Shown here: one piece after another, positions 1 through 64,000 of the stretch
Position numbering within the stretch: position 1 is the stretch's first letter
How the letters are laid out: the number at the start of each line of letters is the position of its first letter
NCBI GenBank assembly: GCA_001295905.1
Contig: LJHT01000019.1
Span: 124,001 to 188,000 of the forward strand
Reading direction: 5' to 3'
Source of the DNA: a beta proteobacterium AAP51
Lineage (GTDB): Bacteria; Pseudomonadota; Gammaproteobacteria; Burkholderiales; Burkholderiaceae_C
Length of the DNA: 64,000 nucleotides
Position numbers and translations under genes: made by a program
The notes under the pieces: model-generated
Told to the model about the DNA's origin: nothing
The model's database searches: none
Seen by the model: only the letters and a program-made list of their open reading frames with translations

Positions 1-712
1 GGTTGGCGTCGGACACCAGCGTCACGAAGCGGAAACCCAGCGCCACGCGGGCCTGGGCCACGTCGGTGCGGCCGTTGTGGATGCCAGCCACCACACCGTG
101 CGCGCGGGCGCGGGCCACCACATGTTCGATGGCCTGCTGCACCTTGGGCTCGACGTCGTCGAAAGTGGGCTTGCAGCCCAGGCTGAGCGAAAGGTCGGAA
201 GGGCCGATGTAGATGGCATCCAGCCCTTCCACCGAGAGGATGGCGTCGAGGTTGTCCAGCGCCTGCGCGGTTTCGATCATCGCGAAAGCCACGATCTCGC
301 GGTTGGCCTGGGCCACGTAGTCGGCGCCGTACACCTGCGCGGCGCGCAGCGGGCCCACGCTGCGAGTGCCCTGCGGCGCGTAGTGCGTCCAGGCCACGAG
401 CTTCTGCGCGTCTTCGCGCGTGTTCACCATCGGGCAGATGACGCCCAAAGCCCCGGCGTCCAGCGCGCGCATCAGGATGCCGGGCTCCAGCCAGGGCACG
501 CGCACGATGGGCACTGTGGCCGTGGCGCTGATCGCCTGCAGCATGGGCAGCAGGCTGTCGGCGGCGGCCAGGCCGTGCTGCAGGTCGATGGTGAGGGTGT
601 CGTAGCCCTGGCGTGCCATCAGCTCGGCGCCGAAGCTGTCGGGGATGGCCAGCCAGCCGTTCAGCGCGGCGCGGTCTTGCGCCCACAGCTGGCGCAGGGG
701 GTTGGGTGTCAT
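1..712 (-). CDS. HpcH/HpaI-family 2-keto-3-deoxy acid aldolase (3' end cut by window edge)
   Basis: Class II metal-dependent aldolase of the HpaI/GarL/RhmA family, which splits 2-keto-3-deoxy (aldarate or sugar) acids into pyruvate and an aldehyde. Visible family residues are the His of IDLQHG, the Arg of PIVRVPW, the Glu of FAMIETAQ and the Asp of YIGPSDLSLSLG, matching the metal and substrate positions of HpaI. The ATG at 712 gives MTPNPLRQLW; about 237 residues lie in the window and the C-terminus is missing. It sits 56 bases downstream of the IclR gene on the same strand. With garD in the same locus, a GarL-like role (5-keto-4-deoxyglucarate cleavage) is a reasonable inference, but related aldolases for deoxyrhamnonate or hydroxyketoheptanedioate cannot be excluded from sequence alone. 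Confidence 0.85.
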   Translation of the reverse strand, partial: MTPNPLRQLWAQDRAALNGWLAIPDSFGAELMARQGYDTLTIDLQHGLAAADSLLPMLQAISATATVPIVRVPWLEPGILMRALDAGALGVICPMVNTREDAQKLVAWTHYAPQGTRSVGPLRAAQVYGADYVAQANREIVAFAMIETAQALDNLDAILSVEGLDAIYIGPSDLSLSLGCKPTFDDVEPKVQQAIEHVVARARAHGVVAGIHNGRTDVAQARVALGFRFVTLVSDAN

Positions 713-768
713 GGCGGCCCGGGTGCTGGCGTGGTTCGCGGTCGGCGGCTTGGGCGGCTGCGGTGGCT

Positions 769-1590
769 TCAGCGGCGGGCGCCAGCTTCCACCGGGTCCA
801 GCGGGAACTGCGTACAGCCGAGCTGGCGCGAGATGTCGCGGCTGGCGTCGCGCAGCATGGCCACGAGCTCGGGTTCGCGGGTGATGTCGTAGCGGAAGGT
901 GGGGAAGCTCACGCTCAGCCCCGCCACCACCTGGTTCTGGCGGTCGAAGATGGGAATGCCGGCGCAGCGGATGTGGTCGTCGAACTCTTCGCGGTCTTGC
1001 CCGAAACCCTGGGCCAGCGTGCGTTCCAGCTCGGCGGCGAAGGCCTCGGGCGAGGTGATGGTCTTCTCGCGGTAGGCCTTGAAGTCACAGCCCTTGAGGA
1101 TGTGCGCGCGGCGCGCCGGGTTCTCCCAGGCCAGCAGCACCTTGCCGATGGCGGTGCAGTGCAGCGGCGCGCGCCGGCCCACGCGGGAATACATGCCCAG
1201 CATGTGGCGGCTGTCGACCTTGTGCACGTAGATGATCTCGCTGTCGATCAGCGTGCCCAGGTGCACCGTTTCGCCAGTGGCGTCGCTCAGGCTCTGCATG
1301 TGCGGCTTGGCGATTTCCACCAGGTCGGGGTACTGCAGCGCCTTGGCGCCCAGCTCGAACATGCGCATGGAAAGCCCGTAGCGCTCGCTGTCCACCTGCT
1401 GGCGCACGTAACCCAGGGTCTTCATGGTCTGCAGGAAGCGGTAGACCGTGGCCTTGGGCATGGCCAGGCGCACCGAGAGCTCGCTGATGCCGGTTTCGTC
1501 CCGTTCCGATAGCGACTGCAGGATGGCAAAGACCTTCAGCACTGCGGCCACCGATTCGGGCTGCCGGGCGTCGTAGCTGTCGTCGTCCAT
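769..1590 (-). CDS. IclR-family transcriptional regulator, probable KdgR-type pectin regulator
   Basis: A 273-residue IclR-family protein. Residues about 12-72 form the winged helix-turn-helix (AVLKVFAILQSL, MPKATVYRFLQTM) and about 87-265 the effector-binding domain (GETVHLGTL, GRRAPLHCTAIGKVLLA). IclR proteins bind short inverted repeats and respond to a small metabolite; KdgR of enterobacteria belongs here and answers to 2-keto-3-deoxygluconate. The gene lies directly after the oligogalacturonide operon and before the aldolase, all on one strand. The inverted repeats GAAnCnnnGnTTC in the kduD/kdgF and kdgK/udh control regions are its likely operators. Its own 89-base upstream gap shows only a GAAAC half-site. 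The pectin role is inferred from context; the family call is firm. Confidence 0.9.
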   Translation of the reverse strand: MDDDSYDARQPESVAAVLKVFAILQSLSERDETGISELSVRLAMPKATVYRFLQTMKTLGYVRQQVDSERYGLSMRMFELGAKALQYPDLVEIAKPHMQSLSDATGETVHLGTLIDSEIIYVHKVDSRHMLGMYSRVGRRAPLHCTAIGKVLLAWENPARRAHILKGCDFKAYREKTITSPEAFAAELERTLAQGFGQDREEFDDHIRCAGIPIFDRQNQVVAGLSVSFPTFRYDITREPELVAMLRDASRDISRQLGCTQFPLDPVEAGARR

Positions 1591-1679
1591 ATGTTTTGAT
1601 GAATTCGGGCTGACGTTTCAGAACTTATTGTGTACCCGCCGGCGGCTCCCTCGGTGCGCCGCGTGTGCGGGGCCCGCGT

Positions 1680-4121
1680 TCAAGGTGGGCCCAGCCACAG
1701 CGTGCCCGGGCCGGCGGCCGGCCGCACGCGGGCCGCCACGGCGCTGGCGGCATCGGCCGGCGGGGGGTGGGGCGGCTGCCAGCCCACCTCGGGCTGCAGC
1801 ACGTGGCCGCCAGCCCGCAGGGTGTGCAGCAGGTCGAGCGGCTGGCCGTTGTGCAGCGAAGCGCGGTCCTGGAAGACGGCCGCCTTCAGCACCCGCACCA
1901 GCCGCGCTGCGGGCAGGTCCGGCGGCGTGAGCCAGACATTGGCCTCGCTGATGACGCGCGAGCCCTGGCCCAGGCCCAGCGAGTAGCCGTAGGCCGCCCC
2001 CGGGTTCACCAGGTACAGGTTGTTCAGCAGGTGCACCTGGCCCCAGCGCACGCGCGGCGCGCGTTCCTTCACGTCTTCAAAGAGGTTGTGGTGGAAGCTC
2101 ACCTGCAGCTTGCCATCGTCGCTGGTGAGGCTGTCGCTGTTGCCCACGAGCACCGTCTTGTCGTGGCCGCGGAAGTGGTTGAAGCTGACGGTGATGAACT
2201 GGCTGCCGCGGATGATGTCCAGCAGGCCGTCGAAGCGCTGCAGCGGGCGACCGAAGACCACGCGTTCGGGGGCCGTCTCGGGCGGGCCGTCGTCAAAGCG
2301 GCAGTGGTCCACCCACACGTGGCGGGCGTTGCGCAGCATCAGCGTGTCGTAGGCCGAGTTCCATTCGCCGCTGGCGTTGTCGGCCGGGTCCCAGGCGGGA
2401 AAGTGGTCGTAGGCGCGGCGCAGGTGCAGGTGGCGCACGATGACCTGCTGCACGCCGTCGAGCACGAGGCCGCCGTTGACGATCTCGGCGCCGGCGCCCA
2501 GGCCCACCAGCGTGGTGCTCGAGGGCACGGCCAGCATCACGTGTGCAGCCTGGCGCCGGGCCGAGCGCTGGCGTGCTTCTTCCAGCGCGCCTTCGGGCTT
2601 CCGCGCGCCCCAGGTGGCGGAGGCGTAGGCGGCCTCGAAGGCGCTCCAACTGAAGGCGGGGTCGCGGAAATCCTCGAAGCCCAGCGTGCGGCTGCCGTCT
2701 TCGGCTTCGGCCAGGTCGATGCGGCCGGCCACCTTCACCAGCCGCGGGCGTTGCACGCCGGGGCGGCCGTCGGCACCGAGATGCGGCGCCAGGGCAGCCA
2801 CCAGCTGCGCGCGGTTGCGCACGGTGTGCACGTCTTGCGGCGCGGCGTCGGCCCCGCCGCGCGTGCCGCCTTCGGCCGCACCCCAGCCGCCGTCGGCCGG
2901 CAGCACTTCGCGTGCGGGGTCGGCAGGGCCCGGGCGGTTGTTGAACTCGAAGAAGCGGTTGGCCTGCTCGCCCGTCACGGCAAAGGGCCGGCGCGAGGTG
3001 CTGGCCGACCAGCCGCCCAGGTGCGGCCCGAGCTGGCTGTCGCGGATGAGCACCTGCCCGTTGGGCGAGATGCCCGGCTGCCAGGTGCCGCGCGCCACGC
3101 CTTCGTCCCAGGCGCGGCCCAGGCTGATGCTGCCCGGCGCCACGCCGGCCTCGGCCACGAAGCGCGTGCGCTGCACCAGGAAGCCCAGCCGCGCCGCTGC
3201 CGGGGTGCTGGGCGCCAGCACGTGGCCGCCGTTGGGCGGCTGGCGGCGGCCGGCGCGCTGCACGATGGTGCTGTCGTCGATGACGAGCGTGGCGTTGCCG
3301 AAGATGTAGTCCACATCGCCGGCAATCACGCTGGCGCGGACCAGCACGCGGCCGGGCAGCGTGGGTTTCGCGCGGCGCACGTGCAGCGTGTCCTGGTGGG
3401 CCCAGAGCTGCACGCGTTCCAGCAGGATGCGGTCGCCGATGGTCATCAGCGCCACGGCCTGCGCGCCGCCGCTCTCGCCGGCGCCGGGCGGGTAGCCCTG
3501 GCCGGCCTTCACGCCGTCCATCGCGTCGTTGGCGATGGTGAGGTGGGCGGCGGTGAGCTCGTCGCTCGCGAACACCACACTGGCACTGCCGTAGGTGCCA
3601 TAGGTGGTGGCCGCCAGGTCGGGCCAGCAGGCGTGCGCTGGGGTGCCGGCGGGCTTGGGCTGCGCGTTGTAGCGGCCTTCCACCAGGCGCACGGCGCCGG
3701 CATCGCCAGGCACGCCGATGAGCGTGAGCGGGGCCTTGGCGCTCACGCACAGCGGTTCGCGGTAGGTGCCGGGGCGGATCTGGATGACCCAGCGGCGTGC
3801 GTTGCCGCTGGCAGCCGCTGCCGCCGGCACGGCATCCACCGCTGCCTGCACCGTGCGGTGCGTGCCGCTGCCGTCGGCGGCGACGACGAAGTCGGGCTTC
3901 AGCGCGTGCGTGTCCACCGCGGCCGGGGCCCAGGGTGCAGGGCCGTCGGCGAGGTGGTGCGCCGCGGTGTGTTCGGCGGCCTGGGCCGCGCTCATCTGCG
4001 GGCGCTGCGGGGCCGTGACGTTATCGGTGCCCGGCGTGGCCGCCGCCGAGCCCGCCGCCGTGCCCAGCAGCGTCGACCAGATGAGCGCCCGTGCGATCTT
4101 CATGGCCGGCGGGCGCGGCAT
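1680..4121 (-). CDS. Secreted bifunctional pectinesterase (CE8) / pectate lyase (PL1) fusion
   Basis: 813 residues with two catalytic beta-helices. The N-terminal half (about 60-390) is a pectinesterase that removes methyl groups from homogalacturonan: HQDTLHV, the nucleophile region GDVDYIFGNA and LGRAWDE are all present. The C-terminal half (about 405-800) is a calcium-dependent pectate lyase 1 domain with WVDHCRFDDG, FNHFRGHDKT and the RxPxxR catalytic motif in ERAPRVRWG. An export signal is visible (MKIARALIWSTLLG then an Ala-rich run). The first ATG overlaps the previous stop as TGATG, hinting at translational coupling; the ATG at 4103 starts exactly at the signal peptide and is an alternative. 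It is the last gene of the leftward kduD operon. The neighbouring fusion at 14601-17450 has the same two activities in the opposite order. Confidence 0.9.
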   Translation of the reverse strand: MPRPPAMKIARALIWSTLLGTAAGSAAATPGTDNVTAPQRPQMSAAQAAEHTAAHHLADGPAPWAPAAVDTHALKPDFVVAADGSGTHRTVQAAVDAVPAAAAASGNARRWVIQIRPGTYREPLCVSAKAPLTLIGVPGDAGAVRLVEGRYNAQPKPAGTPAHACWPDLAATTYGTYGSASVVFASDELTAAHLTIANDAMDGVKAGQGYPPGAGESGGAQAVALMTIGDRILLERVQLWAHQDTLHVRRAKPTLPGRVLVRASVIAGDVDYIFGNATLVIDDSTIVQRAGRRQPPNGGHVLAPSTPAAARLGFLVQRTRFVAEAGVAPGSISLGRAWDEGVARGTWQPGISPNGQVLIRDSQLGPHLGGWSASTSRRPFAVTGEQANRFFEFNNRPGPADPAREVLPADGGWGAAEGGTRGGADAAPQDVHTVRNRAQLVAALAPHLGADGRPGVQRPRLVKVAGRIDLAEAEDGSRTLGFEDFRDPAFSWSAFEAAYASATWGARKPEGALEEARQRSARRQAAHVMLAVPSSTTLVGLGAGAEIVNGGLVLDGVQQVIVRHLHLRRAYDHFPAWDPADNASGEWNSAYDTLMLRNARHVWVDHCRFDDGPPETAPERVVFGRPLQRFDGLLDIIRGSQFITVSFNHFRGHDKTVLVGNSDSLTSDDGKLQVSFHHNLFEDVKERAPRVRWGQVHLLNNLYLVNPGAAYGYSLGLGQGSRVISEANVWLTPPDLPAARLVRVLKAAVFQDRASLHNGQPLDLLHTLRAGGHVLQPEVGWQPPHPPPADAASAVAARVRPAAGPGTLWLGPP

Positions 4122-5293
4122 CAGGCAGGCAGATCGGCAGGCAGATCGGCCAGGTAGAGCGCCGGCTCGCCTTCGGCGTCGGCGCTGAACAGCACCTGCC
4201 GGCCGTCGGGCGTGAAGCTGGGGTGGGGGTGCGTGACCTGGCGGTTGCCCTTGTGCACCTTCCAGCTGCTGTCGTGGCGGGCGATGCGGGTGGTGGTGCC
4301 GGCCTTCATGTCGAACAGGTGCAGGTAGGGGTCGTGCTCGATGGTGTGGCTGCTGGCATCGGCCACGTCGGCCGGGCTGCCGCAGCCGTCGCCCACCATC
4401 AGGCTGCCGTCGAAGTTGCTCATCAGGTGCGAGCAGGGCGGCATCTGCATCAGCTGCTGGCTTTGCAGGGTGACGGGGTCCAGGCTGCAGATCCAGCGTT
4501 CACGCTCGCCCTTGAAGTAGCTCACGAAGACCATGGCGCTGCCGTCGGGCACCCAGAACTCGTGCGTGCAGCTTTCGCCGGTGGCGTGCACCTTGCCGCA
4601 GCGGCGGTTCGTGCCGTCTTCGTTGATGAACCACATGCGCGCGTCCACCAGGTCGTGCGGGCCTTCGTGGCAGTAGGCCACGGTGTGGTCGTCGCCGGGG
4701 CGGTATTGCGGGTGGCCGAGCCAGCCTTTCTGCTCGAGGATGACGGTGCGCGCGCCCGTGGAAAGGTCGATGCTGAACAGCCGGCACAACGGCCGGCGGT
4801 GGTACATCTCGGCGAACTGCTTCCAGTCGGAGAGTGGCGACCAGTCGGCCTGCGCGATCTCGATGCCCACCATCTTCGTGCAGGCGCTGTTGCTCACCCA
4901 GGTGCCGTAGCCCACCCAGCCTTCGGGCACGGTGTAGACCACGTCTTCCTGCAGCCCGTTCAGCGCCAGGCGCACCAGCGTGCGACCGCCGCGCACGAAG
5001 TAGAGGTGCCGGTCGTCGGGGCTCAGGAAGCCGCCGAAGGTGTTCTCACCGGCGCCATCGCTGAGCTGCAGCGCGGTCTGGCTTTGCAGGTCGAGCAGGT
5101 GGTAGTTCCAGTGCGTGCCGGGGCCGAACTCGGCGCCGAAGATGAGCTTGCTGCCATCGTTCGTGAAGCACTTCTGGTAGAAGTAATTGCGGTGGCAGGT
5201 GGTGTCGGTGGGCGTGAGCCGCGTCACCAGCGCGCCCGTGTCGGGGTCGTTGCGGGTGACGAAGTTCAGCTGGCGTTCGAAGTGCTTGGGCAT
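4121..5293 (-). CDS. ogl: Oligogalacturonate lyase (PL22)
   Basis: 390 residues, the usual length for Ogl, a cytoplasmic beta-propeller lyase that cuts short oligogalacturonides to unsaturated galacturonate. Family-like stretches are HRNYFYQKCFTNDG near the start, VAYCHEGPHDLVDARMW and GESCTHEFWVPDG, whose histidines match the metal site of the family, and VTHPHPSFTPDG near the end. The ATG at 5293 (MPKHFERQL) is chosen because the longer upstream reading frame is unlike the family and runs into the transport gene. No signal peptide is seen, fitting a cytoplasmic enzyme fed by the ABC importer encoded just upstream. The C-terminus ends in a duplicated DLPA from a small tandem repeat. Confidence 0.92.
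   Translation of the reverse strand: MPKHFERQLNFVTRNDPDTGALVTRLTPTDTTCHRNYFYQKCFTNDGSKLIFGAEFGPGTHWNYHLLDLQSQTALQLSDGAGENTFGGFLSPDDRHLYFVRGGRTLVRLALNGLQEDVVYTVPEGWVGYGTWVSNSACTKMVGIEIAQADWSPLSDWKQFAEMYHRRPLCRLFSIDLSTGARTVILEQKGWLGHPQYRPGDDHTVAYCHEGPHDLVDARMWFINEDGTNRRCGKVHATGESCTHEFWVPDGSAMVFVSYFKGERERWICSLDPVTLQSQQLMQMPPCSHLMSNFDGSLMVGDGCGSPADVADASSHTIEHDPYLHLFDMKAGTTTRIARHDSSWKVHKGNRQVTHPHPSFTPDGRQVLFSADAEGEPALYLADLPADLPA
4124..4147. repeat. Two tandem copies of a 12-base unit at the end of the ogl gene
   Basis: The unit GGCAGGCAGATC occurs twice in perfect tandem and encodes the doubled ADLP/DLPA at the C-terminus of the oligogalacturonate lyase, just before the TGATG junction with the fusion gene. 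It keeps the frame, so it only lengthens the tail by four residues. Confidence 0.85.
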
Positions 5294-5330
5294 GGGGGTG
5301 GCTGTAGCAAGCGTGCCGACAAGGGCACCG

Positions 5331-6656
5331 TCACTGGATGCGCTTGAGCAGCGCGGCGCCCTCGGTGATGAGGCGCCGCGCGGCGGCGATGTCGGTGGTC
5401 TTGTTGTACGCCACCGTCTCGAAAACTTCGCGCATGAACTTGAGCATTCGCGGGTGCTCGAAAAGCGGGCCGGGCAGCGGCAGGCGGCCGGCGTCGCGCT
5501 GGGCCTGGATCTGCCGGTGCGCCTGCAGTTCCAGCGCCGGCAGCTGGCCTTCACGCTCCAGCTGCTGCAGCGGCCCGCGGGCGCCGGGCAGGCCGCGCGT
5601 GCGGCCGAGCAGGCGCGCGGCTTCCAGGTCGGTGAGCAGAAACTCGATGAGCCTGGCCGCCAGCTCGGGCTGCTTGCAGTGCCGGCCCACGGCGTACATC
5701 AGCGTGGGCCGGCCGAACATGCCGCTGTGCTGCGCGCCGGGCAGTGTGGGGAACTCGCCCAGCGCCAGCCGCTGCGGCGGGCGCAGGGTGCTGGCGCGCA
5801 GCGGTATGGCCGAGTCCCAGGTGAAGTTGCCGGCCCAGCGGCCGTTCACCCAGTCGGGCTGCTGTTCGGTGGGTTTTTCGGCGCCGCCCAGGCTGGCGCG
5901 CAAGGGCAGCGGCGTGGCCACGTGCTCGTTCACCAGGCGCTGGTAGATGCGCACCCAGTCCACCGCTGCGGCTTCGTTCATGGCCACGTGGCTGGGCCTG
6001 AGGCTGCTGCCCGAGCCACTGGCCGGGGCGATGAAGGGCGTGCCGTGCCGCTGCTGCACCCAGGCCTGGGCGAGCAGGATCATGTCGTAGAGCTCGCCGT
6101 CCAGCGGGAAGGCGCCTTCGCCCAGCTTCTGCCGGAACAAGGGGCCGGTGGCGAAGAGTTCGTCCCAGGTCTTCGGCAAGGCCAGGCCCACGCGCTCGAA
6201 GGTGCTGGGGTTCCACAGCATCACGCGCGCGCTGTAGCTCACGGGCAGCGCGTTCAGCCGGCCGGCCACGCGGCCGGTTTCCAGCTCGGCCTCGGGCAAC
6301 TGCTCGCGCACCGCCGGGCCGAGCAGCGGCGCCAGGTCGGTGAAGCCCGTGCCGCGCTTGCTGAACATCGCCAGCCAGGCCCAGTTGATCTGCATCACGT
6401 CGGGCTCGCTGCCGCCGGCCACCTGCGTGGTCAGTCGCTCGAGGTAGCCGTTGAAGCCCATGTATTCGGACTTGATGCGCAGGCCCGGGTTGCGCTGCTC
6501 GAACAGCCGCACCGCGGCCAGCGTGGCCCCGTGCCGCGCCGCGCCGCCCCACCAGGCAAAGCGCAGCACGCGCGTGGGCCGCTGTGCCAGCGCGGGCCTG
6601 GCCAGGCAGGCCGCCGCACCGGCACCCAGGCGTTGCAGCAGCAGGCGGCGCTTCAT
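5331..6656 (-). CDS. togB: Extracellular solute-binding protein of the oligogalacturonide ABC importer (TogB-like)
   Basis: 441 residues of the family 1 extracellular solute-binding fold. The N-terminus (MKRRLLLQRLGAGAAA, cleavage near ALA-Q) is an export signal with a Tat-like twin arginine. Mature-part signatures include LRFAWWGG, FEQRNPGLRIKSEYMGF and GSEPDVMQINWAW, typical of oligosaccharide receptors. It starts inside the end of the ATPase gene (4-base ATGA overlap) and is 37 bases upstream of the oligogalacturonate lyase. Permease, permease, ATPase, binding protein is the togMNAB order known from pectinolytic enterobacteria, so oligogalacturonide is the likely ligand. The ligand is inferred from neighbours, not from binding-site residues. 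Confidence 0.88.
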   Translation of the reverse strand: MKRRLLLQRLGAGAAACLARPALAQRPTRVLRFAWWGGAARHGATLAAVRLFEQRNPGLRIKSEYMGFNGYLERLTTQVAGGSEPDVMQINWAWLAMFSKRGTGFTDLAPLLGPAVREQLPEAELETGRVAGRLNALPVSYSARVMLWNPSTFERVGLALPKTWDELFATGPLFRQKLGEGAFPLDGELYDMILLAQAWVQQRHGTPFIAPASGSGSSLRPSHVAMNEAAAVDWVRIYQRLVNEHVATPLPLRASLGGAEKPTEQQPDWVNGRWAGNFTWDSAIPLRASTLRPPQRLALGEFPTLPGAQHSGMFGRPTLMYAVGRHCKQPELAARLIEFLLTDLEAARLLGRTRGLPGARGPLQQLEREGQLPALELQAHRQIQAQRDAGRLPLPGPLFEHPRMLKFMREVFETVAYNKTTDIAAARRLITEGAALLKRIQ

Positions 6657-7786
6657 GCCAGCGCCAGGCCGCTGGCGGCGTCGAACAGGTGGGTGGCGCT
6701 CATCTGCAGGTGCATGGTGAGGGCAGCACCGCGCTGCAGGCCTTGCAGGCCGGCGGCCTGTTCCACCGGCACGCGGGCGCTGAAAGGCAGTTCGCCGATG
6801 TTGAAGTGCACATAGACCTCGCTGCCCATGTGCTCGGTGAAGCGCAGCGTGGCTGGCACCGGGTGGCTGTCGCCTTGCGGGCGCGGCAGTGCGCCGATGT
6901 GCTCGGGCCGCAGGCCGAAGGTGATGGGGCCGCCTTGCCTGCCCAGGCCGGCGAGTGCGTTGGAGCGCGCCTTGCTCAGCGGCAGCAGCAAGCCGCCCAG
7001 CGCCACGGCGGCGGGGCCGCCGCCGGGCTGCAGCTCGGCCTTGACCAGGTTCATCTCGGGCGAGCCGATGAAGCCCGCCACAAACGCGTTGGCCGGCTTC
7101 TCGTACAGCGCCACGGGCGTGTCCACCTGCTGGATGACGCCTTCCTTCAGCACGCAGATGCGCTGGCCCATGGTCATGGCCTCGGTCTGGTCGTGCGTGA
7201 CGTAGATCACCGTGGCCGGCTGGCCCTGTTCGCGCAGCGTGCGGTGCAGTTCGGTCAGGCGCACGCGCATCGCCGCGCGCAGCTTGGCGTCCAGGTTGGA
7301 GAGCGGCTCGTCGAAGAGAAAGACCTCGGGCTTCTTCACGATGGCGCGGCCCACGGCCACGCGCTGCGCCTGGCCGCCCGAGAGCTGCTTGGGGTAGCGC
7401 TCCAGCAGGTGCTCCATCTCCAGCAGCTGCGCCGCCTGGCGCACGCGCTGGTCGAGTTCCTTCTTCGGCGTGCCGGCCAGCTTCAGGCCGAAGGCCAGGT
7501 TGTCGTACACCGTCATGTGCGGGTAGAGCGCGTAGTTCTGGAACACCATCGCGATGCCGCGCTCTTTGGCGGGCAGGTCGTTGACCAGCTTCTCACCGAT
7601 GCGCAGCTCGCCGCCGGTGATGCTCTCCAGCCCCGCCACCATGCGCAGCAGCGTGCTCTTGGCGCAGCCGCTGGGGCCCACGAAGACCATGAACTCGCCG
7701 TCGTGGATGTCGAGGTTCACGCCGTGCACGGCTTTGAAACCGTTGGGATAGACCTTCTCGATCCTGCTCAAACTCACGCGGGCCAT
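6653..7786 (-). CDS. togA: ABC importer ATP-binding protein, MalK/UgpC type (TogA-like)
   Basis: 377 residues. It has the ATPase core with LSGGQAQRVAVGRAI signature, Walker B VFLFDEPLSNLD, switch YVTHDQTEA, and a C-terminal MalK-type regulatory TOBE region (about 240-370, GLRPEHIGAL). It would energise the two permeases encoded upstream. The Walker A reads GPSGCAKST, with Ala where the P-loop consensus GxxxxGK[ST] has Gly before Lys; the codon is GCC. It lies three bases after the second permease and overlaps the binding-protein gene by four bases. The family is certain; the substrate is inferred from the operon. Confidence 0.9.
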   Translation of the reverse strand: MARVSLSRIEKVYPNGFKAVHGVNLDIHDGEFMVFVGPSGCAKSTLLRMVAGLESITGGELRIGEKLVNDLPAKERGIAMVFQNYALYPHMTVYDNLAFGLKLAGTPKKELDQRVRQAAQLLEMEHLLERYPKQLSGGQAQRVAVGRAIVKKPEVFLFDEPLSNLDAKLRAAMRVRLTELHRTLREQGQPATVIYVTHDQTEAMTMGQRICVLKEGVIQQVDTPVALYEKPANAFVAGFIGSPEMNLVKAELQPGGGPAAVALGGLLLPLSKARSNALAGLGRQGGPITFGLRPEHIGALPRPQGDSHPVPATLRFTEHMGSEVYVHFNIGELPFSARVPVEQAAGLQGLQRGAALTMHLQMSATHLFDAASGLALA

Positions 7787-7789
7787 GGT

Positions 7790-8659
7790 TCAGCCTTTGA
7801 TGCCGCTGGAAGCGGCACCTTCAATGAAGTGTTTCTGGGCGGCGAAGAACACCACCACCGAGGGAATGAGGGCCACCACGCTGATGGCGATGACATTGGC
7901 CCACTCCACCTCTTCGGTGGCGCCGATGCTCATCTTCAGCGCCAGGCTGACGGGGTACTTCTCCACGCTGGCCAGGTAGATCAGCGGGCCCATGAAGTCG
8001 TTCATGGTCCAGATGAACTGGAAGACGACCACGCTGATGATGGCCGGCTTGAGCAGCGGCACGATGATGTGCCACAGCATCTGGATGGCGTTGCAGCCGT
8101 CGATCATGGCCGCCTCTTCCATGTCGCGCGGAATGCCGCGCAGGAACTGCACGAGCATGAACACGAAGAAGGTGTCGGTGGCAAACGCAGACGGCAGGAT
8201 CAGCGGCCAGTAGGTGTCGAGCATGCCCACTTCGCGGAACATCAGGTACTGCGGCAGCCGCAGCACGATGAGCGGCAGCATCATCGTGCCCACCATGATG
8301 GCGAAGAGCGACTTCTTGCCCCAGAACTCGAAGCGGGCGAAGGCATACGCCACCAGCACGCAGCTGATCACCGTGACGATGATGCGCGGCACCGTGATGA
8401 TGAAGCTGTTCAGGAAGTAGGTGGCGAAGGTGTACTCGGTGCTGGTCTTCCAGCCTTTTTCATAGGCACTGAGGTCGAAGCGGCTGGGCCAGAAGCCGAT
8501 CTCGGTGAAGATCTCTGCGTTGGTCTTGAAGGTGGCGCCCACCAGCCAGATCAGCGGGTACAGCATCAGCAGCGACACCACGCCCAGCGCCAGGTAGCGC
8601 ACCCAGGGCACGGGAGGCGCGGCGTCGCGCAGCGCGGGGTTGGTAGCAGGCGTGCTCAT
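7790..8659 (-). CDS. togN: Carbohydrate ABC transporter permease, MalG type (TogN-like)
   Basis: 289 residues with six predicted membrane segments (first LALGVVSLLMLYPLIWLVGA). The EAA loop that docks the ATPase reads EEAAMIDGCNAIQMLWHIIVPLLKP, shown here only as the conserved EAAxxDG...IxxP pattern around residues 190-215. The start ATG at 8659 overlaps the stop of the partner permease as ATGA, which decides between it and a longer upstream frame. It forms the heterodimeric inner-membrane channel with the next gene, for oligogalacturonides by context. Confidence 0.9.
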   Translation of the reverse strand: MSTPATNPALRDAAPPVPWVRYLALGVVSLLMLYPLIWLVGATFKTNAEIFTEIGFWPSRFDLSAYEKGWKTSTEYTFATYFLNSFIITVPRIIVTVISCVLVAYAFARFEFWGKKSLFAIMVGTMMLPLIVLRLPQYLMFREVGMLDTYWPLILPSAFATDTFFVFMLVQFLRGIPRDMEEAAMIDGCNAIQMLWHIIVPLLKPAIISVVVFQFIWTMNDFMGPLIYLASVEKYPVSLALKMSIGATEEVEWANVIAISVVALIPSVVVFFAAQKHFIEGAASSGIKG

Positions 8660-9546
8660 TTTTTCGGCGCTTCCTTCTCGCCGGCGTAGAACACCCAGTA
8701 CTTCGAACTCCAGAAGCTGATGCCCGCCAGCGCCGCCACCAGCGCGAACAGCACCCAGCTCAGCGCCGAGCCATAGCCCAGGTTGAAGTAGCGGAAGCTC
8801 TGGTCGTAGATGTAGAGCGCCAGCACGTAGGTGCTGCTCAAGGGCCCGCCTTCCGTGACCATGTAGGGCGCGTTGAACTCCTGGAAGGCGTGCACCATCT
8901 GCATGATCACGTTGAAGAAGATCACCGGTGTGATCAGCGGCACCGTGATGCGCCAGAACTGCTGCGTGCGGCTGGCGCCGTCGATCTCGGCCGCTTCGTA
9001 AAGCGACTGCGGCACGTTCTGCAGCGCTGCCAGGAAGATGACCATGGCCGAGCCGAACTGCCACATGAACAGCAGCACGATGGTCCACATCGAGTAGTGC
9101 TCGTCGGCCAGCCAGGGCACGGGCTCGATGCCGAATTCAGCCAGGATGCCGTTGACCAGCCCGTTGCGCGCAAAGAGAAAGCGCCACAGCACCGCCACCG
9201 CGATGCTGCCGCCCAGGATGCTGGGCAGGTAGAAGGCGCTGCGGAAGAAGTTGATGCCGCGCAGCTTGAAGTTCAGCACGTGGGCCACGAAGAGCGCAAA
9301 GCCCACGCGCGCCGGCACCGCCAGCACCGCGAACCACAGCGTCACGCCCAGGCTCTTGGTGAAGAGCGGGTCTTCGGTGGCGAGCTCCTTGTAGTTCTGC
9401 AGGCCCACGTAGACCGGCGGGTCCATCACGTCGTACTGGGTGAAGCTGAGCGCAAAGCTCATCACGAAGGGGAAGAGCTTGAACAGCACCACCCCCAGCA
9501 CGAAGGGCAGGACGAACAGGAAGCCGAGACGCTTGTTCTCGTACAT
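8656..9546 (-). CDS. togM: Carbohydrate ABC transporter permease, MalF/UgpA type (TogM-like)
   Basis: 296 residues with six membrane segments; the first is LGFLFVLPFVLGVVLFKLF. The EAA loop is visible as LYEAAEIDGASRTQQFWRIT. The protein has the short UgpA-like form without a large periplasmic loop. It lies three bases after kduD and overlaps the second permease by four bases, so translation of the importer genes is probably coupled. Substrate assignment rests on the neighbouring oligogalacturonate lyase and KduD. Confidence 0.9.
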   Translation of the reverse strand: MYENKRLGFLFVLPFVLGVVLFKLFPFVMSFALSFTQYDVMDPPVYVGLQNYKELATEDPLFTKSLGVTLWFAVLAVPARVGFALFVAHVLNFKLRGINFFRSAFYLPSILGGSIAVAVLWRFLFARNGLVNGILAEFGIEPVPWLADEHYSMWTIVLLFMWQFGSAMVIFLAALQNVPQSLYEAAEIDGASRTQQFWRITVPLITPVIFFNVIMQMVHAFQEFNAPYMVTEGGPLSSTYVLALYIYDQSFRYFNLGYGSALSWVLFALVAALAGISFWSSKYWVFYAGEKEAPKK

Positions 9547-9549
9547 GGC

Positions 9550-10311
9550 TCAGCGGGCGAGCCAGCCGCCGTCGACGGCCACGGTGTAGCCGTTGACATA
9601 GTCGCTGGCCTGGCTGGCCAGGAAGACCACCGGCCCGGCCAGATCGTCGGGCACGCCCCAGCGGCCGGCGGGAATGCGTTCCAGGATGGACGCGTTGCGC
9701 CCTTCGTCGGCGCGCAGCGCGGCGGTGTTGTTGGTGGCCATGTAGCCCGGGGCGATGGCGTTCACGTTGATCTTGTGCGCCGCCCACTCGTTGGCCATCA
9801 ACCGCGTGATGCCCATCACGCCGCTCTTGCTGGCGGTGTAGCTGGGCACGCGCACGCCGCCCTGGAAGCTGAGCATCGAGGCCACGTTGATGATCTTCCC
9901 GCCCCGGCCCTGGGCCATGAACTGACGCGCCACGGCCTGGGCGAAGAAGAAGACCGACTTGAGGTTGATGTCGATGACGTCGTCCCAGTCCTTCTCGCTG
10001 AACTTGATGGCGTCTTCGCGGCGGATGATGCCCGCGTTGTTCACCAGGATGTCGACGCTGCCCGTCAGCTCGCGGGCGCGGGCCACCAGGCCCTCGATGC
10101 AGCCGATGTCGCTGAGGTTGGCGCGCAGGTCGAGGAAGCGCCGGCCCAGGGCCTCGATCTGGGCCTGCGTCTCGGTGGGGGCGCTCACGTTGACGCCCAC
10201 GATGTCAGCGCCCGCTTGCGCCAGAGCGCGTGCCATGCCTTGGCCCAGGCCGGTGTCGCAGCCTGTGACGATGGCCACCCGGCCTTGTAGTTGGAAGGTG
10301 TTCAGAACCAT
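9550..10311 (-). CDS. kduD: 2-dehydro-3-deoxy-D-gluconate 5-dehydrogenase KduD
   Basis: 253-residue short-chain dehydrogenase, the exact size of KduD, which reduces 2,5-diketo-3-deoxygluconate to KDG with NADH in the cytoplasm. It shows the cofactor motif TGCDTGLGQG, NNAG, the active-site YTASKSG and the C-terminal VDGGWLAR ending typical of KduD. The ATG at 10311 is preceded by a good ribosome site (GGAGA nine bases upstream). It is the first gene of the leftward operon, whose promoter region carries three overlapping or adjacent inverted repeats shared with divergent kdgF. No kduI isomerase gene, the step before KduD, is in this window. Confidence 0.93.
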   Translation of the reverse strand: MVLNTFQLQGRVAIVTGCDTGLGQGMARALAQAGADIVGVNVSAPTETQAQIEALGRRFLDLRANLSDIGCIEGLVARARELTGSVDILVNNAGIIRREDAIKFSEKDWDDVIDINLKSVFFFAQAVARQFMAQGRGGKIINVASMLSFQGGVRVPSYTASKSGVMGITRLMANEWAAHKINVNAIAPGYMATNNTAALRADEGRNASILERIPAGRWGVPDDLAGPVVFLASQASDYVNGYTVAVDGGWLAR

Positions 10312-10358
10312 GACGATTTTTCTCCGGTGTTCGTTCCGCGGCGGCGAGCCTAACCGAA

Positions 10359-10408
10359 TGAACCGGTGTTTCAGAATCATGGTTTCTAATTAGTGAACCG
10401 CTGTTTCT
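10359..10408. promoter_or_regulatory. Three-site operator array in the kduD/kdgF divergent promoter region
   Basis: Three 15-base inverted repeats fit GAAnCnnnGnTTC: TGAACCGGTGTTTCA at 10359-10373, AGAATCATGGTTTCT at 10373-10387 and TGAACCGCTGTTTCT at 10394-10408. Centres are 14 and 21 bases apart. This half-site (GAAAC-like) resembles operators of KdgR and other IclR proteins. The third site overlaps a possible weak -35 element for kdgF (TTTCTT 10404-10409 with TACAGT at 10427-10432). The same motif recurs between kdgK and udh. The sites are read directly; binding by the IclR protein at 769-1590 is inferred. Confidence 0.72.
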
Positions 10409-10463
10409 TTTTTATTGCGCCGTTGCTACAGTGCTTCTGAATCGACGTGCCGGAGACAAGCGC

Positions 10464-10796
10464 ATGAATCCCTACTTCCTCGATGCCGAGACCCCTTGGC
10501 ACGAACTCGGCGACGGCATCCGCCGCAAGATCGTCGGCCACACGCCCGGGCTGATGAGCGTGCTGGTGCAGTTCGACAAGGGCGCCGTGGGCACACCGCA
10601 TGCCCACGACGAGTACGACCAGATCGCCTACGTCATCAGCGGCGCCTTCGAGGCCGAGGTGGCCGGCGTCAAGCGCGTGCTGCGCCCAGGCGACGCCTTC
10701 ATCGCGCCGCGCCAGCACCTGCATGGTGTGGTGGCGCTGGAGGCCGGCAGCACCCTGCTCGACCAGTTCACCCCGCGGCGGGCCGACTACCTCTAG
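10464..10796 (+). CDS. kdgF: KdgF-type cupin, unsaturated uronate linearisation
   Basis: 110-residue single-domain cupin. KdgF proteins speed the ring opening of unsaturated galacturonate (product of oligogalacturonate lyase) to 5-keto-4-deoxyuronate. Metal-binding cupin motifs are visible: GTPHAHDEYDQIAYVISG (motif 1, two His and a Glu/Asp position) and a later His in APRQHLHGVVAL. The start ATG at 10464 has a strong ribosome site (CGGAGACAAG). It is divergent from kduD and shares its operator array. The 211 bases between it and the receptor gene are GC-rich and show no further gene or obvious promoter, so cotranscription with the receptor is possible. Confidence 0.87.
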   Translation: MNPYFLDAETPWHELGDGIRRKIVGHTPGLMSVLVQFDKGAVGTPHAHDEYDQIAYVISGAFEAEVAGVKRVLRPGDAFIAPRQHLHGVVALEAGSTLLDQFTPRRADYL

Positions 10797-11007
10797 CCCG
10801 CCGCCCCACGTTTCCGTGCCGGCGCGCACTGCAGCGCCCGGCACCGACTTCATGAGGCGCCCTGCGTGCGCCCGGCTTACCCGGCCCGGCCTGCCTTTCA
10901 CTGGCCGCAAGCCGTGCCCACCGACTGCACCGCGAAACCCGGGCAGGCCCCCCACAAGCGCCCTACAGGCGCGGGCCCGCCCCCCCTTTCACCCCATGGA
11001 GACAAAC

Positions 11008-13959
11008 ATGAAGCAGCGCCCCTCGCGCACCGCCATCGCCGCCGCCGCCCTGCTGGCCCTCGGCACCGCCCAGGCCCAGACGGCACCGGCCCCTGCCGCC
11101 AGCCCGGCCACCGCAGCCCCGGCCGCGCCAGCCGCCCAGCGCATCGAGATCACCGGCTTCCGCGCCTCGCTGGAAAGCGCGCTGAACAAGAAGCGTGAAG
11201 ACTCGGGCATCGTCGACGTCATCCGCTCGGAAGACATCGCCAAGTTCCCCGACACCAACCTGGCCGAGAGCCTGCAGCGCATTCCCGGCGTGGTGATCGA
11301 CCGCGACGCCGGCGAAGGCCGCAACATCACGGTGCGTGGCCTGGGTTCGGACTTCACCCGCGTGCGCATCAACGGCATCGAGGCGCTGGCCACCACCGGC
11401 GGCACCGACAGCAGCGGCGGCGCCAACCGCTCGCGCGGCTTCGACTTCAACGTCTTCGCGGCCGAACTCTTCAGCAGCATCACCGTGCGCAAGAGCTCTT
11501 CGGCCGATGTGGAAGAAGGCTCGCTGGGCGCCACGGTGGACCTGCAGGCCTCGCGCCCCTTCGACTTCCGCGAGCGCACCGTCAGTGTCTCGGTGAAGGG
11601 CCGCTACAACGACGTCGGCCGCAAGACCGACCCGCGCGTGGCCTTCCTGGCCAGCGACACCTTTTTTGACCGCAAGCTGGGCGTGCTGGTCTCGGGTGCC
11701 TACAGCAAGCGCAACCTGCTGGAAGAAGGCTTCAGCACCGTGCGCTGGGACAACGGCCCCAGCTCGGGCGGCTGGTGCGCCCCGCAGGGCGTATTGCCGG
11801 CCAACCCCACCACCAGCACCGCCACCACCTGCGGCCCGGCGGCGCAAGGCGTGGCACGCCTGCCCAACACGCCTGACAACGTGGCGGCCTACAACCTGGC
11901 CAGCAGCGCCAACAACTTCCACCCGCGCCTGCCCCGCTACGGCCGGCTGACGCACGAGCAAGACCGCCTGGGCCTCACCGCCGCCATCCAGCTGCGGCCG
12001 GCCGAGGGCACGCTGCTGTCGCTGGACGTGCTGTACTCCAAGCTGGAGGCCACGCGCCAGGAAGACTTCCTGCAGGCCATCAGCTTCAGCCGCAACGCGG
12101 GGCAGGGTGGCAAGCCGCAGACCAGCGTGCTGGAAGCCCAGTACGCGCCCAACGGCGCGCTGCAGTTCGGCCGCTACAACGGCGTGGACATTCGTTCCGA
12201 ATCGCGCTTCGACGAGCTCACCACCACCTTCACGCAGCCCAGCCTGACGCTGCAGCAGGACATTGGCGAGAACGTGCGCCTGTTCGCCCGCGTGGGCCGC
12301 GCCGAGAGCAAGTTCCGCAACCCGTTCCAGACCACCACCACGCTGGACGCGCTGAACGTCAACGGCTACAGCATCGACTTCCGCGGCAACGACCGCCTGC
12401 CCGTCATCAGCTATCCCTTCGACGTCACGCAGCCGGGCACCCTGAGCCTGGTCACCGTGCCCCAGGTGGCCACCGGCACGCAGCCGAGCACCATCACCAA
12501 CACCACGGCCAGCGAGATCCGCATCCGCCCGCAAGGCGCGAACAACATCAACGACGTGGCGCACTTCAGCGGCGAGTGGCAGGCCATTCCCGACAAGCTC
12601 ACGCTGAAGGCCGGCGTGGACTACAAGCGCTACACCTTCGACACCTTCGAGTTCCGCCGGGTCAACCAGAACGACACCATCTTCGCGCCGCCGGCCGGTA
12701 CCTCGCTGGCCAGCCTGACGACGCAGGTCACCGGCTTCGGCCGCGGCCTGGGCCTGCCTGCGGGCACGCCGACGAGCTGGGTCATCCCGAACCTGGCCGC
12801 CATCGCTTCCACCTACGACATCTACTGCAACTGCCTGAAGAGCGGCCCGGCCGGCGGCCCTGGCGACTTCACGCTGTCGTCCACCACCAATGGCAACGCA
12901 CGCGGCAACAACCGCCGCGTCGTGGAAACCGACCAGGGCGCCTACGTGCAGGCCGACTTCACCACCGAGGTCGCCGGCATACCCCTGCGCGGCAACGCCG
13001 GCGTGCGCGTGGTGCAGACCGAGCAGGCCGCCACCGGCTTCCAGGCCACGGGCGGCGGCACCGAGGTGACCGTGACGCAGACCTACACCGACACGCTGCC
13101 CAGCTTCAACCTCGCGGCCAACCTCACCGACGACTTCATCCTGCGCCTGGCCGCGGCCAAGGTGATGGCACGCCCGCAACTGGGCAACCTGAACCCCGGC
13201 GGCACCATCAGCACCACCGGCACGCTGAGCGTGACCAGCGGCAACCCGCAGCTTAAGCCCTTCCGCGCCACCACGGTGGACGCCAGCGGCGAGTGGTACT
13301 TCGCGCGCAACGCCTTCCTGGGCGTGGGCCTGTTCTACAAGGACATCAACACCTACATCCAGAGCCTGCGCAACAACATCCCGTTCAATGCCACCGGGCT
13401 GCCGCTGAGCCTGCTGCCGCCCAACTTCACTGGCGATGAAGTGTTCCAGGTCACCACGCCCATCAACACCGCAGGCGGCAAGCTCACGGGGGTGGAATTC
13501 AACTGGCAGCAGCCCTTCACCTTCCTGCCCGGCGCCTGGAAGAACGCGGGCTTCCTGCTGAACTACACCTACGTGAAGAGCAAGATCGACTACCAGGTCT
13601 CGCCCACCAGCACGCAGGTGATCCGCGACGACCTGCTGAACCTCTCGCCCAAGAGCTGGAACGCCACGCTGTACTACGACGATGGCACCTTCAGCGCGCG
13701 CGTCTCGGCCTCCTCGCGTTCGGCCTTCCTCACGCGCGTGCCGGGGCAGAACAACAACGACGTGGAAGGCAAGAACGCCAGCACCAACGTCGACGCGTCC
13801 ATCTCCTACAAGCTCACGCCCAACCTCGACCTCACCCTGGAAGGCGTGAACCTCACCAACGAGGCCAACGACCAGTTCATCAGCCGGGCGCGCAACAGCT
13901 CCGTGGTCTATCACAAGACCGGGCGCGAGTACCTGATCGGTGCACGCTACAAGTTCTGA
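11008..13959 (+). CDS. TonB-dependent receptor, probable oligogalacturonide/pectin-fragment uptake
   Basis: 983 residues. A signal peptide (MKQRPSRTAIAAAALLALG, ending near AQAQ) precedes an Ala/Pro linker, the plug domain (about 50-170: SLQRIPGVVIDRDAGEG, NITVRGLGSDFTRVRINGIE) and a 22-strand-type barrel ending in the aromatic residue of GARYKF. The motif FRASLESALNKKR after the signal is typical of carbohydrate-type receptors of the Xanthomonas/Caulobacter class. Ribosome site GGAG sits upstream of ATG 11008; an ATG four codons earlier (10996) is an alternative. Position between kdgF and the secreted pectinases suggests uptake of pectin fragments across the outer membrane. The ligand is inferred only from context. 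Confidence 0.9.
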   Translation: MKQRPSRTAIAAAALLALGTAQAQTAPAPAASPATAAPAAPAAQRIEITGFRASLESALNKKREDSGIVDVIRSEDIAKFPDTNLAESLQRIPGVVIDRDAGEGRNITVRGLGSDFTRVRINGIEALATTGGTDSSGGANRSRGFDFNVFAAELFSSITVRKSSSADVEEGSLGATVDLQASRPFDFRERTVSVSVKGRYNDVGRKTDPRVAFLASDTFFDRKLGVLVSGAYSKRNLLEEGFSTVRWDNGPSSGGWCAPQGVLPANPTTSTATTCGPAAQGVARLPNTPDNVAAYNLASSANNFHPRLPRYGRLTHEQDRLGLTAAIQLRPAEGTLLSLDVLYSKLEATRQEDFLQAISFSRNAGQGGKPQTSVLEAQYAPNGALQFGRYNGVDIRSESRFDELTTTFTQPSLTLQQDIGENVRLFARVGRAESKFRNPFQTTTTLDALNVNGYSIDFRGNDRLPVISYPFDVTQPGTLSLVTVPQVATGTQPSTITNTTASEIRIRPQGANNINDVAHFSGEWQAIPDKLTLKAGVDYKRYTFDTFEFRRVNQNDTIFAPPAGTSLASLTTQVTGFGRGLGLPAGTPTSWVIPNLAAIASTYDIYCNCLKSGPAGGPGDFTLSSTTNGNARGNNRRVVETDQGAYVQADFTTEVAGIPLRGNAGVRVVQTEQAATGFQATGGGTEVTVTQTYTDTLPSFNLAANLTDDFILRLAAAKVMARPQLGNLNPGGTISTTGTLSVTSGNPQLKPFRATTVDASGEWYFARNAFLGVGLFYKDINTYIQSLRNNIPFNATGLPLSLLPPNFTGDEVFQVTTPINTAGGKLTGVEFNWQQPFTFLPGAWKNAGFLLNYTYVKSKIDYQVSPTSTQVIRDDLLNLSPKSWNATLYYDDGTFSARVSASSRSAFLTRVPGQNNNDVEGKNASTNVDASISYKLTPNLDLTLEGVNLTNEANDQFISRARNSSVVYHKTGREYLIGARYKF

Positions 13960-13972
13960 AGGAGAGACCACC

Positions 13973-14599
13973 ATGATTCGCACGCTGAACCGGGTGCGGC
14001 TGGTGGGCCTGCTGGCGGCCGCCCTGGCCACCGGCTGTCTGCAGGCCGCTCCCCTGCACCTGACCGGGGCCACCGTCACCGGCACCGCCACGCTGAACGG
14101 AACGGCGCTGGCGCTGCTGGGTGCCGACAGCGGCTACCAGGCTGGCGCTGGCACCGGCACCACGGCGGTGGTGGGCGGTGCCGGCAACCACGAGTTCATC
14201 ACCGACGACGGTGACGTGGCCAACTTCGTCGACCCCTCGCTGCAGATCGACTTCGAGACCGGCGGCCTGCTGAGCTTCTTCGACAACACCGGGCTGGGCA
14301 CACCCGGCGGCCTGTACACCTTCAGCTTCGTCTTCAGCGGCCTGGCCGCGGCCATTGGCGATGTGGTGCTCGACCCGAGCGGTTGGACGGGCAGCGTGAG
14401 CTACGCCATCACCGCCCCCGACACCGTGAGCTTCACGCTCCAGGGCGTGCAGTTCGCGTCGCCTTTCGGCAGCTTCAGCGCCCAGCTGAACGCGGCCAGC
14501 GCCCAGGTGCCGCTGCCCGGCACGCTGGCCCTGGCGTGCCTGGCCCTGGCCCTGATGGCCCCGTTGGCTGCGCCTGCGCGCCGCCGCCAGGAGGTTTGA
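13973..14599 (+). CDS. Secreted protein with a PEP-CTERM-like sorting tail, function unknown
   Basis: 208 residues. It begins with an export signal (MIRTLNRVRLVGLLAAALATG) and ends with VPLPGTLALACLALAL followed by a hydrophobic run and ARRRQ, the tripartite motif-helix-arginine tail of PEP-CTERM proteins (the VPLP form of the PEP motif). Such tails are processed by exosortase and hold proteins at the envelope or in exopolysaccharide. The middle is Gly/Thr/Asp-rich and beta-like (FITDDGDVANFVDPS) and I do not recognise a catalytic fold. It is 13 bases after the TonB receptor and one base before the lyase fusion, which starts at a strong AGGAGG site inside this gene, so it is part of the pectin operon. 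A Cys at the signal end (ATGC) makes a lipoprotein an alternative. Confidence 0.75.
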   Translation: MIRTLNRVRLVGLLAAALATGCLQAAPLHLTGATVTGTATLNGTALALLGADSGYQAGAGTGTTAVVGGAGNHEFITDDGDVANFVDPSLQIDFETGGLLSFFDNTGLGTPGGLYTFSFVFSGLAAAIGDVVLDPSGWTGSVSYAITAPDTVSFTLQGVQFASPFGSFSAQLNAASAQVPLPGTLALACLALALMAPLAAPARRRQEV

Positions 14600-14600
14600 G

Positions 14601-17450
14601 ATGCACCGCCTCCTGACCGGCACCGCAGGTGCCGCGAGCACACTCGTCCTGACCTTGGGCCTGGTGTTCGCACACGCCCAGGCCCAGGCCCAGACCGACC
14701 CCGCCCGTCAGGCGGCCCCGGCCGACGGCTGGGCCGCCATGGCCGGCGGCACGCGCGGCGGCGCCAGCGCCGAAAGCGCCCAGATCTACACCGTGGCCAA
14801 CCGCGTGCAGCTGCAGGCCGCGCTGGACGACGGCGCGGGCCTGCCCAAGATCGTGAAGGTGGTCGGCACCATCGACATGAGCGAGGGCCGGCCCTACGTG
14901 AGCCGCGCCGACCAGGCCAGCCGCGGTAACGTGCGCCTGCCCAGCAACACCACGCTCATCGGTGCCGGCCCGGGCGCGGGCTTCGTCAATGCGCAGATCC
15001 TCGTCAGCGGGGTCTCGCAGGTCATCGTTCGCAACCTGAAGATCGTGGCGCCCTGCGACGTGGCGCCCACCTTCGACCCCAGCGACGGGGCGAACGGCAG
15101 CTGGAACGCGGCCTTCGACGCCATCTCGGTAGTCTCCAGCAACCACGTCTGGATCGACCGCAACACCATCACCGACGTGCCCGTCACCGACGACACGCTG
15201 CCCATCGAAAACGGCCAGGTGCGCCAGTGCCACGACGGCGCCATCGACATCACGCAGGCCAGCGATCACGTCACGGTCTCGTACAACGTGATCGAGATGC
15301 ACAACAAGACGATGCTGATCGGCGGCAGCGACAGCCACACGGGCGACGCCGGGCGGCTGCGCGTGACGCTGGCCAACAACGTCTTCCGTAACGTGGTGCA
15401 GCGCGCCCCCCGCGTGCGCTTCGGCCAGGTGCACCTCTTCAACAACCTGCACGTGGGCAGCCGCACGGCACAGCCCTACCCGCACAGCTACAGCGTGGGC
15501 GCTGGCAAGGCGGCGAAGATCAGCAGCACGGCCAACGTTTACAGCATCACCGGCGCGGCCCCCGGCTGCGCCAGCGTGGTGACGGCCACCACGCCCGACG
15601 CCGACAGCCGCTACTCGGACACCGGCAGCGTGCTCAATGGCGCGGCGCTGGGCCCCTGTGGCTTTGCAACGGATGTGGGCTGGAGCGTGCCCTACACCTT
15701 CCGTGCGCGGCCTGCCCACCTGGTGAGCGCGCACGTGCTGGCCACGGCGGGCGCGGGCCGCTTCAGCACCAGCATCAGCGGCACCGGCAACCAGGCCACG
15801 CCCCCGGGCACGCGTGCGCCGGCCACCGGCGAGATGGCCGCGCACACCGACACGCGCCTGAGCCTGGCCTTCGACAACGTGCCCACGCTCGGCACCAGCG
15901 GCTTCATCACCGTCCGCCGTGCCAGCGATGGCGTGGTGGTCGACACCATCGACATCAGCAACGCGCCTTCCGCGGGCGAGACGCAAACGGCGATTCCGCG
16001 CACGAACATGGAGATCGACGCCATCGCGCGCGGTGCCATGCCCGAGAACGCCGCGCTGGCGCGCTGGGTGTGGTACCGGCCCCTGCGCGTGTTCGGCAAC
16101 CGCGTGGAGATCCAGCTGCGCGACGGCAGGCTCGCGCACGGCACCGCCTACACGGTGAGCATCGACCCCGGTGTCATCAACGGCACCCTCTTCGGCCAGG
16201 CTTTCAACGGCATCGCGCCCGCTGATGGCTGGACCTTCACCACGCGGGCCGCCCCCAGCAGCTACACCAACCTCACGGTGGACGACACCGGCAGCACGGC
16301 CGATTTCCGCAGCCTGCAGGGAGCGCTGAACTGGGTGATGCGGCACTGCTCGCAGGGCAGTGCCACCAACGCCTTCGGCTGCAACACGCTGGCCACGCCC
16401 AAGCTCATCACCGTGGCCAACGGCCGCTACCGCGAGTTCAACATGCTGCGCCGCGTGCTGAACCTCACCATCCGCGGCGAGAGCCGCGAGGGCGTGGTGA
16501 TCGGCGATGTCAACTTCGAGAGCTTCAACAGCGGCAGCGGGGGCACTTCCGCCTCGCCCGGCACGGCGTTCACCACCGGTGGCCGCGTCGTCGGGCGCCG
16601 CATCCTGCTCGGGGGCCGTGCGTCGATGCTCGTGGAGAGCTGCGACCTGCTGACGCTGGAGAACTTCACCTTCGTCAACCCGCACCCGCGCGTCAGCACC
16701 TTCGACAACCAGGCCGAAGTCATCTACTTCAACACCAGCAGCAATGCGGCCGCCGGGCGCATGGTGGCCAGGCAGATGAGCTTCCTGAGCCAGCAGGACA
16801 CGCTGCAGCTCAAGGGCTATGTGTGGGTGTACCAGTCGCTGGTGGAAGGCAACGTCGACTTCATCTGGGGCGGCCCGATGGCGGCGCTGTTCGAGGACAG
16901 CGAGATCCGCTCGGTGCGCGACACCTCCAGCAGCTCGCCCGGTTTCATCCTGCAGGCGCGGGCCATCGCCGGGGACAAGGGCTTCGTCTTCCTCAACAGC
17001 CGGCTTACCGCCGGCCCCGGCGTGACGGCGGCCTACCTGGCGCGCAGCGGCGGCACCACCAGCAGCACCTACATCGACAACATCGCCTTCATCAACACAC
17101 GCATCGGACCGCACATCCTGCCCGTGGGCTGGTGCGTGGGCACCGGCACCAGCAGAACGGGCACCGGCACCGGCGCCTGCGGCACCAACCCGCCGCCCTG
17201 GGCCGGCACGGCCACTGGCGCGGCCACCGACGCCGCCGGCTGGCGCGAGTGGGGCAGCATGGACCTGGACGGCAACCCGCTGGACCTGAGCGCACGCCTG
17301 GGCAGCGCCACCGTGAACGTGGCGGGCACGCCGCGCAGCGTGGTGCTGGCCAAGCCGCTGGACAGCACCGTGGGCCTGAGCACGCGCGCCGAGGTGTTTG
17401 CCAACAGCACGGCCGGGGGCCTGCCAGCGGGCTGGAACCCGGTACCGTGA
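14601..17450 (+). CDS. Secreted pectate lyase (PL1) / pectinesterase (CE8) fusion, reversed order
   Basis: 949 residues. After a signal peptide (MHRLLTGTAGAASTLVLTLG ... AQAQ) comes a PL1 pectate lyase (about 40-385) with VWIDRNTITD, VIEMHNKTML and RxPxxR in QRAPRVRFG. An Ig-like spacer of the SbsA/Big_5 kind (about 395-550: LSLAFDNVP, YTVSIDPGVI, GWTFTTRA) follows. The pectinesterase (about 555-945) has ADFRSLQGALNWV, SQQDTLQLKG and GNVDFIWGGP. The usual LGRPW motif of CE8 is replaced by AYLARSGG, so the substrate pocket is divergent. Start ATG 14601 has an AGGAGG ribosome site. It would act outside the inner membrane on methylated homogalacturonan. Domain order is opposite to the fusion at 1680-4121. 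Confidence 0.9.
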   Translation: MHRLLTGTAGAASTLVLTLGLVFAHAQAQAQTDPARQAAPADGWAAMAGGTRGGASAESAQIYTVANRVQLQAALDDGAGLPKIVKVVGTIDMSEGRPYVSRADQASRGNVRLPSNTTLIGAGPGAGFVNAQILVSGVSQVIVRNLKIVAPCDVAPTFDPSDGANGSWNAAFDAISVVSSNHVWIDRNTITDVPVTDDTLPIENGQVRQCHDGAIDITQASDHVTVSYNVIEMHNKTMLIGGSDSHTGDAGRLRVTLANNVFRNVVQRAPRVRFGQVHLFNNLHVGSRTAQPYPHSYSVGAGKAAKISSTANVYSITGAAPGCASVVTATTPDADSRYSDTGSVLNGAALGPCGFATDVGWSVPYTFRARPAHLVSAHVLATAGAGRFSTSISGTGNQATPPGTRAPATGEMAAHTDTRLSLAFDNVPTLGTSGFITVRRASDGVVVDTIDISNAPSAGETQTAIPRTNMEIDAIARGAMPENAALARWVWYRPLRVFGNRVEIQLRDGRLAHGTAYTVSIDPGVINGTLFGQAFNGIAPADGWTFTTRAAPSSYTNLTVDDTGSTADFRSLQGALNWVMRHCSQGSATNAFGCNTLATPKLITVANGRYREFNMLRRVLNLTIRGESREGVVIGDVNFESFNSGSGGTSASPGTAFTTGGRVVGRRILLGGRASMLVESCDLLTLENFTFVNPHPRVSTFDNQAEVIYFNTSSNAAAGRMVARQMSFLSQQDTLQLKGYVWVYQSLVEGNVDFIWGGPMAALFEDSEIRSVRDTSSSSPGFILQARAIAGDKGFVFLNSRLTAGPGVTAAYLARSGGTTSSTYIDNIAFINTRIGPHILPVGWCVGTGTSRTGTGTGACGTNPPPWAGTATGAATDAAGWREWGSMDLDGNPLDLSARLGSATVNVAGTPRSVVLAKPLDSTVGLSTRAEVFANSTAGGLPAGWNPVP

Positions 17451-17456
17451 CAGGCC

Positions 17457-20400
17457 GTGCCTGAAGACTGCGCGAAGCCCCGCACGAAGCCCGGCACGAA
17501 GCTCGACAAGCAGCCCGGGACCCAGGCCTGGCTGGCCGGGGTGCTGCTGGCCGCTTCGGTGGCGGCCGGCGCCCAGCCGGCCGCGCCACCTTCGCCAGGC
17601 GAAGCCGAACAGCCCGCGCTGCTGCTGGTGGGCGACAGCACCCTGGCGCCGCACAGCGGCTACGGCGACGCGCTGTGTGAACGCCTGGCGCCGGGCTGGG
17701 CCTGCCTGAACCTGGCGCGTGGCGGGCGCAGCAGCAAGAGCTACCGCGAGGAAGGCCTGTGGGAGCGCGTGACGGCGCGGCTGCGCAACCGCCAGGGCAG
17801 CGCGCCCCACGTGGTGCTGATCCAGTTCGGCCACAACGACCAGCCTGGCAAGCCCGGCCGCAGCACCGAGCTGGCCACCGAGTTCCCGGCTCACCTGCAG
17901 CGCTATGTGCAGGAGGTGCGGGCCGCCGGCGGCCTGCCGGTGCTGGGCACGCCGCTCACGCGGCGCAGCTTCCAGGGCGGTGTGCTGCAGGACGACCTGC
18001 AACCCTGGGCGGAGGCCACGCGACGCGTGGCGCAGGCGCTGGGCGTGCCGCTCGTCGACACCCACGCCGCCAGCACGGCGCGTGTGCAGGCGCTGGGCGA
18101 AACGCTGGCCGAGACCCTGGCCGTGGCCGCGCGGCCCGCCCCTGGCGAGCCGCCCGCCGCGCCCGGCCGCGGCTCGAACGCCTTCGACCGCACCCACGTG
18201 GGCCCGCGCGGCGCCTGCCTGTTCGCCGCGCAGACGGCGCCACTGCTCAGGCAGGCCGTGCCCGCGCTGCGCCAGGCCTTCCGCGAGGGCGGCCCCGATG
18301 AAGCGGCTTGCCTGGCGCTGCCACCGCCGCCGCCAGCCGCCGAACTGGAGCGGGCCCGCGAACTGCACCGCGGCAGCTATTCGATGGCCGGCTGGGCCGT
18401 GGGCACGCAAGGCGGGCGCGGTGGGCGGGTGCTGCGCGTCACCACCCTGCGGCCCAGCGGCCCGGGTTCCTTGCGCGCGGCGCTGGAAGCACGCGGCCCG
18501 CGCAACATCGTCTTCGAGGTCGGCGGCGTCATCGACCTGCAAGGCGGCCGGCTCGACATCCGCGAGCCCTTCGTCACCATCGCCGGGCAGACCGCGCCCG
18601 CGCCCGGCATCACGCTCATCAAGGGCGAGGTGCGCGTGGGCACGCACGACGTCATCGTGCAGCACCTGCGCCTGCGCCCCGGCGCATGGGGCCGGCCCGC
18701 GCGCAGCGGTGGCGACCAGGACGGCCTGAGCACCGGCGCCGGCGCGCACCATGTCATCGTCGACCACTGCAGCTTCAGCTGGGCCACCGACGAGAACCTC
18801 TCCATCGGCGGGCCGCGTTTTCCCGGCGCCACGCCCGACGAATGGCGCCGCCACACGGCGCGCGCCATCACCTTCAGCCACAACCTCATCTACGAGGGCC
18901 TGGGCCACTCGGTGCATGCCAAGGGTGAACACAGCAAGGGCACGCTGGTGCACGACAACGCCACCGGCATCCTGCTGCACGCCAACCTCTACGCCAGCAA
19001 CCGCGAGCGCAACGCGCTGTTCAAAGGCGGCGTGCGGGCGGCGATGGTGAACAACCTGGTCTTCAACCCCGGCACGCGCGCGGTGCACTACAACCTGCCG
19101 GCCGGCGAGTGGGAAGGCCAGCCTTTCCAGACCGGCCGCATCGCACTGCTGGGCAACCTGCTTCGCCACGGCCCCGACACGCGCGCCGGCCTGCCGCTCT
19201 TCGTGCTGGGCGGGCATGGCGATGTGGAACTGCACCTGGAGGGCAACGCGGCCGTCGATTTCCTCGGCCACCCGCTGCCGCTGACGGCGGTGGACAACGC
19301 CGGTCGCGCGCGCATCGTCGAGGTGCCCGCCGCGCAGGCCGCGCTGCCGCCCCACCTGCGCCTGCTGCCCGTGGCCGAGCTGGAACTGCAGCTGATGCGC
19401 GCCGTCGGCGCCCGGCCCTGGGACCGCGACGAAGCCGACCAGAAGCTGCTGGCCGACGTGGCCGAAGGCCGCGGCCGCCTCATCGACGACGAGACCCAGG
19501 GCCTGGGCTACCCGCGCCATGCCGCTACGCAGCGGCCCTTCGACGCGGCGGCCTGGCACCTGCACGACATGAGCCCGCGCGCCGGCTGGGCCTCGCTGTT
19601 TCCGGCGGCAGCGCCAGCCGCCGCGCGCCCGTTGGCTGCAGCCCCTGCGCCGGCCGTCCCCGCCAGCACGGCCGAACCCCGCCGCTGGGCCGCCGGCCTG
19701 GAAGGCCAGCGCCGGGCCGATCTCGGCAACGGCCAGTTCCGCAACCCCGTGCTGGCCGGCGACTTCCCCGACCCCACGGTGCTGAAGGACGGGCCCGACT
19801 ACTACCTCACGCATTCGTCCTTCGAGGCCGTGCCGGGTTTGCTGATCTGGCACTCGCGCGATCTCGTCAACTGGCAACCGCTGGCGCCTGCGCTCACGCG
19901 CTACATCGGCAGCGTGTGGGCGCCCGAACTCGTCAAGCACGGCGGCCGCTACTACCTGTACGTGCCGGCCAAGCTGCCCGGGCAGCAACGCAGCGCAGCA
20001 GGCGGGGGCGCCCGCGGCGACATCTTCGTGATGCACGCGCCGCACCCGCGTGGGCCCTGGTCGGCGCCGGTGGCGCTGGGCATCGACCGCATCGACCCCG
20101 GCCACGCGGTGGACGAGCAAGGCCGGCGCTGGCTCTTCCTCAACGGCGGCGTGCGCGTGCCGCTCAGCGCCGACGGCCTGCGCACCACGGGCCCGCTGGA
20201 GATGGTGTACGAGGGCTGGCGCTACCCCGAAGACTGGGTGGTGGAGAGCTACTCGCAAGAGGGCCCGAAGATGCTGCGCAAGGACGGCTGGTGGCACATG
20301 ACGCTGGCCGTGGGCGGCACCGCCGGCCCGCCCACCGGGCACATGGTGATCTCGGCCCGCGCGCGCACGCTGGCCGGGCCCTGGGAGCACTCGCCGCACA

Positions 20401-21257
20401 ACCCGCTCGTGCGCACGCGTTCGCGCAGCGAAGCCTGGTGGTCGCGCGGCCACGCCACGCTGGTGGAAGGCCCCACGCCGGGCGACTGGTACATGCTCTA
20501 CCACGGCTATGAAGCCGGCTACCACACGCTGGGCCGGCAGATGCTGCTGGAGCCCATCGAATGGACGCCCGACGGCTGGTTCCGCAGCCGCCTGCCTGCC
20601 GGGGCCGACGTGGGTGACCCCTTGCCGATGCCGCGCGGCGGCAGCGCCGTGCCGCACGGCCGGGCGCTGTCCGACGACTTCCAGGCGCCGCAGCTGGCCA
20701 CACCGTGGAGCTTCTTCCGCGGTGACGAGAGCGACGCCGCACGCGTGCAGGTGGGCGGCGGCACGCTGGCACTGGCCGCGCGCGGCAGCAGCCCGGCCGA
20801 CAGCCGGCCGCTGAGCTTCGTGGCCGGCGACCGCGCCTACGAGGTGGAGGTGGACCTCGACCCCGATGCCGGCGCCAGCGGCGGGCTGCTGCTCTTCTAC
20901 AGCGAGCGCCTTTACGCCGGCCTGGGCCTGCGGCCGCTGCCCGAAGGCGGGGCGGCGCTGCTGCTGCACCGCTACGGCACCGACCAGCGCCGTGGCAGCC
21001 TGCCCCTGCGCGCCGATGGCCAGCCCTGGCGCCCCGGCCAGCCGCTGCGCCTGCGCCTGCGGCTGGAAGACCACGTGCTGACGCTGCACACCAGCACGGA
21101 CGGTGGCGTGACGTGGCAGAAGTTCGGCACGCAGATGGAGGTTTCGGGCTACCACCACAACGTGGCCGGCGGCTTCATGAGCCTGCGGCCGGCGCTCTAT
21201 GCGGCGGGGCAGGGGCAGGTACGATTCCGCCGCCTCGTCTACCGCGCGCTGCCCTGA
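17457..21257 (+). CDS. Trimodular pectinase: SGNH acetylesterase (CE12-like), pectate-lyase-like, GH43
   Basis: 1266 residues in one unbroken frame, GTG start six bases after the previous stop. A possible signal (WLAGVLLAASVAAGAQ, about 25-40) follows a basic n-region. Module 1 (about 50-290) is a rhamnogalacturonan-acetylesterase-type SGNH hydrolase with GDST (Ser61), GHND (125-128) and DRTH (Asp244, His247). Module 2 (about 300-700) is a pectate-lyase-like beta-helix (VLRVTTLRPSGPGSLRAAL, FVTIAGQTAPAPGI, VIVDHCSFSWATDE); the RxPxxR motif is not seen. Module 3 (about 760-1060) is a GH43 five-bladed propeller with DFPDPT (Asp772) and the acid Glu935 in QEGPKM, followed by a C-terminal GH43 beta-sandwich (about 1070-1266). 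It could deacetylate, cut and debranch pectin in one polypeptide. Individual module substrates are inferred. Confidence 0.88.
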   Translation: MPEDCAKPRTKPGTKLDKQPGTQAWLAGVLLAASVAAGAQPAAPPSPGEAEQPALLLVGDSTLAPHSGYGDALCERLAPGWACLNLARGGRSSKSYREEGLWERVTARLRNRQGSAPHVVLIQFGHNDQPGKPGRSTELATEFPAHLQRYVQEVRAAGGLPVLGTPLTRRSFQGGVLQDDLQPWAEATRRVAQALGVPLVDTHAASTARVQALGETLAETLAVAARPAPGEPPAAPGRGSNAFDRTHVGPRGACLFAAQTAPLLRQAVPALRQAFREGGPDEAACLALPPPPPAAELERARELHRGSYSMAGWAVGTQGGRGGRVLRVTTLRPSGPGSLRAALEARGPRNIVFEVGGVIDLQGGRLDIREPFVTIAGQTAPAPGITLIKGEVRVGTHDVIVQHLRLRPGAWGRPARSGGDQDGLSTGAGAHHVIVDHCSFSWATDENLSIGGPRFPGATPDEWRRHTARAITFSHNLIYEGLGHSVHAKGEHSKGTLVHDNATGILLHANLYASNRERNALFKGGVRAAMVNNLVFNPGTRAVHYNLPAGEWEGQPFQTGRIALLGNLLRHGPDTRAGLPLFVLGGHGDVELHLEGNAAVDFLGHPLPLTAVDNAGRARIVEVPAAQAALPPHLRLLPVAELELQLMRAVGARPWDRDEADQKLLADVAEGRGRLIDDETQGLGYPRHAATQRPFDAAAWHLHDMSPRAGWASLFPAAAPAAARPLAAAPAPAVPASTAEPRRWAAGLEGQRRADLGNGQFRNPVLAGDFPDPTVLKDGPDYYLTHSSFEAVPGLLIWHSRDLVNWQPLAPALTRYIGSVWAPELVKHGGRYYLYVPAKLPGQQRSAAGGGARGDIFVMHAPHPRGPWSAPVALGIDRIDPGHAVDEQGRRWLFLNGGVRVPLSADGLRTTGPLEMVYEGWRYPEDWVVESYSQEGPKMLRKDGWWHMTLAVGGTAGPPTGHMVISARARTLAGPWEHSPHNPLVRTRSRSEAWWSRGHATLVEGPTPGDWYMLYHGYEAGYHTLGRQMLLEPIEWTPDGWFRSRLPAGADVGDPLPMPRGGSAVPHGRALSDDFQAPQLATPWSFFRGDESDAARVQVGGGTLALAARGSSPADSRPLSFVAGDRAYEVEVDLDPDAGASGGLLLFYSERLYAGLGLRPLPEGGAALLLHRYGTDQRRGSLPLRADGQPWRPGQPLRLRLRLEDHVLTLHTSTDGGVTWQKFGTQMEVSGYHHNVAGGFMSLRPALYAAGQGQVRFRRLVYRALP

Positions 21258-21790
21258 ACCCGAGCGTCTTCCCTGCCGACCTGGCCGGCTGGTTCAGCCC
21301 CGCACAAGGGCTGGGTTATGCCGCCTTCGCCCTGGGCATGGCGTGTTTCCTGCAAACCGACGACCGGCGCTTCAAGATCTTCATGGCGCTGGAATGCGCC
21401 GCCTACATCGGCCACTTCGCGCTGCTGGGCCAGCCCACGGCGGTGGCCAGCACGGCGGTGTCGCTGGCACGTTCGGTGGCCTCGCTGAAGTGGCGCACGC
21501 CGGCGGTGGGCTTGTTCTTCATCGCGCTCAGCCTGGGCCTGGGCGCCTGGCTGTTCCAGGGCTGGCTGAGCCTGCTGCCGATTGCCGCCTCATGCATCGG
21601 CACCGCCGCGCTCTTTTTCCTGCACGGCCTGCGCATGCGCGCGCTGATGCTGGTGGGCACGCTGCTCTGGCTGGTGAACAACCTGCTGGTGGGCAGCATC
21701 GGCGGTACGCTGCTGGAAGCCTGCCTGGCGGTGGCGAACCTGCGCACCATCGCGCAGCTGTGGCGGGCCGAGAGGCTCGGACCGGGGTGA
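21254..21790 (+). CDS. YgjV-family inner-membrane protein (start codon uncertain)
   Basis: A hydrophobic protein with about five or six membrane segments (QGLGYAAFALGMACFLQTDD, VGLFFIALSLGLGAWLF, LLPIAASCIGTAALFF) that matches the YgjV (Imp-YgjV) family, inner-membrane proteins of unknown function of about 180 residues. The start is unclear. No ATG, GTG or TTG lies in frame between 21113, which is 145 bases inside the preceding gene, and 21338, which would lose the first membrane segment. A CTG at 21254, overlapping the preceding stop, gives 178 residues, the family length, and is used here. It has no known role in pectin use and may simply ride on the operon. Confidence 0.65.
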   Translation: MNPSVFPADLAGWFSPAQGLGYAAFALGMACFLQTDDRRFKIFMALECAAYIGHFALLGQPTAVASTAVSLARSVASLKWRTPAVGLFFIALSLGLGAWLFQGWLSLLPIAASCIGTAALFFLHGLRMRALMLVGTLLWLVNNLLVGSIGGTLLEACLAVANLRTIAQLWRAERLGPG

Positions 21791-21792
21791 AC

Positions 21793-21822
21793 GAGATCGG
21801 GCGGTGGCCTCAGCCCGGTCTC
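21793..21822. terminator. Hairpin between converging YgjV-family gene and kdgK
   Basis: GAGATCGGGC (21793-21802) pairs with GCCCGGTCTC (21813-21822): ten base pairs, one of them a G-T wobble, around a ten-base loop. It sits exactly between two converging genes and touches the kdgK stop, so it could stop transcription from both sides. There is no T-run, so rho-independent strength is doubtful. Confidence 0.5.
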
Positions 21823-22768
21823 ACCCAGGCATCGGCGCCGGCATGGCTTCGGCGGGAATGATGGCGCCGTGGTGCTGCACCACCACCGCGGCCAGTGCGT
21901 TGCCGGCGGCCGCTGCGGCCGCGGGGCAGGCGCCGCCCAGGCGTGCGGCGAGATAGGCGCCGGCAAAGCTGTCGCCGGCGGCGGTGGTGTCCACCACCCG
22001 TGCCACGCGCTGCGTCGGCACAAGCACGGGCGCCTCGCCCGCCAGGCGCACCAGGGTCTCGGCCGCGCCGTTCTTCACCACCAGTTCGGGGCAGGGCAGG
22101 GCCAGCGTGCGCTGCAGCGCAGCCTCGGCGCTGCGCAGGCCCCACAGCGCCTGCTCGTCGTCCAGCGACAGCAGCAGCGTGCTGGCCAGCCCCATGAACT
22201 GCGCGAACACCGCCTGGGCCACGGCCTGCTCGGGCCACAGGCGCGGGCGGTAGTTGTTGTCGAACACCACCTGCGCACCGCGCGCGCGCAGGGCCTGCGC
22301 CAGCGCCGCCAGCCGCGCGCGCCCGGCGGGCGGCAGGATGGCCAGGCTGATGCCGCTGAAGTAGAGCGCGTCGATCTGCCCGGCCTGCTGCTCCAGCGGC
22401 GTGGCGCCCTCGGGGGTGTCGAAGTAGGCGCGCGCCGCCGCCTGTTCGCGCCAGTAGTGGAAGCGGCGTTCGCCTTGCGCGTCCACCTCGATGAGGTACA
22501 GCCCCGGCAGCTTGCCCGGCAGGCGCCGCACCAGGCCGGTGTGCAGGCCCTCGGCCTGCCAGCGCTGCAGCAGGCCGCTGCTGAGGCCGTCGTCGCCCAG
22601 CGCGGTGGCGTAGTCCACCTGCAGGCCCTGGCGCGCGCCGCAGCGGGCCAGGTAGACGGCGGTGTTCAGCGTGTCGCCGCCATAGCCCTGCTGCAGGGCC
22701 CCGAAAGGCAGGCCCCGCAGTTCGAGCATGCATTCGCCGAAGGCCACCACCCGCATCAGCCCACCCAT
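21821..22768 (-). CDS. kdgK: 2-dehydro-3-deoxygluconokinase (PfkB family)
   Basis: 315 residues of the ribokinase/PfkB family. KdgK phosphorylates KDG to KDPG with ATP in the cytoplasm, feeding the Entner-Doudoroff aldolase. Visible are the N-terminal sugar-binding region (VVAFGECMLELRG, GGDTLNTAVYLAR) and the PfkB signature with catalytic Asp in VVDTTAAGDSFAGAYLA. MRVVAFGE at 22756 is an alternative start. It is divergent from udh, with a perfect GAAAC-ATC-GTTTC inverted repeat between them, linking it to the same regulator as kduD. No KDPG aldolase gene is in this window. Confidence 0.9.
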   Translation of the reverse strand: MGGLMRVVAFGECMLELRGLPFGALQQGYGGDTLNTAVYLARCGARQGLQVDYATALGDDGLSSGLLQRWQAEGLHTGLVRRLPGKLPGLYLIEVDAQGERRFHYWREQAAARAYFDTPEGATPLEQQAGQIDALYFSGISLAILPPAGRARLAALAQALRARGAQVVFDNNYRPRLWPEQAVAQAVFAQFMGLASTLLLSLDDEQALWGLRSAEAALQRTLALPCPELVVKNGAAETLVRLAGEAPVLVPTQRVARVVDTTAAGDSFAGAYLAARLGGACPAAAAAAGNALAAVVVQHHGAIIPAEAMPAPMPG

Positions 22769-22790
22769 GTGGATTCCCCTAACTCGTTTT

Positions 22791-22803
22791 GAAACATCGT
22801 TTC
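22791..22803. promoter_or_regulatory. Probable IclR/KdgR operator between kdgK and udh
   Basis: GAAACATCGTTTC is a perfect 5-3-5 inverted repeat and an exact match to the GAAnCnnnGnTTC pattern found three times before kduD/kdgF. It lies 23 bases upstream of the kdgK start and 55 bases upstream of the udh start, a place from which it could control both. Identity of the binding protein is inferred. Confidence 0.7.
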
Positions 22804-22857
22804 GATATTCTAGGCAGCTTGCCTTCTCGCCCTGCTCCGGGCCGACCCTGGGCCTTG

Positions 22858-23688
22858 ATGAACCACCTGTCTGCTGCCGCGCCGCCGGTCTTCTCTACCC
22901 TGCTGCTCACAGGCGCTGCCGGCATGCTGGGGCGTGCCGTGGCCCCGGGCCTGCGCCGCCTGTGCCAGCGTCTGCGCCTGAGCGACCTGCCGGCGCCGCT
23001 GGCCACCCTGCCGCTGCAGCCCGGCGACGAAGCCTGCCCCGCCGACCTGGCCGATGCCGAGGCGATGAACGCGCTGCTGCACGGCGTGCAGGCCGTGGTG
23101 CACCTGGGCGGGGTGTCGCAGGAAGGGCCGTTTGCGCCCATCCTGGCCGCGAACCTGGCGGGTACCACGCACCTGTATGAAGCTGCGCGCCGCGCCGGCA
23201 CGCGCCGCATCGTCTTCGCCAGCAGCAACCACGTGACGGGCGGCTACCCGCAAGGCCAGAACCTCACCACGGCCGATGCGCCGCGGCCCGATGGTTTCTA
23301 CGGCGCCAGCAAGCTGTACGGCGAAGGCCTGGCCGCGCTGTACTGGCAGCGCTACGGCATCGAGAGCGTGTGCCTGCGCATCGGCAGTGCGACAGCCGAA
23401 CCCACCGACGCGCGCGCGCTGGCCACCTGGCTGAGCCTGCGCGACCTGCAGCAGCTGCTGCACTGCGCGCTCACCGCGCCCAGGGTCGGCTGCACCGTGG
23501 CCTATGGCTGCAGCGCCAACAAGCGCCGCTGGTGGCACGACGAAGCCACCTGGGCCCGCCTGGGCTACGCGCCGCAAGACAACGCCGAGGCCTGGGCTGC
23601 ACAGCTGCAGGACCTGCTGCTGCCCGAAGGCCCGCAGCGCGAGCTGCAAGGCGGCAGCTTCCTCGGCATCGGCCCCTTCGATCATTGA
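22858..23688 (+). CDS. udh: Uronate dehydrogenase (NAD-dependent SDR/epimerase type)
   Basis: 276 residues. Uronate dehydrogenase oxidises galacturonate or glucuronate with NAD to the aldaro-lactone. It shows the extended-SDR nucleotide motif LLTGAAGMLGRAVA, VVHLGGVSQEGPF, ASSNHVTGGY and the catalytic YGASKLYGE, all typical of Udh. The ATG at 22858 is chosen because upstream sequence in frame carries the operator and is unlike the family. Ten bases downstream begins the SMP-30 lactonase gene and then garD, so the three genes encode consecutive steps of the oxidative galacturonate route. Confidence 0.88.
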   Translation: MNHLSAAAPPVFSTLLLTGAAGMLGRAVAPGLRRLCQRLRLSDLPAPLATLPLQPGDEACPADLADAEAMNALLHGVQAVVHLGGVSQEGPFAPILAANLAGTTHLYEAARRAGTRRIVFASSNHVTGGYPQGQNLTTADAPRPDGFYGASKLYGEGLAALYWQRYGIESVCLRIGSATAEPTDARALATWLSLRDLQQLLHCALTAPRVGCTVAYGCSANKRRWWHDEATWARLGYAPQDNAEAWAAQLQDLLLPEGPQRELQGGSFLGIGPFDH

Positions 23689-23698
23689 GCCTCACCGC

Positions 23699-24670
23699 AT
23701 GAACGACGCCTTCACCGCGAACCTGCGCCTGCCCGACCCGCGCATCGAGGTGCTGGACGAAGCCTTCCTGCCGCTGCGCCTGTTCTCGGGCACGGTGCAG
23801 CGGCTCTACACCGGTGCGGCCTGGGCCGAAGGGCCGGTGTGGTTCGGCGACGGGCGTTATCTGCTCTTCAGCGACATCCCGAACAACCGCGTGCTGCGCT
23901 GGGACGAATGCACCGGCGGCACTGCCGTCTTCCGCCAGCCCTCGAACCACGCCAACGGCCTGGCGCGCGACCGCCAGGGCCGGCTGCTCACCTGCGAGCA
24001 CCTCACCCGGCGCGTCACGCGCACCGAGCACGACGGGCGCCTCACGGTGCTGGCCAGCCACTTCGAGGGCAAGCCGCTGAACTCGCCCAACGACATCGTC
24101 TGCCGCAGCGACGGCAGCGTGTGGTTCACCGACCCGCCTTTCGGCATCAGCGGCTGGTGGGAAGGCGAGCCGGCCACGCCCGAACTGCCGCACGGCGTCT
24201 ACCGCCTCGATGGCGAGAGTGGCGAACTGCAGATGCTGCTGAGCGACCTGCAGTGCCCCAACGGCCTGGCCTTCACGCCCGACGAGCAGCAGCTCTATGT
24301 GGTGGAAAGCCGCGCCACCCCGCACCGCAAGATCTGGCGCTACGACGTGGCCGGGCAGGGCGCGGGCACCACGCTGCGCAACCGCGAGCTGTTCGTGGAT
24401 GCCGCCGGGCACGGCGCCTTCGACGGTATCGCGGTGGACGAGCTCGGCAACGTCTGGTGCGGCCTGGGCAGCAACGGCGCGCTCGATGCAAAACCCGAGG
24501 CACTGGACGGCGTGCGCGTCTACAACCGCGAGGGCCGACCGCTGGCGCACATCCACCTGCCCGAGCGTTGCGCCAACCTGTGTTTCGGTGGCGCGCGGCG
24601 CAACCGGCTCTTCATGGCGGCCAGCCACTCGCTCTATGCCTTGCATGTGAACACGCGGGGCGCGGTGTGA
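23699..24670 (+). CDS. SMP-30/gluconolactonase-family lactonase, probable galactarolactone hydrolase
   Basis: 323-residue six-bladed propeller of the SMP-30/LRE family. Metal-site residues are visible as the Glu of WAEGPVWF, the Asn of NSPNDIV and the Asp of [13 protein letters not shown]. Family members hydrolyse sugar lactones using a divalent metal. Placed between udh, which makes galactaro-lactone, and garD, which uses galactarate, it most likely opens that lactone. It has no signal peptide and so is cytoplasmic. Its stop overlaps the garD start as GTGA. The exact lactone preferred cannot be read from the sequence. Confidence 0.85.
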
Positions 24671-26226
24671 ACGCCGCGCTGGCTGCCGATCGTCGTGTGC
24701 TGCAGCAGCACGCGCAAGACAACGTGGCCATCGCCGTGCAGGCCGGCGGCTTGCCCGCAGGCACGCTGCTGGCCGGCGGCCTGGTGCTGCGCGACGCCGT
24801 GCCGCAGGCGCACAAGGTGGCGCTGCAGGACATTCCGGCCGGCGCGCCCGTGCGCCGCTACGGCGTGGCCATCGCCCATGCGCTGCGCGACATCGCGGCC
24901 GGCAGCTGGGTGCACGAGCGCCTGCTGCAGCCGCTGCCCGCGCGTGAACTGCAAGGCCTGCCCATGGCCACCGCCGTGCCGCCTGCCGCGCCGCCGCTGC
25001 AGGGCCACAGCTTCCAGGGCTACCGCAACCCCGACGGCAGCGTGGGCACGCGCAACCTGCTGGCCATCAGCACCACGGTGCAGTGCGTGGCGGGCGTGCT
25101 GGACGTGGCGCTGCAGCGCATCCGCAGCGAGCTGCTGCCGAGATTCCCCCACGTCGACGGCGTGGTGGGGCTGGAACACGCCTACGGCTGCGGCGTGGCC
25201 ATCAACGCGCCGGGCGCCGAGATTCCCATCCGCACGCTGCGCCACCTGGCGATGAACCCGAACTTCGGCGGCGAGGTGATGCTGCTCGGCCTGGGCTGCG
25301 AAAAGCTGCAGCCCGAGCTGCTGCTGCCGCCTGGCAGCCTGCCGCTGCACACCGCGCAGACGCTGAGCACGCTGCGCCTGCAAGACCCGCAGCACGTGGG
25401 TTTCGGCGCGATGGTCGAGCACCTCGTGCAAAGCGCCGTGCCCCACCTGGAGCGCCTGAACGCGCGCCGCCGCAGCACCGTGCCGGCCAGCGCGCTGGTG
25501 GTGGGCGTGCAGTGCGGCGGCAGCGACGCCTTCAGCGGCCTGACCGCCAACCCCGCCGTGGGCCACTGCACCGACCTGCTGCTGCGCGCCGGCGCCACCG
25601 TGCTGTTCAGCGAAACCACCGAGGTGCGCGACGCCATCGCGCAGCTCACCGCGCGCGCCGCCACGCCCGCCGTGGCGCAGCGCCTCGTCGACGAGATGGC
25701 CTGGTACGACGCCTACCTGGCGCGCGGGGGTGCCGACCGCAGCGCCAACACCACGCCGGGCAACAAGGCCGGTGGGCTGAGCCACATCGTCGAGAAGGCC
25801 ATGGGCAGCGTGGTGAAGAGCGGCAGCGCGGCCATCACCGGCGTGCTCTCGCCGGGTGAGCGCGTGCCGCCAGGCCAGCCCGGCCTGTACTACTGCGCCA
25901 CGCCGGCGAGCGACTTCATCTGCGGCACGCTGCAGCTGGCCGCGGGCATGAACCTGCATGTCTTCACCACCGGCCGCGGCACGCCTTACGGCCTGGCCGC
26001 CTGCCCGGTGCTGAAGGTGGCCACGCGCAGCGAGCTGGCAGAACGCTGGCACGACCTGATGGACATCGACGCCGGCCCCATCGCCGACGGCCGCGCCACC
26101 GTGCAGGAGATCGGCGAGCTGATGTTCCGCAGCCTGCTGGCCGTGGCCAGCGGCCAGCGCACCTGGGCCGAGCACTGGGGCCTGCACAACGCGCTGGTGC
26201 TGTTCAACCCGGCGCCGGTCACCTGA
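24667..26226 (+). CDS. garD: Galactarate dehydratase GarD
   Basis: 519 residues starting at a GTG that overlaps the previous stop (GTGA). An N-terminal SAF domain (about 12-85: [26 protein letters not shown]) is followed by the large UxaA/GarD domain with EGYRN-like [58 protein letters not shown] and the C-terminal [16 protein letters not shown], an ending I associate with GarD rather than altronate dehydratase. The iron-dependent enzyme dehydrates galactarate to 5-keto-4-deoxyglucarate. Together with Udh and the lactonase it completes conversion of galacturonate to the substrate of a GarL-type aldolase such as the one at the window start. Confidence 0.92.
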
Positions 26227-26373
26227 AGACCGCGCCGCGCGCGCCGTCGCCCCTGGGCGTGCAGGGCTTGTTGCGTTAGGCGCGAAACTCTAGACCCGCT
26301 TGCTGCGGGGGGCGGCAGCGTGCTGTCACACTTCACGCCCCTCATGGGTCACCCCTGAACTCATTCCGCAATC

Positions 26374-27606
26374 ATGAAGAAGAAGTTTCTGTTCACGCTG
26401 CTGGCGGGTGCCAGCACCCTGGCCTGCGCCCAGACCAGCGTCACCCTCTACGGCCTGATGGACGGCGGCGTCACGCACACCTCCGGTCTGCGCGGCGGCA
26501 GCATCAAGCAGCTCACCAGCGGCATCATGGAAGGCTCGCGCCTGGGCGTGCGCGTCAGCGAAGATCTGGGCGGCGGCTGGCGCGCGCTGGCAACCTTGGA
26601 GCACCGGCTCGAGCTGGACACCGGCACCAGCACCAACCGCCCGCCCAGCGGCTCGCAGCTGCCTGACCGCGTGTCGCAGGCCGCGCTGCTGGGCCTGCCC
26701 GCCCAGTTGCAGCCCGCGGTGACGGCCGTGGGCGCGCAGATCGGTGCCGGCATTGGCGTGAACCTGAACAACGCCTTCTGGGACCGCCAGATCTTCGTCG
26801 GCCTGGTCACGCCCGTGGGCGCCATCCTGGCCGGTCGCCAGTACACGCCGGCCTACGAGGTCTCGGCCACCTTCGACGCGCTGGGCACCCAGTCGGCCCT
26901 GGCCGCAGGCCAGGTGGCCTCGTTGCCGGCCTCGGTGGACATCCGCCAGTCGAATGCGCTGCAGTACCGCGTGGTGCTGGGCGGCTTCACGGCAGGCGCC
27001 ATGGTCGCGGCAGCCGAAGGTTCGGCCAGCACCGGCAAGTTCTTCGGCGCGATGGCGATGTACAAGAGCCCGGCCTTCGACATCGGCGTCGGCTACAACA
27101 CGCGCGAAAACGAGCGTGGCGCCAAGAGCCTGACGAGCACCGTCTTCGGCGTGGCGGCGCCCGTGGGCCCGGGCAAGCTCTACGGCCAGTTCGCCACCGT
27201 GCAGGACGACAACCCCACGGGGCTGTCGGGCGTGTCGGCCAGCCTGGCACCGCAGATCGGCGCGGCCGCCGCGGGCCTGGTGCAGAACGCCTTCGTCAAC
27301 GGCTTCCGCCAGGACGGCCGCCTGCTGCACGTGGGCTACAAGCTGGAAGCCGGTGTGCACACGGTCTACACCGCCTACACGAAGTTCGACGACCAGCGTG
27401 TGGCCAATGCCGACACCGCCAGCTATGGCGTGGCCTACAGCTACGCGCTGTCCAAGCGCACCGACATCAACGCTGCGCTGGTGCGCTTCAACAACACCGG
27501 CCTCGGCCAGGCGGCCCCGGGCGGCGGCGGCTACCTGGGCGGCGTGACGGCGCGCGCCGGGGCCGATTCGAACAGCCTCGCGCTGGGCGTGCGGCACCGC
27601 TTCTGA
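26374..27606 (+). CDS. Gram-negative trimeric porin (beta-proteobacterial type)
   Basis: 410 residues. The signal peptide MKKKFLFTLLAGASTLACAQ is followed by SVTLYGLMDGGV, the classic first strand of Burkholderiales/Neisseria-type general porins, and the protein ends LALGVRHRF with the terminal Phe needed for outer-membrane assembly. GSRLGVRVSEDLGGGWRA is also typical. It would let small solutes diffuse across the outer membrane; lying after garD it may serve the uronate pathway, but this is only positional. The 147 bases before it hold no gene and no clear terminator, and only a GAAAC half-site of the regulatory motif. Confidence 0.9.
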   Translation: MKKKFLFTLLAGASTLACAQTSVTLYGLMDGGVTHTSGLRGGSIKQLTSGIMEGSRLGVRVSEDLGGGWRALATLEHRLELDTGTSTNRPPSGSQLPDRVSQAALLGLPAQLQPAVTAVGAQIGAGIGVNLNNAFWDRQIFVGLVTPVGAILAGRQYTPAYEVSATFDALGTQSALAAGQVASLPASVDIRQSNALQYRVVLGGFTAGAMVAAAEGSASTGKFFGAMAMYKSPAFDIGVGYNTRENERGAKSLTSTVFGVAAPVGPGKLYGQFATVQDDNPTGLSGVSASLAPQIGAAAAGLVQNAFVNGFRQDGRLLHVGYKLEAGVHTVYTAYTKFDDQRVANADTASYGVAYSYALSKRTDINAALVRFNNTGLGQAAPGGGGYLGGVTARAGADSNSLALGVRHRF

Positions 27607-27706
27607 GGTCAGGGCCCCAACCCGGGGCTAGCACCCGCGGGCGTGCAGGCATCGCGGCTTGGCGGCCGCGGTGCCGCACCACTTCATGCCGCGCCTTCAG
27701 CCGGCT

Positions 27707-29905
27707 TCAGAACAGCGCCTGCACCTCGTCCAGGTCGACCTGCAGCTTGACGAAGGTCTCGCGCCGCAGGCTGCCACCTTCGCGCGAACGCGCGGCACCC
27801 ACGTAGACCACCGTGCCGGGCCCGTGGCGGTAGCTCCAGGTCAGCGAACCGGTGCGCGTGGCCTCGCGCAGCGTGCCGCGCTGCAGGTTGCTGCGCTGCA
27901 CGATGCCGCGCAGGTACTGGCGCGGGCCGAAATGCCACACCACCAGCCCCTGGGCCGCGGTTTCGCGGTAGGCGGGCAGCTGGGCGCCGCCCAGGCGCGC
28001 CATGTTCCAGCGCGGCTCCAGCTCCAGGAAGGGCAGGGGCCGCAGCCGCGCCATCAGGCCCAGCTGGCGGCCGCTGCGCACCACGCCGGCCTGCGTGTCG
28101 GCGCGCCGGCCCACTTCGAAATCGAGCTCGGCGAAGGTCCACCAAGGCGCCGGGGTGAACACGAAGCCGCCATGCCAGTAGCGCTCGGAAAGCAGCGCCT
28201 GCTGCGGCCCCAGGCGCTGACGGGCGTGGCCGTACCACTCCAGCCAGGCTTCGAGGTTGCGGGCGCCCGTCACCCACACCCCCGGGCGCACGGTCTGCTC
28301 CACCAGTTCACCGGTGCGCCGCTCGCGCACTTCCCAGGCCTCGGTGTTCACCCAGAGCTCGTTGAGCCCGGCCACGCCGTCGAAGCCCTGCGCCACCCAG
28401 CCGGTGATGCGGCGCACGCCGCTCTGCGTGACGAAGCCGGTGTCGTGGCGGAAACCGGCCGAGGTGTCGTCCAGGCTCAGGTTGGCTTCGGTGCGCTCGC
28501 GGTTGTAGAAGACGCGGGCGTAGCGGCGCTGGCCGTCTTCAGCGCGGCCGCGCTGCAGCTGGCCGCTGCCGTCGTCCAGCGCCGAGGTGCGTGAGGCGAG
28601 CCACTGCGCGCGAAGCCGCCAGTGCGGGTTCAGCTGCCAGGCCAGGTCGGGGCCCAGCACCTCGTTGCTGCCGCGCCCGGCTTCGTAGCGGCGTGCCGCC
28701 AGCAGCAGGCCGCCCTGCAGGCCGGCGCGGTCGGCCTGCACGCGGCCGGCCAGCACCTGCGAGGCCGGCTGCTCGGCGGCGCTGCTGCCGTAGGCGCCGG
28801 GCAGCAGCACCAGGCCGCCACCTTCGTCGCTGATGGCAAAGGCGGTGCCGGCCAGGCCGGCGTCGCGCCAGGTGGCGCGCAGGCCGCCGCGGGGTGCGGT
28901 GAGGCTGCGCGTGTACAGCGCTTCGGTGGGGCTGCGCAGCAGGTCGCTGCTTTCGAAGAAGAAGGGCCGCTTCTCGCTCAGGAAGAGGGCGAAGCGCTCG
29001 TTGCCGCGCAGCTGCGGCACGTCCAGCGCCACCTGCGAAAAATCGGGGTTCAGCGTCGCGTCGACGATGAGCTCGGCACGCGGCCGCCACTTCAGGTCGA
29101 GGCTGGCCTCGGTGCGCGTGCGGGTGCTGTTTGCAGGGCCGAGGCCCTCGTCCTCGCGGCGCCAGGTCAGGCCGGGGCGCAGGCTGAGGAAGGCGTGCTG
29201 CTCGGGCAGGCGCACGTTGTCCAGCGGTTGCAGGGTGTCGATGAAGCTGGCGGCCTCACGCGGAATGAGCACCGAGGTGGCCATGTGGAATTGCTCGCGC
29301 GGCAGCCGCCGCGCCACCATCACGCGCCAGGTGGCGGCCGGGTCTTCCGAAAAGCGCAGCGAGGCAAAGGGCAGCCGCAACACCGCCGTCCAGCCGTGGG
29401 GCGTGCGCTGGATGGCGGCGTCCCAGTCGAAATCGGGCGCGAAGTCTTCGCTGTCGTCGGCCGCGGTGTGCATGCCATCGGCGCGGCTGCCGGCGGCATT
29501 CACGCGGAAGAACTGCGCCGCGCGCCGGCTGCCGATGGCGTCGATGTAGACGACCACGAAGTCCTGGGTGCGGTTGATCTGGTCGTGCCGCACCAGCGGC
29601 GCGCGTATCTGCGCGGGCTCGGTGTCCAGCGCCGTGATGCCCACGTAGAGCGCCTGCCCATCCATCAGCCACTGCACCTGCGTGGCCTGGGGCGGCGCCG
29701 CGCCGAGGTTGGGCGTCTTCTCGACGAAGTGGGTGTAGGCGGGCGCGCGCTGCCAGGCCGGGTGGTCCAGGCGGCCGTCCAGGCGGATGCGCTCGCCCGC
29801 CTGCAGGCGTTCGGCACGCATGGCGCTGCCCGGGCTGGCGGCGGCCGTGCCGGTGGCCAGCGCCGCGGCCGCCAGCAGCAGCCAGGTGATGAATCGCTCA
29901 AGCAT
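27707..29905 (-). CDS. CBM9-like / DUF5916 outer-membrane protein, function unknown
   Basis: 732 residues. A signal peptide (MLERFITWLLLAAAALATG) precedes a carbohydrate-binding family 9-like sandwich (about 35-220: IRLDGRLDHPAWQRA, GWTAVLRLPFASLRFSEDP) and a long beta-rich region of the DUF5916 kind (DATLNPDFSQVALDVPQL, FALFLSEKRPFFFESSDLL) that looks like an outer-membrane barrel. Proteins of this architecture are common in polysaccharide-degrading bacteria, but their biochemical role is not established. The upstream reading frame continues for 450 codons without homology, so the ATG at 29905 next to the signal peptide is taken as the start. It converges on the porin gene. Confidence 0.82.
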   Translation of the reverse strand: MLERFITWLLLAAAALATGTAAASPGSAMRAERLQAGERIRLDGRLDHPAWQRAPAYTHFVEKTPNLGAAPPQATQVQWLMDGQALYVGITALDTEPAQIRAPLVRHDQINRTQDFVVVYIDAIGSRRAAQFFRVNAAGSRADGMHTAADDSEDFAPDFDWDAAIQRTPHGWTAVLRLPFASLRFSEDPAATWRVMVARRLPREQFHMATSVLIPREAASFIDTLQPLDNVRLPEQHAFLSLRPGLTWRREDEGLGPANSTRTRTEASLDLKWRPRAELIVDATLNPDFSQVALDVPQLRGNERFALFLSEKRPFFFESSDLLRSPTEALYTRSLTAPRGGLRATWRDAGLAGTAFAISDEGGGLVLLPGAYGSSAAEQPASQVLAGRVQADRAGLQGGLLLAARRYEAGRGSNEVLGPDLAWQLNPHWRLRAQWLASRTSALDDGSGQLQRGRAEDGQRRYARVFYNRERTEANLSLDDTSAGFRHDTGFVTQSGVRRITGWVAQGFDGVAGLNELWVNTEAWEVRERRTGELVEQTVRPGVWVTGARNLEAWLEWYGHARQRLGPQQALLSERYWHGGFVFTPAPWWTFAELDFEVGRRADTQAGVVRSGRQLGLMARLRPLPFLELEPRWNMARLGGAQLPAYRETAAQGLVVWHFGPRQYLRGIVQRSNLQRGTLREATRTGSLTWSYRHGPGTVVYVGAARSREGGSLRRETFVKLQVDLDEVQALF

Positions 29906-30034
29906 GGGCGCGAATGCTAGGGCCAGCGGCACGCACCGAAGGCACCGCCGGTAGGGCTGGGTGCCCCGGAGCCCGCCTCGGCCCTCTTTAGACTGCGGCC
30001 CGGCGCGTTCGCGCATCACACGGCCCACCACCCC

Positions 30035-31774
30035 ATGCCCTTCAGAAACCGACTCTCGGCGCTGGTCCGGGCCCCGCTGTGGTCGCCGCTGCCCTGGGTG
30101 GTGGCGGGCGCCTACCTGGCGCTCTTCCTGGTGCTGGACTGGGTGAGCTTCGGGCGCCCGCTCGAGGGGCTGCACATTACCCCCTGGAACCCGCAGCCGG
30201 CGCTGGCGGTGGCGCTGCTGCTGGCCAGCCGCCGGTTGTGGTGGGTGGTGTTCGTGGCGCTGCTGGCGGCCGAAGTGCTGGTGCGCGGCGTGCCGGGCGA
30301 CCTGTTCGTGATGACGCTGGCCGCCGCCGCGCTGACCTGCAGCTACCTGGCCATGGCCGCCGCTTTCGAGCGCACCCTGGGCGAGGGCTGGCACTTCCGC
30401 GGCGGGCGCGACATGTCGTGGTTCCTCGCCATCATCGTCATCGGTGCGATGTTCAGCAGCGGGGTGTATGTCGGCGCCTACGCGGTGGGTGGTCTGCCAC
30501 CGCCCGGGCCCTTGTGGCTGGCCATGGCGCGCTACTGGCTGGGCGACGTGGTGGGCATGCTCGTCACCCTGCCCATCCTGGTGGCGATGATGGACGCCGA
30601 ACGGCGCCAGCGCCTGTGGCACGCGCTGCGCCAGCGCCAGGCCTGGCTGATAGGCGCGCTCATCGTGGCGCAGCTGGGGCTGCTGCTGGAGCGCGGCGGC
30701 GGCAGCTTCGACCTCTCTTACCTGCTGCTGCTGCCGGTGATCTGGGCCTCGATGCGCTTCGGCGTGGCCGGCGCGGTGCTGGCTTCCCTGCTGACGCAGA
30801 TCGGGCTGATCGTGGGCACGCAGTTCGGCCCCCACGACGACCGGCTCGTCTTCGAACTGCAGCTGCTGATGGCCACCATCACCACCACCGCGCTGCTGCT
30901 GGGCGTGGTGGTCGACGAGCGCGCCCGCACCGACGCCGAACTGCGCCGCACGCTGCGGCTGGCTGCGGCCGGGCAGATGTCGGCCGCGCTGGCCCATGAG
31001 CTGAGCCAGCCGCTGAACGCCATCGGCCTGTACGCGCAGGCCCTGGACCTGCTGGCGCCGAAGGACCGGGGCCCGTCTGCCGAGGAAGCGGCGCGGCTGC
31101 CCGACGTGGCGCGGCGCATGGCCGCCGAGGCGCGCCGGGCCAGCGAGGTGATCAAGCGGCTGCGCGACTTCTTCCGCAGCGGCGACACCCGGCTCGAGCC
31201 CGTGGCGGTGCAGCAGCTGGTGGAGGACGCGCTGCGCGCTCAGGCCACGCGGGTGCACAGCAGCGGCGCCCGCATCACCACGGCACTGCCCGAGAACCTG
31301 CCCGAGGTGTGGGCCGACCCGGTGCAGTTGCAGGTGGTGCTGCGCAATCTGCTGGCCAATGCCTTGGATGCGGCCCTGGATGCGGCGGTGGATGCGTCAC
31401 TCGACACTGCACCCGACGCTGCACGGGCCACCCCGCCGGGCGCTGCCGCCGCCGCGCGGCCCGCCAGGCCCGCGCCGGTGGCCGAGGTGGGCTTGCAGGC
31501 CCTGGCCGACGACAGGCAGCTGACCTTCATCGTCACCGACAACGGCCTGGGCCTGAGCCCGGCGATGGCCGCGGCCATTCTCGAGCCGGCCGCCGGCGGC
31601 GTGTCCACCAAGGCCGGCGGCATGGGCGTGGGCCTGAGCATCTGCCGCGCCATCATCGAGGCCCATGGCGGGCGCCTGTGGGCCGAGCCTGGGCCCCAGG
31701 GGCGGCTGTGCTTCACGCTGCCGCTGGGCAACCCGGTGCATGATGGCGACCCCATCGCGCGCGCCCAGCCCTGA
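30035..31774 (+). CDS. Sensor histidine kinase with N-terminal MASE1 membrane domain
   Basis: 579 residues. About eight membrane segments (residues 15-300) form a MASE1-type sensor (WNPQPALAVALLLASRR, RYWLGDVVGMLVTLPIL). A dimerisation and phosphoacceptor domain has His321 in AALAHELSQPLNAI, and the ATPase domain carries the N box NLLANALDAAL, DNGLGL and GMGVGLSICR. A low-complexity Ala/Asp/Pro insert of about 45 residues (LDAAVDASLDTAPDA and on) separates the N box from the following strand. The response regulator gene starts 27 bases downstream, so the pair forms one two-component system. The signal sensed is unknown. Confidence 0.9.
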   Translation: MPFRNRLSALVRAPLWSPLPWVVAGAYLALFLVLDWVSFGRPLEGLHITPWNPQPALAVALLLASRRLWWVVFVALLAAEVLVRGVPGDLFVMTLAAAALTCSYLAMAAAFERTLGEGWHFRGGRDMSWFLAIIVIGAMFSSGVYVGAYAVGGLPPPGPLWLAMARYWLGDVVGMLVTLPILVAMMDAERRQRLWHALRQRQAWLIGALIVAQLGLLLERGGGSFDLSYLLLLPVIWASMRFGVAGAVLASLLTQIGLIVGTQFGPHDDRLVFELQLLMATITTTALLLGVVVDERARTDAELRRTLRLAAAGQMSAALAHELSQPLNAIGLYAQALDLLAPKDRGPSAEEAARLPDVARRMAAEARRASEVIKRLRDFFRSGDTRLEPVAVQQLVEDALRAQATRVHSSGARITTALPENLPEVWADPVQLQVVLRNLLANALDAALDAAVDASLDTAPDAARATPPGAAAAARPARPAPVAEVGLQALADDRQLTFIVTDNGLGLSPAMAAAILEPAAGGVSTKAGGMGVGLSICRAIIEAHGGRLWAEPGPQGRLCFTLPLGNPVHDGDPIARAQP

Positions 31775-31801
31775 GCGCTGTATCCCTGAGCCCCCAGCCC
31801 C

Positions 31802-32431
31802 ATGCACGCCCAGACCGTCTTCATCGTCGACGACGACGCTGCCGTCCGTGATGCCATGTCCCTGCTGCTCAGCCTGCGGGGCCATGCCAGCGCCTGCTTC
31901 GCTTCGGCGGAAGACTTCCTCTCGGCCCTGCAGCCCGGCTGGCGCGGCTGCGTGGTCGCCGACATCCGCATGTCGGGCATGACGGGTCTGGAGCTGCAGG
32001 CGCAACTGCGCACGCGCGCACCGCAGCTGCCCGTCATCGTCATCACGGCCCACGGTGACGTCAACGCGGCACGCCAGGCCTTCCTGAACCAGGCCGTGGA
32101 CTTCATCGAAAAGCCCTTCGACGGCGAACAGCTGCTGCAGGCCATCGCGCGCGCGCTCGGCCGCGCAAGCCCCGCGGCCGCGCCCGAGGCGGCCCCTGCC
32201 GAAGGGCCGGGTGAGACGCCGGAAAAGGTGCTGCTGTCGCCGCGCGAATTCGAGGTGATGGAACTGCTGGTGCGCGGCCTGCACAACCGCGCCATTGCCG
32301 ACGAACTGGGCATCAGCCACCGCACGGTGGAGGTTCACAAGGCCCGGGTGCTGGACAAGCTCAACGTGCGCAACGTCGTCGAGCTGGTGCGCCTGGTCGA
32401 AGCCCAGAAGGACAAGCCGCCCACCGCCTGA
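31802..32431 (+). CDS. FixJ/NarL-type response regulator
   Basis: 209 residues. The receiver domain (1-122) has the acidic pair in VFIVDDDAAVRDAM, phospho-acceptor Asp54 in VVADIRMSGMTG, Thr in VIVITAHGD and Lys in FIEKPFDG. An Ala/Pro linker leads to a LuxR-type helix-turn-helix (about 142-200: LSPREFEVMELLVRG, IADELGISHRTVEVHKARV). It is encoded right after the MASE1 kinase and is its likely partner. Two perfect inverted repeats lie in the 183 bases that follow its stop and may be targets, which is speculative. Confidence 0.93.
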   Translation: MHAQTVFIVDDDAAVRDAMSLLLSLRGHASACFASAEDFLSALQPGWRGCVVADIRMSGMTGLELQAQLRTRAPQLPVIVITAHGDVNAARQAFLNQAVDFIEKPFDGEQLLQAIARALGRASPAAAPEAAPAEGPGETPEKVLLSPREFEVMELLVRGLHNRAIADELGISHRTVEVHKARVLDKLNVRNVVELVRLVEAQKDKPPTA

Positions 32432-32496
32432 GCGGCGGACCTCAGGGAACGGCGTAGGAACGACGCGCCCGGCTCGGTTCACCACGCGGTGCGCGC

Positions 32497-32516
32497 CGTA
32501 AGGGCCGGCCCTTACG
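32497..32516. promoter_or_regulatory. Perfect 20-base palindrome downstream of the response regulator
   Basis: CGTAAGGGCCGGCCCTTACG is a perfect palindrome with no spacer, 65 bases after the response regulator stop and 98 bases before the small membrane protein. The lack of a loop favours a protein-binding site over a terminator. Which protein, if any, binds is unknown. Confidence 0.4.
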
Positions 32517-32569
32517 TCCGCGCGCGAATGGTCACGGCGGGGCGCTGCCCCTAGCGTTGCGCTTCCGTC

Positions 32570-32592
32570 GACGGATGGCGGTTTCATCCGTC
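32570..32592. other. Perfect 8-bp hairpin just upstream of the small membrane protein gene
   Basis: GACGGATG (32570-32577) and CATCCGTC (32585-32592) pair perfectly around a seven-base loop. It ends 22 bases before the ATG at 32615, so it could act as a leader structure, an operator or a terminator; no T-run follows. Confidence 0.4.
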
Positions 32593-32614
32593 CGAGCCCT
32601 CCGAGACCGCAGCC

Positions 32615-32941
32615 ATGAACCGAATCTGGCCCGCCCTGCTGCCCGAACTGAAGCGCTTCCCATCGGCCGAGCGCGACCAGGCCGTGAAGACGGCCAGGCA
32701 GACGCCGTTGGAAGCGCTGGAGCTGGCCGCCACGGCTGCCGGGCTGGTGGCGGTGACGGCTCTCACGAAGCTGGCCCTCAATGTGGCCACCAGTGCACCC
32801 GATCTGGCGTCGCGCCTGGAAGGTGCGCTGCTGAACTTCGCGGTGGCCTTGCCGATGCTCGTGGCCGTGCTCGGGCCGGTGCACCTGCGCCGCGTGCGCC
32901 GCGGGCTGAGAGACCAGCTGACCCGCCGCGAAGGCGCCTGA
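32615..32941 (+). CDS. Small hypothetical membrane protein
   Basis: 108 residues, not recognised. An amphipathic N-terminus (LLPELKRFPSAERDQAVKTA) is followed by two hydrophobic stretches (LELAATAAGLVAVTALTKLA and LLNFAVALPMLVAVLGPVHL) and a basic C-terminus (RRVRRGLRDQLTRREG), consistent with a two-helix inner-membrane protein with both ends inside. The ATG follows a region with two inverted repeats. It lies between the two-component genes and tolB on the same strand, with no evident link to either. Its coding status rests on frame composition and the membrane pattern. Confidence 0.55.
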   Translation: MNRIWPALLPELKRFPSAERDQAVKTARQTPLEALELAATAAGLVAVTALTKLALNVATSAPDLASRLEGALLNFAVALPMLVAVLGPVHLRRVRRGLRDQLTRREGA

Positions 32942-33113
32942 AGCGCACGGGCCGTGCTTTGGCCCGAAGCACCGCAAGCCCAAAGGACTTGCCCACCCCT
33001 CATCGTGCTTGCGCGGCGTGTGCGGGCTGGGTGCGTGAAGGCCCGTAAGGAAGCCCGGCCGAGGGTGCGCACTTGGGTGCATCGGTTTGACGGTGCCCCT
33101 GCCGCCCGCTGCA

Positions 33114-34418
33114 ATGCGGGCAATGTTGAACCCCGCCACGCCCCTGCGCCGCCACGCCTTGAAGCGCCTGGGCCTGTGCGCCGCGCTCTCGGTGGCCGGC
33201 CTGCCGGCGGCTCATGCCGCAACGCGCCTGGAGATCGTCGGCGTCGGCGCGACCCGGGTGACGGTGATCGTGGCGCCCTTCGACGGCGATGTCGCGGGTG
33301 CCGGCGCGGATGACAGCCACGCCGAAGCCGCCTTCCACCGCGTGCTGGCACAGGATTTCGAGCGCAGCGGCCTGCTGCGCCCGTTGGAAGCCACCCCCGA
33401 GCTGGCCGGCGCGATGGACGCGCGCGTGCAGGGCAGCGTGCAGCCCTTGCCCGATGGCCAGCTCAGCGTGCGCTGGACGCTGTGGGACCCCTTGCGCCGC
33501 GTGGAGCTGGCCACGCAGCAGCTCAAGGCCACGCCGGCCGAGCGTCGGCTGGTGGCCCACCGCATTGCCGACACGGTGCAGGAACTGCTGACCGGCGTGC
33601 GCGGCGTGAACGCCACGCGCATCGCCTACATCGTGCAGGACGGCGCGCGCCACCTGCTGAAGGTGGCCGACGCCGACGGCCACAACCACCGCACCGCGCT
33701 GACGAGTCACGAGTCCATCATCAGCCCGGCCTGGTCGCCGCAGGGCGACGAGCTGGCCTATGTGTCGTTCGAGCAAGGCCGTGCGCAGGTGTGGGTGCAG
33801 GCACTGAAGACCGGCCGCCGCCAGGCGCTGGCGGCCTACCGGGGCTCGAACAGCGCGCCGGCCTGGTCGCCCGATGGCCGGCAGGTGGCCTTCGCCTCGT
33901 CGCGCGATGGCACCACGCAGCTCTTCATCGTCGCGCGCGACGGCGGTTCGCCGCGCCGCGTGGCGCCCAGCACCGCCATCGACACCGAGCCCGCCTGGGC
34001 GCCGGACGGCCGCAGCCTCTACTTCACCAGCGACCGCGGCGGCAGCCCGCAGATCTACCGCGTGGGGCTCGAAAGCGGGGTGGTCGAGCGCGTGAGCTTC
34101 GACGCCTACAGCGTCAGCCCCAGCATCAGCCCGCAAGGCGACAAGCTCGCCTACATCTCGAACCAGGAAGGCGCGCTGCGTGTGGTGGTCAAGACCCTGG
34201 CTTCGGGCGCGGTGAAGACCGTCACGCGTTCGGTCGAGGACGAGCGGCCCAGCTTCGCCCCGAACGGCCGCCTGCTGGTCTATGCCACCCGCGAAGGGCG
34301 TCGCGACCTGCTGATGACGAGTTCGATCGACGGCCGCGTGCAGACCCGCCTGCTCGGCACCCTGGCCGATGTGCGTGAGCCCGCCTGGGGCCCGTGGCCG
34401 GAGGCGCGCACGGGCTGA
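33114..34418 (+). CDS. tolB: Tol-Pal system periplasmic protein TolB
   Basis: 434 residues. A signal peptide (ending near AHAATRLEIVGVGAT) leads to the N-terminal alpha/beta domain (about 40-165, VIVAPFDGD, FERSGLL) and a six-bladed propeller with repeated PAWSPxG motifs (ISPAWSPQGDELAYVSF, SAPAWSPDGRQVAFAS, EPAWAPDGRSLYFTSD). TolB binds Pal and helps outer-membrane constriction at division. The ATG at 33114 is chosen; a TTG at 33087 would add nine residues, and the ATG at 33123 is also possible. pal follows 89 bases later. tolQ, tolR and tolA, usually directly upstream, are not here. Confidence 0.92.
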   Translation: MRAMLNPATPLRRHALKRLGLCAALSVAGLPAAHAATRLEIVGVGATRVTVIVAPFDGDVAGAGADDSHAEAAFHRVLAQDFERSGLLRPLEATPELAGAMDARVQGSVQPLPDGQLSVRWTLWDPLRRVELATQQLKATPAERRLVAHRIADTVQELLTGVRGVNATRIAYIVQDGARHLLKVADADGHNHRTALTSHESIISPAWSPQGDELAYVSFEQGRAQVWVQALKTGRRQALAAYRGSNSAPAWSPDGRQVAFASSRDGTTQLFIVARDGGSPRRVAPSTAIDTEPAWAPDGRSLYFTSDRGGSPQIYRVGLESGVVERVSFDAYSVSPSISPQGDKLAYISNQEGALRVVVKTLASGAVKTVTRSVEDERPSFAPNGRLLVYATREGRRDLLMTSSIDGRVQTRLLGTLADVREPAWGPWPEARTG

Positions 34419-34507
34419 TGGCGCCCGGGCCCTGCAGCCCGACCCTTTCGCTTTTCCCTTGGACCTGGTGTCCGTGTTCTTTGGCCTTCAACCCTGGAGA
34501 GATCTTC

Positions 34508-35056
34508 ATGACCCGTCTGCTCGTTTCGCTTTCGCTCGTTGCCGCAGCCACCGCGCTGGTGGGTTGCGCTTCCAAGACGCCGCTGGCCAGCGCGCCCGCG
34601 GCCGCGCCCGTGGCCGCCGCCGCGCCGGCCCAGACCGCCACCGCGCCGGCCGCGCAGACGGGTGCCACCGGCACCGGCGACGTGGCTGCCGTGGACCTCA
34701 CGCGCCAGGCCAACGCGTCCTTCGCCGAGCTGTCGCGCATGGTCTATTTCGACTTCGACAGCTTCGCCATCCGGCCCGACTTCAAGCCCGTGGTCGACGG
34801 CCATGCGCGCCGCCTGGCCAGCGAGCGCAACGGGCGCCTGGTGATCGCCGGCCACGCCGACGAGCGCGGCAGCCGCGAATACAACCTGGCCCTGGGCCAG
34901 AAGCGCGCCGATGCCGTGGCCCGCAGCATCGTGCTGCTGGGTGGCGATGCCGCGCGCATCGAGACCGTGAGCTTCGGCGAAGAGCGTCCCAAGGCGCAGG
35001 GCCGCAGCGAAGAGGCCTGGGCGCAGAACCGCCGCGCCGAGCTGCAGAAGCAGTAA
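34508..35056 (+). CDS. pal: Peptidoglycan-associated lipoprotein Pal
   Basis: 182 residues. The lipoprotein signal ends in the lipobox ALVGC, followed by an Ala/Pro/Thr linker of about 50 residues and an OmpA-type peptidoglycan-binding domain (about 78-180). Family motifs are VYFDFDSFAIRPDF, GHADERGSREYNLALGQKRA and VSFGEERPKA, with the Asp and Arg that hold diaminopimelate. The usual GHTDERG reads GHADERG here. The start ATG at 34508 has a GGAGAG ribosome site. It anchors the outer membrane to peptidoglycan and partners TolB encoded upstream. Confidence 0.94.
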   Translation: MTRLLVSLSLVAAATALVGCASKTPLASAPAAAPVAAAAPAQTATAPAAQTGATGTGDVAAVDLTRQANASFAELSRMVYFDFDSFAIRPDFKPVVDGHARRLASERNGRLVIAGHADERGSREYNLALGQKRADAVARSIVLLGGDAARIETVSFGEERPKAQGRSEEAWAQNRRAELQKQ

Positions 35057-35201
35057 GGCCCGCAAGCGAGCCCCGGCACGCGGCCCTGCGGCACGTGCCT
35101 GGCGTCACGCGGGCCCGGCCGGCGGGCGGCCTGTGTTAGCTTCGTCGGGCGGCAGCGGCAGGAACGCCTTGCCGGCCTGCCCTTCCGCCCGACCGCTGCC
35201 C

Positions 35202-35726
35202 ATGGCCCGCCTGCCCTACGCCGACCTCACCCACCCCGAAGCCGCGCCGCTGGTGCAGCGCATCGTGGCCGAACGCGGCAGCGTGCTGCACCTCTACCAG
35301 ATGCTGCTGCACAGCCCGCCGCTGGCCGAAGGCTGGTTGAACTACCTCACGGCGGTGCGGCAGAAACTCAGCCTCAGCGGCGCGCTGCGCGAGCTGGTCA
35401 TCATGCGCGTGGCCGTGCTCAACGGTGCGCCCTACGAAGCCTTGCAGCACGCCCCCATCGCGCTGCAGGAAGGCCTGACGCAGGCCCAGCTGGATGCCCT
35501 GGCCGAGTGGCAAGGCAGCCCGCTCTTCAGCGACACCGAACGCGCGGTGCTGCGGCTGACCGACGCGATGACGCGCGACATCCACTTCGCCCCCGAGATC
35601 ATGGCCGCCGTGCGCAGCGCCCTGGGCGAGCGCGGCGCGGTGGAAGTGGCGGCCACCATCGCGGCCTACAACATGGTCTCGCGTTTCCTCGAGGCGCTGC
35701 AGATCCACGCCGACGACCCGCGCTGA
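35202..35726 (+). CDS. Carboxymuconolactone decarboxylase-family protein
   Basis: 174 residues of the all-helical CMD/AhpD-like fold. The core ELVIMRVAVLNGAPYEALQH corresponds to the family's active-site helix, but the CxxC pair of peroxidase-type members is absent, so an antioxidant role is unlikely. LRLTDAMTRDIHFAPEIM is the matching second helix. An SDR gene follows 25 bases downstream, suggesting a small two-gene unit. The substrate is unknown. Confidence 0.8.
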   Translation: MARLPYADLTHPEAAPLVQRIVAERGSVLHLYQMLLHSPPLAEGWLNYLTAVRQKLSLSGALRELVIMRVAVLNGAPYEALQHAPIALQEGLTQAQLDALAEWQGSPLFSDTERAVLRLTDAMTRDIHFAPEIMAAVRSALGERGAVEVAATIAAYNMVSRFLEALQIHADDPR

Positions 35727-35751
35727 GCGCACGTCTTCCGAAAGCCGCCCG

Positions 35752-36516
35752 ATGAATACGCCTGCACCTTCGACTGCACCCTCGATGTCGGCCACGCCGC
35801 CGCAGCACGCCCACGGGCTGCAGGGCCGCCGCATCGCCGTCACGGGCGGCCTGGGCCGCCTGGGCCAGCAACTGGGCCTGCTGCTGGCCGCCCGTGGCGC
35901 GCAGGTGGCGCTGATCGACCGCCATGCCGCGGCGGCTGCCGGCGCCCATGCAGCTACGGCGCCCGGCGTGGCCGTGGTGGCTGGCATCGACCTGGCCGAC
36001 GAGGCCGCCGCCGCGGCCGGCCTGCAGCAGGCCGCCGCAGCGCTGGGCGGGCTGGACGGCCTGGTGAACGTGGCCGGCGGTTTCGCCTGGGAGAAGATCG
36101 AAGGCGGCCACGCCAGCACCTGGGACGCGCAATACACCATGAACCTGCGCAGCGCCGTGCTGGCCAGCCAGGCGGCGCTGCCGCTGCTGCTGGGCCAGCC
36201 CGGGGCGGCCATCGTCAACGTGGGCGCGGCCGCCGCGCAGAAGGCCGGCGTGGGCATGGGCGCCTACGCGGCGGCCAAGGCCGGTGTGGCGCGCTTCACC
36301 GAAGCGCTGGCCGAAGAGTTCAAGACCCGCGGCCTGCGCGTGAATGCCGTGCTGCCCAGCGTGCTGGACACGCCTGCCAACCGTGCCGACATGCCCGACG
36401 CCGACCCGCGGCTGTGGGTGAGCACCGATGAATTGGCGCGCGTGATCGCCTTCCTGCTCAGCGACGAGGCCTCGGCCATCACCGGCGCCAGCCTGCCTGT
36501 GACCGGGCGCGTGTAG
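35752..36516 (+). CDS. Short-chain dehydrogenase/reductase
   Basis: 254 residues. The classical SDR features are present: cofactor motif VTGGLGRLGQQLG, VNVAGGFAW in place of NNAG, and the catalytic YAAAKAGVARF, followed by RVNAVLPSVLDTPANR. The first 25 residues are an unconserved Ala/Pro/Ser tail. It probably acts in the cytoplasm on an unknown alcohol or ketone. It follows the carboxymuconolactone decarboxylase-family gene and may share its transcript. A hairpin 41 bases after the stop could end this unit. Confidence 0.85.
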   Translation: MNTPAPSTAPSMSATPPQHAHGLQGRRIAVTGGLGRLGQQLGLLLAARGAQVALIDRHAAAAAGAHAATAPGVAVVAGIDLADEAAAAAGLQQAAAALGGLDGLVNVAGGFAWEKIEGGHASTWDAQYTMNLRSAVLASQAALPLLLGQPGAAIVNVGAAAAQKAGVGMGAYAAAKAGVARFTEALAEEFKTRGLRVNAVLPSVLDTPANRADMPDADPRLWVSTDELARVIAFLLSDEASAITGASLPVTGRV

Positions 36517-36556
36517 ATGCGTCTCGGCGCGTCCAGGCGTTGATGGGGCGTCCCCC

Positions 36557-36577
36557 CTGTGGCGCACGGCGCCATGG
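36557..36577 (+). terminator. Possible terminator hairpin after the SDR gene
   Basis: CTGTGGCGC (36557-36565) and GCGCCATGG (36569-36577) form a nine-pair stem with two G-T pairs and a three-base loop. No T-run follows, so this is a weak call. The remaining sequence up to the dehydrogenase gene at 36703 shows only its ribosome site. Confidence 0.35.
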
Positions 36578-36702
36578 CCTTCGGGTAAACACGTTGTAGG
36601 CAGGGCCGGCGCCAGGCCGCAAGCTCAGGGCCGCGCGCTCCGGGCCGCTGGCTTGCGGGTGTGCATCACAAGCTCATCCAGAAGCCCACGCAGGAGACAC
36701 GC

Positions 36703-38847
36703 ATGCAGAAGTACGCCCTGGCCGTCCTGGCCTGTGCGATGGCACTCACTTCGCTGGCCACGGCGCAAGCCCCGGCAGCATCCCCACAAGCCCCGGCAGC
36801 GGCCGCACCCGCCAAGAAAGGCTCGCCCGCGCACATCCGGGCCGCCACTGCGCGCGTGGACACGCGCTTCATCCGCGCCAACGCCCGCACCACCGCCGAC
36901 TGGCCCAGCTACGGCCTGGACCACGCCGAAACCCGCTTCTCGCGGCTGAAGCAGATCAACACCGCCAACGTCGGCCAGCTGGGCCTGGCCTGGAGCTACA
37001 ACCTCGAAAGCACGCGCGGCGTCGAGGCCACGCCGGTGGTGGTGGACGGCATCATGTACGTCACCGCCAGCTGGAGCATCGTGCACGCCATCAACGTGCG
37101 CACCGGCCAGCGCCTGTGGAGCTTCGACCCGCAGGTCGACCGCGGCGGCGGCTACAAGGGCTGCTGCGATGTGGTGAACCGCGGCGTGGCCGTCTACCAG
37201 GGCAAGGTGTTCGTCGCCAGCTACGACGGCCGCCTGTTCGGGCTGGACGCCGCCACCGGCGCCAAGGTGTGGGAGGTGGACACCATCATCGACCGCAAGT
37301 TCAGCTACACCATCACCGGCGCGCCGCGCGTCTACAAGGGCAAGGTCATCATCGGCAACGGCGGGGCTGAATACGGCGTGCGCGGCTACATCACCGCCTA
37401 TGACGCACAAAGCGGCAAGCAGCAGTGGCGCTGGTTCACGGTGCCGGGCGACCCCAGCAAGCCTTTCGAAGACGAGAGCATGGCCCGCGCGGCCAAGACC
37501 TGGGACCCTTCGGTGAAGTACTGGGAAGCCGGCGGCGGCGGCACGGCCTGGGACACCATGGCCTTCGACCCCGAGCTGAACCTGATGTACGTGGGCACAG
37601 GCAACGGCAGCCCCTGGGCGCAGAAGCTGCGCAGCCCCGCCGGTGGCGACAACCTCTACCTCGCCAGCCTGGTGGCGCTGAACCCCGACACCGGGCAGTA
37701 CGTCTGGCACTACCAGCAGACGCCGGGCGACAACTGGGACTTCACCTCCACGCAGCCGATGATCCTGGCCGACCTGAAGATCGGCGGCAAGGACCGCAAG
37801 GTCATCCTGCACGCGCCGAAGAACGGCTTCTTCTTCGTCGTCGACCGCAAGACCGGCGAGTTCATCTCGGCGAAGAATTTCGTCGACGTGAACTGGGCCA
37901 GCGGCTACGACGCCAAGGGCCGGCCCATCGAGACCGAGATCGCGCGCGTGGCCGACCGGCCGCGGGAGATCATCCCCAGCCCCTATGGCGCGCGCAACTG
38001 GCATTCCATGAGCTTCAACCCGCAGACGGGGCTGGTGTACATGCCGGTGCAGAACGTGCCCGTCACGCTGCTGGACAACAAGAACTGGAAGTTCAACGCC
38101 GCCAGCCCGCTGGAGCCGCACAGCAACCTGGGCTGGAACCTGGCCACCTTCGCCAACGCCGAGCCGCCCAAGAGCGCACCCTTCGGCCGCCTGCTGGCCT
38201 GGGACCCGGTGGCGCAGAAGGAACGCTGGCGCGTGGAGAACGTGTCGCCCTGGAACGGCGGCACGCTCACCACGGCCGGCAACCTGGTGTTCCAGGGCAC
38301 GGCCGACGGCCGCTTCATCGCCTACGACGCGCGCGACGGCAAGAAGCTCTGGGAAACGCCCACCGGCACCGGCGTCATCGCCGCGCCCAGCACCTACCTG
38401 GTCGACGGCAAGCAGTACGTGAGCATCGCCGTGGGCTGGGGCGGTGTGTACGGCCACACCGCGCGCCACACCGACCGCCAGGGCCCGGGCACCGTCTACA
38501 CCTTCGTCGTCGGCGGCCAGGCGAAGGCGCCCGACTTCGTGGCCTACCGCCTGGGTGAACTGGTGCAGGGCGTGCCCTACGACAAGAACCATGTGACGGA
38601 AGGCACCGCGCTGTATGTGAGCAACTGCGTCTTCTGCCACGGCGTGCCGGGTGTTGACCGCGGCGGCAACATCCCGAACCTGGGCTATTCGTCGCAGGGC
38701 GTCATCGCCAACCTCGACAAGTTCATGTTCGGGGCGCTGGCGAAGAACGGCATGCCCGATTTCACCGGCAAGCTGCAGCCGGCCGACGCGGAGAAGCTCA
38801 AGGCCTTCATCCAGGGCACGGCCGACGCCATACGGCCGAAGAAGTAG
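36703..38847 (+). CDS. Quinohaemoprotein alcohol dehydrogenase (PQQ and haem c, type II)
   Basis: 714 residues. After a signal peptide (MQKYALAVLACAMALTSLA) comes the eight-bladed PQQ propeller (about 60-600) with the vicinal disulphide Cys154-Cys155 (KGCCDVV), the catalytic Asp in TPGDNWDFTSTQP and the tryptophan-docking repeats. The C-terminal cytochrome c domain has the haem site C642-VF-C645-H646 and methionine ligand in NGMPDFTGKL. The residue two after the catalytic Asp is Thr, not the Asp of lanthanide enzymes, so calcium is expected. It closely resembles soluble periplasmic ethanol dehydrogenases of Comamonas and Pseudomonas. ATG 36703 has a CAGGAGAC ribosome site. No PQQ synthesis or partner cytochrome genes are adjacent. 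Confidence 0.93.
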   Translation: MQKYALAVLACAMALTSLATAQAPAASPQAPAAAAPAKKGSPAHIRAATARVDTRFIRANARTTADWPSYGLDHAETRFSRLKQINTANVGQLGLAWSYNLESTRGVEATPVVVDGIMYVTASWSIVHAINVRTGQRLWSFDPQVDRGGGYKGCCDVVNRGVAVYQGKVFVASYDGRLFGLDAATGAKVWEVDTIIDRKFSYTITGAPRVYKGKVIIGNGGAEYGVRGYITAYDAQSGKQQWRWFTVPGDPSKPFEDESMARAAKTWDPSVKYWEAGGGGTAWDTMAFDPELNLMYVGTGNGSPWAQKLRSPAGGDNLYLASLVALNPDTGQYVWHYQQTPGDNWDFTSTQPMILADLKIGGKDRKVILHAPKNGFFFVVDRKTGEFISAKNFVDVNWASGYDAKGRPIETEIARVADRPREIIPSPYGARNWHSMSFNPQTGLVYMPVQNVPVTLLDNKNWKFNAASPLEPHSNLGWNLATFANAEPPKSAPFGRLLAWDPVAQKERWRVENVSPWNGGTLTTAGNLVFQGTADGRFIAYDARDGKKLWETPTGTGVIAAPSTYLVDGKQYVSIAVGWGGVYGHTARHTDRQGPGTVYTFVVGGQAKAPDFVAYRLGELVQGVPYDKNHVTEGTALYVSNCVFCHGVPGVDRGGNIPNLGYSSQGVIANLDKFMFGALAKNGMPDFTGKLQPADAEKLKAFIQGTADAIRPKK

Positions 38848-38875
38848 GCGCTGCGCGGCCGGCCATCAAGGCCCC

Positions 38876-39889
38876 TCAAGGCAACAGATAGATGCGCGGG
38901 GCCTCGCCGCTGCCGCCGTTCACCGAGACTGTGCCGCGCGAGCAGAAGTAGCGGTCTTCCACGTTGCTCCACTTGCAGCGGTGGTCGGTGCCACCGTTGC
39001 TTGCGGGCACGCTGGTGGCGGTGGCGCGCAGCACCATCGCCAGGTCGATGACCGTGCCGGCGTTGAAGCGGCCCAGCGTCAGGTGCACGGTCTTCTTCGG
39101 CGTGGGCGAATTGATGGTCTGCGCGCTGGTGTCGTTGTTCAGGCCGCCGCTGGCCAGCGGCAGGTCTTCGTCGTTCGACGGAAAGCCCAGCGGGCTGCCG
39201 AATTCCTGCAGCACCACCACCTCGTGGCCGCTGCCGATCTTGTTCGGGTCGGTGGTGAAGCGGAGGGCCTCGGCCGCCCAGGCCGGGAAGCCGTTCACCA
39301 TCATTTCGGCGCGCAGCCGCGCACGCCAGCGCGCCCGGCCTTCGTCTTCGGTGGCGCCTTGCACCGAGACCGGCGGCACGGTGAAGCGCACCACCACCTC
39401 GCGCCCGGCGGCGCCGGCCGGCACGGTGACGCGCGTGGTCCACGAGGCCGTGGCGTCGGCCATGAAGTCGCCATAGCCGGTGGCCACCAGGTAGGGGAAG
39501 CCGGCGCTGGTCATCGTGGCCCAGGTCTGGGCCAGGTCGCCGGTGGTGATGAAGTCCAGCAGCGCGTTGCTGGGCGGCATGGGCGGTGCCAGCGGCACGC
39601 TGCTGTTCGGCGCGCCGCGGTACACCGAGGCGGTGCCGCCAGCCACTCTTTGCACGGCCAGCGTGGGCGTGGGCTTGTTGTGGGCCCGCGCCTGCGCGGC
39701 GGCGGCCATCGAGAAGGGGTGGCTGCTCGGGGCCAGGAAGGGCAGGCCGCCGAGTGCGGCGACTTCGGTGCTGTTCAGTTCACGCACCGGCAGCGGCGTG
39801 TCGGCCTGGGCCGGCGTGGTACTGCCCAGCAGGGCGGTGGCCAGCAGCAGCAAGCTGCCGAGGTAGAAGGGGAGTTGCTTGGGGTTCAT
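38876..39889 (-). CDS. Secreted protein of unknown function, paralogue of its upstream neighbour
   Basis: 337 residues, no family recognised. The signal peptide MNPKQLPFYLGSLLLLATALLG is cleaved near AQA. The mature part looks beta-rich; the segment MMVNGFPAWAAEALRF, then GRFNAGTVIDLAMVLRAT and a Cys pair in CKWSNVEDRYFC resembles ADGLPVWSGTRHLL, GNLSAGVTRSVSLVFRS and its Cys pair in the neighbour at 39930-40967. The ATG at 39889 has a CAGGAGAAC ribosome site. It lies 40 bases after that neighbour, both divergent from the large SARP/AAA regulator, so the two are probably cotranscribed and controlled by it. Confidence 0.72.
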   Translation of the reverse strand: MNPKQLPFYLGSLLLLATALLGSTTPAQADTPLPVRELNSTEVAALGGLPFLAPSSHPFSMAAAAQARAHNKPTPTLAVQRVAGGTASVYRGAPNSSVPLAPPMPPSNALLDFITTGDLAQTWATMTSAGFPYLVATGYGDFMADATASWTTRVTVPAGAAGREVVVRFTVPPVSVQGATEDEGRARWRARLRAEMMVNGFPAWAAEALRFTTDPNKIGSGHEVVVLQEFGSPLGFPSNDEDLPLASGGLNNDTSAQTINSPTPKKTVHLTLGRFNAGTVIDLAMVLRATATSVPASNGGTDHRCKWSNVEDRYFCSRGTVSVNGGSGEAPRIYLLP

Positions 39890-39929
39890 CGTGTTCTCCT
39901 GAATCGGTGCCGGGGGCTGGGTACGGGGT

Positions 39930-40967
39930 TCAGTGGGTGTAGACGCGCACGTCGGGCACGAAGCTCGTGAAGACCAAGGCGCCACCGCTGTTCACCATCA
40001 CCGACGGCAGGCTCAGCGCCTCGCGGCGGCTGTCGCAGCGCTGGATCTGCACGCCGTACTCGGTGTCGGTGTGGCAGGTGTCGGCGTTCGTGCGCAGGTC
40101 GCTGCGGAACACCAGCGAGACGCTGCGCGTCACGCCCGCGCTCAGGTTGCCCAGGTACAGGGTCACCTCGTCTTCGTCCAAGGGCGGGCCCCATTGCAGC
40201 TCGAGGTAGCTGGTGAAATTGGGCGACCAGCGTTGGGGTTTCAGCAGGTGCCGGGTGCCCGACCAAACGGGCAAGCCATCGGCGTACACGTCCACCGTCG
40301 AACGCGCCTGCACCTGCTTGGGCATCGTCGTCATCGGCTGGTAGCCGCTGGGCCCGCCCACGTAGTAGGCCTCCTGGCGGCTGTGCGTCGCCTTGGGCAC
40401 GCGGAAGCGGAGGTAGTGCGCCTTCGTGGTGCTGGGCGTGATGCGGATGGTGATGCTCACCGTGGTGGCGCCGGCGCCGTCCTTCCAGGTCTGCACCTGC
40501 ATCTGGCGCGAACCGGCCAGCACGGGCTGCCAGGCGTACTGCACGGCGGCGCGGCGCGCGACGCCGATGTTGCCGCCGTCCTGCTCCACGCCGGCCGGGG
40601 CGGCCGGCACGTCCAGGGTTTCGCTCACGCTGCCGGGGCCGACCAGGTTGCTGCCAAAGGCCACGGGCCAGGCCTGGGCGTCGTAGGGGCCGGGCGTCTG
40701 GGTGTAGCTGGTGGTGGCGCCTGCGCTGCTGACCAGCGCGTACTGGCAGGCGGCACTGCAGGTCTGAGACATGGCGCCGAAAGGGATGAGGGGCAGGCTC
40801 TGCGCCGTGCCGGTGACCAGGGCCGAGACGTTCAGCACCTGGGCGCTGGCTGGCGCGGTGGCCAGCAGGCCCAGCGTGGCCCAGAGGGTGACGGCGGCGG
40901 CCGCGGCTGTGCGGCGGCAGTGCCGGCGGCTTGCGGCAGCCGGCAGGGCAGGGACAATGGAAGGCAT
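39930..40967 (-). CDS. Secreted protein of unknown function, first gene of a divergent pair
   Basis: 345 residues, not recognised. A long Tat- or Sec-type signal with an arginine-rich start (RRHCRRTAAAAAVTLWATLG, ending near ASAQ) leads to a beta-rich mature protein with an early Cys pair (CSAAC) and a later one (CHTDTEYGVQIQRC). The ATG at 40967 has a GAGGAGAAC ribosome site; the frame remains open upstream but runs into the opposite-strand regulator. It shares segment order with the downstream secreted protein, suggesting an old duplication. The 147 bases between it and the regulator at 41115 presumably hold both promoters. Confidence 0.7.
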   Translation of the reverse strand: MPSIVPALPAAASRRHCRRTAAAAAVTLWATLGLLATAPASAQVLNVSALVTGTAQSLPLIPFGAMSQTCSAACQYALVSSAGATTSYTQTPGPYDAQAWPVAFGSNLVGPGSVSETLDVPAAPAGVEQDGGNIGVARRAAVQYAWQPVLAGSRQMQVQTWKDGAGATTVSITIRITPSTTKAHYLRFRVPKATHSRQEAYYVGGPSGYQPMTTMPKQVQARSTVDVYADGLPVWSGTRHLLKPQRWSPNFTSYLELQWGPPLDEDEVTLYLGNLSAGVTRSVSLVFRSDLRTNADTCHTDTEYGVQIQRCDSRREALSLPSVMVNSGGALVFTSFVPDVRVYTH

Positions 40968-41114
40968 GGTGTGTTCTCCTCGGTGGTGGGCCCGTGTTTC
41001 GATGCAGCACCCGGGCAAGGGCATGGCAGGCAATCTAGGAAGCCGGGCGTTGCAGGCCTGTTGCAAGGCGCCCGGCTGCACCCGCGCCCCGGCGTGTGAA
41101 CTAGGGGGGCGCTG

Positions 41115-44100
41115 ATGGGCGTGGGGCCGGTGCCTTCGCTGCCTGCCGGGCCCGGGCCGGGCGGCGAGGCCGTCCTCCCCGCCCCCGGCCTGCACCCCGG
41201 TCTGGACCCCGGCTCCGCCCCCGGCCTGACCCTGCAGCTGGCGGGCGTGCCGCAGCTGCGCCAGGGCCCGCAGGCCCTGGGCACCGGCACGCGCAAGGCC
41301 CTGGCCCTGGTGGTGATGGCGGTGCTGGAACCCGGCCTGCGGCGCGGCCGCGCGGCCGACCTGCTGTGGCCCGAGGCCGACCCCACCGACGCGCGCCGCA
41401 ACCTGCGCCGCGACCTCTTCCGCCTGCGCCAGGCCGGCCTGGCCTTGCGTGACGAAGCCGGTGGCTGCCTGCACGTGGACGGCGTAGCGCTGGCCTGGCC
41501 GCGCCCTGCGCCCCTGCTGCCGCGCTGGCTGGACGGCCTGGACGACGTGGCCGGCCCCGAGTTCGCGCACTGGGTTTCGGCCGCGCGCGACGCGCTGCAG
41601 CGGCGCTGGCTGGCGCAGTTGCTGGAAGCCGCGCGCGCGCTCGAGCACCAGGGCGACACCGCCGCCGCGCTGCAGGCCTGGCAAGCCCTGCTGGCCGATG
41701 GCGTGGCCGGCCCAGGCTGTGCCGAAGCCCAGGCGGCGGTGCAGCGGCTTGGGGGAGGCACCTTGCTTTTGCCCTATGCCGCGCCCGATGCACCCGCCCC
41801 GCCCGAGCCTGCCGCCCCCCACGGCGCCGCCCACGCCGCCCACGCCGCCCACGCCGGCCCCTACACCGGCCCCCACGCCAGCCCCGTCCCGCTGCCCTTC
41901 CTGGGCCGCGAAACCGAGCTGGCCGCGGTGCGCGCCCACCTCGCCCAGGGCCGCGTGGTGCTGGTAGACGGCAGCCCCGGCATCGGCAAGTCACGCCTGG
42001 CTTCGGAAGCTTTGGCCCCGCGGGGCGCCACGCTGGTGGTGCGCTGCCGGCCCGAAGACAGCGCCGCGCCCTATGCCAGCGCCCTGCGCGGGCTGCAGGC
42101 GGCGCGAGAAGCCGCGCCGCAGGCCGTGGTGCCCGCCTGGGCCCGGCGCGAGCTGGGCCTGCTGGTGCCCGAATGGCGCGGCCGCAACGCGCCGCCCGGC
42201 CCCGAGCTGCCCGAGCCGCCCCTGCTGCGCCGCGCCTACCGGGCGGCCTTGCAGGCCTGCACCAGCGGCAACTTCGACGGCCTGCTCATCGACGACTGGC
42301 AATGGGCCGACGACGCCAGCCGCGAGCTGTGGGAGTGGGCCGAAGCCCCCGCTGCCGCGCGCCTGCCTTGCGTCATCGTGCACCGCTCGGGCGAACTGCC
42401 GCCGGCCGCCCTGCAGCGCCGCCGCCGCTGGGTGGACGAGGGCCTGGCCGCCACCGTCACGCTGCGCCCGATGGACGAAGCCCAGGCCCTGGCGCTGCTG
42501 GAGGCCTTGGCACCGCGGCTGTCGCCTGGCGGCGGGCCGGCGCTGGCGGCCATCGTGGCGCGCTGTGCGGGCAACCCGCTGTTCATGATCGAGACCCTGC
42601 GCCACGGCGCCCCCGGCCAGGGCGCGCGGCCCGACCCTGCCGACGAAGACCCCGACACGACGCGCCTGCCGCCCAGCGTGCGCGACATCCTGCTGGCCCG
42701 CGCACGTGCGCTGGGCCCGGTGGTGCGCCGCGTGCTGGAAGCCGCCAGCTTGGCTGGCGAAGGGCTCTCGGCGCGCCTGCTGGCCACGGCCCTGGGCCTG
42801 GACGAACTGGCCGTGGCGCAGGCGCTGGAACACGCCGCCGCGGCCGAACTGCTGCTGGCCGATGCCCGCGGCCGCCACCGCTACGCGCACGATCTCTACG
42901 CCCAGGCGGTGGCCGAGAGCCTCTCGCCCGTGCGCCGCGCCGCGCTGCACGGCCAGCTGGCCCAGGCACTGGCCCCGCTGGGCGAAGAACCCAGCCGCGT
43001 GGCCTGGCACCTGGCGCAGGCCGGCCACCCCGCCGAGGCTGCCGCCTGGCAGCTGCGCGCGGCCCAGGTGGCGCTGGCGCGCGGGGCCTGGCCCGCCGCG
43101 CTGGCCGCCGGCCAGGCCGTGCTGCAGGCCAGCACCGAGGCGGCCGAACGTGTGCAGGCGCGCCTCTTGATGGCCCAGGCCAGCCGCCGGCAGGTGGACC
43201 CTGTCGCAGCTGAAGCCCACCTCGATGCCGCCTGGCCCGACGCCGTGCGCGCCGGGCCCGCGCTGGTGGCCGAACTCAGCCTGGCCCGGGCCGAGCTGCA
43301 CATGGCTACCAGCCGTGCGCCGCTGGCACTGGAAGCCCTGGCCGCGCTGGAAACCGACCCGGCGCTCAACGAAGCGCAGCAGCGCCAGCTGCTGCAGCTG
43401 CGCGCCACGGCCCTGGGCTACCTGGGCCGGCACCAGGAAGCCTTGCCGCAGCTTCAGCGGCTGCTGCAGCAGCTGCCGCCCTCGGCGCTGGCCGAACAGC
43501 TGCAGGTGACGCACGCGCTGGCCCGCAACGCCTACTGGGCCGGGCAGCTGGACGATTCACGCCGCCATGTCGAAGCGGCGCTGGCACTGGCGCGGCGCAT
43601 CGACGACGAGGTGTCCATGGCCCGCTGCCTGCACCGCCTGGGCGCGCTGGACCGCGAGCGGGGCGAGGTGGCCCGGGCCGACGAGCACCTGCGTGAAGCG
43701 GCCGAACTGGCGCGGCGGGCCGGCCACATCGAGGTGCTGCGTTCGGCGCTCAGCACGCGCGCCACCATCTACCTGGACACGCTGCGGCTGGCAGAAGCCG
43801 AAGCGCTGATCAGCGAAGGCGAGCAGGCCGCGCCCTTCTGGGAAACGCCCGATCTCGAAGACGTGTTCGACGAAAGGCGCTTCCGCCTGCATTACCTGCG
43901 CGGCGACGTGGCCGGCGCGCGGCTCATTGCCGAGCGCAGCCTGGCGCGCCATGGCGGCGGCAGCCTGCACTCGCACCTGGGCGCCCTGCTGCAGGCCACG
44001 CGCCTGGCCCTGGCCACCGGCGACCTGCCGCGCGCCCGCCAGCTGACGGACGAGGCCCTCGGCCTGCACGCCGCCGCCGGGGCTGATTCACTGGGCGGCC

Positions 44101-44531
44101 GTGAACTGGAAGCCCTGGCCGTGGAACTGCTGCAGGCCGAGGGCCAGGCCGCACAGGCCTGTGCCGCCGCCGAAGCCTGGCTGGCCGCCAGCGGCGCGCG
44201 GCGCGTGGAAGAGCACGCACGCCTGCTGGCCGCTGCCGCCCAGGCCGCCCTGGACCTGCAGGCCCCGGCCCAGGCCGCCGCCTGGCTGACCCAGGCCCGG
44301 GCCTTGCCGGTGGTGGCCCTTGAGATCGAAGCCGTGCTGCTGCAGGCCCGGCTGCGCCTGGCCGCCGGCCACCCGGCGCAGGCCGAACCCCTGAGCGCCG
44401 TGCTGGCGCAGGCCGAACCGCTGAGCGCTGTGCTGGCGCAGGCGCGGGCCTGGCTGGCGCGCCGCGAGCTGCCGGTGCTGGAAGCCGCGCGTCTGCGCCA
44501 GGTGCTGCAGGGCCTGGGCCAGCCGGCCTGA
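41115..44531 (+). CDS. SARP/BTAD-like regulator with AAA ATPase and TPR-type repeats
   Basis: 1138 residues. The N-terminal region (about 38-120, RAADLLWPEADPTDARRN then LRRDLFRLR) looks like the SARP winged helix, followed by a BTAD-type helical part (FAHWVSAARDALQRRWLAQ). A Pro/Ala/His linker leads to an AAA_16-type ATPase with Walker A DGSPGIGKSRL (Lys292) and Walker B FDGLLIDDWQWADD (about 395). From about 620 to the end are alpha-helical repeats of TPR type. Such proteins act as ATP-dependent transcription activators; they are frequent in actinomycetes and rarer in beta-proteobacteria. It is divergent from two secreted proteins that are its likely targets. Short tandem repeats occur in the linker and near the C-terminus. 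Confidence 0.8.
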   Translation: MGVGPVPSLPAGPGPGGEAVLPAPGLHPGLDPGSAPGLTLQLAGVPQLRQGPQALGTGTRKALALVVMAVLEPGLRRGRAADLLWPEADPTDARRNLRRDLFRLRQAGLALRDEAGGCLHVDGVALAWPRPAPLLPRWLDGLDDVAGPEFAHWVSAARDALQRRWLAQLLEAARALEHQGDTAAALQAWQALLADGVAGPGCAEAQAAVQRLGGGTLLLPYAAPDAPAPPEPAAPHGAAHAAHAAHAGPYTGPHASPVPLPFLGRETELAAVRAHLAQGRVVLVDGSPGIGKSRLASEALAPRGATLVVRCRPEDSAAPYASALRGLQAAREAAPQAVVPAWARRELGLLVPEWRGRNAPPGPELPEPPLLRRAYRAALQACTSGNFDGLLIDDWQWADDASRELWEWAEAPAAARLPCVIVHRSGELPPAALQRRRRWVDEGLAATVTLRPMDEAQALALLEALAPRLSPGGGPALAAIVARCAGNPLFMIETLRHGAPGQGARPDPADEDPDTTRLPPSVRDILLARARALGPVVRRVLEAASLAGEGLSARLLATALGLDELAVAQALEHAAAAELLLADARGRHRYAHDLYAQAVAESLSPVRRAALHGQLAQALAPLGEEPSRVAWHLAQAGHPAEAAAWQLRAAQVALARGAWPAALAAGQAVLQASTEAAERVQARLLMAQASRRQVDPVAAEAHLDAAWPDAVRAGPALVAELSLARAELHMATSRAPLALEALAALETDPALNEAQQRQLLQLRATALGYLGRHQEALPQLQRLLQQLPPSALAEQLQVTHALARNAYWAGQLDDSRRHVEAALALARRIDDEVSMARCLHRLGALDRERGEVARADEHLREAAELARRAGHIEVLRSALSTRATIYLDTLRLAEAEALISEGEQAAPFWETPDLEDVFDERRFRLHYLRGDVAGARLIAERSLARHGGGSLHSHLGALLQATRLALATGDLPRARQLTDEALGLHAAAGADSLGGRELEALAVELLQAEGQAAQACAAAEAWLAASGARRVEEHARLLAAAAQAALDLQAPAQAAAWLTQARALPVVALEIEAVLLQARLRLAAGHPAQAEPLSAVLAQAEPLSAVLAQARAWLARRELPVLEAARLRQVLQGLGQPA
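41829..41855. repeat. Three tandem 9-base units in the regulator linker
   Basis: GCCCACGCC is repeated three times in perfect tandem, encoding AHA-AHA-AHA in the linker between the SARP-like part and the ATPase. Unit number changes would keep the frame and only alter linker length. Confidence 0.9.
44382..44441. repeat. Two tandem 30-base units near the regulator C-terminus
   Basis: Two 30-base units differ at only two positions and both encode AEPLSAVLAQ. They lie in the helical repeat region of the SARP/AAA regulator and look like a recent in-frame duplication. Confidence 0.92.
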
Positions 44532-44548
44532 GGCTGCTGCAGCAGCGT

Positions 44549-44570
44549 CGGCAGCCCGCGCGCGCTGCCG
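44549..44570. terminator. Hairpin between the converging regulator and lipoprotein genes
   Basis: CGGCAGC (44549-44555) pairs perfectly with GCTGCCG (44564-44570) around an eight-base GC loop, 17 bases after the regulator stop and 29 bases from the lipoprotein stop. It could serve both converging genes; a short CTGTTG follows but no real T-run. Confidence 0.45.
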
Positions 44571-44599
44571 GGCTCTGTTGCCGCGCTCAGTTGCGGCGC

Positions 44600-45589
44600 T
44601 CAGTTCCGGCGCTTGTACAGCCCGGACAGCTGGAACTGCGAGTCGCGCACCGGCGCCACTTCGTAGCGGCGCACCTCGTGCGTGATGGAGAACAGCGGCG
44701 CGCCGGCGGGGGCGCCCAGCACGCGCGCCATCGGGCCCAGGCCCATGCCGCCGCAGGCGTTGCCGCGCACGTCCCAGCTGAGCGTGGTGCGCACGGGCTG
44801 GCCGCTCACCTGGGCGAGGTCGCGCTCCAGGTCGAAGAGTGCGTTGCGGTCTTCGGCCTTCAGGGCCTCGGCCATCAGGCTGTCGACCAGCTCGCGCAGT
44901 TCCACCGGCACGCGGCGCACCGCGGTGGCGCGGAGGGCCCGTTCGGCATCGGCCTGGTAGCGCTTTTCGATCTCGTGCGCCGCCCGCATGGCCTCGGTGG
45001 CCGGCACCGTCCACAGTTGCGCGCTCAGCGTGCTGGTGCTGCGGCGCTGGGCGCGGTCTTCCAGAACCAGCGTGAGCTCGGCCACCCACTGCTCGGCGTT
45101 CCACTGGCTCACCTGCTGGCGCGCGCCGGTGTTGCGCACCTGCACGTCGCGGCTGACCACGCGCATCGTGCAGCCCTTCTCCAGCCCGCTGTCGCGGGCA
45201 GCCTGGCGCGCTTCCTCCTTCTCCTTCGGGCTGGGCGGGCAACCGTCCAGCGGGCAATCGCGGTACTCGCTGCGGTTCACGTCGATGAGCCACAGGCGCT
45301 GCAGGTCCAGGCGCGTGAGCTGCACGCGGTTTTCACCGGGCACGAGCAGCCGGCTCATGGTGCCGGTGCCGCGCAGCGTGTTCTGCTCGCGCTGCATGTC
45401 GGCGCGCGTGAACACCGTGACGCTGCCTTCGAAAGGCGCCAGCCCGTTCAGGCCCGTGCTGCTGTAGACCGATTCCTGAACCGCCGTGGGGCGTTCGGGC
45501 GTCTTGTCTTCCGCCATGCGGGCCAGTTCCGGTGAGGTCTTGCAGGCCGCCAGCAGGGCGGTGGCCAGCACCAGGGGCAGGTAACGCAT
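44600..45589 (-). CDS. Hypothetical lipoprotein
   Basis: 329 residues. The signal MRYLPLVLATALLAAC ends in a clear lipobox (LAAC), so the mature protein is probably lipid-anchored. The rest is soluble and not recognised; notable features are two Cys in DCPLDGCPPSPKEKEEA, a helical stretch EIEKRYQADAERALRA and a Gly-rich CGGMGLGPMARVLG near the end. It is the last gene before the converging regulator and lies 111 bases downstream of the DAHP synthase gene on the same strand, with no evident functional link. Confidence 0.75.
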   Translation of the reverse strand: MRYLPLVLATALLAACKTSPELARMAEDKTPERPTAVQESVYSSTGLNGLAPFEGSVTVFTRADMQREQNTLRGTGTMSRLLVPGENRVQLTRLDLQRLWLIDVNRSEYRDCPLDGCPPSPKEKEEARQAARDSGLEKGCTMRVVSRDVQVRNTGARQQVSQWNAEQWVAELTLVLEDRAQRRSTSTLSAQLWTVPATEAMRAAHEIEKRYQADAERALRATAVRRVPVELRELVDSLMAEALKAEDRNALFDLERDLAQVSGQPVRTTLSWDVRGNACGGMGLGPMARVLGAPAGAPLFSITHEVRRYEVAPVRDSQFQLSGLYKRRN

Positions 45590-45700
45590 GCGAAGGTCCT
45601 TTCAGCGTTGCAGGGTCTCAGGGTCTCGGCATCTCCGTCATCCGGTCACAGACGCTGTGTCGCCATCGGTCCACCAGCCTTCGTTCGGTCTCGCGTTCGT

Positions 45701-46801
45701 TCAGCCCAGGGCCGCCGCTCGCCGCGCGACGACGGGCGCCAGTTCGCCGCGCGCGCGCCGCAGCAGTTCTTCGGTGCTGGGCCAGTCGATGCACGCGTCG
45801 GTGACGCTGACGCCGTAGCGCAGCTGCGAGAGGTCGGCCGGTATCGGCTGGTTGCCGGCGCCCAGGTGGCTTTCCAGCATCATGCCGACGATGCTGTTGG
45901 CCCCTTCCTTGATCTGGTGAACGCCGTCCATGAACACCAGCGGCTGCAGGCTCGGGTCTTTCAGCGAATTGGCGTGCGAGCAGTCGATGACGATGTTCGC
46001 CTCCACCTTCGCGCGCTGCATCTCGCGTTCGGCCAGGCGCACGCTCACGCTGTCGTAGTTGGGCCGGCCGCTGCCGCCGCGCAGCACCAGGTGGCCCCAG
46101 CGGTTGCCGCGCGTGCGCACGATGGCCGTGCGCCCTTCGCCGTTGATGCCCAGGAAGCTGTGCGGGTGCTGCGCCGAGCGTATGGCGTTCAGCGCCACCT
46201 CCAGCCCGCCATCGGTGCCGTTCTTGAAGCCCACGGGCGTGGACAGGCCGCTGGCCATCTCGCGGTGGGTCTGTGATTCGGTGGTGCGCGCGCCGATGGC
46301 GTACCAGCTCACCAGGTCGGCCAGGTACTGCGGCGACAGCGGGTCCAGCGCTTCGGAACCCGTGGGCAGCCCCAGTTCGGCCAGCTGCGCCAGCAGCCGC
46401 CGCGCGGCGACGATGCCTTCTTCGATGTGGAAGGAATCGTCCATGCGCGGGTCGTTGATGTAGCCCTTCCAGCCGGTGACGGTGCGCGGCTTCTCGAAGT
46501 ACACGCGCATCACGATGAACAGCGTGTCGGCCAGTTCGTCGGCCAGGCGCTTCAGGCGCTGCGCGTAGTCCAGCGCGGCCTCGGGGTCGTGGATGGAGCA
46601 GGGGCCCACCACCACGAAGGGCCGCGGGTCGCGGCGCTGCAGGATGGCCTGCAGCGTGGCGCGGCCGGCCGCCACCGTGGCCGCGGCGGTGGCCGTCAGG
46701 GGCACCGTCTCGTGCACGGCCGCCGGGGTGGGCATGGGGTCCAGCGCCGCGACGTTCAGGTTTTCCAGGGTGGGGGTGGGCGTCGTCATGGGCGGCTTCA
46801 T
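45701..46801 (-). CDS. aroG: 3-deoxy-7-phosphoheptulonate (DAHP) synthase, class I AroFGH type
   Basis: 366 residues, near the usual 350. It condenses phosphoenolpyruvate and erythrose-4-phosphate, the first step of aromatic amino-acid synthesis. Motifs are VVVGPCSIHDPEAALDYA, MRVYFEKPRTVTGWKGYIND, GARTTESQTHREMASG, GFKNGTDG and IVIDCSHANSLKDP, covering the metal and phosphate ligands. MTTPTPTLEN at 46789 is an alternative start. The isozyme letter cannot be fixed without feedback-site comparison. It lies 44 bases after the antiporter gene on the same strand. Confidence 0.93.
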   Translation of the reverse strand: MKPPMTTPTPTLENLNVAALDPMPTPAAVHETVPLTATAAATVAAGRATLQAILQRRDPRPFVVVGPCSIHDPEAALDYAQRLKRLADELADTLFIVMRVYFEKPRTVTGWKGYINDPRMDDSFHIEEGIVAARRLLAQLAELGLPTGSEALDPLSPQYLADLVSWYAIGARTTESQTHREMASGLSTPVGFKNGTDGGLEVALNAIRSAQHPHSFLGINGEGRTAIVRTRGNRWGHLVLRGGSGRPNYDSVSVRLAEREMQRAKVEANIVIDCSHANSLKDPSLQPLVFMDGVHQIKEGANSIVGMMLESHLGAGNQPIPADLSQLRYGVSVTDACIDWPSTEELLRRARGELAPVVARRAAALG

Positions 46802-46845
46802 GAAGGGCTTCGAAAGAGTGCGGTTCGAGGGTGTCGGGGTGGCGT

Positions 46846-48426
46846 TCAGCCCGGGTGCGGGCTGGCCGCCGCCATCGCGTCGTCGGCGAAGGCGCTGCCG
46901 GCTTCGTCACGGATGTGGAACACCGCGTCGGCGCCCAGGCCGCGCAGCACTTCCACCTCTTCCGGGTATTCGACGATGGCCGCAATGCGCCCGGCAAAAG
47001 CGCGGTGCTTCAGCTGCTGCAGCGCGAACACGTTGCCGGCGTGCGAGGGCATGGCCAGCAGCACCAGCTTCAAGGGGCCGGGCAGGATGAGCTTGTCCCA
47101 GAAATCGGAATCGACCGCGTCGCCTTCGATCACGTGGCGGCCGGCGGCCAGGTGTTCCACCAGCTGCTTGGGGTCGTTGTCCACGCCCAGCACCTTCAGG
47201 CCGTGGGCCTGCGTCAGCCGCAGGTAGGCGCCGCTGCCGATGCTGCCCATGCCCAGCACCACGGCATCGACCTGGCCGATCTCGATGGGCCGGTCGGCCG
47301 CCATCAGCGTGCGCCGCTGCAGCCCGGCCAGCGGGCCTTTCAGGCGGCTGTACAGCGTTTCGCTGGCGGCGTTCAGCGGCGCGGCCAGCACGAAGCTGCC
47401 GGCCAGCGCCAGCGAGATGACCACCAGCCATTCGGCCGACAGCCAGCCGGCCTGGGCCGCGATGGCTGCGACGATGAGGCCGAACTCGGAATAGTTGGCG
47501 AGCGAGAACGTGGCCAGCACGCCGCTGCGCGTGCGCAGGCCGAAGGCCATCAGCACCAGGTGGTAGAGCGCGCTCTTCAGCGGCAGCGCCAGCAGCAGCA
47601 AGAGCGCCATCACCACCATCGGCACGGTGGGCAGGGCGCCCAGGCCCACGCTGAGGAAGAAGCCCACCAGGAACAGCTCTTTCAGGTGGAACAGCGACTT
47701 CGCCAGCCCCGAGGTGGCCGGGTGCGACGCCAGCATCATGCCGACGATGAGCGCGCCCAGGTCGCCCTTGACGCCCACCGCCTCGAAGAGGCTGTAGCCC
47801 ACCACCAGCGCCAGGAAGGCGCCATACAGCACCTGCAGGTCGCCATGGCCCACGCGGTCCAGCATCAGGCGCAGCAGCCTGGCCGCCGGCCACAGCAGCA
47901 CCAGTGCCAGCGCCCAGGGGCTGGGCAGCTTGCCGGTGCTGGCGGCGAGGAAGATGACCGCAAACACGTCCTGCATCACCAGGATGCCGATGGCGATGCG
48001 GCCGTACAGCGAATTCAGCTCGCTGCGGTCTTCCAGCACCTTCACGGCGAACACCGTGCTCGAGAAGCTGAGCGCGAAGCCCAGCAGCACCATGGCCGTC
48101 CAGCCCAGCTCGGTGGCCAGCGCCAGGCCGGCCATCTTCAGCACGAACAGCACGCCGGCCAGCAGCAGGGTGGAACCCACCAGGTGCAGCGTGGCCGCGC
48201 CCCAGACCTCGCCGCGCAGCAGCGTGCGGATGTCCAGCTTCAGCCCGATGGTGAAGAGCAGCAGCGTCACGCCCAGGTTGGCGATGGTGTCGAGCGTGGC
48301 GCTCTTCTCGAAGCCGAAGGCGTTGAGGATGAAACCCGCCGCCAGGAAGCCGATGAGCGGCGGCAGCTTCACCAGCTGCGCCGCAAAGCCGGCGGCGAAC
48401 GCCAGCGCAATCATGATCGGCTCCAT
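46846..48426 (-). CDS. CPA2-family cation:proton antiporter with TrkA-N domain (KefB/YbaL-like)
   Basis: 526 residues. About 12 membrane segments (1-390) include LVKLPPLIGFLAAGFIL, LLLFTIGLKLDIRTLL, FSSTVFAVKVLEDR and GDLGALIVGMMLASHP, the conserved core of monovalent cation:proton antiporters. A cytoplasmic Rossmann domain (about 410-515) carries the nucleotide motif VVLGMGSIGSGAY and acidic VDNDPKQ. It probably exchanges potassium or sodium for protons under nucleotide control. Upstream 138 bases before the efflux channel gene hold no other gene. Confidence 0.9.
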   Translation of the reverse strand: MEPIMIALAFAAGFAAQLVKLPPLIGFLAAGFILNAFGFEKSATLDTIANLGVTLLLFTIGLKLDIRTLLRGEVWGAATLHLVGSTLLLAGVLFVLKMAGLALATELGWTAMVLLGFALSFSSTVFAVKVLEDRSELNSLYGRIAIGILVMQDVFAVIFLAASTGKLPSPWALALVLLWPAARLLRLMLDRVGHGDLQVLYGAFLALVVGYSLFEAVGVKGDLGALIVGMMLASHPATSGLAKSLFHLKELFLVGFFLSVGLGALPTVPMVVMALLLLLALPLKSALYHLVLMAFGLRTRSGVLATFSLANYSEFGLIVAAIAAQAGWLSAEWLVVISLALAGSFVLAAPLNAASETLYSRLKGPLAGLQRRTLMAADRPIEIGQVDAVVLGMGSIGSGAYLRLTQAHGLKVLGVDNDPKQLVEHLAAGRHVIEGDAVDSDFWDKLILPGPLKLVLLAMPSHAGNVFALQQLKHRAFAGRIAAIVEYPEEVEVLRGLGADAVFHIRDEAGSAFADDAMAAASPHPG

Positions 48427-48564
48427 CCCCGCCCCCGTGTGCCTGTTGTGCCCGCGCTGTCTGCCGGCCTGACCGCAGCCTGCAACGCTGCGGCGCGATG
48501 CTAGCGGAGGGCTTGCAACGCGGCCGGGCCGGCCTGCGGAGCGGGCCGAAGGGCCTACAGACGC

Positions 48565-50013
48565 TCAGGTCAAGGCCAGGGCGCGGGCCAGCTGCCCGCG
48601 GTTCAGCCAGGCGCGCAGCTGCAGCTGCAGGCGGCCTTGTTCGGCTTCCAGGCGTGCGTTCTGGGCCTGCAGGAAATCGGCGCGGGCGATGGCGCCCACC
48701 TCCAACCGCAGCGCGGCCACGCTTTCGGCGGCTTGCGCCTCGCGCAGACGCGTGGCGTTGGCTGCCAGCTGCTGCTGCAGGCGCTGGCCGTCGATGAGCG
48801 CGGTTTCGATCTCCACCAGCGCCCGCGCCACCGTCTCGCGCAGGTTCAGTGCGGCCAGTTCCAGCTCGGTGCGCGCGGCGTCGCGCTGCAGGTCGAGCCG
48901 GCGCCAGTCGATCAGCGGCACCACCAGGTTGCCGGCCAGCGCGGCCACGGGGTTGCTGAGCCAATCCCGCACCGCGGTGCCGCCGGTGCCCAGGCTGGCG
49001 CTGAAGCTCAGGCCCGGGTAGCGCTGCGCCTCGGCGGCCTGGCTGCGGGCGAGTGCGGCGTCCACCTGCGCGCGGGCGCGCTGCACGTCGGGGCGGCGCT
49101 CCAGCACCGTGGCGGGGTCGGCGTCGATGCGCCACGGTGTGGGCAGGGTGCCGGGCTCGGCGCCGGGCACCGTGCCGGGCACCGTGCCGGGCACCGTGCC
49201 GGGCAATCGTGGCTGCTGCAACTGCGGCCCGGGAGGCGCTTCGTCCAGCAGCAGCGCCAGTTGCAGGCGTTGTTGCGCGCCGTCCGCCTGCAGGTCGGCC
49301 AGGCGCACTTCGGCCTGCTGCAGCGTGGCCGCTGCGCGGTCGATCTCGATGGGCAGCAGCTGGCCTTCCCGCACGCGCAGCCGCGTGGCCGCGAGCAGCT
49401 CGCGGTTCAGCTGCAGCTGCTGCTGCGCCAGCGCGCCTTGTTCGCGCGCGGCGGCCAGCTGCCAGTAGCTTTCGGCCACGCGCTGGCGCAGCAGCAGGCG
49501 CGCGGCGCGCAGGTCGGTTTCGGCGGCGCGCAGCTGCGCGGCGTCGGCGCTGCGCAGCGCGGCCAGGCGGCCCCAGAGGTCGGCCTCGTAGGCCACGCCC
49601 AGGCTGGCGCCGTAGCTGCGCGTGGTGCTGGCGGGTAAGGGGGCGGGTGGGTCCAGCGCGCGGTTGGCGCCGAGGTTCAGGCCGGCACTGGGGGTGAGGC
49701 GCAGCGCGCCCAGCCCGGCCTGCGTGCGCGCCTGTTCGATGCGCAGCGCTGCCTGCACGAGGTCGCGGTTGGCGGCCTCGGCACGCTGCAGCAGGGCCTG
49801 CAGTTCGGGGTCGGCCAGCAGCGCCCAGCTGGCCAGGGTGCCGCTGTCGGCTTCGGACTGCCAGCGTTCGGGCGCGGGACGTTCGGCGGGCGCGGGCGGC
49901 GCCGCCGGGCCAGGCCCGGCGCAGCCGGCCAGCAGCAGGGCGGCCGAGGTGGCGAAGGCGGCCGATGCGGCCACGGCGGGGGTTCTGAACATCGCTCTCG
50001 GTCCTTGCTTCAT
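48565..50013 (-). CDS. Outer-membrane efflux channel, NodT/TolC family lipoprotein
   Basis: 482 residues. A lipobox (LLLAGC) after an N-terminal signal marks an outer-membrane lipoprotein. Two OEP helical repeats follow, with WALLADPELQALLQRAEAANRDL, YEADLWGRLAALRSADAA and the second-repeat LERRPDVQRARAQVDAALA and VPLIDWRRLDLQRDAA. These proteins form trimeric exit ducts for drug efflux pumps. It is the third gene of the macA-macB operon, 38 bases after macB, and so completes the tripartite pump. An unusual Pro-Gly-Thr repeat interrupts the protein between the halves. Confidence 0.92.
   Translation of the reverse strand: MKQGPRAMFRTPAVAASAAFATSAALLLAGCAGPGPAAPPAPAERPAPERWQSEADSGTLASWALLADPELQALLQRAEAANRDLVQAALRIEQARTQAGLGALRLTPSAGLNLGANRALDPPAPLPASTTRSYGASLGVAYEADLWGRLAALRSADAAQLRAAETDLRAARLLLRQRVAESYWQLAAAREQGALAQQQLQLNRELLAATRLRVREGQLLPIEIDRAAATLQQAEVRLADLQADGAQQRLQLALLLDEAPPGPQLQQPRLPGTVPGTVPGTVPGAEPGTLPTPWRIDADPATVLERRPDVQRARAQVDAALARSQAAEAQRYPGLSFSASLGTGGTAVRDWLSNPVAALAGNLVVPLIDWRRLDLQRDAARTELELAALNLRETVARALVEIETALIDGQRLQQQLAANATRLREAQAAESVAALRLEVGAIARADFLQAQNARLEAEQGRLQLQLRAWLNRGQLARALALT
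49162..49197. repeat. Three tandem 12-base units in the efflux channel gene
   Basis: GCCGGGCACCGT (plus strand) occurs three times in perfect tandem, with a partial fourth copy running to about 49205. On the coding strand it gives PGTV repeats inside the segment LPGTVPGTVPGTVPG. The unit keeps the frame, so copy number may vary without breaking the gene. Confidence 0.92.
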
Positions 50014-50051
50014 ACGCCCGCTCTCATAGGCCCGCCCTCATTCGCGCGCGA

Positions 50052-52136
50052 TCATTCGCGAGCCAGGGCATCGACCGGGCTCAGCGCGGCGGCGCGGCGC
50101 GCTGGCACGGTGCCGAAGACCAGGCCCACCGCGCTGCTGACGGCAAAGGCCACGCCCAGTGCGGCCCAGCTGACGCTGACGAAGAGCTTGTCCTGCGCCG
50201 CGTTCAGCGCCTGCGCGCCCAGCCAGCTGAAGGCCACGCCCACCAGCCCGCCCAGGCAGCACAGCACCACGGCTTCGATGAGGAACTGCAGCCGCACATC
50301 ACCCTGGCGCGCGCCCACGGCCATGCGGATGCCGATCTCGCGCGTGCGCTCGCTCACCGAGACCAGCATGATGTTCATAACGCCCACGCCGCCCACCAGC
50401 AGCGCGATGGCGCCCACGCCAGCGAACAGTGCGGCGAAGCCGGCGCTGAAGTTCTGCATCTTGCGGAACTCGCTGTCGCCGCTCCAGCTGGAGAAGTTCT
50501 CGGCGCCGCGCAGCGCCACCAGGCGGTGCTTGATGTGGCGCAGCACTTCCTCGGGCGGCTGCGTGAAGTCCATCTGCACGCTGAAGGCGTCGACCGCAGG
50601 CCGCGAATCGAGGCGCTGGATGAAGGTGCGTTCGGGCACGTAGGCCCGGCCGTTGCCGAAATCGAAGCCCAGCTGCGTGTCGGCCTTCACGGTGCCTATC
50701 ACGGTGAAGGGCAGCGGTGCCGGCGGCGTGGCACGGGCGCCGCCGGGCAGGCCCTCGGCGCTGGCGGTGCTGGCCGTCTCACCGCCGCCGCCCAGCCCGC
50801 CGGCCAGGCCGCTGCTGCTGACGAGCACGGTCTTGCCCACGGGCGATTCACTGTCCTTGAACAGCGCCTTGCGCGACTGTTCGTCCAGCACCAGCACCTG
50901 CGCGCCCACGCTCAGCTCGTAGGGGCTGAAGAAGCGGCCGCTGTCCACCTTCAGCTTGCGCTCGAAGAGCGTGCCGCTGTCGGCGCCGCGCACCTGCACG
51001 CTGCTGTCGCGCGCGCCCTGGCGCAGCTGTGCATTGAGCTGCCTTTCGCCCTGCACGCTGGCCACGCCGGGCAGGCTGCGCAGCGCGTCCAGTTCACTCA
51101 GCCGGAACGAAGGCGGCTGGGCGCCGGGCGGCAGGTCGCTGTTGCCGCGCCAGAGCCAGATCTTGCCGCTCATCACGCCCTGGAACTCGCCTTCGAAGGT
51201 GGTACGCGCCGCGCTCGTCAGCGCCACGATGCTCACCACCGAGGCGATGCCGATGCTGATGCCCAGCATCGACAAGAAGGTGCGCAGCCGGTTGCCCTGC
51301 AGCGACAGCCAGGCCGTGGACAGGGCCTCGCGCCATTGCACCTGCAGCCGGCGCAGCCAGCCGGCGGGCGCTGCGTGTGGGGAAGATGGCGCAGGCTCTG
51401 CAGGCGCATCGTGCGCCGCGGCCGTGGGCTGCGGCCCGGGTGCCTGGTGGCCGGCGGGCGTGCCGTCGTCCTTCACCACATGGCCGTCGCGCAGCTCGAT
51501 GACGCGCTGCGCATGCGCGGCCACCGTGGGGTCGTGCGTGACGAGGATGATGGTGTGGCCGGCCGCGTTCAGCTCTTTCAGCAGCCGCAGCATCTCGGCG
51601 CCGCTGTTCGAATCGAGCGCGCCGGTGGGTTCGTCGGCCAGGATGATCTGCCCGCCGTTCATCAGCGCCCGCGCGATGGACACGCGCTGCTGCTGCCCGC
51701 CCGAGAGTTCATTGGGCTTGTGGTGCAGCCGCTCGCCCAGGCCCAGGCGTTCCAGCAGCGCCTGTGCGCGCGCGCCGCGGGCGCTGGCGCCCACGCCGGC
51801 ATACACCGCCGGCAGGGCGGCATTGCCGCGTGCGTCCAGGTGGGGCAGCAGGTGGTAGCGCTGGAAGATGAAGCCGAAACGCTCGCGCCGCAGCGCGGCG
51901 AGTTCGTCGGGGCCCAGCTGGCCGGCGTCTTGCCCGTCGATGAGGAAGCGGCCCTCGGTGGGGTTGTCCAGACAACCCAGCACGTTCATCAGCGTGCTCT
52001 TGCCCGAACCCGACTGGCCCATGATGGCCACGAACTCGCCCGCCTCGATGGCCAGCGTGATGCCATCGAGCGCGCGCACCTCGATCTCGCCCAGCGTGTA
52101 GCGCCGGCTCACGCCGTGCAGTTCGATCAGGGCCAT
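50052..52136 (-). CDS. macB: MacB-type ABC efflux transporter, ATPase-permease fusion
   Basis: 694 residues. The N-terminal ATPase (1-225) has Walker A GQSGSGKST, signature LSGGQQQRVSIARALM and Walker B IILADEPTGALD. A linker of about 50 Ala/Pro/Gly-rich residues leads to the first membrane helix (LRTFLSMLGISIGIASVVSI), a large periplasmic domain and three C-terminal helices (FAALFAGVGAIALLVGGVGV, IMLVSVSERTREIGIRMAVG). MacB pumps substrates such as macrolides or lipopeptides out of the periplasm with MacA and an outer channel. Both partner genes flank it. The natural substrate is not readable. Confidence 0.94.
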   Translation of the reverse strand: MALIELHGVSRRYTLGEIEVRALDGITLAIEAGEFVAIMGQSGSGKSTLMNVLGCLDNPTEGRFLIDGQDAGQLGPDELAALRRERFGFIFQRYHLLPHLDARGNAALPAVYAGVGASARGARAQALLERLGLGERLHHKPNELSGGQQQRVSIARALMNGGQIILADEPTGALDSNSGAEMLRLLKELNAAGHTIILVTHDPTVAAHAQRVIELRDGHVVKDDGTPAGHQAPGPQPTAAAHDAPAEPAPSSPHAAPAGWLRRLQVQWREALSTAWLSLQGNRLRTFLSMLGISIGIASVVSIVALTSAARTTFEGEFQGVMSGKIWLWRGNSDLPPGAQPPSFRLSELDALRSLPGVASVQGERQLNAQLRQGARDSSVQVRGADSGTLFERKLKVDSGRFFSPYELSVGAQVLVLDEQSRKALFKDSESPVGKTVLVSSSGLAGGLGGGGETASTASAEGLPGGARATPPAPLPFTVIGTVKADTQLGFDFGNGRAYVPERTFIQRLDSRPAVDAFSVQMDFTQPPEEVLRHIKHRLVALRGAENFSSWSGDSEFRKMQNFSAGFAALFAGVGAIALLVGGVGVMNIMLVSVSERTREIGIRMAVGARQGDVRLQFLIEAVVLCCLGGLVGVAFSWLGAQALNAAQDKLFVSVSWAALGVAFAVSSAVGLVFGTVPARRAAALSPVDALARE

Positions 52137-52149
52137 CAGCGCTTCACTT

Positions 52150-53376
52150 TCACCGGGCGCCGCTGGCGGCGGCCGAAGCGGCTTCGGCGGCCGCGGCCTC
52201 AGCTTCGGTGGGCAGTGCGGTGAGCACGGTCTCGCCTTCCTTCAGCCCTTCCAGTACCTGCACGCGCGTGCCGTCCTGCAGCCCGGTGCGCACGAAGCGC
52301 GACACCTGGCGCTTCTCTTTTTCGGTCTTGCCGGGTTCGAGCACCATCACGCGGAAACGGCCGTCCTTGCCGCGTTCGCCCAGGGCCACCATGGGCATGG
52401 CCAGCGCGTTCTTCACGCTGCCGGTTTCCACGTCCACCTGCACCGTCATGTCTGAATAGAGCTGGCGTTCGCGGTTGTCCACCTCGAACAGCACGTTGTA
52501 GAAGACGGCATTGCCCGAACGTTCAGGCACGGGCTGGATCACGCGCAGCCGGCCTTCGTAGCGCTGGCCTTCGCCCGAGAGCGTGGAAAAACGCGCCACC
52601 TGGCCGACGCGGATGCTCTGGATGTCGGCCTCGGGCACCTTGGTGCGCACGGTGATGGTGTCCAGGTCGGCCAGGGTCAGCATCACGGGGGTGATCTGCA
52701 CCGCGATCACCGTCTGCCCCACCTGCACCGGCAGGCTGACCACGGTGCCGTCCATCGGCGCGGTGATGCGCGTGTAGCCCAGGCGCAGCTGGGCCTGGGC
52801 CAGGTCGGCCTGCAGGCGGCTGAGCACGGCGGCCTGGCCGCGCAGCTCGGCTTCGAGCTTGGCGAATTCGCTCTCGGCGCGTTCGGCTTCCAGCGCCGCC
52901 GTGGCGTCACCGGCCAGGAGGCGGCGCTGGCGCTCGCGTTCGCGGCCGGCGGTGGCCAGGTCGACCTGGCGTGCATCGATCAGCGCCTTCTGCTGCAGCA
53001 GCGCGGCCTCGGCGCGCGCCACCTCGTTGCGCGCGAGTTCGGGGTCCAGGCTCACCAGCAGCTCGCCCTTCTTGACCTGCTGGCCCAGCTGCACGTGCAG
53101 GGTCTGGATCTGCCCGCTGACCTGCGCACCCACGTCCACCTTGGTCTTGGCCTGCAGCACGCCCGCGGCCTGCACGAGCTGGGTGATGTCGGCCCGCTGC
53201 ACCAGGCCCGTGGGCGGCGGTGGCGGGGGTGCCGGCGGGTTCAGCAGGCGCCAGCCGGCGAAGGCGGCGCCCACCAGCAGCAAGAGGGCCAGCCAGCGCA
53301 GCCGCGGGTGGCGTTGCCAGCGCTGTTGCAGCCGGCCGGCGGGTTGCTTCTGGGCGTGGTTCGATGTGGCAGTCAA
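52150..53376 (-). CDS. macA: MacA-type periplasmic adaptor protein
   Basis: 408 residues. One membrane helix near the N-terminus (LRWLALLLLVGAAFAGWRLL) is followed by a lipoyl half (VGAQVSGQIQTLHVQLGQQV), a coiled-coil hairpin (about 110-190, rich in Ala/Glu/Arg), the second lipoyl half (YTRITAPMDGTVVSLPVQVG) and beta-barrel parts. A TTG at 53376 is taken as start because GGAGGAG lies seven bases upstream; the frame is open a little further. It stops 13 bases before macB. The protein bridges MacB and the NodT-type channel. Confidence 0.91.
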   Translation of the reverse strand: MTATSNHAQKQPAGRLQQRWQRHPRLRWLALLLLVGAAFAGWRLLNPPAPPPPPPTGLVQRADITQLVQAAGVLQAKTKVDVGAQVSGQIQTLHVQLGQQVKKGELLVSLDPELARNEVARAEAALLQQKALIDARQVDLATAGRERERQRRLLAGDATAALEAERAESEFAKLEAELRGQAAVLSRLQADLAQAQLRLGYTRITAPMDGTVVSLPVQVGQTVIAVQITPVMLTLADLDTITVRTKVPEADIQSIRVGQVARFSTLSGEGQRYEGRLRVIQPVPERSGNAVFYNVLFEVDNRERQLYSDMTVQVDVETGSVKNALAMPMVALGERGKDGRFRVMVLEPGKTEKEKRQVSRFVRTGLQDGTRVQVLEGLKEGETVLTALPTEAEAAAAEAASAAASGAR

Positions 53377-53613
53377 CAAAAGGCTCCTCCCCTGGGGGCG
53401 GCGCAATGTAGCAATTGCGGGCCGGCCCGGGAGGGGCTGGGGCGACGAAACGCCGGGAAGAGCGGACAGGCCGCGGCTTGGGCGCTCGAGCTCTGGCGCT
53501 CAGGCGATAGGGGTGGAACCGCCGCGGGCCCTGCGCCCGCCCGGTTCGCCTGCCACGCCAGGCCTGGGCCCTGCGTCTGCGCGAACCACCGGGCCGTGTG
53601 CGAAAAGGGCGCG

Positions 53614-54387
53614 TCAGCGGCCCGGTTCGTCCAGCCGCTCGTGGAAGGCCGTTGCGCCCCGCTTCCAGTAGGCCGCCGCACGCAGCGCCTCGCGCGGGTG
53701 GTGGTGTTCGTCGAGCACGATGCGCCGCGCCTGGGCCACCGTGGCGGCCTCGCCCGCCAGCCAGACGAAGCCGTCCCCGCTGGGCAAGGCCAGGCTGCGA
53801 ACGTGCTGCAACCATTGCCCGGGCGTCCTCACCCACTGCGCCTGCAAAGCAGCGGCAGACCGCAGCGGGCGTTCATCCGCGGCGTTCTCCACCTGCACCA
53901 GCACCTGGGCGCTGCTGCCCGGGGGCAGCTCGTCCAGTCGGCGCAGGATGGCCGGCAGCGCCGTGGCGTCACCGGCCAGCAGGTGCCAGTCGTGGTCGGC
54001 AGGGATGATCATCGAACCGCGCGGCCCGCCGATCACCGCCGGCTGCCCGGGCGCCGCCTGCGCCGCCCACAGGCTGGCCGGCCCGTGCCCGTGCAGCGCG
54101 ATCTCCAGGCGAAGCTCTTGCCGCGCGGCGTCGAAGGCGCGCGGCGTGAGGTCGCGCATCGCCACCGTGCCGTCGGGCTGCGGCAGCATCAGCTTGAGGT
54201 GATCGTCGAAGGACAGCGACTGGAAGCCTGCCAGCGCGGGCCCAGCCAGCGTGATGGCGGCGAAGCCCGGCGTCGGGCGTTCCACGCGCGCCACCACCAG
54301 CTCGCGGCGGCACGGCTCGAAACGCACGCGTTCGATGCGGCGGCGTGCGGGCAGCGGCGGGTCACCAGGGCTTGACGAGTTTTCCAT
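53614..54387 (-). CDS. Siderophore-interacting FAD-binding protein (ViuB family)
   Basis: 257 residues. An N-terminal flavin-binding barrel (about 20-125, LKLMLPQPDG, MRDLTPRAFD) is joined to a C-terminal NAD(P)H-binding part (HWHLL-like DHDWHLLAGDATALPAILRR, FVWLAGEAATVAQARR, AAYWKRGATAFHERLD). Family members reduce ferric siderophores in the cytoplasm to release iron. No siderophore transport or synthesis genes are near. It lies alone between macA and the aromatic operon; the 237 bases downstream toward macA contain no gene, only a short palindrome at 53402-53419. Confidence 0.88.
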   Translation of the reverse strand: MENSSSPGDPPLPARRRIERVRFEPCRRELVVARVERPTPGFAAITLAGPALAGFQSLSFDDHLKLMLPQPDGTVAMRDLTPRAFDAARQELRLEIALHGHGPASLWAAQAAPGQPAVIGGPRGSMIIPADHDWHLLAGDATALPAILRRLDELPPGSSAQVLVQVENAADERPLRSAAALQAQWVRTPGQWLQHVRSLALPSGDGFVWLAGEAATVAQARRIVLDEHHHPREALRAAAYWKRGATAFHERLDEPGR

Positions 54388-54541
54388 GGGGGGCTTTGTA
54401 GGGTATGGGGTGACGCAGGCATCAGTGCCGGTCCGTGCCGGCGCTCGCAGACGCTCGCAGAAGCTGGCCGAGGAGACAGCGGGCTGCTGCCCTCTGGCGG
54501 GCGCGAAGGCAGCGTCCGGGCGGGCGTACCCGGCGTGCCGC

Positions 54542-55525
54542 TCACGCGGCGCTGACCACCCGCTGCTCGATCAGGCCAAACGGCCCCTCGCGGCCATCGT
54601 CGAAGCACGCCTGCATGCGCACGCGGTCGCCGAAGCGCATGAAGGCGGTGCGGCTTTCGCCGAGGTCGATCTTCTCGATGATGCGGCGCTCGGCAATGCA
54701 GGCCGAGCCGGCCGTGCGCGCGACGTTGGACACCGTGCCCGAGCCGACGATGCAGCCGGCCGTGAGCCGCCGCGTGCGCGCCGCGTGCGCGATGAGCTGG
54801 CCGAAGTGGAAGTTCATCTCGCCGCCGTGAGGCTCGCCGAAGCGCGCGCCGTTCCACTGCACGTGCAGCCGCATCTGCACGCGGCCGTCGCGCCAGGCCG
54901 GGCCCAGCTCGTCGGGCGTCACCGCCAGCGGTGCGAACGCGGTCGAAGGCTTGGCCTGCAGGAAGCCGAAGCCGGTCTTCATCTCGTGCGGGCCCAGGGC
55001 GCGCAGGCTCCAGTCGTTGAGCTGCAGCACCAGGCGCACGCAGCCCAGTGCGTCGGCCGGCGACACGCCCATCGGCACGGCGCCGGTGACGACGCCGAAC
55101 TCACCCTCGAAGTCGATGCCATCGGCCTCGGTGGGCATGGGCACGTCGTCGTGCGGGCCCAGGAAATCGTCGCTGGCGCCCTGGTACATCAAGGGCACCG
55201 TGTCCACCAGCGGCGGCGGCGGCTTGTCGAAGGCCTGGTCCATCAGCCGGCCGTGGTTGAGGAAGGCCGAGCCGTCCAGCCATTGCGGGCTGCGCGGCAG
55301 CGGTGCGGCGCAGGCGTGCGGGTCGAAGTCGAAGGCGCCGGCGGCATGGCCGGCGTCCAGCGCGTCGGCCAGCGCCTGCAGGGCCGGCTGCACGTGCGCC
55401 CAGCGCTGCAGCGCGGCCAGCAGCGAAGGCGCGACAGGCGCCGCCTCCATGGCGCGCAGCCCATCGCGTGAGACCAGCAGCAGGCGGCCATCGAGGCTGC
55501 CGTCGCGCAAGGTGGCGAAACGCAT
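54542..55525 (-). CDS. Fumarylacetoacetate hydrolase-family protein
   Basis: 327 residues. The FAH fold shows the metal-ligand Glu pair in IDFEGEFGVVTG, the third ligand in LNDWSLRALGPHE and the family segment GSGTVSNVA. N-terminal residues 1-75 form the small FAH N domain. Members hydrolyse C-C bonds of diketo acids or decarboxylate or hydrate ring-cleavage products. It is the last gene of the ten-gene leftward operon, 13 bases after the cupin gene, consistent with a late step in aromatic breakdown. The exact substrate is unknown. Confidence 0.88.
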   Translation of the reverse strand: MRFATLRDGSLDGRLLLVSRDGLRAMEAAPVAPSLLAALQRWAHVQPALQALADALDAGHAAGAFDFDPHACAAPLPRSPQWLDGSAFLNHGRLMDQAFDKPPPPLVDTVPLMYQGASDDFLGPHDDVPMPTEADGIDFEGEFGVVTGAVPMGVSPADALGCVRLVLQLNDWSLRALGPHEMKTGFGFLQAKPSTAFAPLAVTPDELGPAWRDGRVQMRLHVQWNGARFGEPHGGEMNFHFGQLIAHAARTRRLTAGCIVGSGTVSNVARTAGSACIAERRIIEKIDLGESRTAFMRFGDRVRMQACFDDGREGPFGLIEQRVVSAA

Positions 55526-55538
55526 GGCGGGTTCTCCT

Positions 55539-56120
55539 TCAGGGGTGCGCCGGCAGCGTGGCGGCGATTTCGGGGGCGTAGCGGCCGGCCACCAGCACGA
55601 ACAGCATCCGGCAGGGCCGGCCCGAGCGGTTGGCCCAGGCGTGGTTGGTGCCGCGCTGCACCACCACGCTGCCGGGGCGCAGCAGCACCTCGCCTTCGTC
55701 GAGCACCAGCGTCATCTCGCCATCGATGACGACGCCGTAGTCCACCGATTCGGTGCGGTGCATCAGCGGGTGCGGCGAGTTCGCCTGCACGGTGGAAGCG
55801 GCCACGTCGCCGATCTGCGAGAAGGCCTCCTTCATGCGTGCAGCGCCGTGGGCCAGGAACTCCGGCGTGTCGGGCGGGATGTCGACGAAGCGCATGCGCG
55901 TGCCCAGCGGTGGCGGTGGCAGGCTCAGCGGGCCCAGCGTGGGGTCGGGGCCGTTGTCCACCGGGGCCGGGCTGCTGGTGGTGCACCAGACCTCGTGGAA
56001 CACGGTGCCCGGAATGGCAGACAGCTCTTCGACGTGCGGCAGCGGGCCGTTTTCGATGACGATGGCGCGGCCGTCGGCGCGGTGGCCCGTGACGACGCGG
56101 TGGATGACAGGCAGGCTCAT
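55539..56120 (-). CDS. Cupin-domain protein
   Basis: 193 residues with a single C-terminal cupin (about 110-185): HPLMHRTESVDYGVVIDGE contributes the first metal-binding motif, and RPGSVVVQRGTNHAWAN the second. The N-terminal 100 residues are unconserved and Pro-rich (GPLSLPPPPLGTRM). The ATG at 56120 (MSLPVIH) is preferred over a GTG at 56141 that overlaps the preceding gene. Related small cupins often sit with FAH-family genes in catabolic operons, but their reaction is mostly unassigned. It could be a dioxygenase or isomerase, or a ligand-binding protein. Confidence 0.82.
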   Translation of the reverse strand: MSLPVIHRVVTGHRADGRAIVIENGPLPHVEELSAIPGTVFHEVWCTTSSPAPVDNGPDPTLGPLSLPPPPLGTRMRFVDIPPDTPEFLAHGAARMKEAFSQIGDVAASTVQANSPHPLMHRTESVDYGVVIDGEMTLVLDEGEVLLRPGSVVVQRGTNHAWANRSGRPCRMLFVLVAGRYAPEIAATLPAHP

Positions 56121-56133
56121 GGTGTTTTCGCTT

Positions 56134-57135
56134 TCAGCCACGAAGCGCTTCGGGGAAGGCCTTCAACAGCGCGCGGTAGCGTGCCACCTCGCTGGTGTAG
56201 AAGGCGCGCGTCTCGGCCAGCGGCGGCACGGGCACGGGGTCGCCGCCGGTGGAGCGCATCCAGTTCAGGAATTCGGGGTCGCGGGCGGTCTCGTTCCACC
56301 AGGCGTGCAGTCGGGCCTGCACGGGCTCGGGGGTTTCGCGGCGCAGGAAGAGGCCGCCCCACACGTCGTAGTCGAAGCGTGCGAAGCGCGGGTCCAGCGA
56401 GGCCAGCGAGGGCACCTGCGGCAGCAATCGCGCCTTGGCGATGGAACTCACCGCCAGCGTGCGCATGCGGCCCTGTTCCAGCAGCGCCATCGTGTTGCCG
56501 GCCAGCGGCGTGAAGCACAGGTCGAGCTGGCCGGACATCACGTCCTGCACCATCGGCGCCACGCCGCGGTAAGGCACGTGGTTGAGCTTGAGGCCCGAGA
56601 TGCGGTCGAAGTCCAGGCTCAGCAGATGGATCAGCGAGCCGGCGCCGATGTTGCCGATGTTCAGCGGCGTGCCGCCCTTGCCGGCCAGCGCCAGGATGTC
56701 GGCCAGCGTGGCCTGCTGCAGGCCCATGCGGCTGACGAGCACGTAGGGGATGCGGCCGAAGCTGCACAGCATCGTGAAGTCTTCGGCCGTGTAGCGCACG
56801 GCCGGAATCGTCAGCGGGCTGAGCACCAGCTCGGTGGGCGAAGCCACGAACAGCGTGTGGCCGTCAGCCGGTTGCTGGATCACGCGGGCCGCGCCCAGCG
56901 TTCCGCCGGCGCCGGCCACGTTCTCGACGATGGCGGGCTGGCCCAGGGCCTTCTGCAGGTAGGGCTGGATGCGGCGCGCGTTCGAGTCGGAAGGCGTGCC
57001 GGCCGGTGCTGCCACCATCAGCGTGAGGTTGCGCGAAGGGAAGGCGGGTTGCGCGCGCAGCGGTGCTGCGCCCAGGCCCGCCAGCCCAGCGAGGGCGCTG
57101 CCGGCAGCGGCCAGGCAATGGCGTCGGTTGATCAT
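56134..57135 (-). CDS. Bug/TctC-family periplasmic solute-binding protein
   Basis: 333 residues. The signal peptide begins MINRRHCLAAAGSALAG, with a twin arginine that may direct Tat export. The mature protein has family features FPSRNLTLMVAAPAGTPSD, IVENVAGAGGTLGA, NIGNIGAGSLIH and HVPYRGVAPMVQDVMSGQ. These receptors of the tripartite tricarboxylate transporter class bind carboxylates or aromatic acids. No TctA or TctB membrane partners are nearby, as is usual for the many orphan Bug proteins of Burkholderiales. It lies mid-operon and may bind the substrate or an exported intermediate. Confidence 0.91.
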   Translation of the reverse strand: MINRRHCLAAAGSALAGLAGLGAAPLRAQPAFPSRNLTLMVAAPAGTPSDSNARRIQPYLQKALGQPAIVENVAGAGGTLGAARVIQQPADGHTLFVASPTELVLSPLTIPAVRYTAEDFTMLCSFGRIPYVLVSRMGLQQATLADILALAGKGGTPLNIGNIGAGSLIHLLSLDFDRISGLKLNHVPYRGVAPMVQDVMSGQLDLCFTPLAGNTMALLEQGRMRTLAVSSIAKARLLPQVPSLASLDPRFARFDYDVWGGLFLRRETPEPVQARLHAWWNETARDPEFLNWMRSTGGDPVPVPPLAETRAFYTSEVARYRALLKAFPEALRG

Positions 57136-57162
57136 GGCTTGTCTCCTCTTGAAGGGGCGGTT

Positions 57163-57984
57163 TCAGATGGGGTCGAAGATGGCCACCGCCCGCGTCCAGC
57201 CGGCCGAGGCGCCGCGGATCTTGTGCGGGAAGCAGCTGATGGTGAAGCCGTGCGGGGGCAGGGCCTCCAGGTTGTGCAGCTTCTCGAGGTGGCAGTAGCC
57301 GATGTCGCGGCCGGCCTTGTGACCTTCCCAGATGAGCGCCTTGTTGCCGGTTTCTGCCACCTTCTGCGCGGTGTAGGCGAAGGGCGCGTCCCAGCTCCAG
57401 GCGTCGGTGCCCGTGAGGCGCACGCCGCGTTCCAGCAGGTACATCGTGGCCTCGTAGCCCATGCCGCAACCGCTCTTCACGTAGTCGCCCTGGCCGTAGC
57501 GCGAGCCGGCGCGGGTGTTGACGACCACGATCTCCAGCGGCTGCAGCACGTGGCCGATGCGCGCGAGCTCGGCCTCCACCTCGGCGGCGGTGACCACGTG
57601 GCCATCGGGCAGGTGGCGGAAGTCGAGCTTCACGCCGGGCTGGAAGCACCATTCCAGCGGCACCTCGTCGATGGTGATGCTGGGGCGGCTGCCGCCATTC
57701 TTGGCGTCCTGCGTGGAATGGAAGTGCCAGGGCGCGTCGAGGTGGGTGCCGTTGTGGGTGGTCAGCGTCACCCACTCGGCGGCGGCAGCTTCGCCGTCGG
57801 GGTAGTCCTCGGGTGCCGTACCGGGCAGCATGGCCATGAACTCGGGCAGCGTGTCGGCGTGCTTCTGGTAGGTGATCTTCGGCGCCAGCGGCGGCGGGTC
57901 GGACAGCACGTCGTTCTCGAGGTAAATCGAGAGGTCGACGAAGCGGCGCTTGGGGTTCGGGTTCGTGGGGTTGATGGTGCTCAT
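57163..57984 (-). CDS. Cyclase-family metal hydrolase (kynurenine formamidase-like)
   Basis: 273 residues. The signature HNGTHLDAPWHFH matches HxGTHxDxPxH, the zinc or manganese site of the cyclase/KynB family; ARIGHVLQPLEIVVVNT and GYEATMYLLERGVRLTGTD are also typical. Members hydrolyse amides, lactones or isatin-type rings. Its start overlaps the stop of the epimerase gene as ATGA. In this operon it may open a lactone or cyclic intermediate. A tryptophan-pathway role is unlikely from the neighbours. Confidence 0.88.
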   Translation of the reverse strand: MSTINPTNPNPKRRFVDLSIYLENDVLSDPPPLAPKITYQKHADTLPEFMAMLPGTAPEDYPDGEAAAAEWVTLTTHNGTHLDAPWHFHSTQDAKNGGSRPSITIDEVPLEWCFQPGVKLDFRHLPDGHVVTAAEVEAELARIGHVLQPLEIVVVNTRAGSRYGQGDYVKSGCGMGYEATMYLLERGVRLTGTDAWSWDAPFAYTAQKVAETGNKALIWEGHKAGRDIGYCHLEKLHNLEALPPHGFTISCFPHKIRGASAGWTRAVAIFDPI

Positions 57985-59003
57985 GGGGCATCTCCGTCGG
58001 CCTGGTCGGCCTCGGTGGCGCGGCGCAGCAGCGTGGCCAGGTCGCCATCGTCAGTGAAGCCGGCGGCGCGCGCCGCAGGCGTGTGCAGCGGCGGCTGCTG
58101 GCCGAACAGCGCCTCGATCTCCGGCTCGGGCGCGAAATGCACGTGCGCGCGCGCGGCGCGGCCGTGGCGCGCCACCAGCGCGTCCACCAGCTCGGCCATC
58201 GAGAAGTGCAGCGCCGGCAGCGTCAGCGCACGGTGGCGGGGCAGTGCGGCCGCGGGCACGGTGGCGGCGTGCAGCAGGTTGTCGACGACATTGGGCGTGG
58301 ACGAGGCCCAGGTGGTGGCCTGCGGCGACATCGGGCACACCACATCCCGCCCGGCCGCCGGTGCGCGCAGCAGCTCGCTGAGGAAGGCCGAGCGCTGCCC
58401 GGTGGGCGCGGGCGGCCGCGCCAGCACGCCGGCCAGGCGCAGGCTCAGGCCGTCGCAGCCGCCGCGGCGCGTGAAGTCGGCCACCGCGGCCTCGGCCATC
58501 AGCTTGTGCGCGCCGTAGGTCATGCCCGGGCAGGGCCGCGTGTCGTCGTCCACCACCGGCGGCAGCGGCGCACCGAACACGCCCACGGTGCTGGCGAACA
58601 CGAAGCGCGGCACCGGGCCGCCACGCTGCGCCTGCGCCGCGCAGGCCTCCAGCAGGTGCAGCGTGCCGTGCAGGTTGACGTCGCGGCCCAGCGCGTACTG
58701 CTGCTCGGCGGTGCCACCGGGCACGCTGGCCAGGTGCAACACCACGTCCACCGGCTCGGCGAAGGCGCGCTGCACCACGGCAGCGTCGGCAATGCTGCCT
58801 TCGATGGCATGCAGCAGACCGGCTGCCGCGCCCTGCCGAGCCTGAAGGTCCGTGGTGAGGTCGAGCGTGGTCAGGCGCGCCAGCGACCACGTGCCACCCG
58901 CGTGCGCTTGCAGCAGCCGCGCCACGAGCGCGCGGCCGACGAAGCCGGCCGCGCCTGTCACCAGCACGTGCGCAGGACCGGGCGCACCGCGCATCGCGTT
59001 CAT
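57981..59003 (-). CDS. NAD-dependent epimerase/dehydratase-family protein (DenD-like)
   Basis: 340 residues of the extended SDR class: LVTGAAGFVGRALVARL for NAD, VDVVLHLASVPGG, FASTVGVFGAPLPP and catalytic YGAHKLMAEAAV. The layout resembles D-erythronate dehydrogenase and uronate-dehydrogenase-like proteins. It starts at the ATG at 59003, overlapping the monooxygenase stop by four bases, and ends overlapping the cyclase start. A sugar-acid-type dehydrogenase inside an aromatic operon is unexpected; it could act on a hydroxyacid released by ring cleavage. Confidence 0.86.
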   Translation of the reverse strand: MNAMRGAPGPAHVLVTGAAGFVGRALVARLLQAHAGGTWSLARLTTLDLTTDLQARQGAAAGLLHAIEGSIADAAVVQRAFAEPVDVVLHLASVPGGTAEQQYALGRDVNLHGTLHLLEACAAQAQRGGPVPRFVFASTVGVFGAPLPPVVDDDTRPCPGMTYGAHKLMAEAAVADFTRRGGCDGLSLRLAGVLARPPAPTGQRSAFLSELLRAPAAGRDVVCPMSPQATTWASSTPNVVDNLLHAATVPAAALPRHRALTLPALHFSMAELVDALVARHGRAARAHVHFAPEPEIEALFGQQPPLHTPAARAAGFTDDGDLATLLRRATEADQADGDAP

Positions 59004-60127
59004 ACCGGCTGCGCCAGTGCCATGAGCGATTCGCGCATGATGCGGCCGTGCTCGTCCTTGTCGCCGCCGGCGATCTCGATCTCGCCCAGGCGCAGCGAGT
59101 TCTCCACCACCATGCGGCAGCGCTCCCAGCGCCGCGCCTCGAAGGCCTGCAGCGCATCGGGCGCCGCGCCCGCTCGGGCGATCTCCTCGGCCAGCACGAT
59201 GGCGTCTTCGATGCCAATGCAGGCCCCGCTGGCCAGGTGCGGCGTGGTCGCATGCACCGTGTCGCCGATCAGTACCACGCGGCCTTGCGACCACGGGCGC
59301 GGCATCAGCAGGGCTTCGAGCGGCCGGAAGACGATCTGCGAGTCTTCGTTGATCTGCGAACGGATCTGCTGCACCACCGGCGCCGGGAAGTCGGCCAGCA
59401 ATTCGCGCAGCAGCGTCGGGAAGCGGGCCGGGTCCACGTGCTCGTTGTTCGGCCGGTGCTCGGTGACGAAGAGGTACATGTGGGTCTTGGACACCGGGTT
59501 GACGCCGGGCTTCACGCGCCCCATCCACATCGTCGCGGTGCTCACCTCGGGCGGGCGCGGCAGCACCGCACGCCAGCAGGCCTGGCCGCTGTAGCGCGGC
59601 TTGGGCGCGCCGGGGAACAGCGCTTCGCGCGTCTTCGAGTACAGGCCGTCGGCGCCGATGACCAGGCTGTAGCGGCGCCGCTGGCCGTCGGTGAAGCTCA
59701 CGTCCACGCCGTCGGCGTCCTGCGTGATCGAGGTGAACGTGGAACCCAGCATCACGTGGGTGCCGGCGGCGCGCGTGGCATCGGCCAGGATGCGGGCCAG
59801 CACGGGCCGCAGGATGGCGCCGCCGCCCGGCACATCGGCGCCGGCCAGGCGCGGCGTGGGCAGCTCAGCCACCTGGGGGCCGTGCGGCAGGCAGATCTTC
59901 ACGCCGTCGGCCGCGTTGCCTTCGCGCAGGAAGGCCTCGAGGATGCCCAGCGTGCGCATGGCGCGCAGCGTGGCGCCGCCCAGACTGATGCCGGCGCCGT
60001 AGCTGCGCCAGCCGGGGTCGATCTCGACCAGGTCGACCGCGGCGCCGAGCTTGCGCAGTTCGATGGCAGCGGCCATGCCGGAAAAGCCGCCACCGATGAC
60101 GAGGATGCGTGGTGAGGCCAGGCTCAT
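59000..60127 (-). CDS. FAD-dependent aromatic monooxygenase
   Basis: 375-residue group A flavoprotein hydroxylase. It has the dinucleotide motif ILVIGGGFSGMAAAIELRKLG, the middle DG motif SLVIGADGLYSKTR and the second flavin motif RVVLIGDTVHATTP followed by GIEDA. Such enzymes add one oxygen to phenolic rings using NAD(P)H. Start ATG 60127 overlaps the Rieske stop and its own stop overlaps the epimerase start, so translation is coupled. It would supply the diol for the extradiol enzyme encoded two genes upstream. The ring substrate is unknown. Confidence 0.92.
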   Translation of the reverse strand: MSLASPRILVIGGGFSGMAAAIELRKLGAAVDLVEIDPGWRSYGAGISLGGATLRAMRTLGILEAFLREGNAADGVKICLPHGPQVAELPTPRLAGADVPGGGAILRPVLARILADATRAAGTHVMLGSTFTSITQDADGVDVSFTDGQRRRYSLVIGADGLYSKTREALFPGAPKPRYSGQACWRAVLPRPPEVSTATMWMGRVKPGVNPVSKTHMYLFVTEHRPNNEHVDPARFPTLLRELLADFPAPVVQQIRSQINEDSQIVFRPLEALLMPRPWSQGRVVLIGDTVHATTPHLASGACIGIEDAIVLAEEIARAGAAPDALQAFEARRWERCRMVVENSLRLGEIEIAGGDKDEHGRIMRESLMALAQPV

Positions 60128-60474
60128 GGGTGTGTGTCCTTCAGCGTGGGGTCGGCAAGGTACACCTCGCCGTTGTCGTGCAGGGCCAGGGGCAACGCGG
60201 TGAGGCGCTCGCCCAGGCAGGGGCCGAGGGTGCACAGCCCGCTGTCGATGTCGAACAGCGCGCCGTGTGCGGCGCAGACGATGTGGTCGCCCGCGGCGTT
60301 GAGGTAGGCGTCCTTGCGCCAGGCCAGCGGCGTGCCCTCGTGCGGACAGGCATTCACATAGGCATCGAGCCGGCGCCCGCGGCGCACCACGAACAGCGTG
60401 TCGCTGCCGCTGGCGCGCGGGTCGAAGCCGCGCGCAGCGCCGTCGGGCAGCTCATCCAGGTGGCACAGGCGCAC
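60124..60474 (-). CDS. Rieske-type [2Fe-2S] ferredoxin
   Basis: 116 residues. The cluster ligands are visible as CPHEGTPLAW and CAAHGALFD, the CxH...CxxH Rieske pair, in a small stand-alone domain with no oxygenase catalytic part. A GTG at 60474, with GAAGG upstream and ten bases after the dioxygenase stop, gives the natural length. It overlaps the FAD monooxygenase start by four bases. It could pass electrons to a hydroxylating oxygenase encoded elsewhere, or to the extradiol enzyme to keep its iron reduced. No Rieske oxygenase large subunit is in the window. Confidence 0.85.
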   Translation of the reverse strand: MRLCHLDELPDGAARGFDPRASGSDTLFVVRRGRRLDAYVNACPHEGTPLAWRKDAYLNAAGDHIVCAAHGALFDIDSGLCTLGPCLGERLTALPLALHDNGEVYLADPTLKDTHP

Positions 60475-60484
60475 GCCAGAGCCT

Positions 60485-61453
60485 TCAGTGCGCGGCGCCG
60501 GGCTTGCCCGGCGGCGGGCCGTTCTTTCCGCCGGGCCCGCCAGGCGGCGGGCCCGAGGGAGCCCAGGCCTGGCGGTACTGGAAGAGGAAGGACTGCGAGG
60601 TGTCGGCGCCCATCGGGGCTTCGCGTGCGGTCCAACGATCGTCGTGCAGGTCCATGTCGGCGTCGTACTCGACATTGCAGCCCAGCGGCGACCTGAAGTA
60701 CCAGAACCAGTTGCTGCCGAAGAGGTGCCGCCCCGGGCCCCAGAAGCTCTCGTAGCCCTTTTCGGTGAAGCGGCGCCCGGCCAGCATCACCTCGGTGGGG
60801 CCGCCCATGTGGAAGGTGAAGTGCTCGCAGCCCTTCATGTGCGGCGGGGTCTGGATGAAGAACAGCGTGTGGTGGTCCAGCGTGCCGGCCGGGCGCAGGA
60901 AGGGGCCCACGCCGGTGAAGCGGTCGGTGGTGACGAAGCCCAGGCGCGTGTAGAAGGCCTCGGCCTTGGCCGAGTCGGGCACGAAGTAGACGACGTGCGA
61001 CAGCGAGCGCGGCAAGGCCGGCATGTCGCGCGTGACGCCGATGCCGTTGGGCCCGCGCTGCGGTTCGGCGCCGGGCGCGTTCACCGTTTCGGCCGGCAGC
61101 GAGATCGGGCGCCGCAGCGTCACCTGGAAGGCCAGCGCGAAGCCCATGTCGTCGACGCTGCGCACGACGTCCCCTTCGCGGGTGACGGCGCGGTCGCGGC
61201 GCAGCTCGGCCTCGATGGCGTCCAGCGTCGCCGTGTCGGCCACGCCATAGACGGTTTCGCGCAGCAGGCTGGCGGTGCCCAGCGGCGCGGGCAGCGAGAC
61301 ATCGTCCTTCGCGCGCAAGACCACCGCGGTGCCGTCCAGCGCCTCGAAGCGGCCGCCGCCCACGTCGCTGAGACCGTAGTCGGCCAGGTACTGCCGGCAG
61401 GCGGCGAGGTCGTCCACGCCGAAGACGAGGGCGTCGAGTCCGATGATGTTCAT
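60485..61453 (-). CDS. VOC-superfamily extradiol ring-cleavage dioxygenase-like protein
   Basis: 322 residues with two vicinal-oxygen-chelate modules. The C-terminal module keeps the extradiol iron triad pattern: His in LSHVVYFV, His in LDHHTLFF and Glu in CNVEYDADMD. This supports an Fe(II) meta-cleavage dioxygenase of the type I class. The last 25 residues are a Pro/Gly-rich tail (SGPPPGGPGGKNGPPPG) not usual in the family. It lies between the alpha/beta hydrolase and Rieske genes in the operon, the arrangement expected for a meta-cleavage pathway. Confidence 0.87.
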   Translation of the reverse strand: MNIIGLDALVFGVDDLAACRQYLADYGLSDVGGGRFEALDGTAVVLRAKDDVSLPAPLGTASLLRETVYGVADTATLDAIEAELRRDRAVTREGDVVRSVDDMGFALAFQVTLRRPISLPAETVNAPGAEPQRGPNGIGVTRDMPALPRSLSHVVYFVPDSAKAEAFYTRLGFVTTDRFTGVGPFLRPAGTLDHHTLFFIQTPPHMKGCEHFTFHMGGPTEVMLAGRRFTEKGYESFWGPGRHLFGSNWFWYFRSPLGCNVEYDADMDLHDDRWTAREAPMGADTSQSFLFQYRQAWAPSGPPPGGPGGKNGPPPGKPGAAH

Positions 61454-61472
61454 GTCTTTCCTCCGTGCAGGG

Positions 61473-62639
61473 TCAGGCGCCCGTGCGCCCGCCCAGGATC
61501 TCGGCCACCCAGTCGGCGATGTAGTGGCCGGCGTTGATGCTGTTGTCGAAGCTGGCGTGCTGGGCGCCGCCTTCGCGGTCGGTGAACACCTTCAGCTCGC
61601 GCTGGGGGCTGTTGACCAGTTGCTCGTAGGTGCGCTCGGCCCACTTCAGCGGGATCTGCGAGTCCTTGGCACCGTGCGTCACGAGGAAGGGCACGCGGAT
61701 GCGTTCCACCACGCCGTCGAGGTGCACGTTCTCGGCGATGCGCATGAAGTCGTCCATGTCCTTCGCGCCCCAGACCCACATCACATGGGCCCAGTAGTGC
61801 GGCACGGGGAAGTTGCCTTCCTTCTCCAGCCGGCGCTTCTGCACGTCGCGCCAGTCGTGGTTGGCGCCCCAGCACACGCCGGCAGCGAAGCGGGGCTCGA
61901 AGGCCACGGCACGCGGGCAGTAGTAGCCGCCCAAAGAGACACCCTCGCAGCCGATGCGCTGCGGGTCCACGTCGGGGCGTTGCTCCAGCCAGTCGACCAC
62001 GCGGCTGGCCCAGTGTTCGGCGTCGAAGCGCGCGGTCAGGCCCTGCAGCCGCAGCGCCTCGCCGGTGCCGGGCTGGTCCAGCACCAGCGACGACACGCCA
62101 CGCTGTGCCAGCCAGGCGGGCAGGCCAACCAGGTACTTCATCTCCTTGGTCGAATCCAGACCGTTGAGCTGCAGCAGCAGCGGCGCCCGCTGGCCGGGCT
62201 GCAGGCCCTGGGCCGGCAGGTACAGCGCGCTGAGGTGCTGGCCCTCGTAGGGAATCTCGACGCGCTCCACGCGGTCGCCCAGCAGGCGCGAGCCCTTCAG
62301 GAACAGCGCCAGCTCGCGCTGGTAGATCGCCATGCGCCCGGGGGCGTTGTGGGCCTGCAGGCGTTCGGCCGTGATCAGGTAGCTGGAGGCGCGGCGCAGT
62401 TTCTCGCCCGCCGAGAGCAGGCGGCCCCGGGCCTCGTCTTCGGCCGCCAGCTCGCACAGCTGGTCGGCCATCTTCACCCAGGTTTCGCGAAAGGCCTGGG
62501 TGCCTGCGGCGTCGGGGGCCTTGGCGGCCTCCTGCAGGGGCGCGCACATCGCCTCGATCTCGCCGATGCGGGCCCCCATCTCGATGGCAAGGTCGACCGA
62601 GAGGTTCCAGACGTAGTTGGTGGGAAAGTACTTGAACAT
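61473..62639 (-). CDS. Alpha/beta hydrolase, C-C hydrolase-like (dihydroxypseudooxynicotine hydrolase type)
   Basis: 388 residues. A helical N-terminal half (about 1-125) is followed by an alpha/beta hydrolase core with nucleophile elbow GVSLGGYY, the acid region VTHGAKDSQIPLKWA and a late His in GGAQHASFDN. This layout resembles the FrsA/2,6-dihydroxypseudooxynicotine hydrolase group, which cleave C-C bonds in heteroaromatic breakdown. It starts two bases after the TonB receptor stop and precedes the extradiol enzyme gene. A meta-cleavage product hydrolase or an esterase acting on the imported compound are both possible. Confidence 0.87.
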   Translation of the reverse strand: MFKYFPTNYVWNLSVDLAIEMGARIGEIEAMCAPLQEAAKAPDAAGTQAFRETWVKMADQLCELAAEDEARGRLLSAGEKLRRASSYLITAERLQAHNAPGRMAIYQRELALFLKGSRLLGDRVERVEIPYEGQHLSALYLPAQGLQPGQRAPLLLQLNGLDSTKEMKYLVGLPAWLAQRGVSSLVLDQPGTGEALRLQGLTARFDAEHWASRVVDWLEQRPDVDPQRIGCEGVSLGGYYCPRAVAFEPRFAAGVCWGANHDWRDVQKRRLEKEGNFPVPHYWAHVMWVWGAKDMDDFMRIAENVHLDGVVERIRVPFLVTHGAKDSQIPLKWAERTYEQLVNSPQRELKVFTDREGGAQHASFDNSINAGHYIADWVAEILGGRTGA

Positions 62640-62641
62640 GT

Positions 62642-64000
62642 TCAGAAGCTCAGGCCCGCGCGCACGCCGACCGCCCGCGCGGTCAGGCCGGCGATCGGCC
62701 AGGAACGGATGCCGCCGTCGGGCTGCCCCGCGAAGGTGCTGGCCACCAGGGTCATGGGCTGGCGCTCCTTGGTGAGGTTGCGCACGAAGACCGAGGCGTT
62801 CCAGCGGCCGTCATTGCTTCTCACGCCAAAGCCCACGTTCACGATCTCGTGCGCCGGGTAGACGAAGCGCGGGTCGGAGCGCGCGCCGTAGAGGGTCTTG
62901 CCCTTGTAGATGACGTTGGCGTTCACGAAGCCCTGCAGGGCACCCGTCACCGCGAAGGTGTATTCGGTGGACAGCGAGACCTTGTGCTTGGGCGCCAGCA
63001 GGAACTGGCGACCGCCCAGCGAAACCCCGTCTTCGCCCAGGAAGCCGGCCGGGTACTCGATCTCGTTGAACTGGTAGCCGGCGCTCAGGTTCAGGTGCCG
63101 GCCGATGTCGCCGGTGGCCGTGAACTCCAGGCCCTGAGACACCAGCTTGGGCACGTTCAGCGGGGTCGAGATCAGCGCCGTGCCGACGAAGATGTTGGTC
63201 TGGCCCTGGTAGTTCCTCAGCGTGTTGTGGAACAGGTTGGCGGTGAGCTGCACGTTGCGGGTGAAGAGCTTCGCACCGAGCTCGATGGCATCAGACTCCT
63301 CGGGCAGCAGTTCGAACAACTGACCTGCGGGGTTGGTGCCGGTGGCTGGCGGCTTGTAGCCCCGGGACAGCGACGCGTAAAGGTTCGAGTTGCGGATGGG
63401 CTGGTAGCTCAGGCCGATGCGCCCTGACACCGCGCGGTCCTTCGTGACCAGCGTGTTCGTGGTGACCAGCGTGTTCGAGCCGGTGCGTGTGGTGGCCTTG
63501 AAGTCGTCCACGCGCAGGCCGCCGAACAACTGCATCTGCGCCGGCAGCTTCACCGTGGCGTCGGTGAAGGCCGACAGGGTGCGGTTGCTGATGATCTCTT
63601 TCGCGAAGGCCGGCGGCAGCGGGCAGACGGCACCGTTCAAGGTGCACACGCTGAAGCCGATGCGGTCGGCCTGGCCGCGCAGGCCGAAGGTGAAGGGCCC
63701 GCTGCCCTGGGGTTTGCTTTCGAAGTCGAAGCTGGAATAGGCGATGCCGAAGGTCAGGTCGTACCCGTCGCCCGCATAGCTGGCGCGCAATTCCTGGTTG
63801 AGGCCCTCGGCCTCCTCGTCCACCCGGTCGCGCGCAGCTGAAGGCGCCGTGGACAGGCGCGTGAACTCGCGCCTGAACTGGCGGTAGGTGCGCTCGCGCA
63901 CCCCCGTGACGGACGTGAGCGACAGCGCATCCGACAGGCTGAACTCGACCACCGCCGACAGGCCGCTGACCTCGGTTTCGGTGTAGCTGGGTGAGGCTTC
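62642..64000 (-). CDS. TonB-dependent receptor, C-terminal part (5' end beyond window)
   Basis: At least 453 residues of an outer-membrane beta-barrel, open to the window edge. Strand patterns typical of TonB-dependent receptors include LFGGLRVDDFKATTR, NLYASLSRGYKPPATGTNP, AIELGAKLFTRNVQLTANLF, LNLSAGYQFNEIEYPAG and WNASVFVRNLTKERQP, ending RAGLSF with the terminal Phe. The plug and signal peptide are missing. It is separated by only two bases from the hydrolase gene, so it heads or sits early in the catabolic operon and likely imports the compound degraded. It is unlike the receptor at 11008 in length and strand motifs, pointing to a different ligand. Confidence 0.9.
   Translation of the reverse strand, partial: EASPSYTETEVSGLSAVVEFSLSDALSLTSVTGVRERTYRQFRREFTRLSTAPSAARDRVDEEAEGLNQELRASYAGDGYDLTFGIAYSSFDFESKPQGSGPFTFGLRGQADRIGFSVCTLNGAVCPLPPAFAKEIISNRTLSAFTDATVKLPAQMQLFGGLRVDDFKATTRTGSNTLVTTNTLVTKDRAVSGRIGLSYQPIRNSNLYASLSRGYKPPATGTNPAGQLFELLPEESDAIELGAKLFTRNVQLTANLFHNTLRNYQGQTNIFVGTALISTPLNVPKLVSQGLEFTATGDIGRHLNLSAGYQFNEIEYPAGFLGEDGVSLGGRQFLLAPKHKVSLSTEYTFAVTGALQGFVNANVIYKGKTLYGARSDPRFVYPAHEIVNVGFGVRSNDGRWNASVFVRNLTKERQPMTLVASTFAGQPDGGIRSWPIAGLTARAVGVRAGLSF

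Follow-up and report, generated by a model that had tools for sequence, protein, structure and literature searches.

A CE12-PL1-GH43 fusion protein predicted to act as an exported tri-functional pectinase in a homogalacturonan utilization locus

Organization of the locus

The window, meaning the whole 64,000-nucleotide stretch of beta proteobacterium AAP51 that was analyzed, contains a gene encoding a CE12-PL1-GH43 fusion protein (17457-21257, +). It is preceded by genes encoding KdgR, the IclR-type regulator of pectin catabolism (769-1590, -; NCBIfam NF011671, above cut-off), a CE8-PL1 fusion (1680-4121, -; PF01095 at 77-338 and PF00544 at 515-729), a PL22 oligogalacturonate lyase (4121-5554, -; Pfam PF14583, E 4e-187), an ABC transporter, the 2-dehydro-3-deoxy-D-gluconate 5-dehydrogenase KduD (9550-10380, -; NCBIfam TIGR01832, above cut-off), a TonB-dependent receptor assigned by Pfam/NCBIfam searches to the TonB-Xanth-Caul subfamily (10600-13959, +), and a fusion of a PelA/PelE-type PL1 with a CE8 pectinesterase-like domain (14601-17450, +). 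After the fusion gene come ygjV and genes for a PfkB kinase, an epimerase-family dehydrogenase, an SMP-30 protein, a galactarate/altronate dehydratase, and a porin. The locus is one of homogalacturonan and uronate chemistry, and the order KduD / TonB receptor - PL1-CE8 - CE12-PL1 - ygjV is kept in relatives.

The lyase domain of the upstream PL1-CE8 protein (PF00544, E 3e-50) matches 1ooc PelA with an E value of 3e-79, and its CE8 part gives a weak PF01095 match below the cut-off. This PelA/PelE-type lyase shares hardly any sequence similarity with the PL1 module of the fusion protein, which suggests a division of labor in which PL1-CE8 handles methylated stretches and the fusion protein those that are acetylated or decorated in other ways. 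The single locus thus carries two fusions of a pectin methylesterase with a pectate lyase, CE8-PL1 and PL1-CE8, in opposite module orders. Between the TonB receptor and PL1-CE8 lies a 219-codon frame (13940-14599, +) with an export-like N-terminus and without a Pfam match.

Reading frame and modules of the fusion protein

The fusion gene starts with a GTG located 7 bases beyond the preceding stop and runs uninterrupted as a single open frame of 1266 codons to its own stop, as the initial annotation had described. Its third-position GC content is 0.91 to 0.93 across the three modules, typical of a real gene, and the protein is single copy in its own genome. A 2227-codon antisense open frame (14475-21158, -) covers the fusion gene and its neighbor and most likely arises as a side effect of codon usage at such GC content. 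Residues 1 to 40 (17457-17576, +) contain the hydrophobic stretch AWLAGVLLAASVAAGA, which reads by eye as a Sec-like export signal without twin arginine, in agreement with the secretion proposed earlier.

The genome is a 144-contig draft, a circumstance that would favor an assembly or sequencing artifact joining two genes. However, in the congener G039, which is an independent assembly, all three modules lie in one unbroken frame whose product is 89% identical to the window protein, and the linkers of the two proteins differ in length by whole codons, so that the frame is kept. Between the two genes, dN/dS amounts to 0.24 for CE12, 0.14 for PL1, 0.09 for GH43, and 0.22 for GH43_C2, and to 0.44 for the linker, the top value after the signal region. 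Since frame, module dN/dS, and in-frame linker differences concur, a chance assembly join between modules, the event that the initial annotation had named as fatal to its proposal, is ruled out, and we give the artifact a negligible probability. The purifying selection acting on each module further indicates that all of them have been kept functional since the two genomes split.

The domain search proposed with the initial annotation returned GDSL_2, GH43, and GH43_C2 from Pfam and PelZ from NCBIfam. Residues 45 to 295 (17589-18341, +) form a CE12-type SGNH acetylesterase module, matched by GDSL_2 at 58-209, in which the triad Ser61 (GDS), Asp244, and His247 (both in DRTH) was found at exactly the positions given earlier. 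The triad is invariant across 16 CE12 homologues, and in the same alignment so are all SGNH blocks (GDS, the block II Gly, GHND, and DxxH). Only three solved proteins matched the profile of this module below an E value of 0.01, namely, 2o14 YxiM (1e-11) and two rhamnogalacturonan acetylesterase sequences, among them 1deo (2e-10); among the SGNH esterase families, the module accordingly appears closest to CE12.

The pectate lyase module spans residues 300 to 715 (18354-19601, +) and is closest to PL1_2. The NCBIfam PelZ model matches residues 310 to 695 (E 4e-101, 338 bits, short of the equivalog cut-off of 840 bits), and the PL1 profile matches the solved PL1_2 lyase 9buj, PfPL1 (E 1e-32), both of which substantiate the pectate-lyase-like assignment; the module is too diverged for the Pfam PL1 model, PF00544, which scores 12 bits, under its cut-off. 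Arg518 is invariant in the lyase alignment and corresponds in position to residue 220 of 9buj. Arg220 of PfPL1 has been proposed as catalytic (PMC11229556), and Arg518 is therefore deemed the candidate catalytic base. An AlphaFold model of CE12-PL1 built from 11 sequences had a pLDDT of 46, which is very low confidence over the lyase; both the fold of the lyase and the contacts between modules are predicted here from sequence alone.

An Ala/Pro-rich linker at the fusion point (residues 716 to 752; 19602-19712, +) leads to the GH43 catalytic domain (residues 761 to 1042; 19737-20582, +) and to the concanavalin-like GH43_C2 domain (residues 1072 to 1254; 20670-21218, +; Pfam PF17851, E 2e-10). 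The Pfam Glyco_hydro_43 match is strong (E 2e-80; 270.6 bits versus a curated cut-off of 32.2). To the previously named Asp772 (FPDP) and Glu935 (SQEGP) we add Asp880 (IDPGH) as the third GH43 acid, so that the Asp base, the Asp modulator, and the Glu acid are all present, and all three are invariant across 20 GH43 homologues. The GH43 model (pLDDT 82.5) has BlXynB 6ms3 as its closest structure (TM 0.79), and every one of its top solved matches is a GH43 enzyme with a five-bladed propeller and a C-terminal sandwich, which supports the GH43 and C-terminal sandwich assignments. By similarity, the fused GH43 falls among exo beta-xylosidases/arabinofuranosidases, with only about 25% identity to characterized enzymes. 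Among the best matches listed from phage records, GH43-like matches were partial only; one record labeled "bacteriophage" from human feces (MT836247.1:9851-11242), which possibly contains bacterial DNA, encodes a GH43 40% identical to the window module.

Distribution and origin of the fusion

The CE12-PL1-GH43 order in one frame was detected in the genome under study and in 1 of its 59 congeners, G039. CE12-PL1 in one frame is common in the genus (G003, G007, G008, G011, G014, and G018) and was also seen at loci L003 to L007, L009, and L021, some of which belong to the same genomes as these species. No three-module protein turned up in about 80 further genera of the family, although one of their genomes, G111, has CE12-PL1. 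Full-length matches to the fusion protein were likewise absent from some 40 members of the order, from 72,556 plasmids, and from the best 80 loci listed in the genome-contig search. In the open-access literature we found no description of the CE12-PL1, PL1-GH43, or CE12-PL1-GH43 order and nothing on pectin loci in Roseateles, and the papers on xylogalacturonan-active GH43 were mostly fungal. Both literature and survey, the latter suggested by the initial annotation, uphold its remark that the three-way order is not known as a standard family architecture; outside its own genome, the fusion occurs in G039 only among the genomes searched.

A likely precursor arrangement is found in a Roseateles sp. 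metagenome-assembled genome (L009), where CE12-PL1 ends with ..SKSKP* and a separate GH43 gene starts inside that stop with an ATGA overlap. By eye, the N-terminus of this GH43, MNKDLSRRHLLGASLGAGLLSACG, is a twin-arginine signal with a lipobox. The fusion's Ala/Pro linker occupies the place of the L009 stop, start, and Tat-type signal, and an operon of two genes with overlapping stop and start has therefore plausibly become one gene. The GH43 tree pairs the fused GH43s with the L009 gene as their sister (100/97), followed by the Pelomonas genes. The unfused L009 GH43 is itself split over two frames (L009:10091-11571), through either a sequencing indel or gene decay. PL1 and GH43 genes also adjoin, unfused, at L059, G130, and L002. 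The free GH43 relatives of Sphaerotilaceae, Caulobacteraceae, and Sphingomonadaceae mostly have an N-terminal RR motif together with a hydrophobic stretch, and the signals of Xanthomonas relatives look Sec-type. On fusion, the GH43 has plausibly moved from Tat to Sec export, a step that we infer from signals read by eye.

Other genera have a free-standing CE12 behind the TonB receptor, and CE12-PL1 is thus itself probably a derived fusion. In a first step, CE12 would have joined PL1, a pair now common in the lineage; in a second, the downstream GH43 gene would have joined CE12-PL1 where stop and start overlap, and its own Tat-type signal would have been lost. In the sister species G007, CE12-PL1 is followed directly by ygjV, without GH43. 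Since the PL1 tree places the genome under study outside G039 plus G007 (96/83), the simplest reading is that GH43 was lost secondarily in G007; the absence of GH43 there shows the fused module to be dispensable.

Predicted function and relation to known systems

We deem the protein an exported tri-functional pectinase of a homogalacturonan utilization locus, with a two-step origin, at a probability of about 0.6. Deacetylation of galacturonate residues would fall to the CE12 module and beta-eliminative cleavage of the exposed, still decorated backbone to the PL1_2-like module. GH43 would trim terminal pentoses (xylose or arabinofuranose) off the polymer or the released oligomers; the latter would then enter via the TonB receptor, and PL22 and the Kdu pathway would complete their breakdown. 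The PL1_2 enzymes characterized so far belong to homogalacturonan loci or, in the case of PfPL1, attack apiogalacturonan, with a shallow groove thought to leave room for decorations (PMC11229556).

The initial annotation had instead suggested acetylated, arabinan-branched rhamnogalacturonan I as the target, with GH43 removing arabinose side chains. Its claim that a single exported chain combines three modules directed at pectin stands, but the proposed target is not supported, and we consider it rather improbable. The founding CE12 enzymes are rhamnogalacturonan acetylesterases (as the 1deo match recalls) acting on rhamnogalacturonan, not homogalacturonan, which counts against our reading, and the arabinofuranosidases BoGH43A/B are among the GH43 relatives. 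However, the lyase is a PL1, grouping with a subfamily known from decorated homogalacturonan, and not a PL4, PL9, or PL11; the surrounding locus holds homogalacturonan enzymes; and the genome keeps PL11, PL4, a PcRGLX-type protein, GH88/GH105, an endo-arabinanase GH43, and a second GDSL esterase elsewhere, on contig C134. The existence of this separate rhamnogalacturonan/arabinan locus means that the fused GH43 need not serve arabinan, and its grouping with exo-acting enzymes points the same way. An endo-arabinanase role for it was rejected, as the arabinanase-type GH43 of the genome is another gene (L134:12070-13065). More likely, the fused module trims terminal xylose or arabinofuranose on galacturonan, and acetylated, pentose-decorated homogalacturonan is the more likely target of the whole protein. 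The C134 locus also encodes an 870-aa fusion of a GDSL esterase with a beta-lactamase-family (serine hydrolase) domain (L134:6843-9455) and a GH88/GH105-DUF4861 fusion adjoining a DUF2264 gene (L133:1804-3897).

The joining of the modules might also be neutral packaging, each acting as its unfused relatives do, without channeling and on three targets that need not belong to one polymer. Relatives with the same genes adjacent and unfused, and G007, which keeps the rest without GH43, are in line with this explanation; the retention of the fusion since the split from G039, together with purifying selection on all modules, speaks against it, albeit not as proof of synergy, and we hold it to be unlikely. 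A more speculative extension of the pectinase reading, which we regard as doubtful, is that the GH43 belongs to an uncharacterized proteobacterial clade, with members beside CE12 and PL1 genes, whose activity would be new to GH43, taking xylose or another pentose directly off the galacturonan backbone, so that one chain would deacetylate, debranch, and cleave decorated homogalacturonan.

The case offers a clear example of how a multi-enzyme carbohydrate-degrading protein is assembled, with two-gene precursor (ATGA), fusion, and probable secondary loss all in close relatives. It also presents an enzyme module apparently switching export route from Tat to Sec upon fusion and points to an uncharacterized GH43 clade tied to decorated homogalacturonan.

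Compared with known systems, the esterase module shares its SGNH blocks and Ser/Asp/His triad with 1deo and 2o14 YxiM, each matched over part of the solved protein only, but unlike them it lies N-terminal to a pectate lyase. PelZ of Dickeya dadantii and PfPL1 have in common with the lyase module a related sequence, the catalytic Arg position, and a galacturonan setting; both are single-module enzymes of low identity to it, and the PelZ NCBIfam cut-off is not reached. BlXynB 6ms3, 1yrz, and BoGH43A/B have the same catalytic domain plus GH43_C2 layout and the same three catalytic acids, whereas the window GH43, at about 25% identity, belongs to its own proteobacterial clade, is fused, and is without the Tat-type signal of its nearest relatives. 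CE12 ahead of a pectin lyase has been described in HUW50_16055 of Metabacillus, a CE12-CBM35-PL11 protein (PMC10483417), in which, however, the lyase is a PL11 rhamnogalacturonan lyase, a CBM35 is added, and a glycosidase is missing. Counterparts within the genus are the two-module CE12-PL1 proteins (G007, G014, L021, and others), which have the same modules and, where seen, the same locus and gene order but stop after PL1, without GH43. None of the modules stands out within its family, and the three-way fusion is a real, rare joining of familiar parts, a multi-catalytic CAZyme and not a novel type of system.

Follow-up and report, generated by a model that had tools for sequence, protein, structure and literature searches.

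The window analyzed here, 64,000 nucleotides of the genome of the Burkholderiales bacterium AAP51, raises the question of whether its KDG kinase gene and its oxidative galacturonate genes are controlled by the same regulator as its oligogalacturonide operon. The answer turns on a 13-mer, GAAACATCGTTTC, at 22791–22803, which lies inside the 89-bp gap between the divergent genes kdgK and udh, 22 bp from the start codon of kdgK and 54 bp from that of udh. We predict that this site is very probably an operator of the IclR-family protein KdgR, and judging from the sequence features described below it most likely serves to repress kdgK and udh–lactonase–garD together until repression is relieved by KDG.

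The site and its candidate regulator

The 13-mer has an asymmetric 3-bp center (ATC) flanked by perfect arms of 5 bp each, and it is the sole 10/10 match to GAAACNNNGTTTC within the window; the preliminary description, which had called this copy perfectly symmetric, was right about the arms but not about the center. It had also counted the site as the fourth copy of an operator, and this is borne out by three 9/10 copies in the kduD/kdgF region, GAACCGGTGTTTC (10360–10372), GAATCATGGTTTC (10374–10386), and GAACCGCTGTTTC (10395–10407), which support its assignment to the same operator type as the control region of the oligogalacturonide operon. There, kduD (9550–10311, minus strand) scores 427 bits on a longer ORF against the TIGR01832 cut-off of 339, and the gene at 10464–10796 (plus strand) encodes a KdgF-like cupin (Pfam Cupin_2), which we take to be KdgF. 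The copies at 10374–10407 form a pair spaced by 21 bp, or about two helix turns, and an identical 21-bp pair also occurs in the relatives L022, L023, L026, and G036.

The IclR gene that had been put forward as the common regulator (769–1590, minus strand) encodes the repressor KdgR according to its NCBIfam model (323 bits; cut-off 275). Its Pfam domains HTH_IclR and IclR_C are both over their cut-offs, and among solved structures it matches the KdgR effector domain 1ysp best. The genes around it encode a pectate lyase/pectinesterase, an oligogalacturonate lyase, ABC uptake components, and KduD. No operator was seen by eye upstream of kdgR (from 1590), and the gene may be transcribed from the kduD promoter.

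The site at 22791–22803 features the GAAAC-N3-GTTTC core (10/10) with A/T-rich flanks and fits the KdgR consensus given in the accessible text of work on gamma-proteobacteria (RWWGAAACGNCGTTTCAKKA; PMC8222616) and on Dickeya (AAATGAAACAnTGTTTCATTT; PMC5559549), although against the full Dickeya consensus it matches at 13 of 20 positions, below some of the other sites compared. The accessible part of the Dickeya study also states that KdgR is released by KDG (PMC5559549).

Base composition predicts 0.009 perfect copies in the window, and when the 89-bp gap was simulated 5000 times with a first-order Markov model, no perfect copy arose and a 9/10 copy arose seven times. When three mismatches were allowed, the window gave seven matches against a shuffle mean of 3.87, a number that 8 of 100 shuffles also reached and that is not significant alone. 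A perfect copy can be found somewhere in 131 of the 150 family genomes sampled, and its mere occurrence in a genome was rejected as stand-alone evidence for this reason. These last two results are what could be said for reading the palindrome as a chance string; set against the simulated gaps and against the preservation of place, flanks, and spacing in relatives, they leave that reading exceedingly improbable. The weight given to 22791–22803 rests on its position and its conservation, and not on the string alone.

Throughout the 5.1-Mb genome, matches with at most one mismatch occur at 47 places, versus 27 for a reversed control pattern. Two of these are perfect, namely the window site and a copy outside the window at C75:68453–68465 (L014:1501–1513), and the two share the string TTTTGAAACAnCGTTTCGATAnTCTA. 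A dhuI-like gene of the RpiB family follows the C75 copy at a distance of 180 bp; its product, known here by sequence, resembles DhuI-type isomerases (4u8e, gbs1892; E 2.1e-81), yet has its best solved match in 3c5y, a "Ribose/galactose isomerase". We take 4u8e (gbs1892) to be the streptococcal isomerase DhuI, and the C75 gene would then be a putative second target within the same pathway. The surroundings of 16 places outside the window were viewed, a majority of which fall within gene-like frames, and three (L014, L003, and L015) were read closely. The L003 site, ahead of a saccharopine-dehydrogenase-like gene, was taken as chance. The L015 site (L015:1501–1513; G000:C77:14820–14832) matches the core at 9/10 and the Dickeya consensus at 16/20, the best of seven own-genome sites compared; it lies partly within the end of a miaA-like gene, and a tonB-like gene about 220 bp downstream is a possible target because the locus has a TonB-dependent receptor.

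Distribution of the site among relatives

A scan for KdgK in named genomes yielded 43 loci, in which a site was scored when it matched at 9/10 or better within 300 bp upstream. All nine named Burkholderiales loci (L021–L029) have such a site upstream of kdgK, versus 2 of the 34 others. A separate family sample comprised 150 genomes, our own included; L021, L027, and L028 were taken as its members G011, G036, and G021, and by eye, the pairs L026/L027 and L022/L023 are each closely similar. KdgR at 73% identity or more is present in 15 of the 150 genomes, while 26 others have a match of at most 36%; the KdgR copy of G021 contains a stop codon within its match. In this sample, the site is found upstream of kdgK in 12 of 13 genomes with KdgR and in one of four without (Fisher 0.022), and upstream of udh in 7 of 11 with KdgR and in one of 19 lacking it (Fisher 0.0011), the udh comparison covering the best 30 of 69 places. 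The Fisher tests ignore relatedness, several loci are near-copies, and the numbers count loci rather than independent events.

The 39 regions collected (671,062 bases) hold 43 sites, whereas about six would be expected at the own-genome rate of 47 per 5.1 Mb. All but one fall in control regions: twenty belong to kdgK and/or udh, twenty to kdgF/kduD (that of G034, where kdgF is unmatched, was placed by its flanks), two to dhuI-like genes, and one lies inside a gene-like frame. Most read GAAAC(A/G)N(T/C)GTTTC with A/T-rich flanks, a pattern that is informative only in its center and flanks, as the sites were picked by a 9/10 match to the core. Six loci of the sample are dhuI-like; those of our genome, G030, and G111 have a site no more than 300 bp away, those of G034 and G077 do not, and the sixth, in G116, is interrupted by a contig end and was left out of this judgement.

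Operator and KdgR are strongly associated across genomes, with two exceptions. In G116, KdgR is present while neither kdgK nor udh has the site. The reverse holds for G066, which carries the site at kdgK/udh (L211:15113–15125, G066:C132) but lacks any IclR protein more than 30% identical to this KdgR; a histidine-kinase-like gene follows kdgK there. The case of G066, together with two further, weaker IclR matches in our own genome (28–29% identical to this KdgR), could suggest that a different transcription factor, for example another IclR protein, uses the site. We consider this very unlikely, given that KdgR and the site co-occur, that the consensus fits KdgR, and that at L022 and L023 the site stands between kdgK and a divergent kdgR. 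The operator is very probably one of KdgR, as the KdgR model is passed, the consensus fits, and relatives that have KdgR carry the site again at their kdgK and udh genes. The locus itself may be an accessory island, as G094, the sole other genome of the same genus sampled, gave no KdgR ortholog and no match to KdgK or Udh under the cut-offs applied.

Promoter architecture and a second inverted repeat

Two bases from the operator lies a conserved TATTCTA (22806–22812; TAGAATA on the minus strand). Read as TAGAAT it is a possible −10 element for kdgK, and read as TATTCT it is perhaps one for udh. An alignment of 13 promoters features AGAATA with small changes at this place (22806–22811 in the window), together with a second repeat resembling CAGGGT..CCCTG, while a strict sigma-70 promoter scan of the kdgK/udh gap found nothing.

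The arrangement bears on whether one site controls both directions. KdgR could bind but effectively control a single neighbor, most likely kdgK, with udh served by another promoter or regulator: the better −10-like hexamer, TAGAAT, faces kdgK by our reading, and in KdgR-bearing genomes the site is steadier with kdgK than with udh, being absent from udh in 4 of 11. In G075 and G077, however, udh has retained the upstream site with its flanks even though the search for kdgK gave no match at the cut-off used, and we regard control of one neighbor as unlikely compared with joint repression by KdgR.

The second element of the gap is an imperfect inverted repeat, CCGGGCCGACCCTG (22837–22850), the center of which is 46.5 bp from that of the operator. 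Of the 19 kdgK/udh sites examined, 13 have such a repeat, with 43.5 to 47.5 bp between the two centers; ten of these trained the profile, and three (G111, G108, and G030) are independent of the training. These same three are the ones that the repeat fits among nine held-out kdgK loci, the other six being G084, G021, G143, L022, L023, and L024. Three rows were left out of the profile: Bin5, which nearly duplicates G036, and G143 and I. livida, neither of which has a clear match. A chance figure of 1e-7 obtained for the repeat is too strong, as it uses a whole-region background and treats the loci as independent. The repeat is also kept in G066, and it persists where the neighbor is not udh, for example in G062 and G108. 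It was not found at this distance from kdgF/kduD sites (a G062 site among them has a 10.1-bit match at a different distance), and the idea that it belongs to every KdgR promoter was rejected on these grounds. An RNA hairpin in the udh leader was likewise rejected, as the z-score of −0.22 is no better than that of shuffles. Perhaps the repeat is a candidate activator site for kdgK, which is a guess.

Pathway logic and comparison with known systems

KDG is made from unsaturated pectin products via KduD and consumed by KdgK, whereas galacturonate is processed by uronate dehydrogenase (udh), a lactonase, and galactarate dehydratase (garD). The kinase gene (21821–22768, minus strand) encodes a PfkB sugar kinase that scores 351 bits, under the NCBIfam KdgK cut-off of 400, and the solved structures that match it best are annotated as sugar kinase YdjH and ketodeoxygluconokinase; the earlier naming of this gene therefore holds at the family level, below the strict cut-off, while the namings of udh and garD stand. 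Udh (22858–23688, plus strand) matches solved uronate dehydrogenases (3rft, E 1.3e-65). Ten bp past udh lies the gene of an SMP-30-type lactonase (23699–24670, plus strand; Pfam SGL on a longer ORF; 3dr2, E 1.5e-49), which overlaps by 4 bp with garD (24667–26226, plus strand; TIGR03248, 800 bits, cut-off 731). These three enzymes of the oxidative galacturonate pathway are present, and their genes likely form a single operon.

A search for UxaC, with which the isomerase route begins, gave no match in our genome but was positive in 7 of 14 control genomes, and udh–lactonase–garD is therefore the only galacturonate route found. The preliminary description had proposed that two competing routes are switched together here. 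The absent UxaC match led us to reject competition: kdgK serves KDG from unsaturated oligogalacturonides, and the kdgK and udh branches run in parallel on different substrates, so that the proposal is better replaced by parallel branches switched together.

The sole DHDPS-family gene found passes the DapA model and scores 110 against a cut-off of 374 for KdgD (5-dehydro-4-deoxyglucarate dehydratase), which seems to be absent from the genome. Directly downstream of kdgR is the gene of an HpcH/HpaI-family aldolase (1–712, minus strand, extending past the window start), for which the listed NCBIfam matches are all below their cut-offs. This aldolase may complete the galactarate branch where KdgD otherwise would. 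About 4 kb beyond it lies a glycerate 2-kinase-like gene that scores under its model cut-off.

From the site, its conservation, and the identities of KdgR and the enzymes, which are established at the level of sequence, we infer a mechanism in which a single site acts in both directions. KdgR bound at 22791–22803 would cover both divergent promoters, reaching the kdgK start region in one direction and, in the other, the DNA ahead of the −10-like element of udh, and would repress both kdgK and udh–lactonase–garD. Pectin lyase products would be converted via KduD into KDG, the presumed ligand, which would release KdgR and so induce both branches along with the genes for uptake and lyases that lie behind the three kduD/kdgF operators. 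Should KDG be the signal for KdgR here, as stated for Dickeya, the udh branch would be induced by the product of the other branch. A bolder proposal, which we advance tentatively and think on balance somewhat improbable, is that in pectin-eating Burkholderiales KDG from the unsaturated branch turns on, via KdgR, an oxidative galacturonate branch that makes no KDG, such that galacturonate alone does not induce it, and that a second factor at the repeat 46 bp away activates the same promoters.

As far as the accessible text of the relevant papers goes, the system resembles the KdgR regulon of Dickeya and other gamma-proteobacteria (PMC5559549, PMC8222616) in its IclR-family KdgR, its operator core, and its neighbors or targets, which include pectin lyase, kduD, and oligogalacturonide genes. 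It differs from that regulon in belonging to the Burkholderiales, a beta-proteobacterial order, and in the presence of the operator also before udh–lactonase–garD and the dhuI-like isomerase gene. On the same basis (PMC6353982), it also resembles the oxidative galacturonate pathway known from Agrobacterium and Pseudomonas, including the UxuL/UxuF variant of the lactonase, in that udh and a lactonase are neighbors, a galactarate step is present, and no UxaC was found; unlike that pathway, the genes described here have a KdgR-type operator, KdgD seems absent, and an HpcH/HpaI aldolase lies beside kdgR. Our literature searches, for which most subscription papers and all regulon databases were beyond reach, found no paper linking KdgR to udh, and in the accessible text of papers containing both "KdgR" and "uronate dehydrogenase", KdgR was confined to the reference list. 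The part available of a study in Burkholderia names kdgR and uxaAB genes and gives no regulon (PMC6829993). The type of switch is already known, and the target set is mildly new.

If the proposed mechanism is true, a single well-known repressor would control both branches of pectin catabolism, and this in a lineage where our searches found no described KdgR regulon. If KdgR senses KDG, udh would answer to oligogalacturonides and not to free galacturonate alone, and the second repeat would provide a concrete handle toward an unknown regulator.
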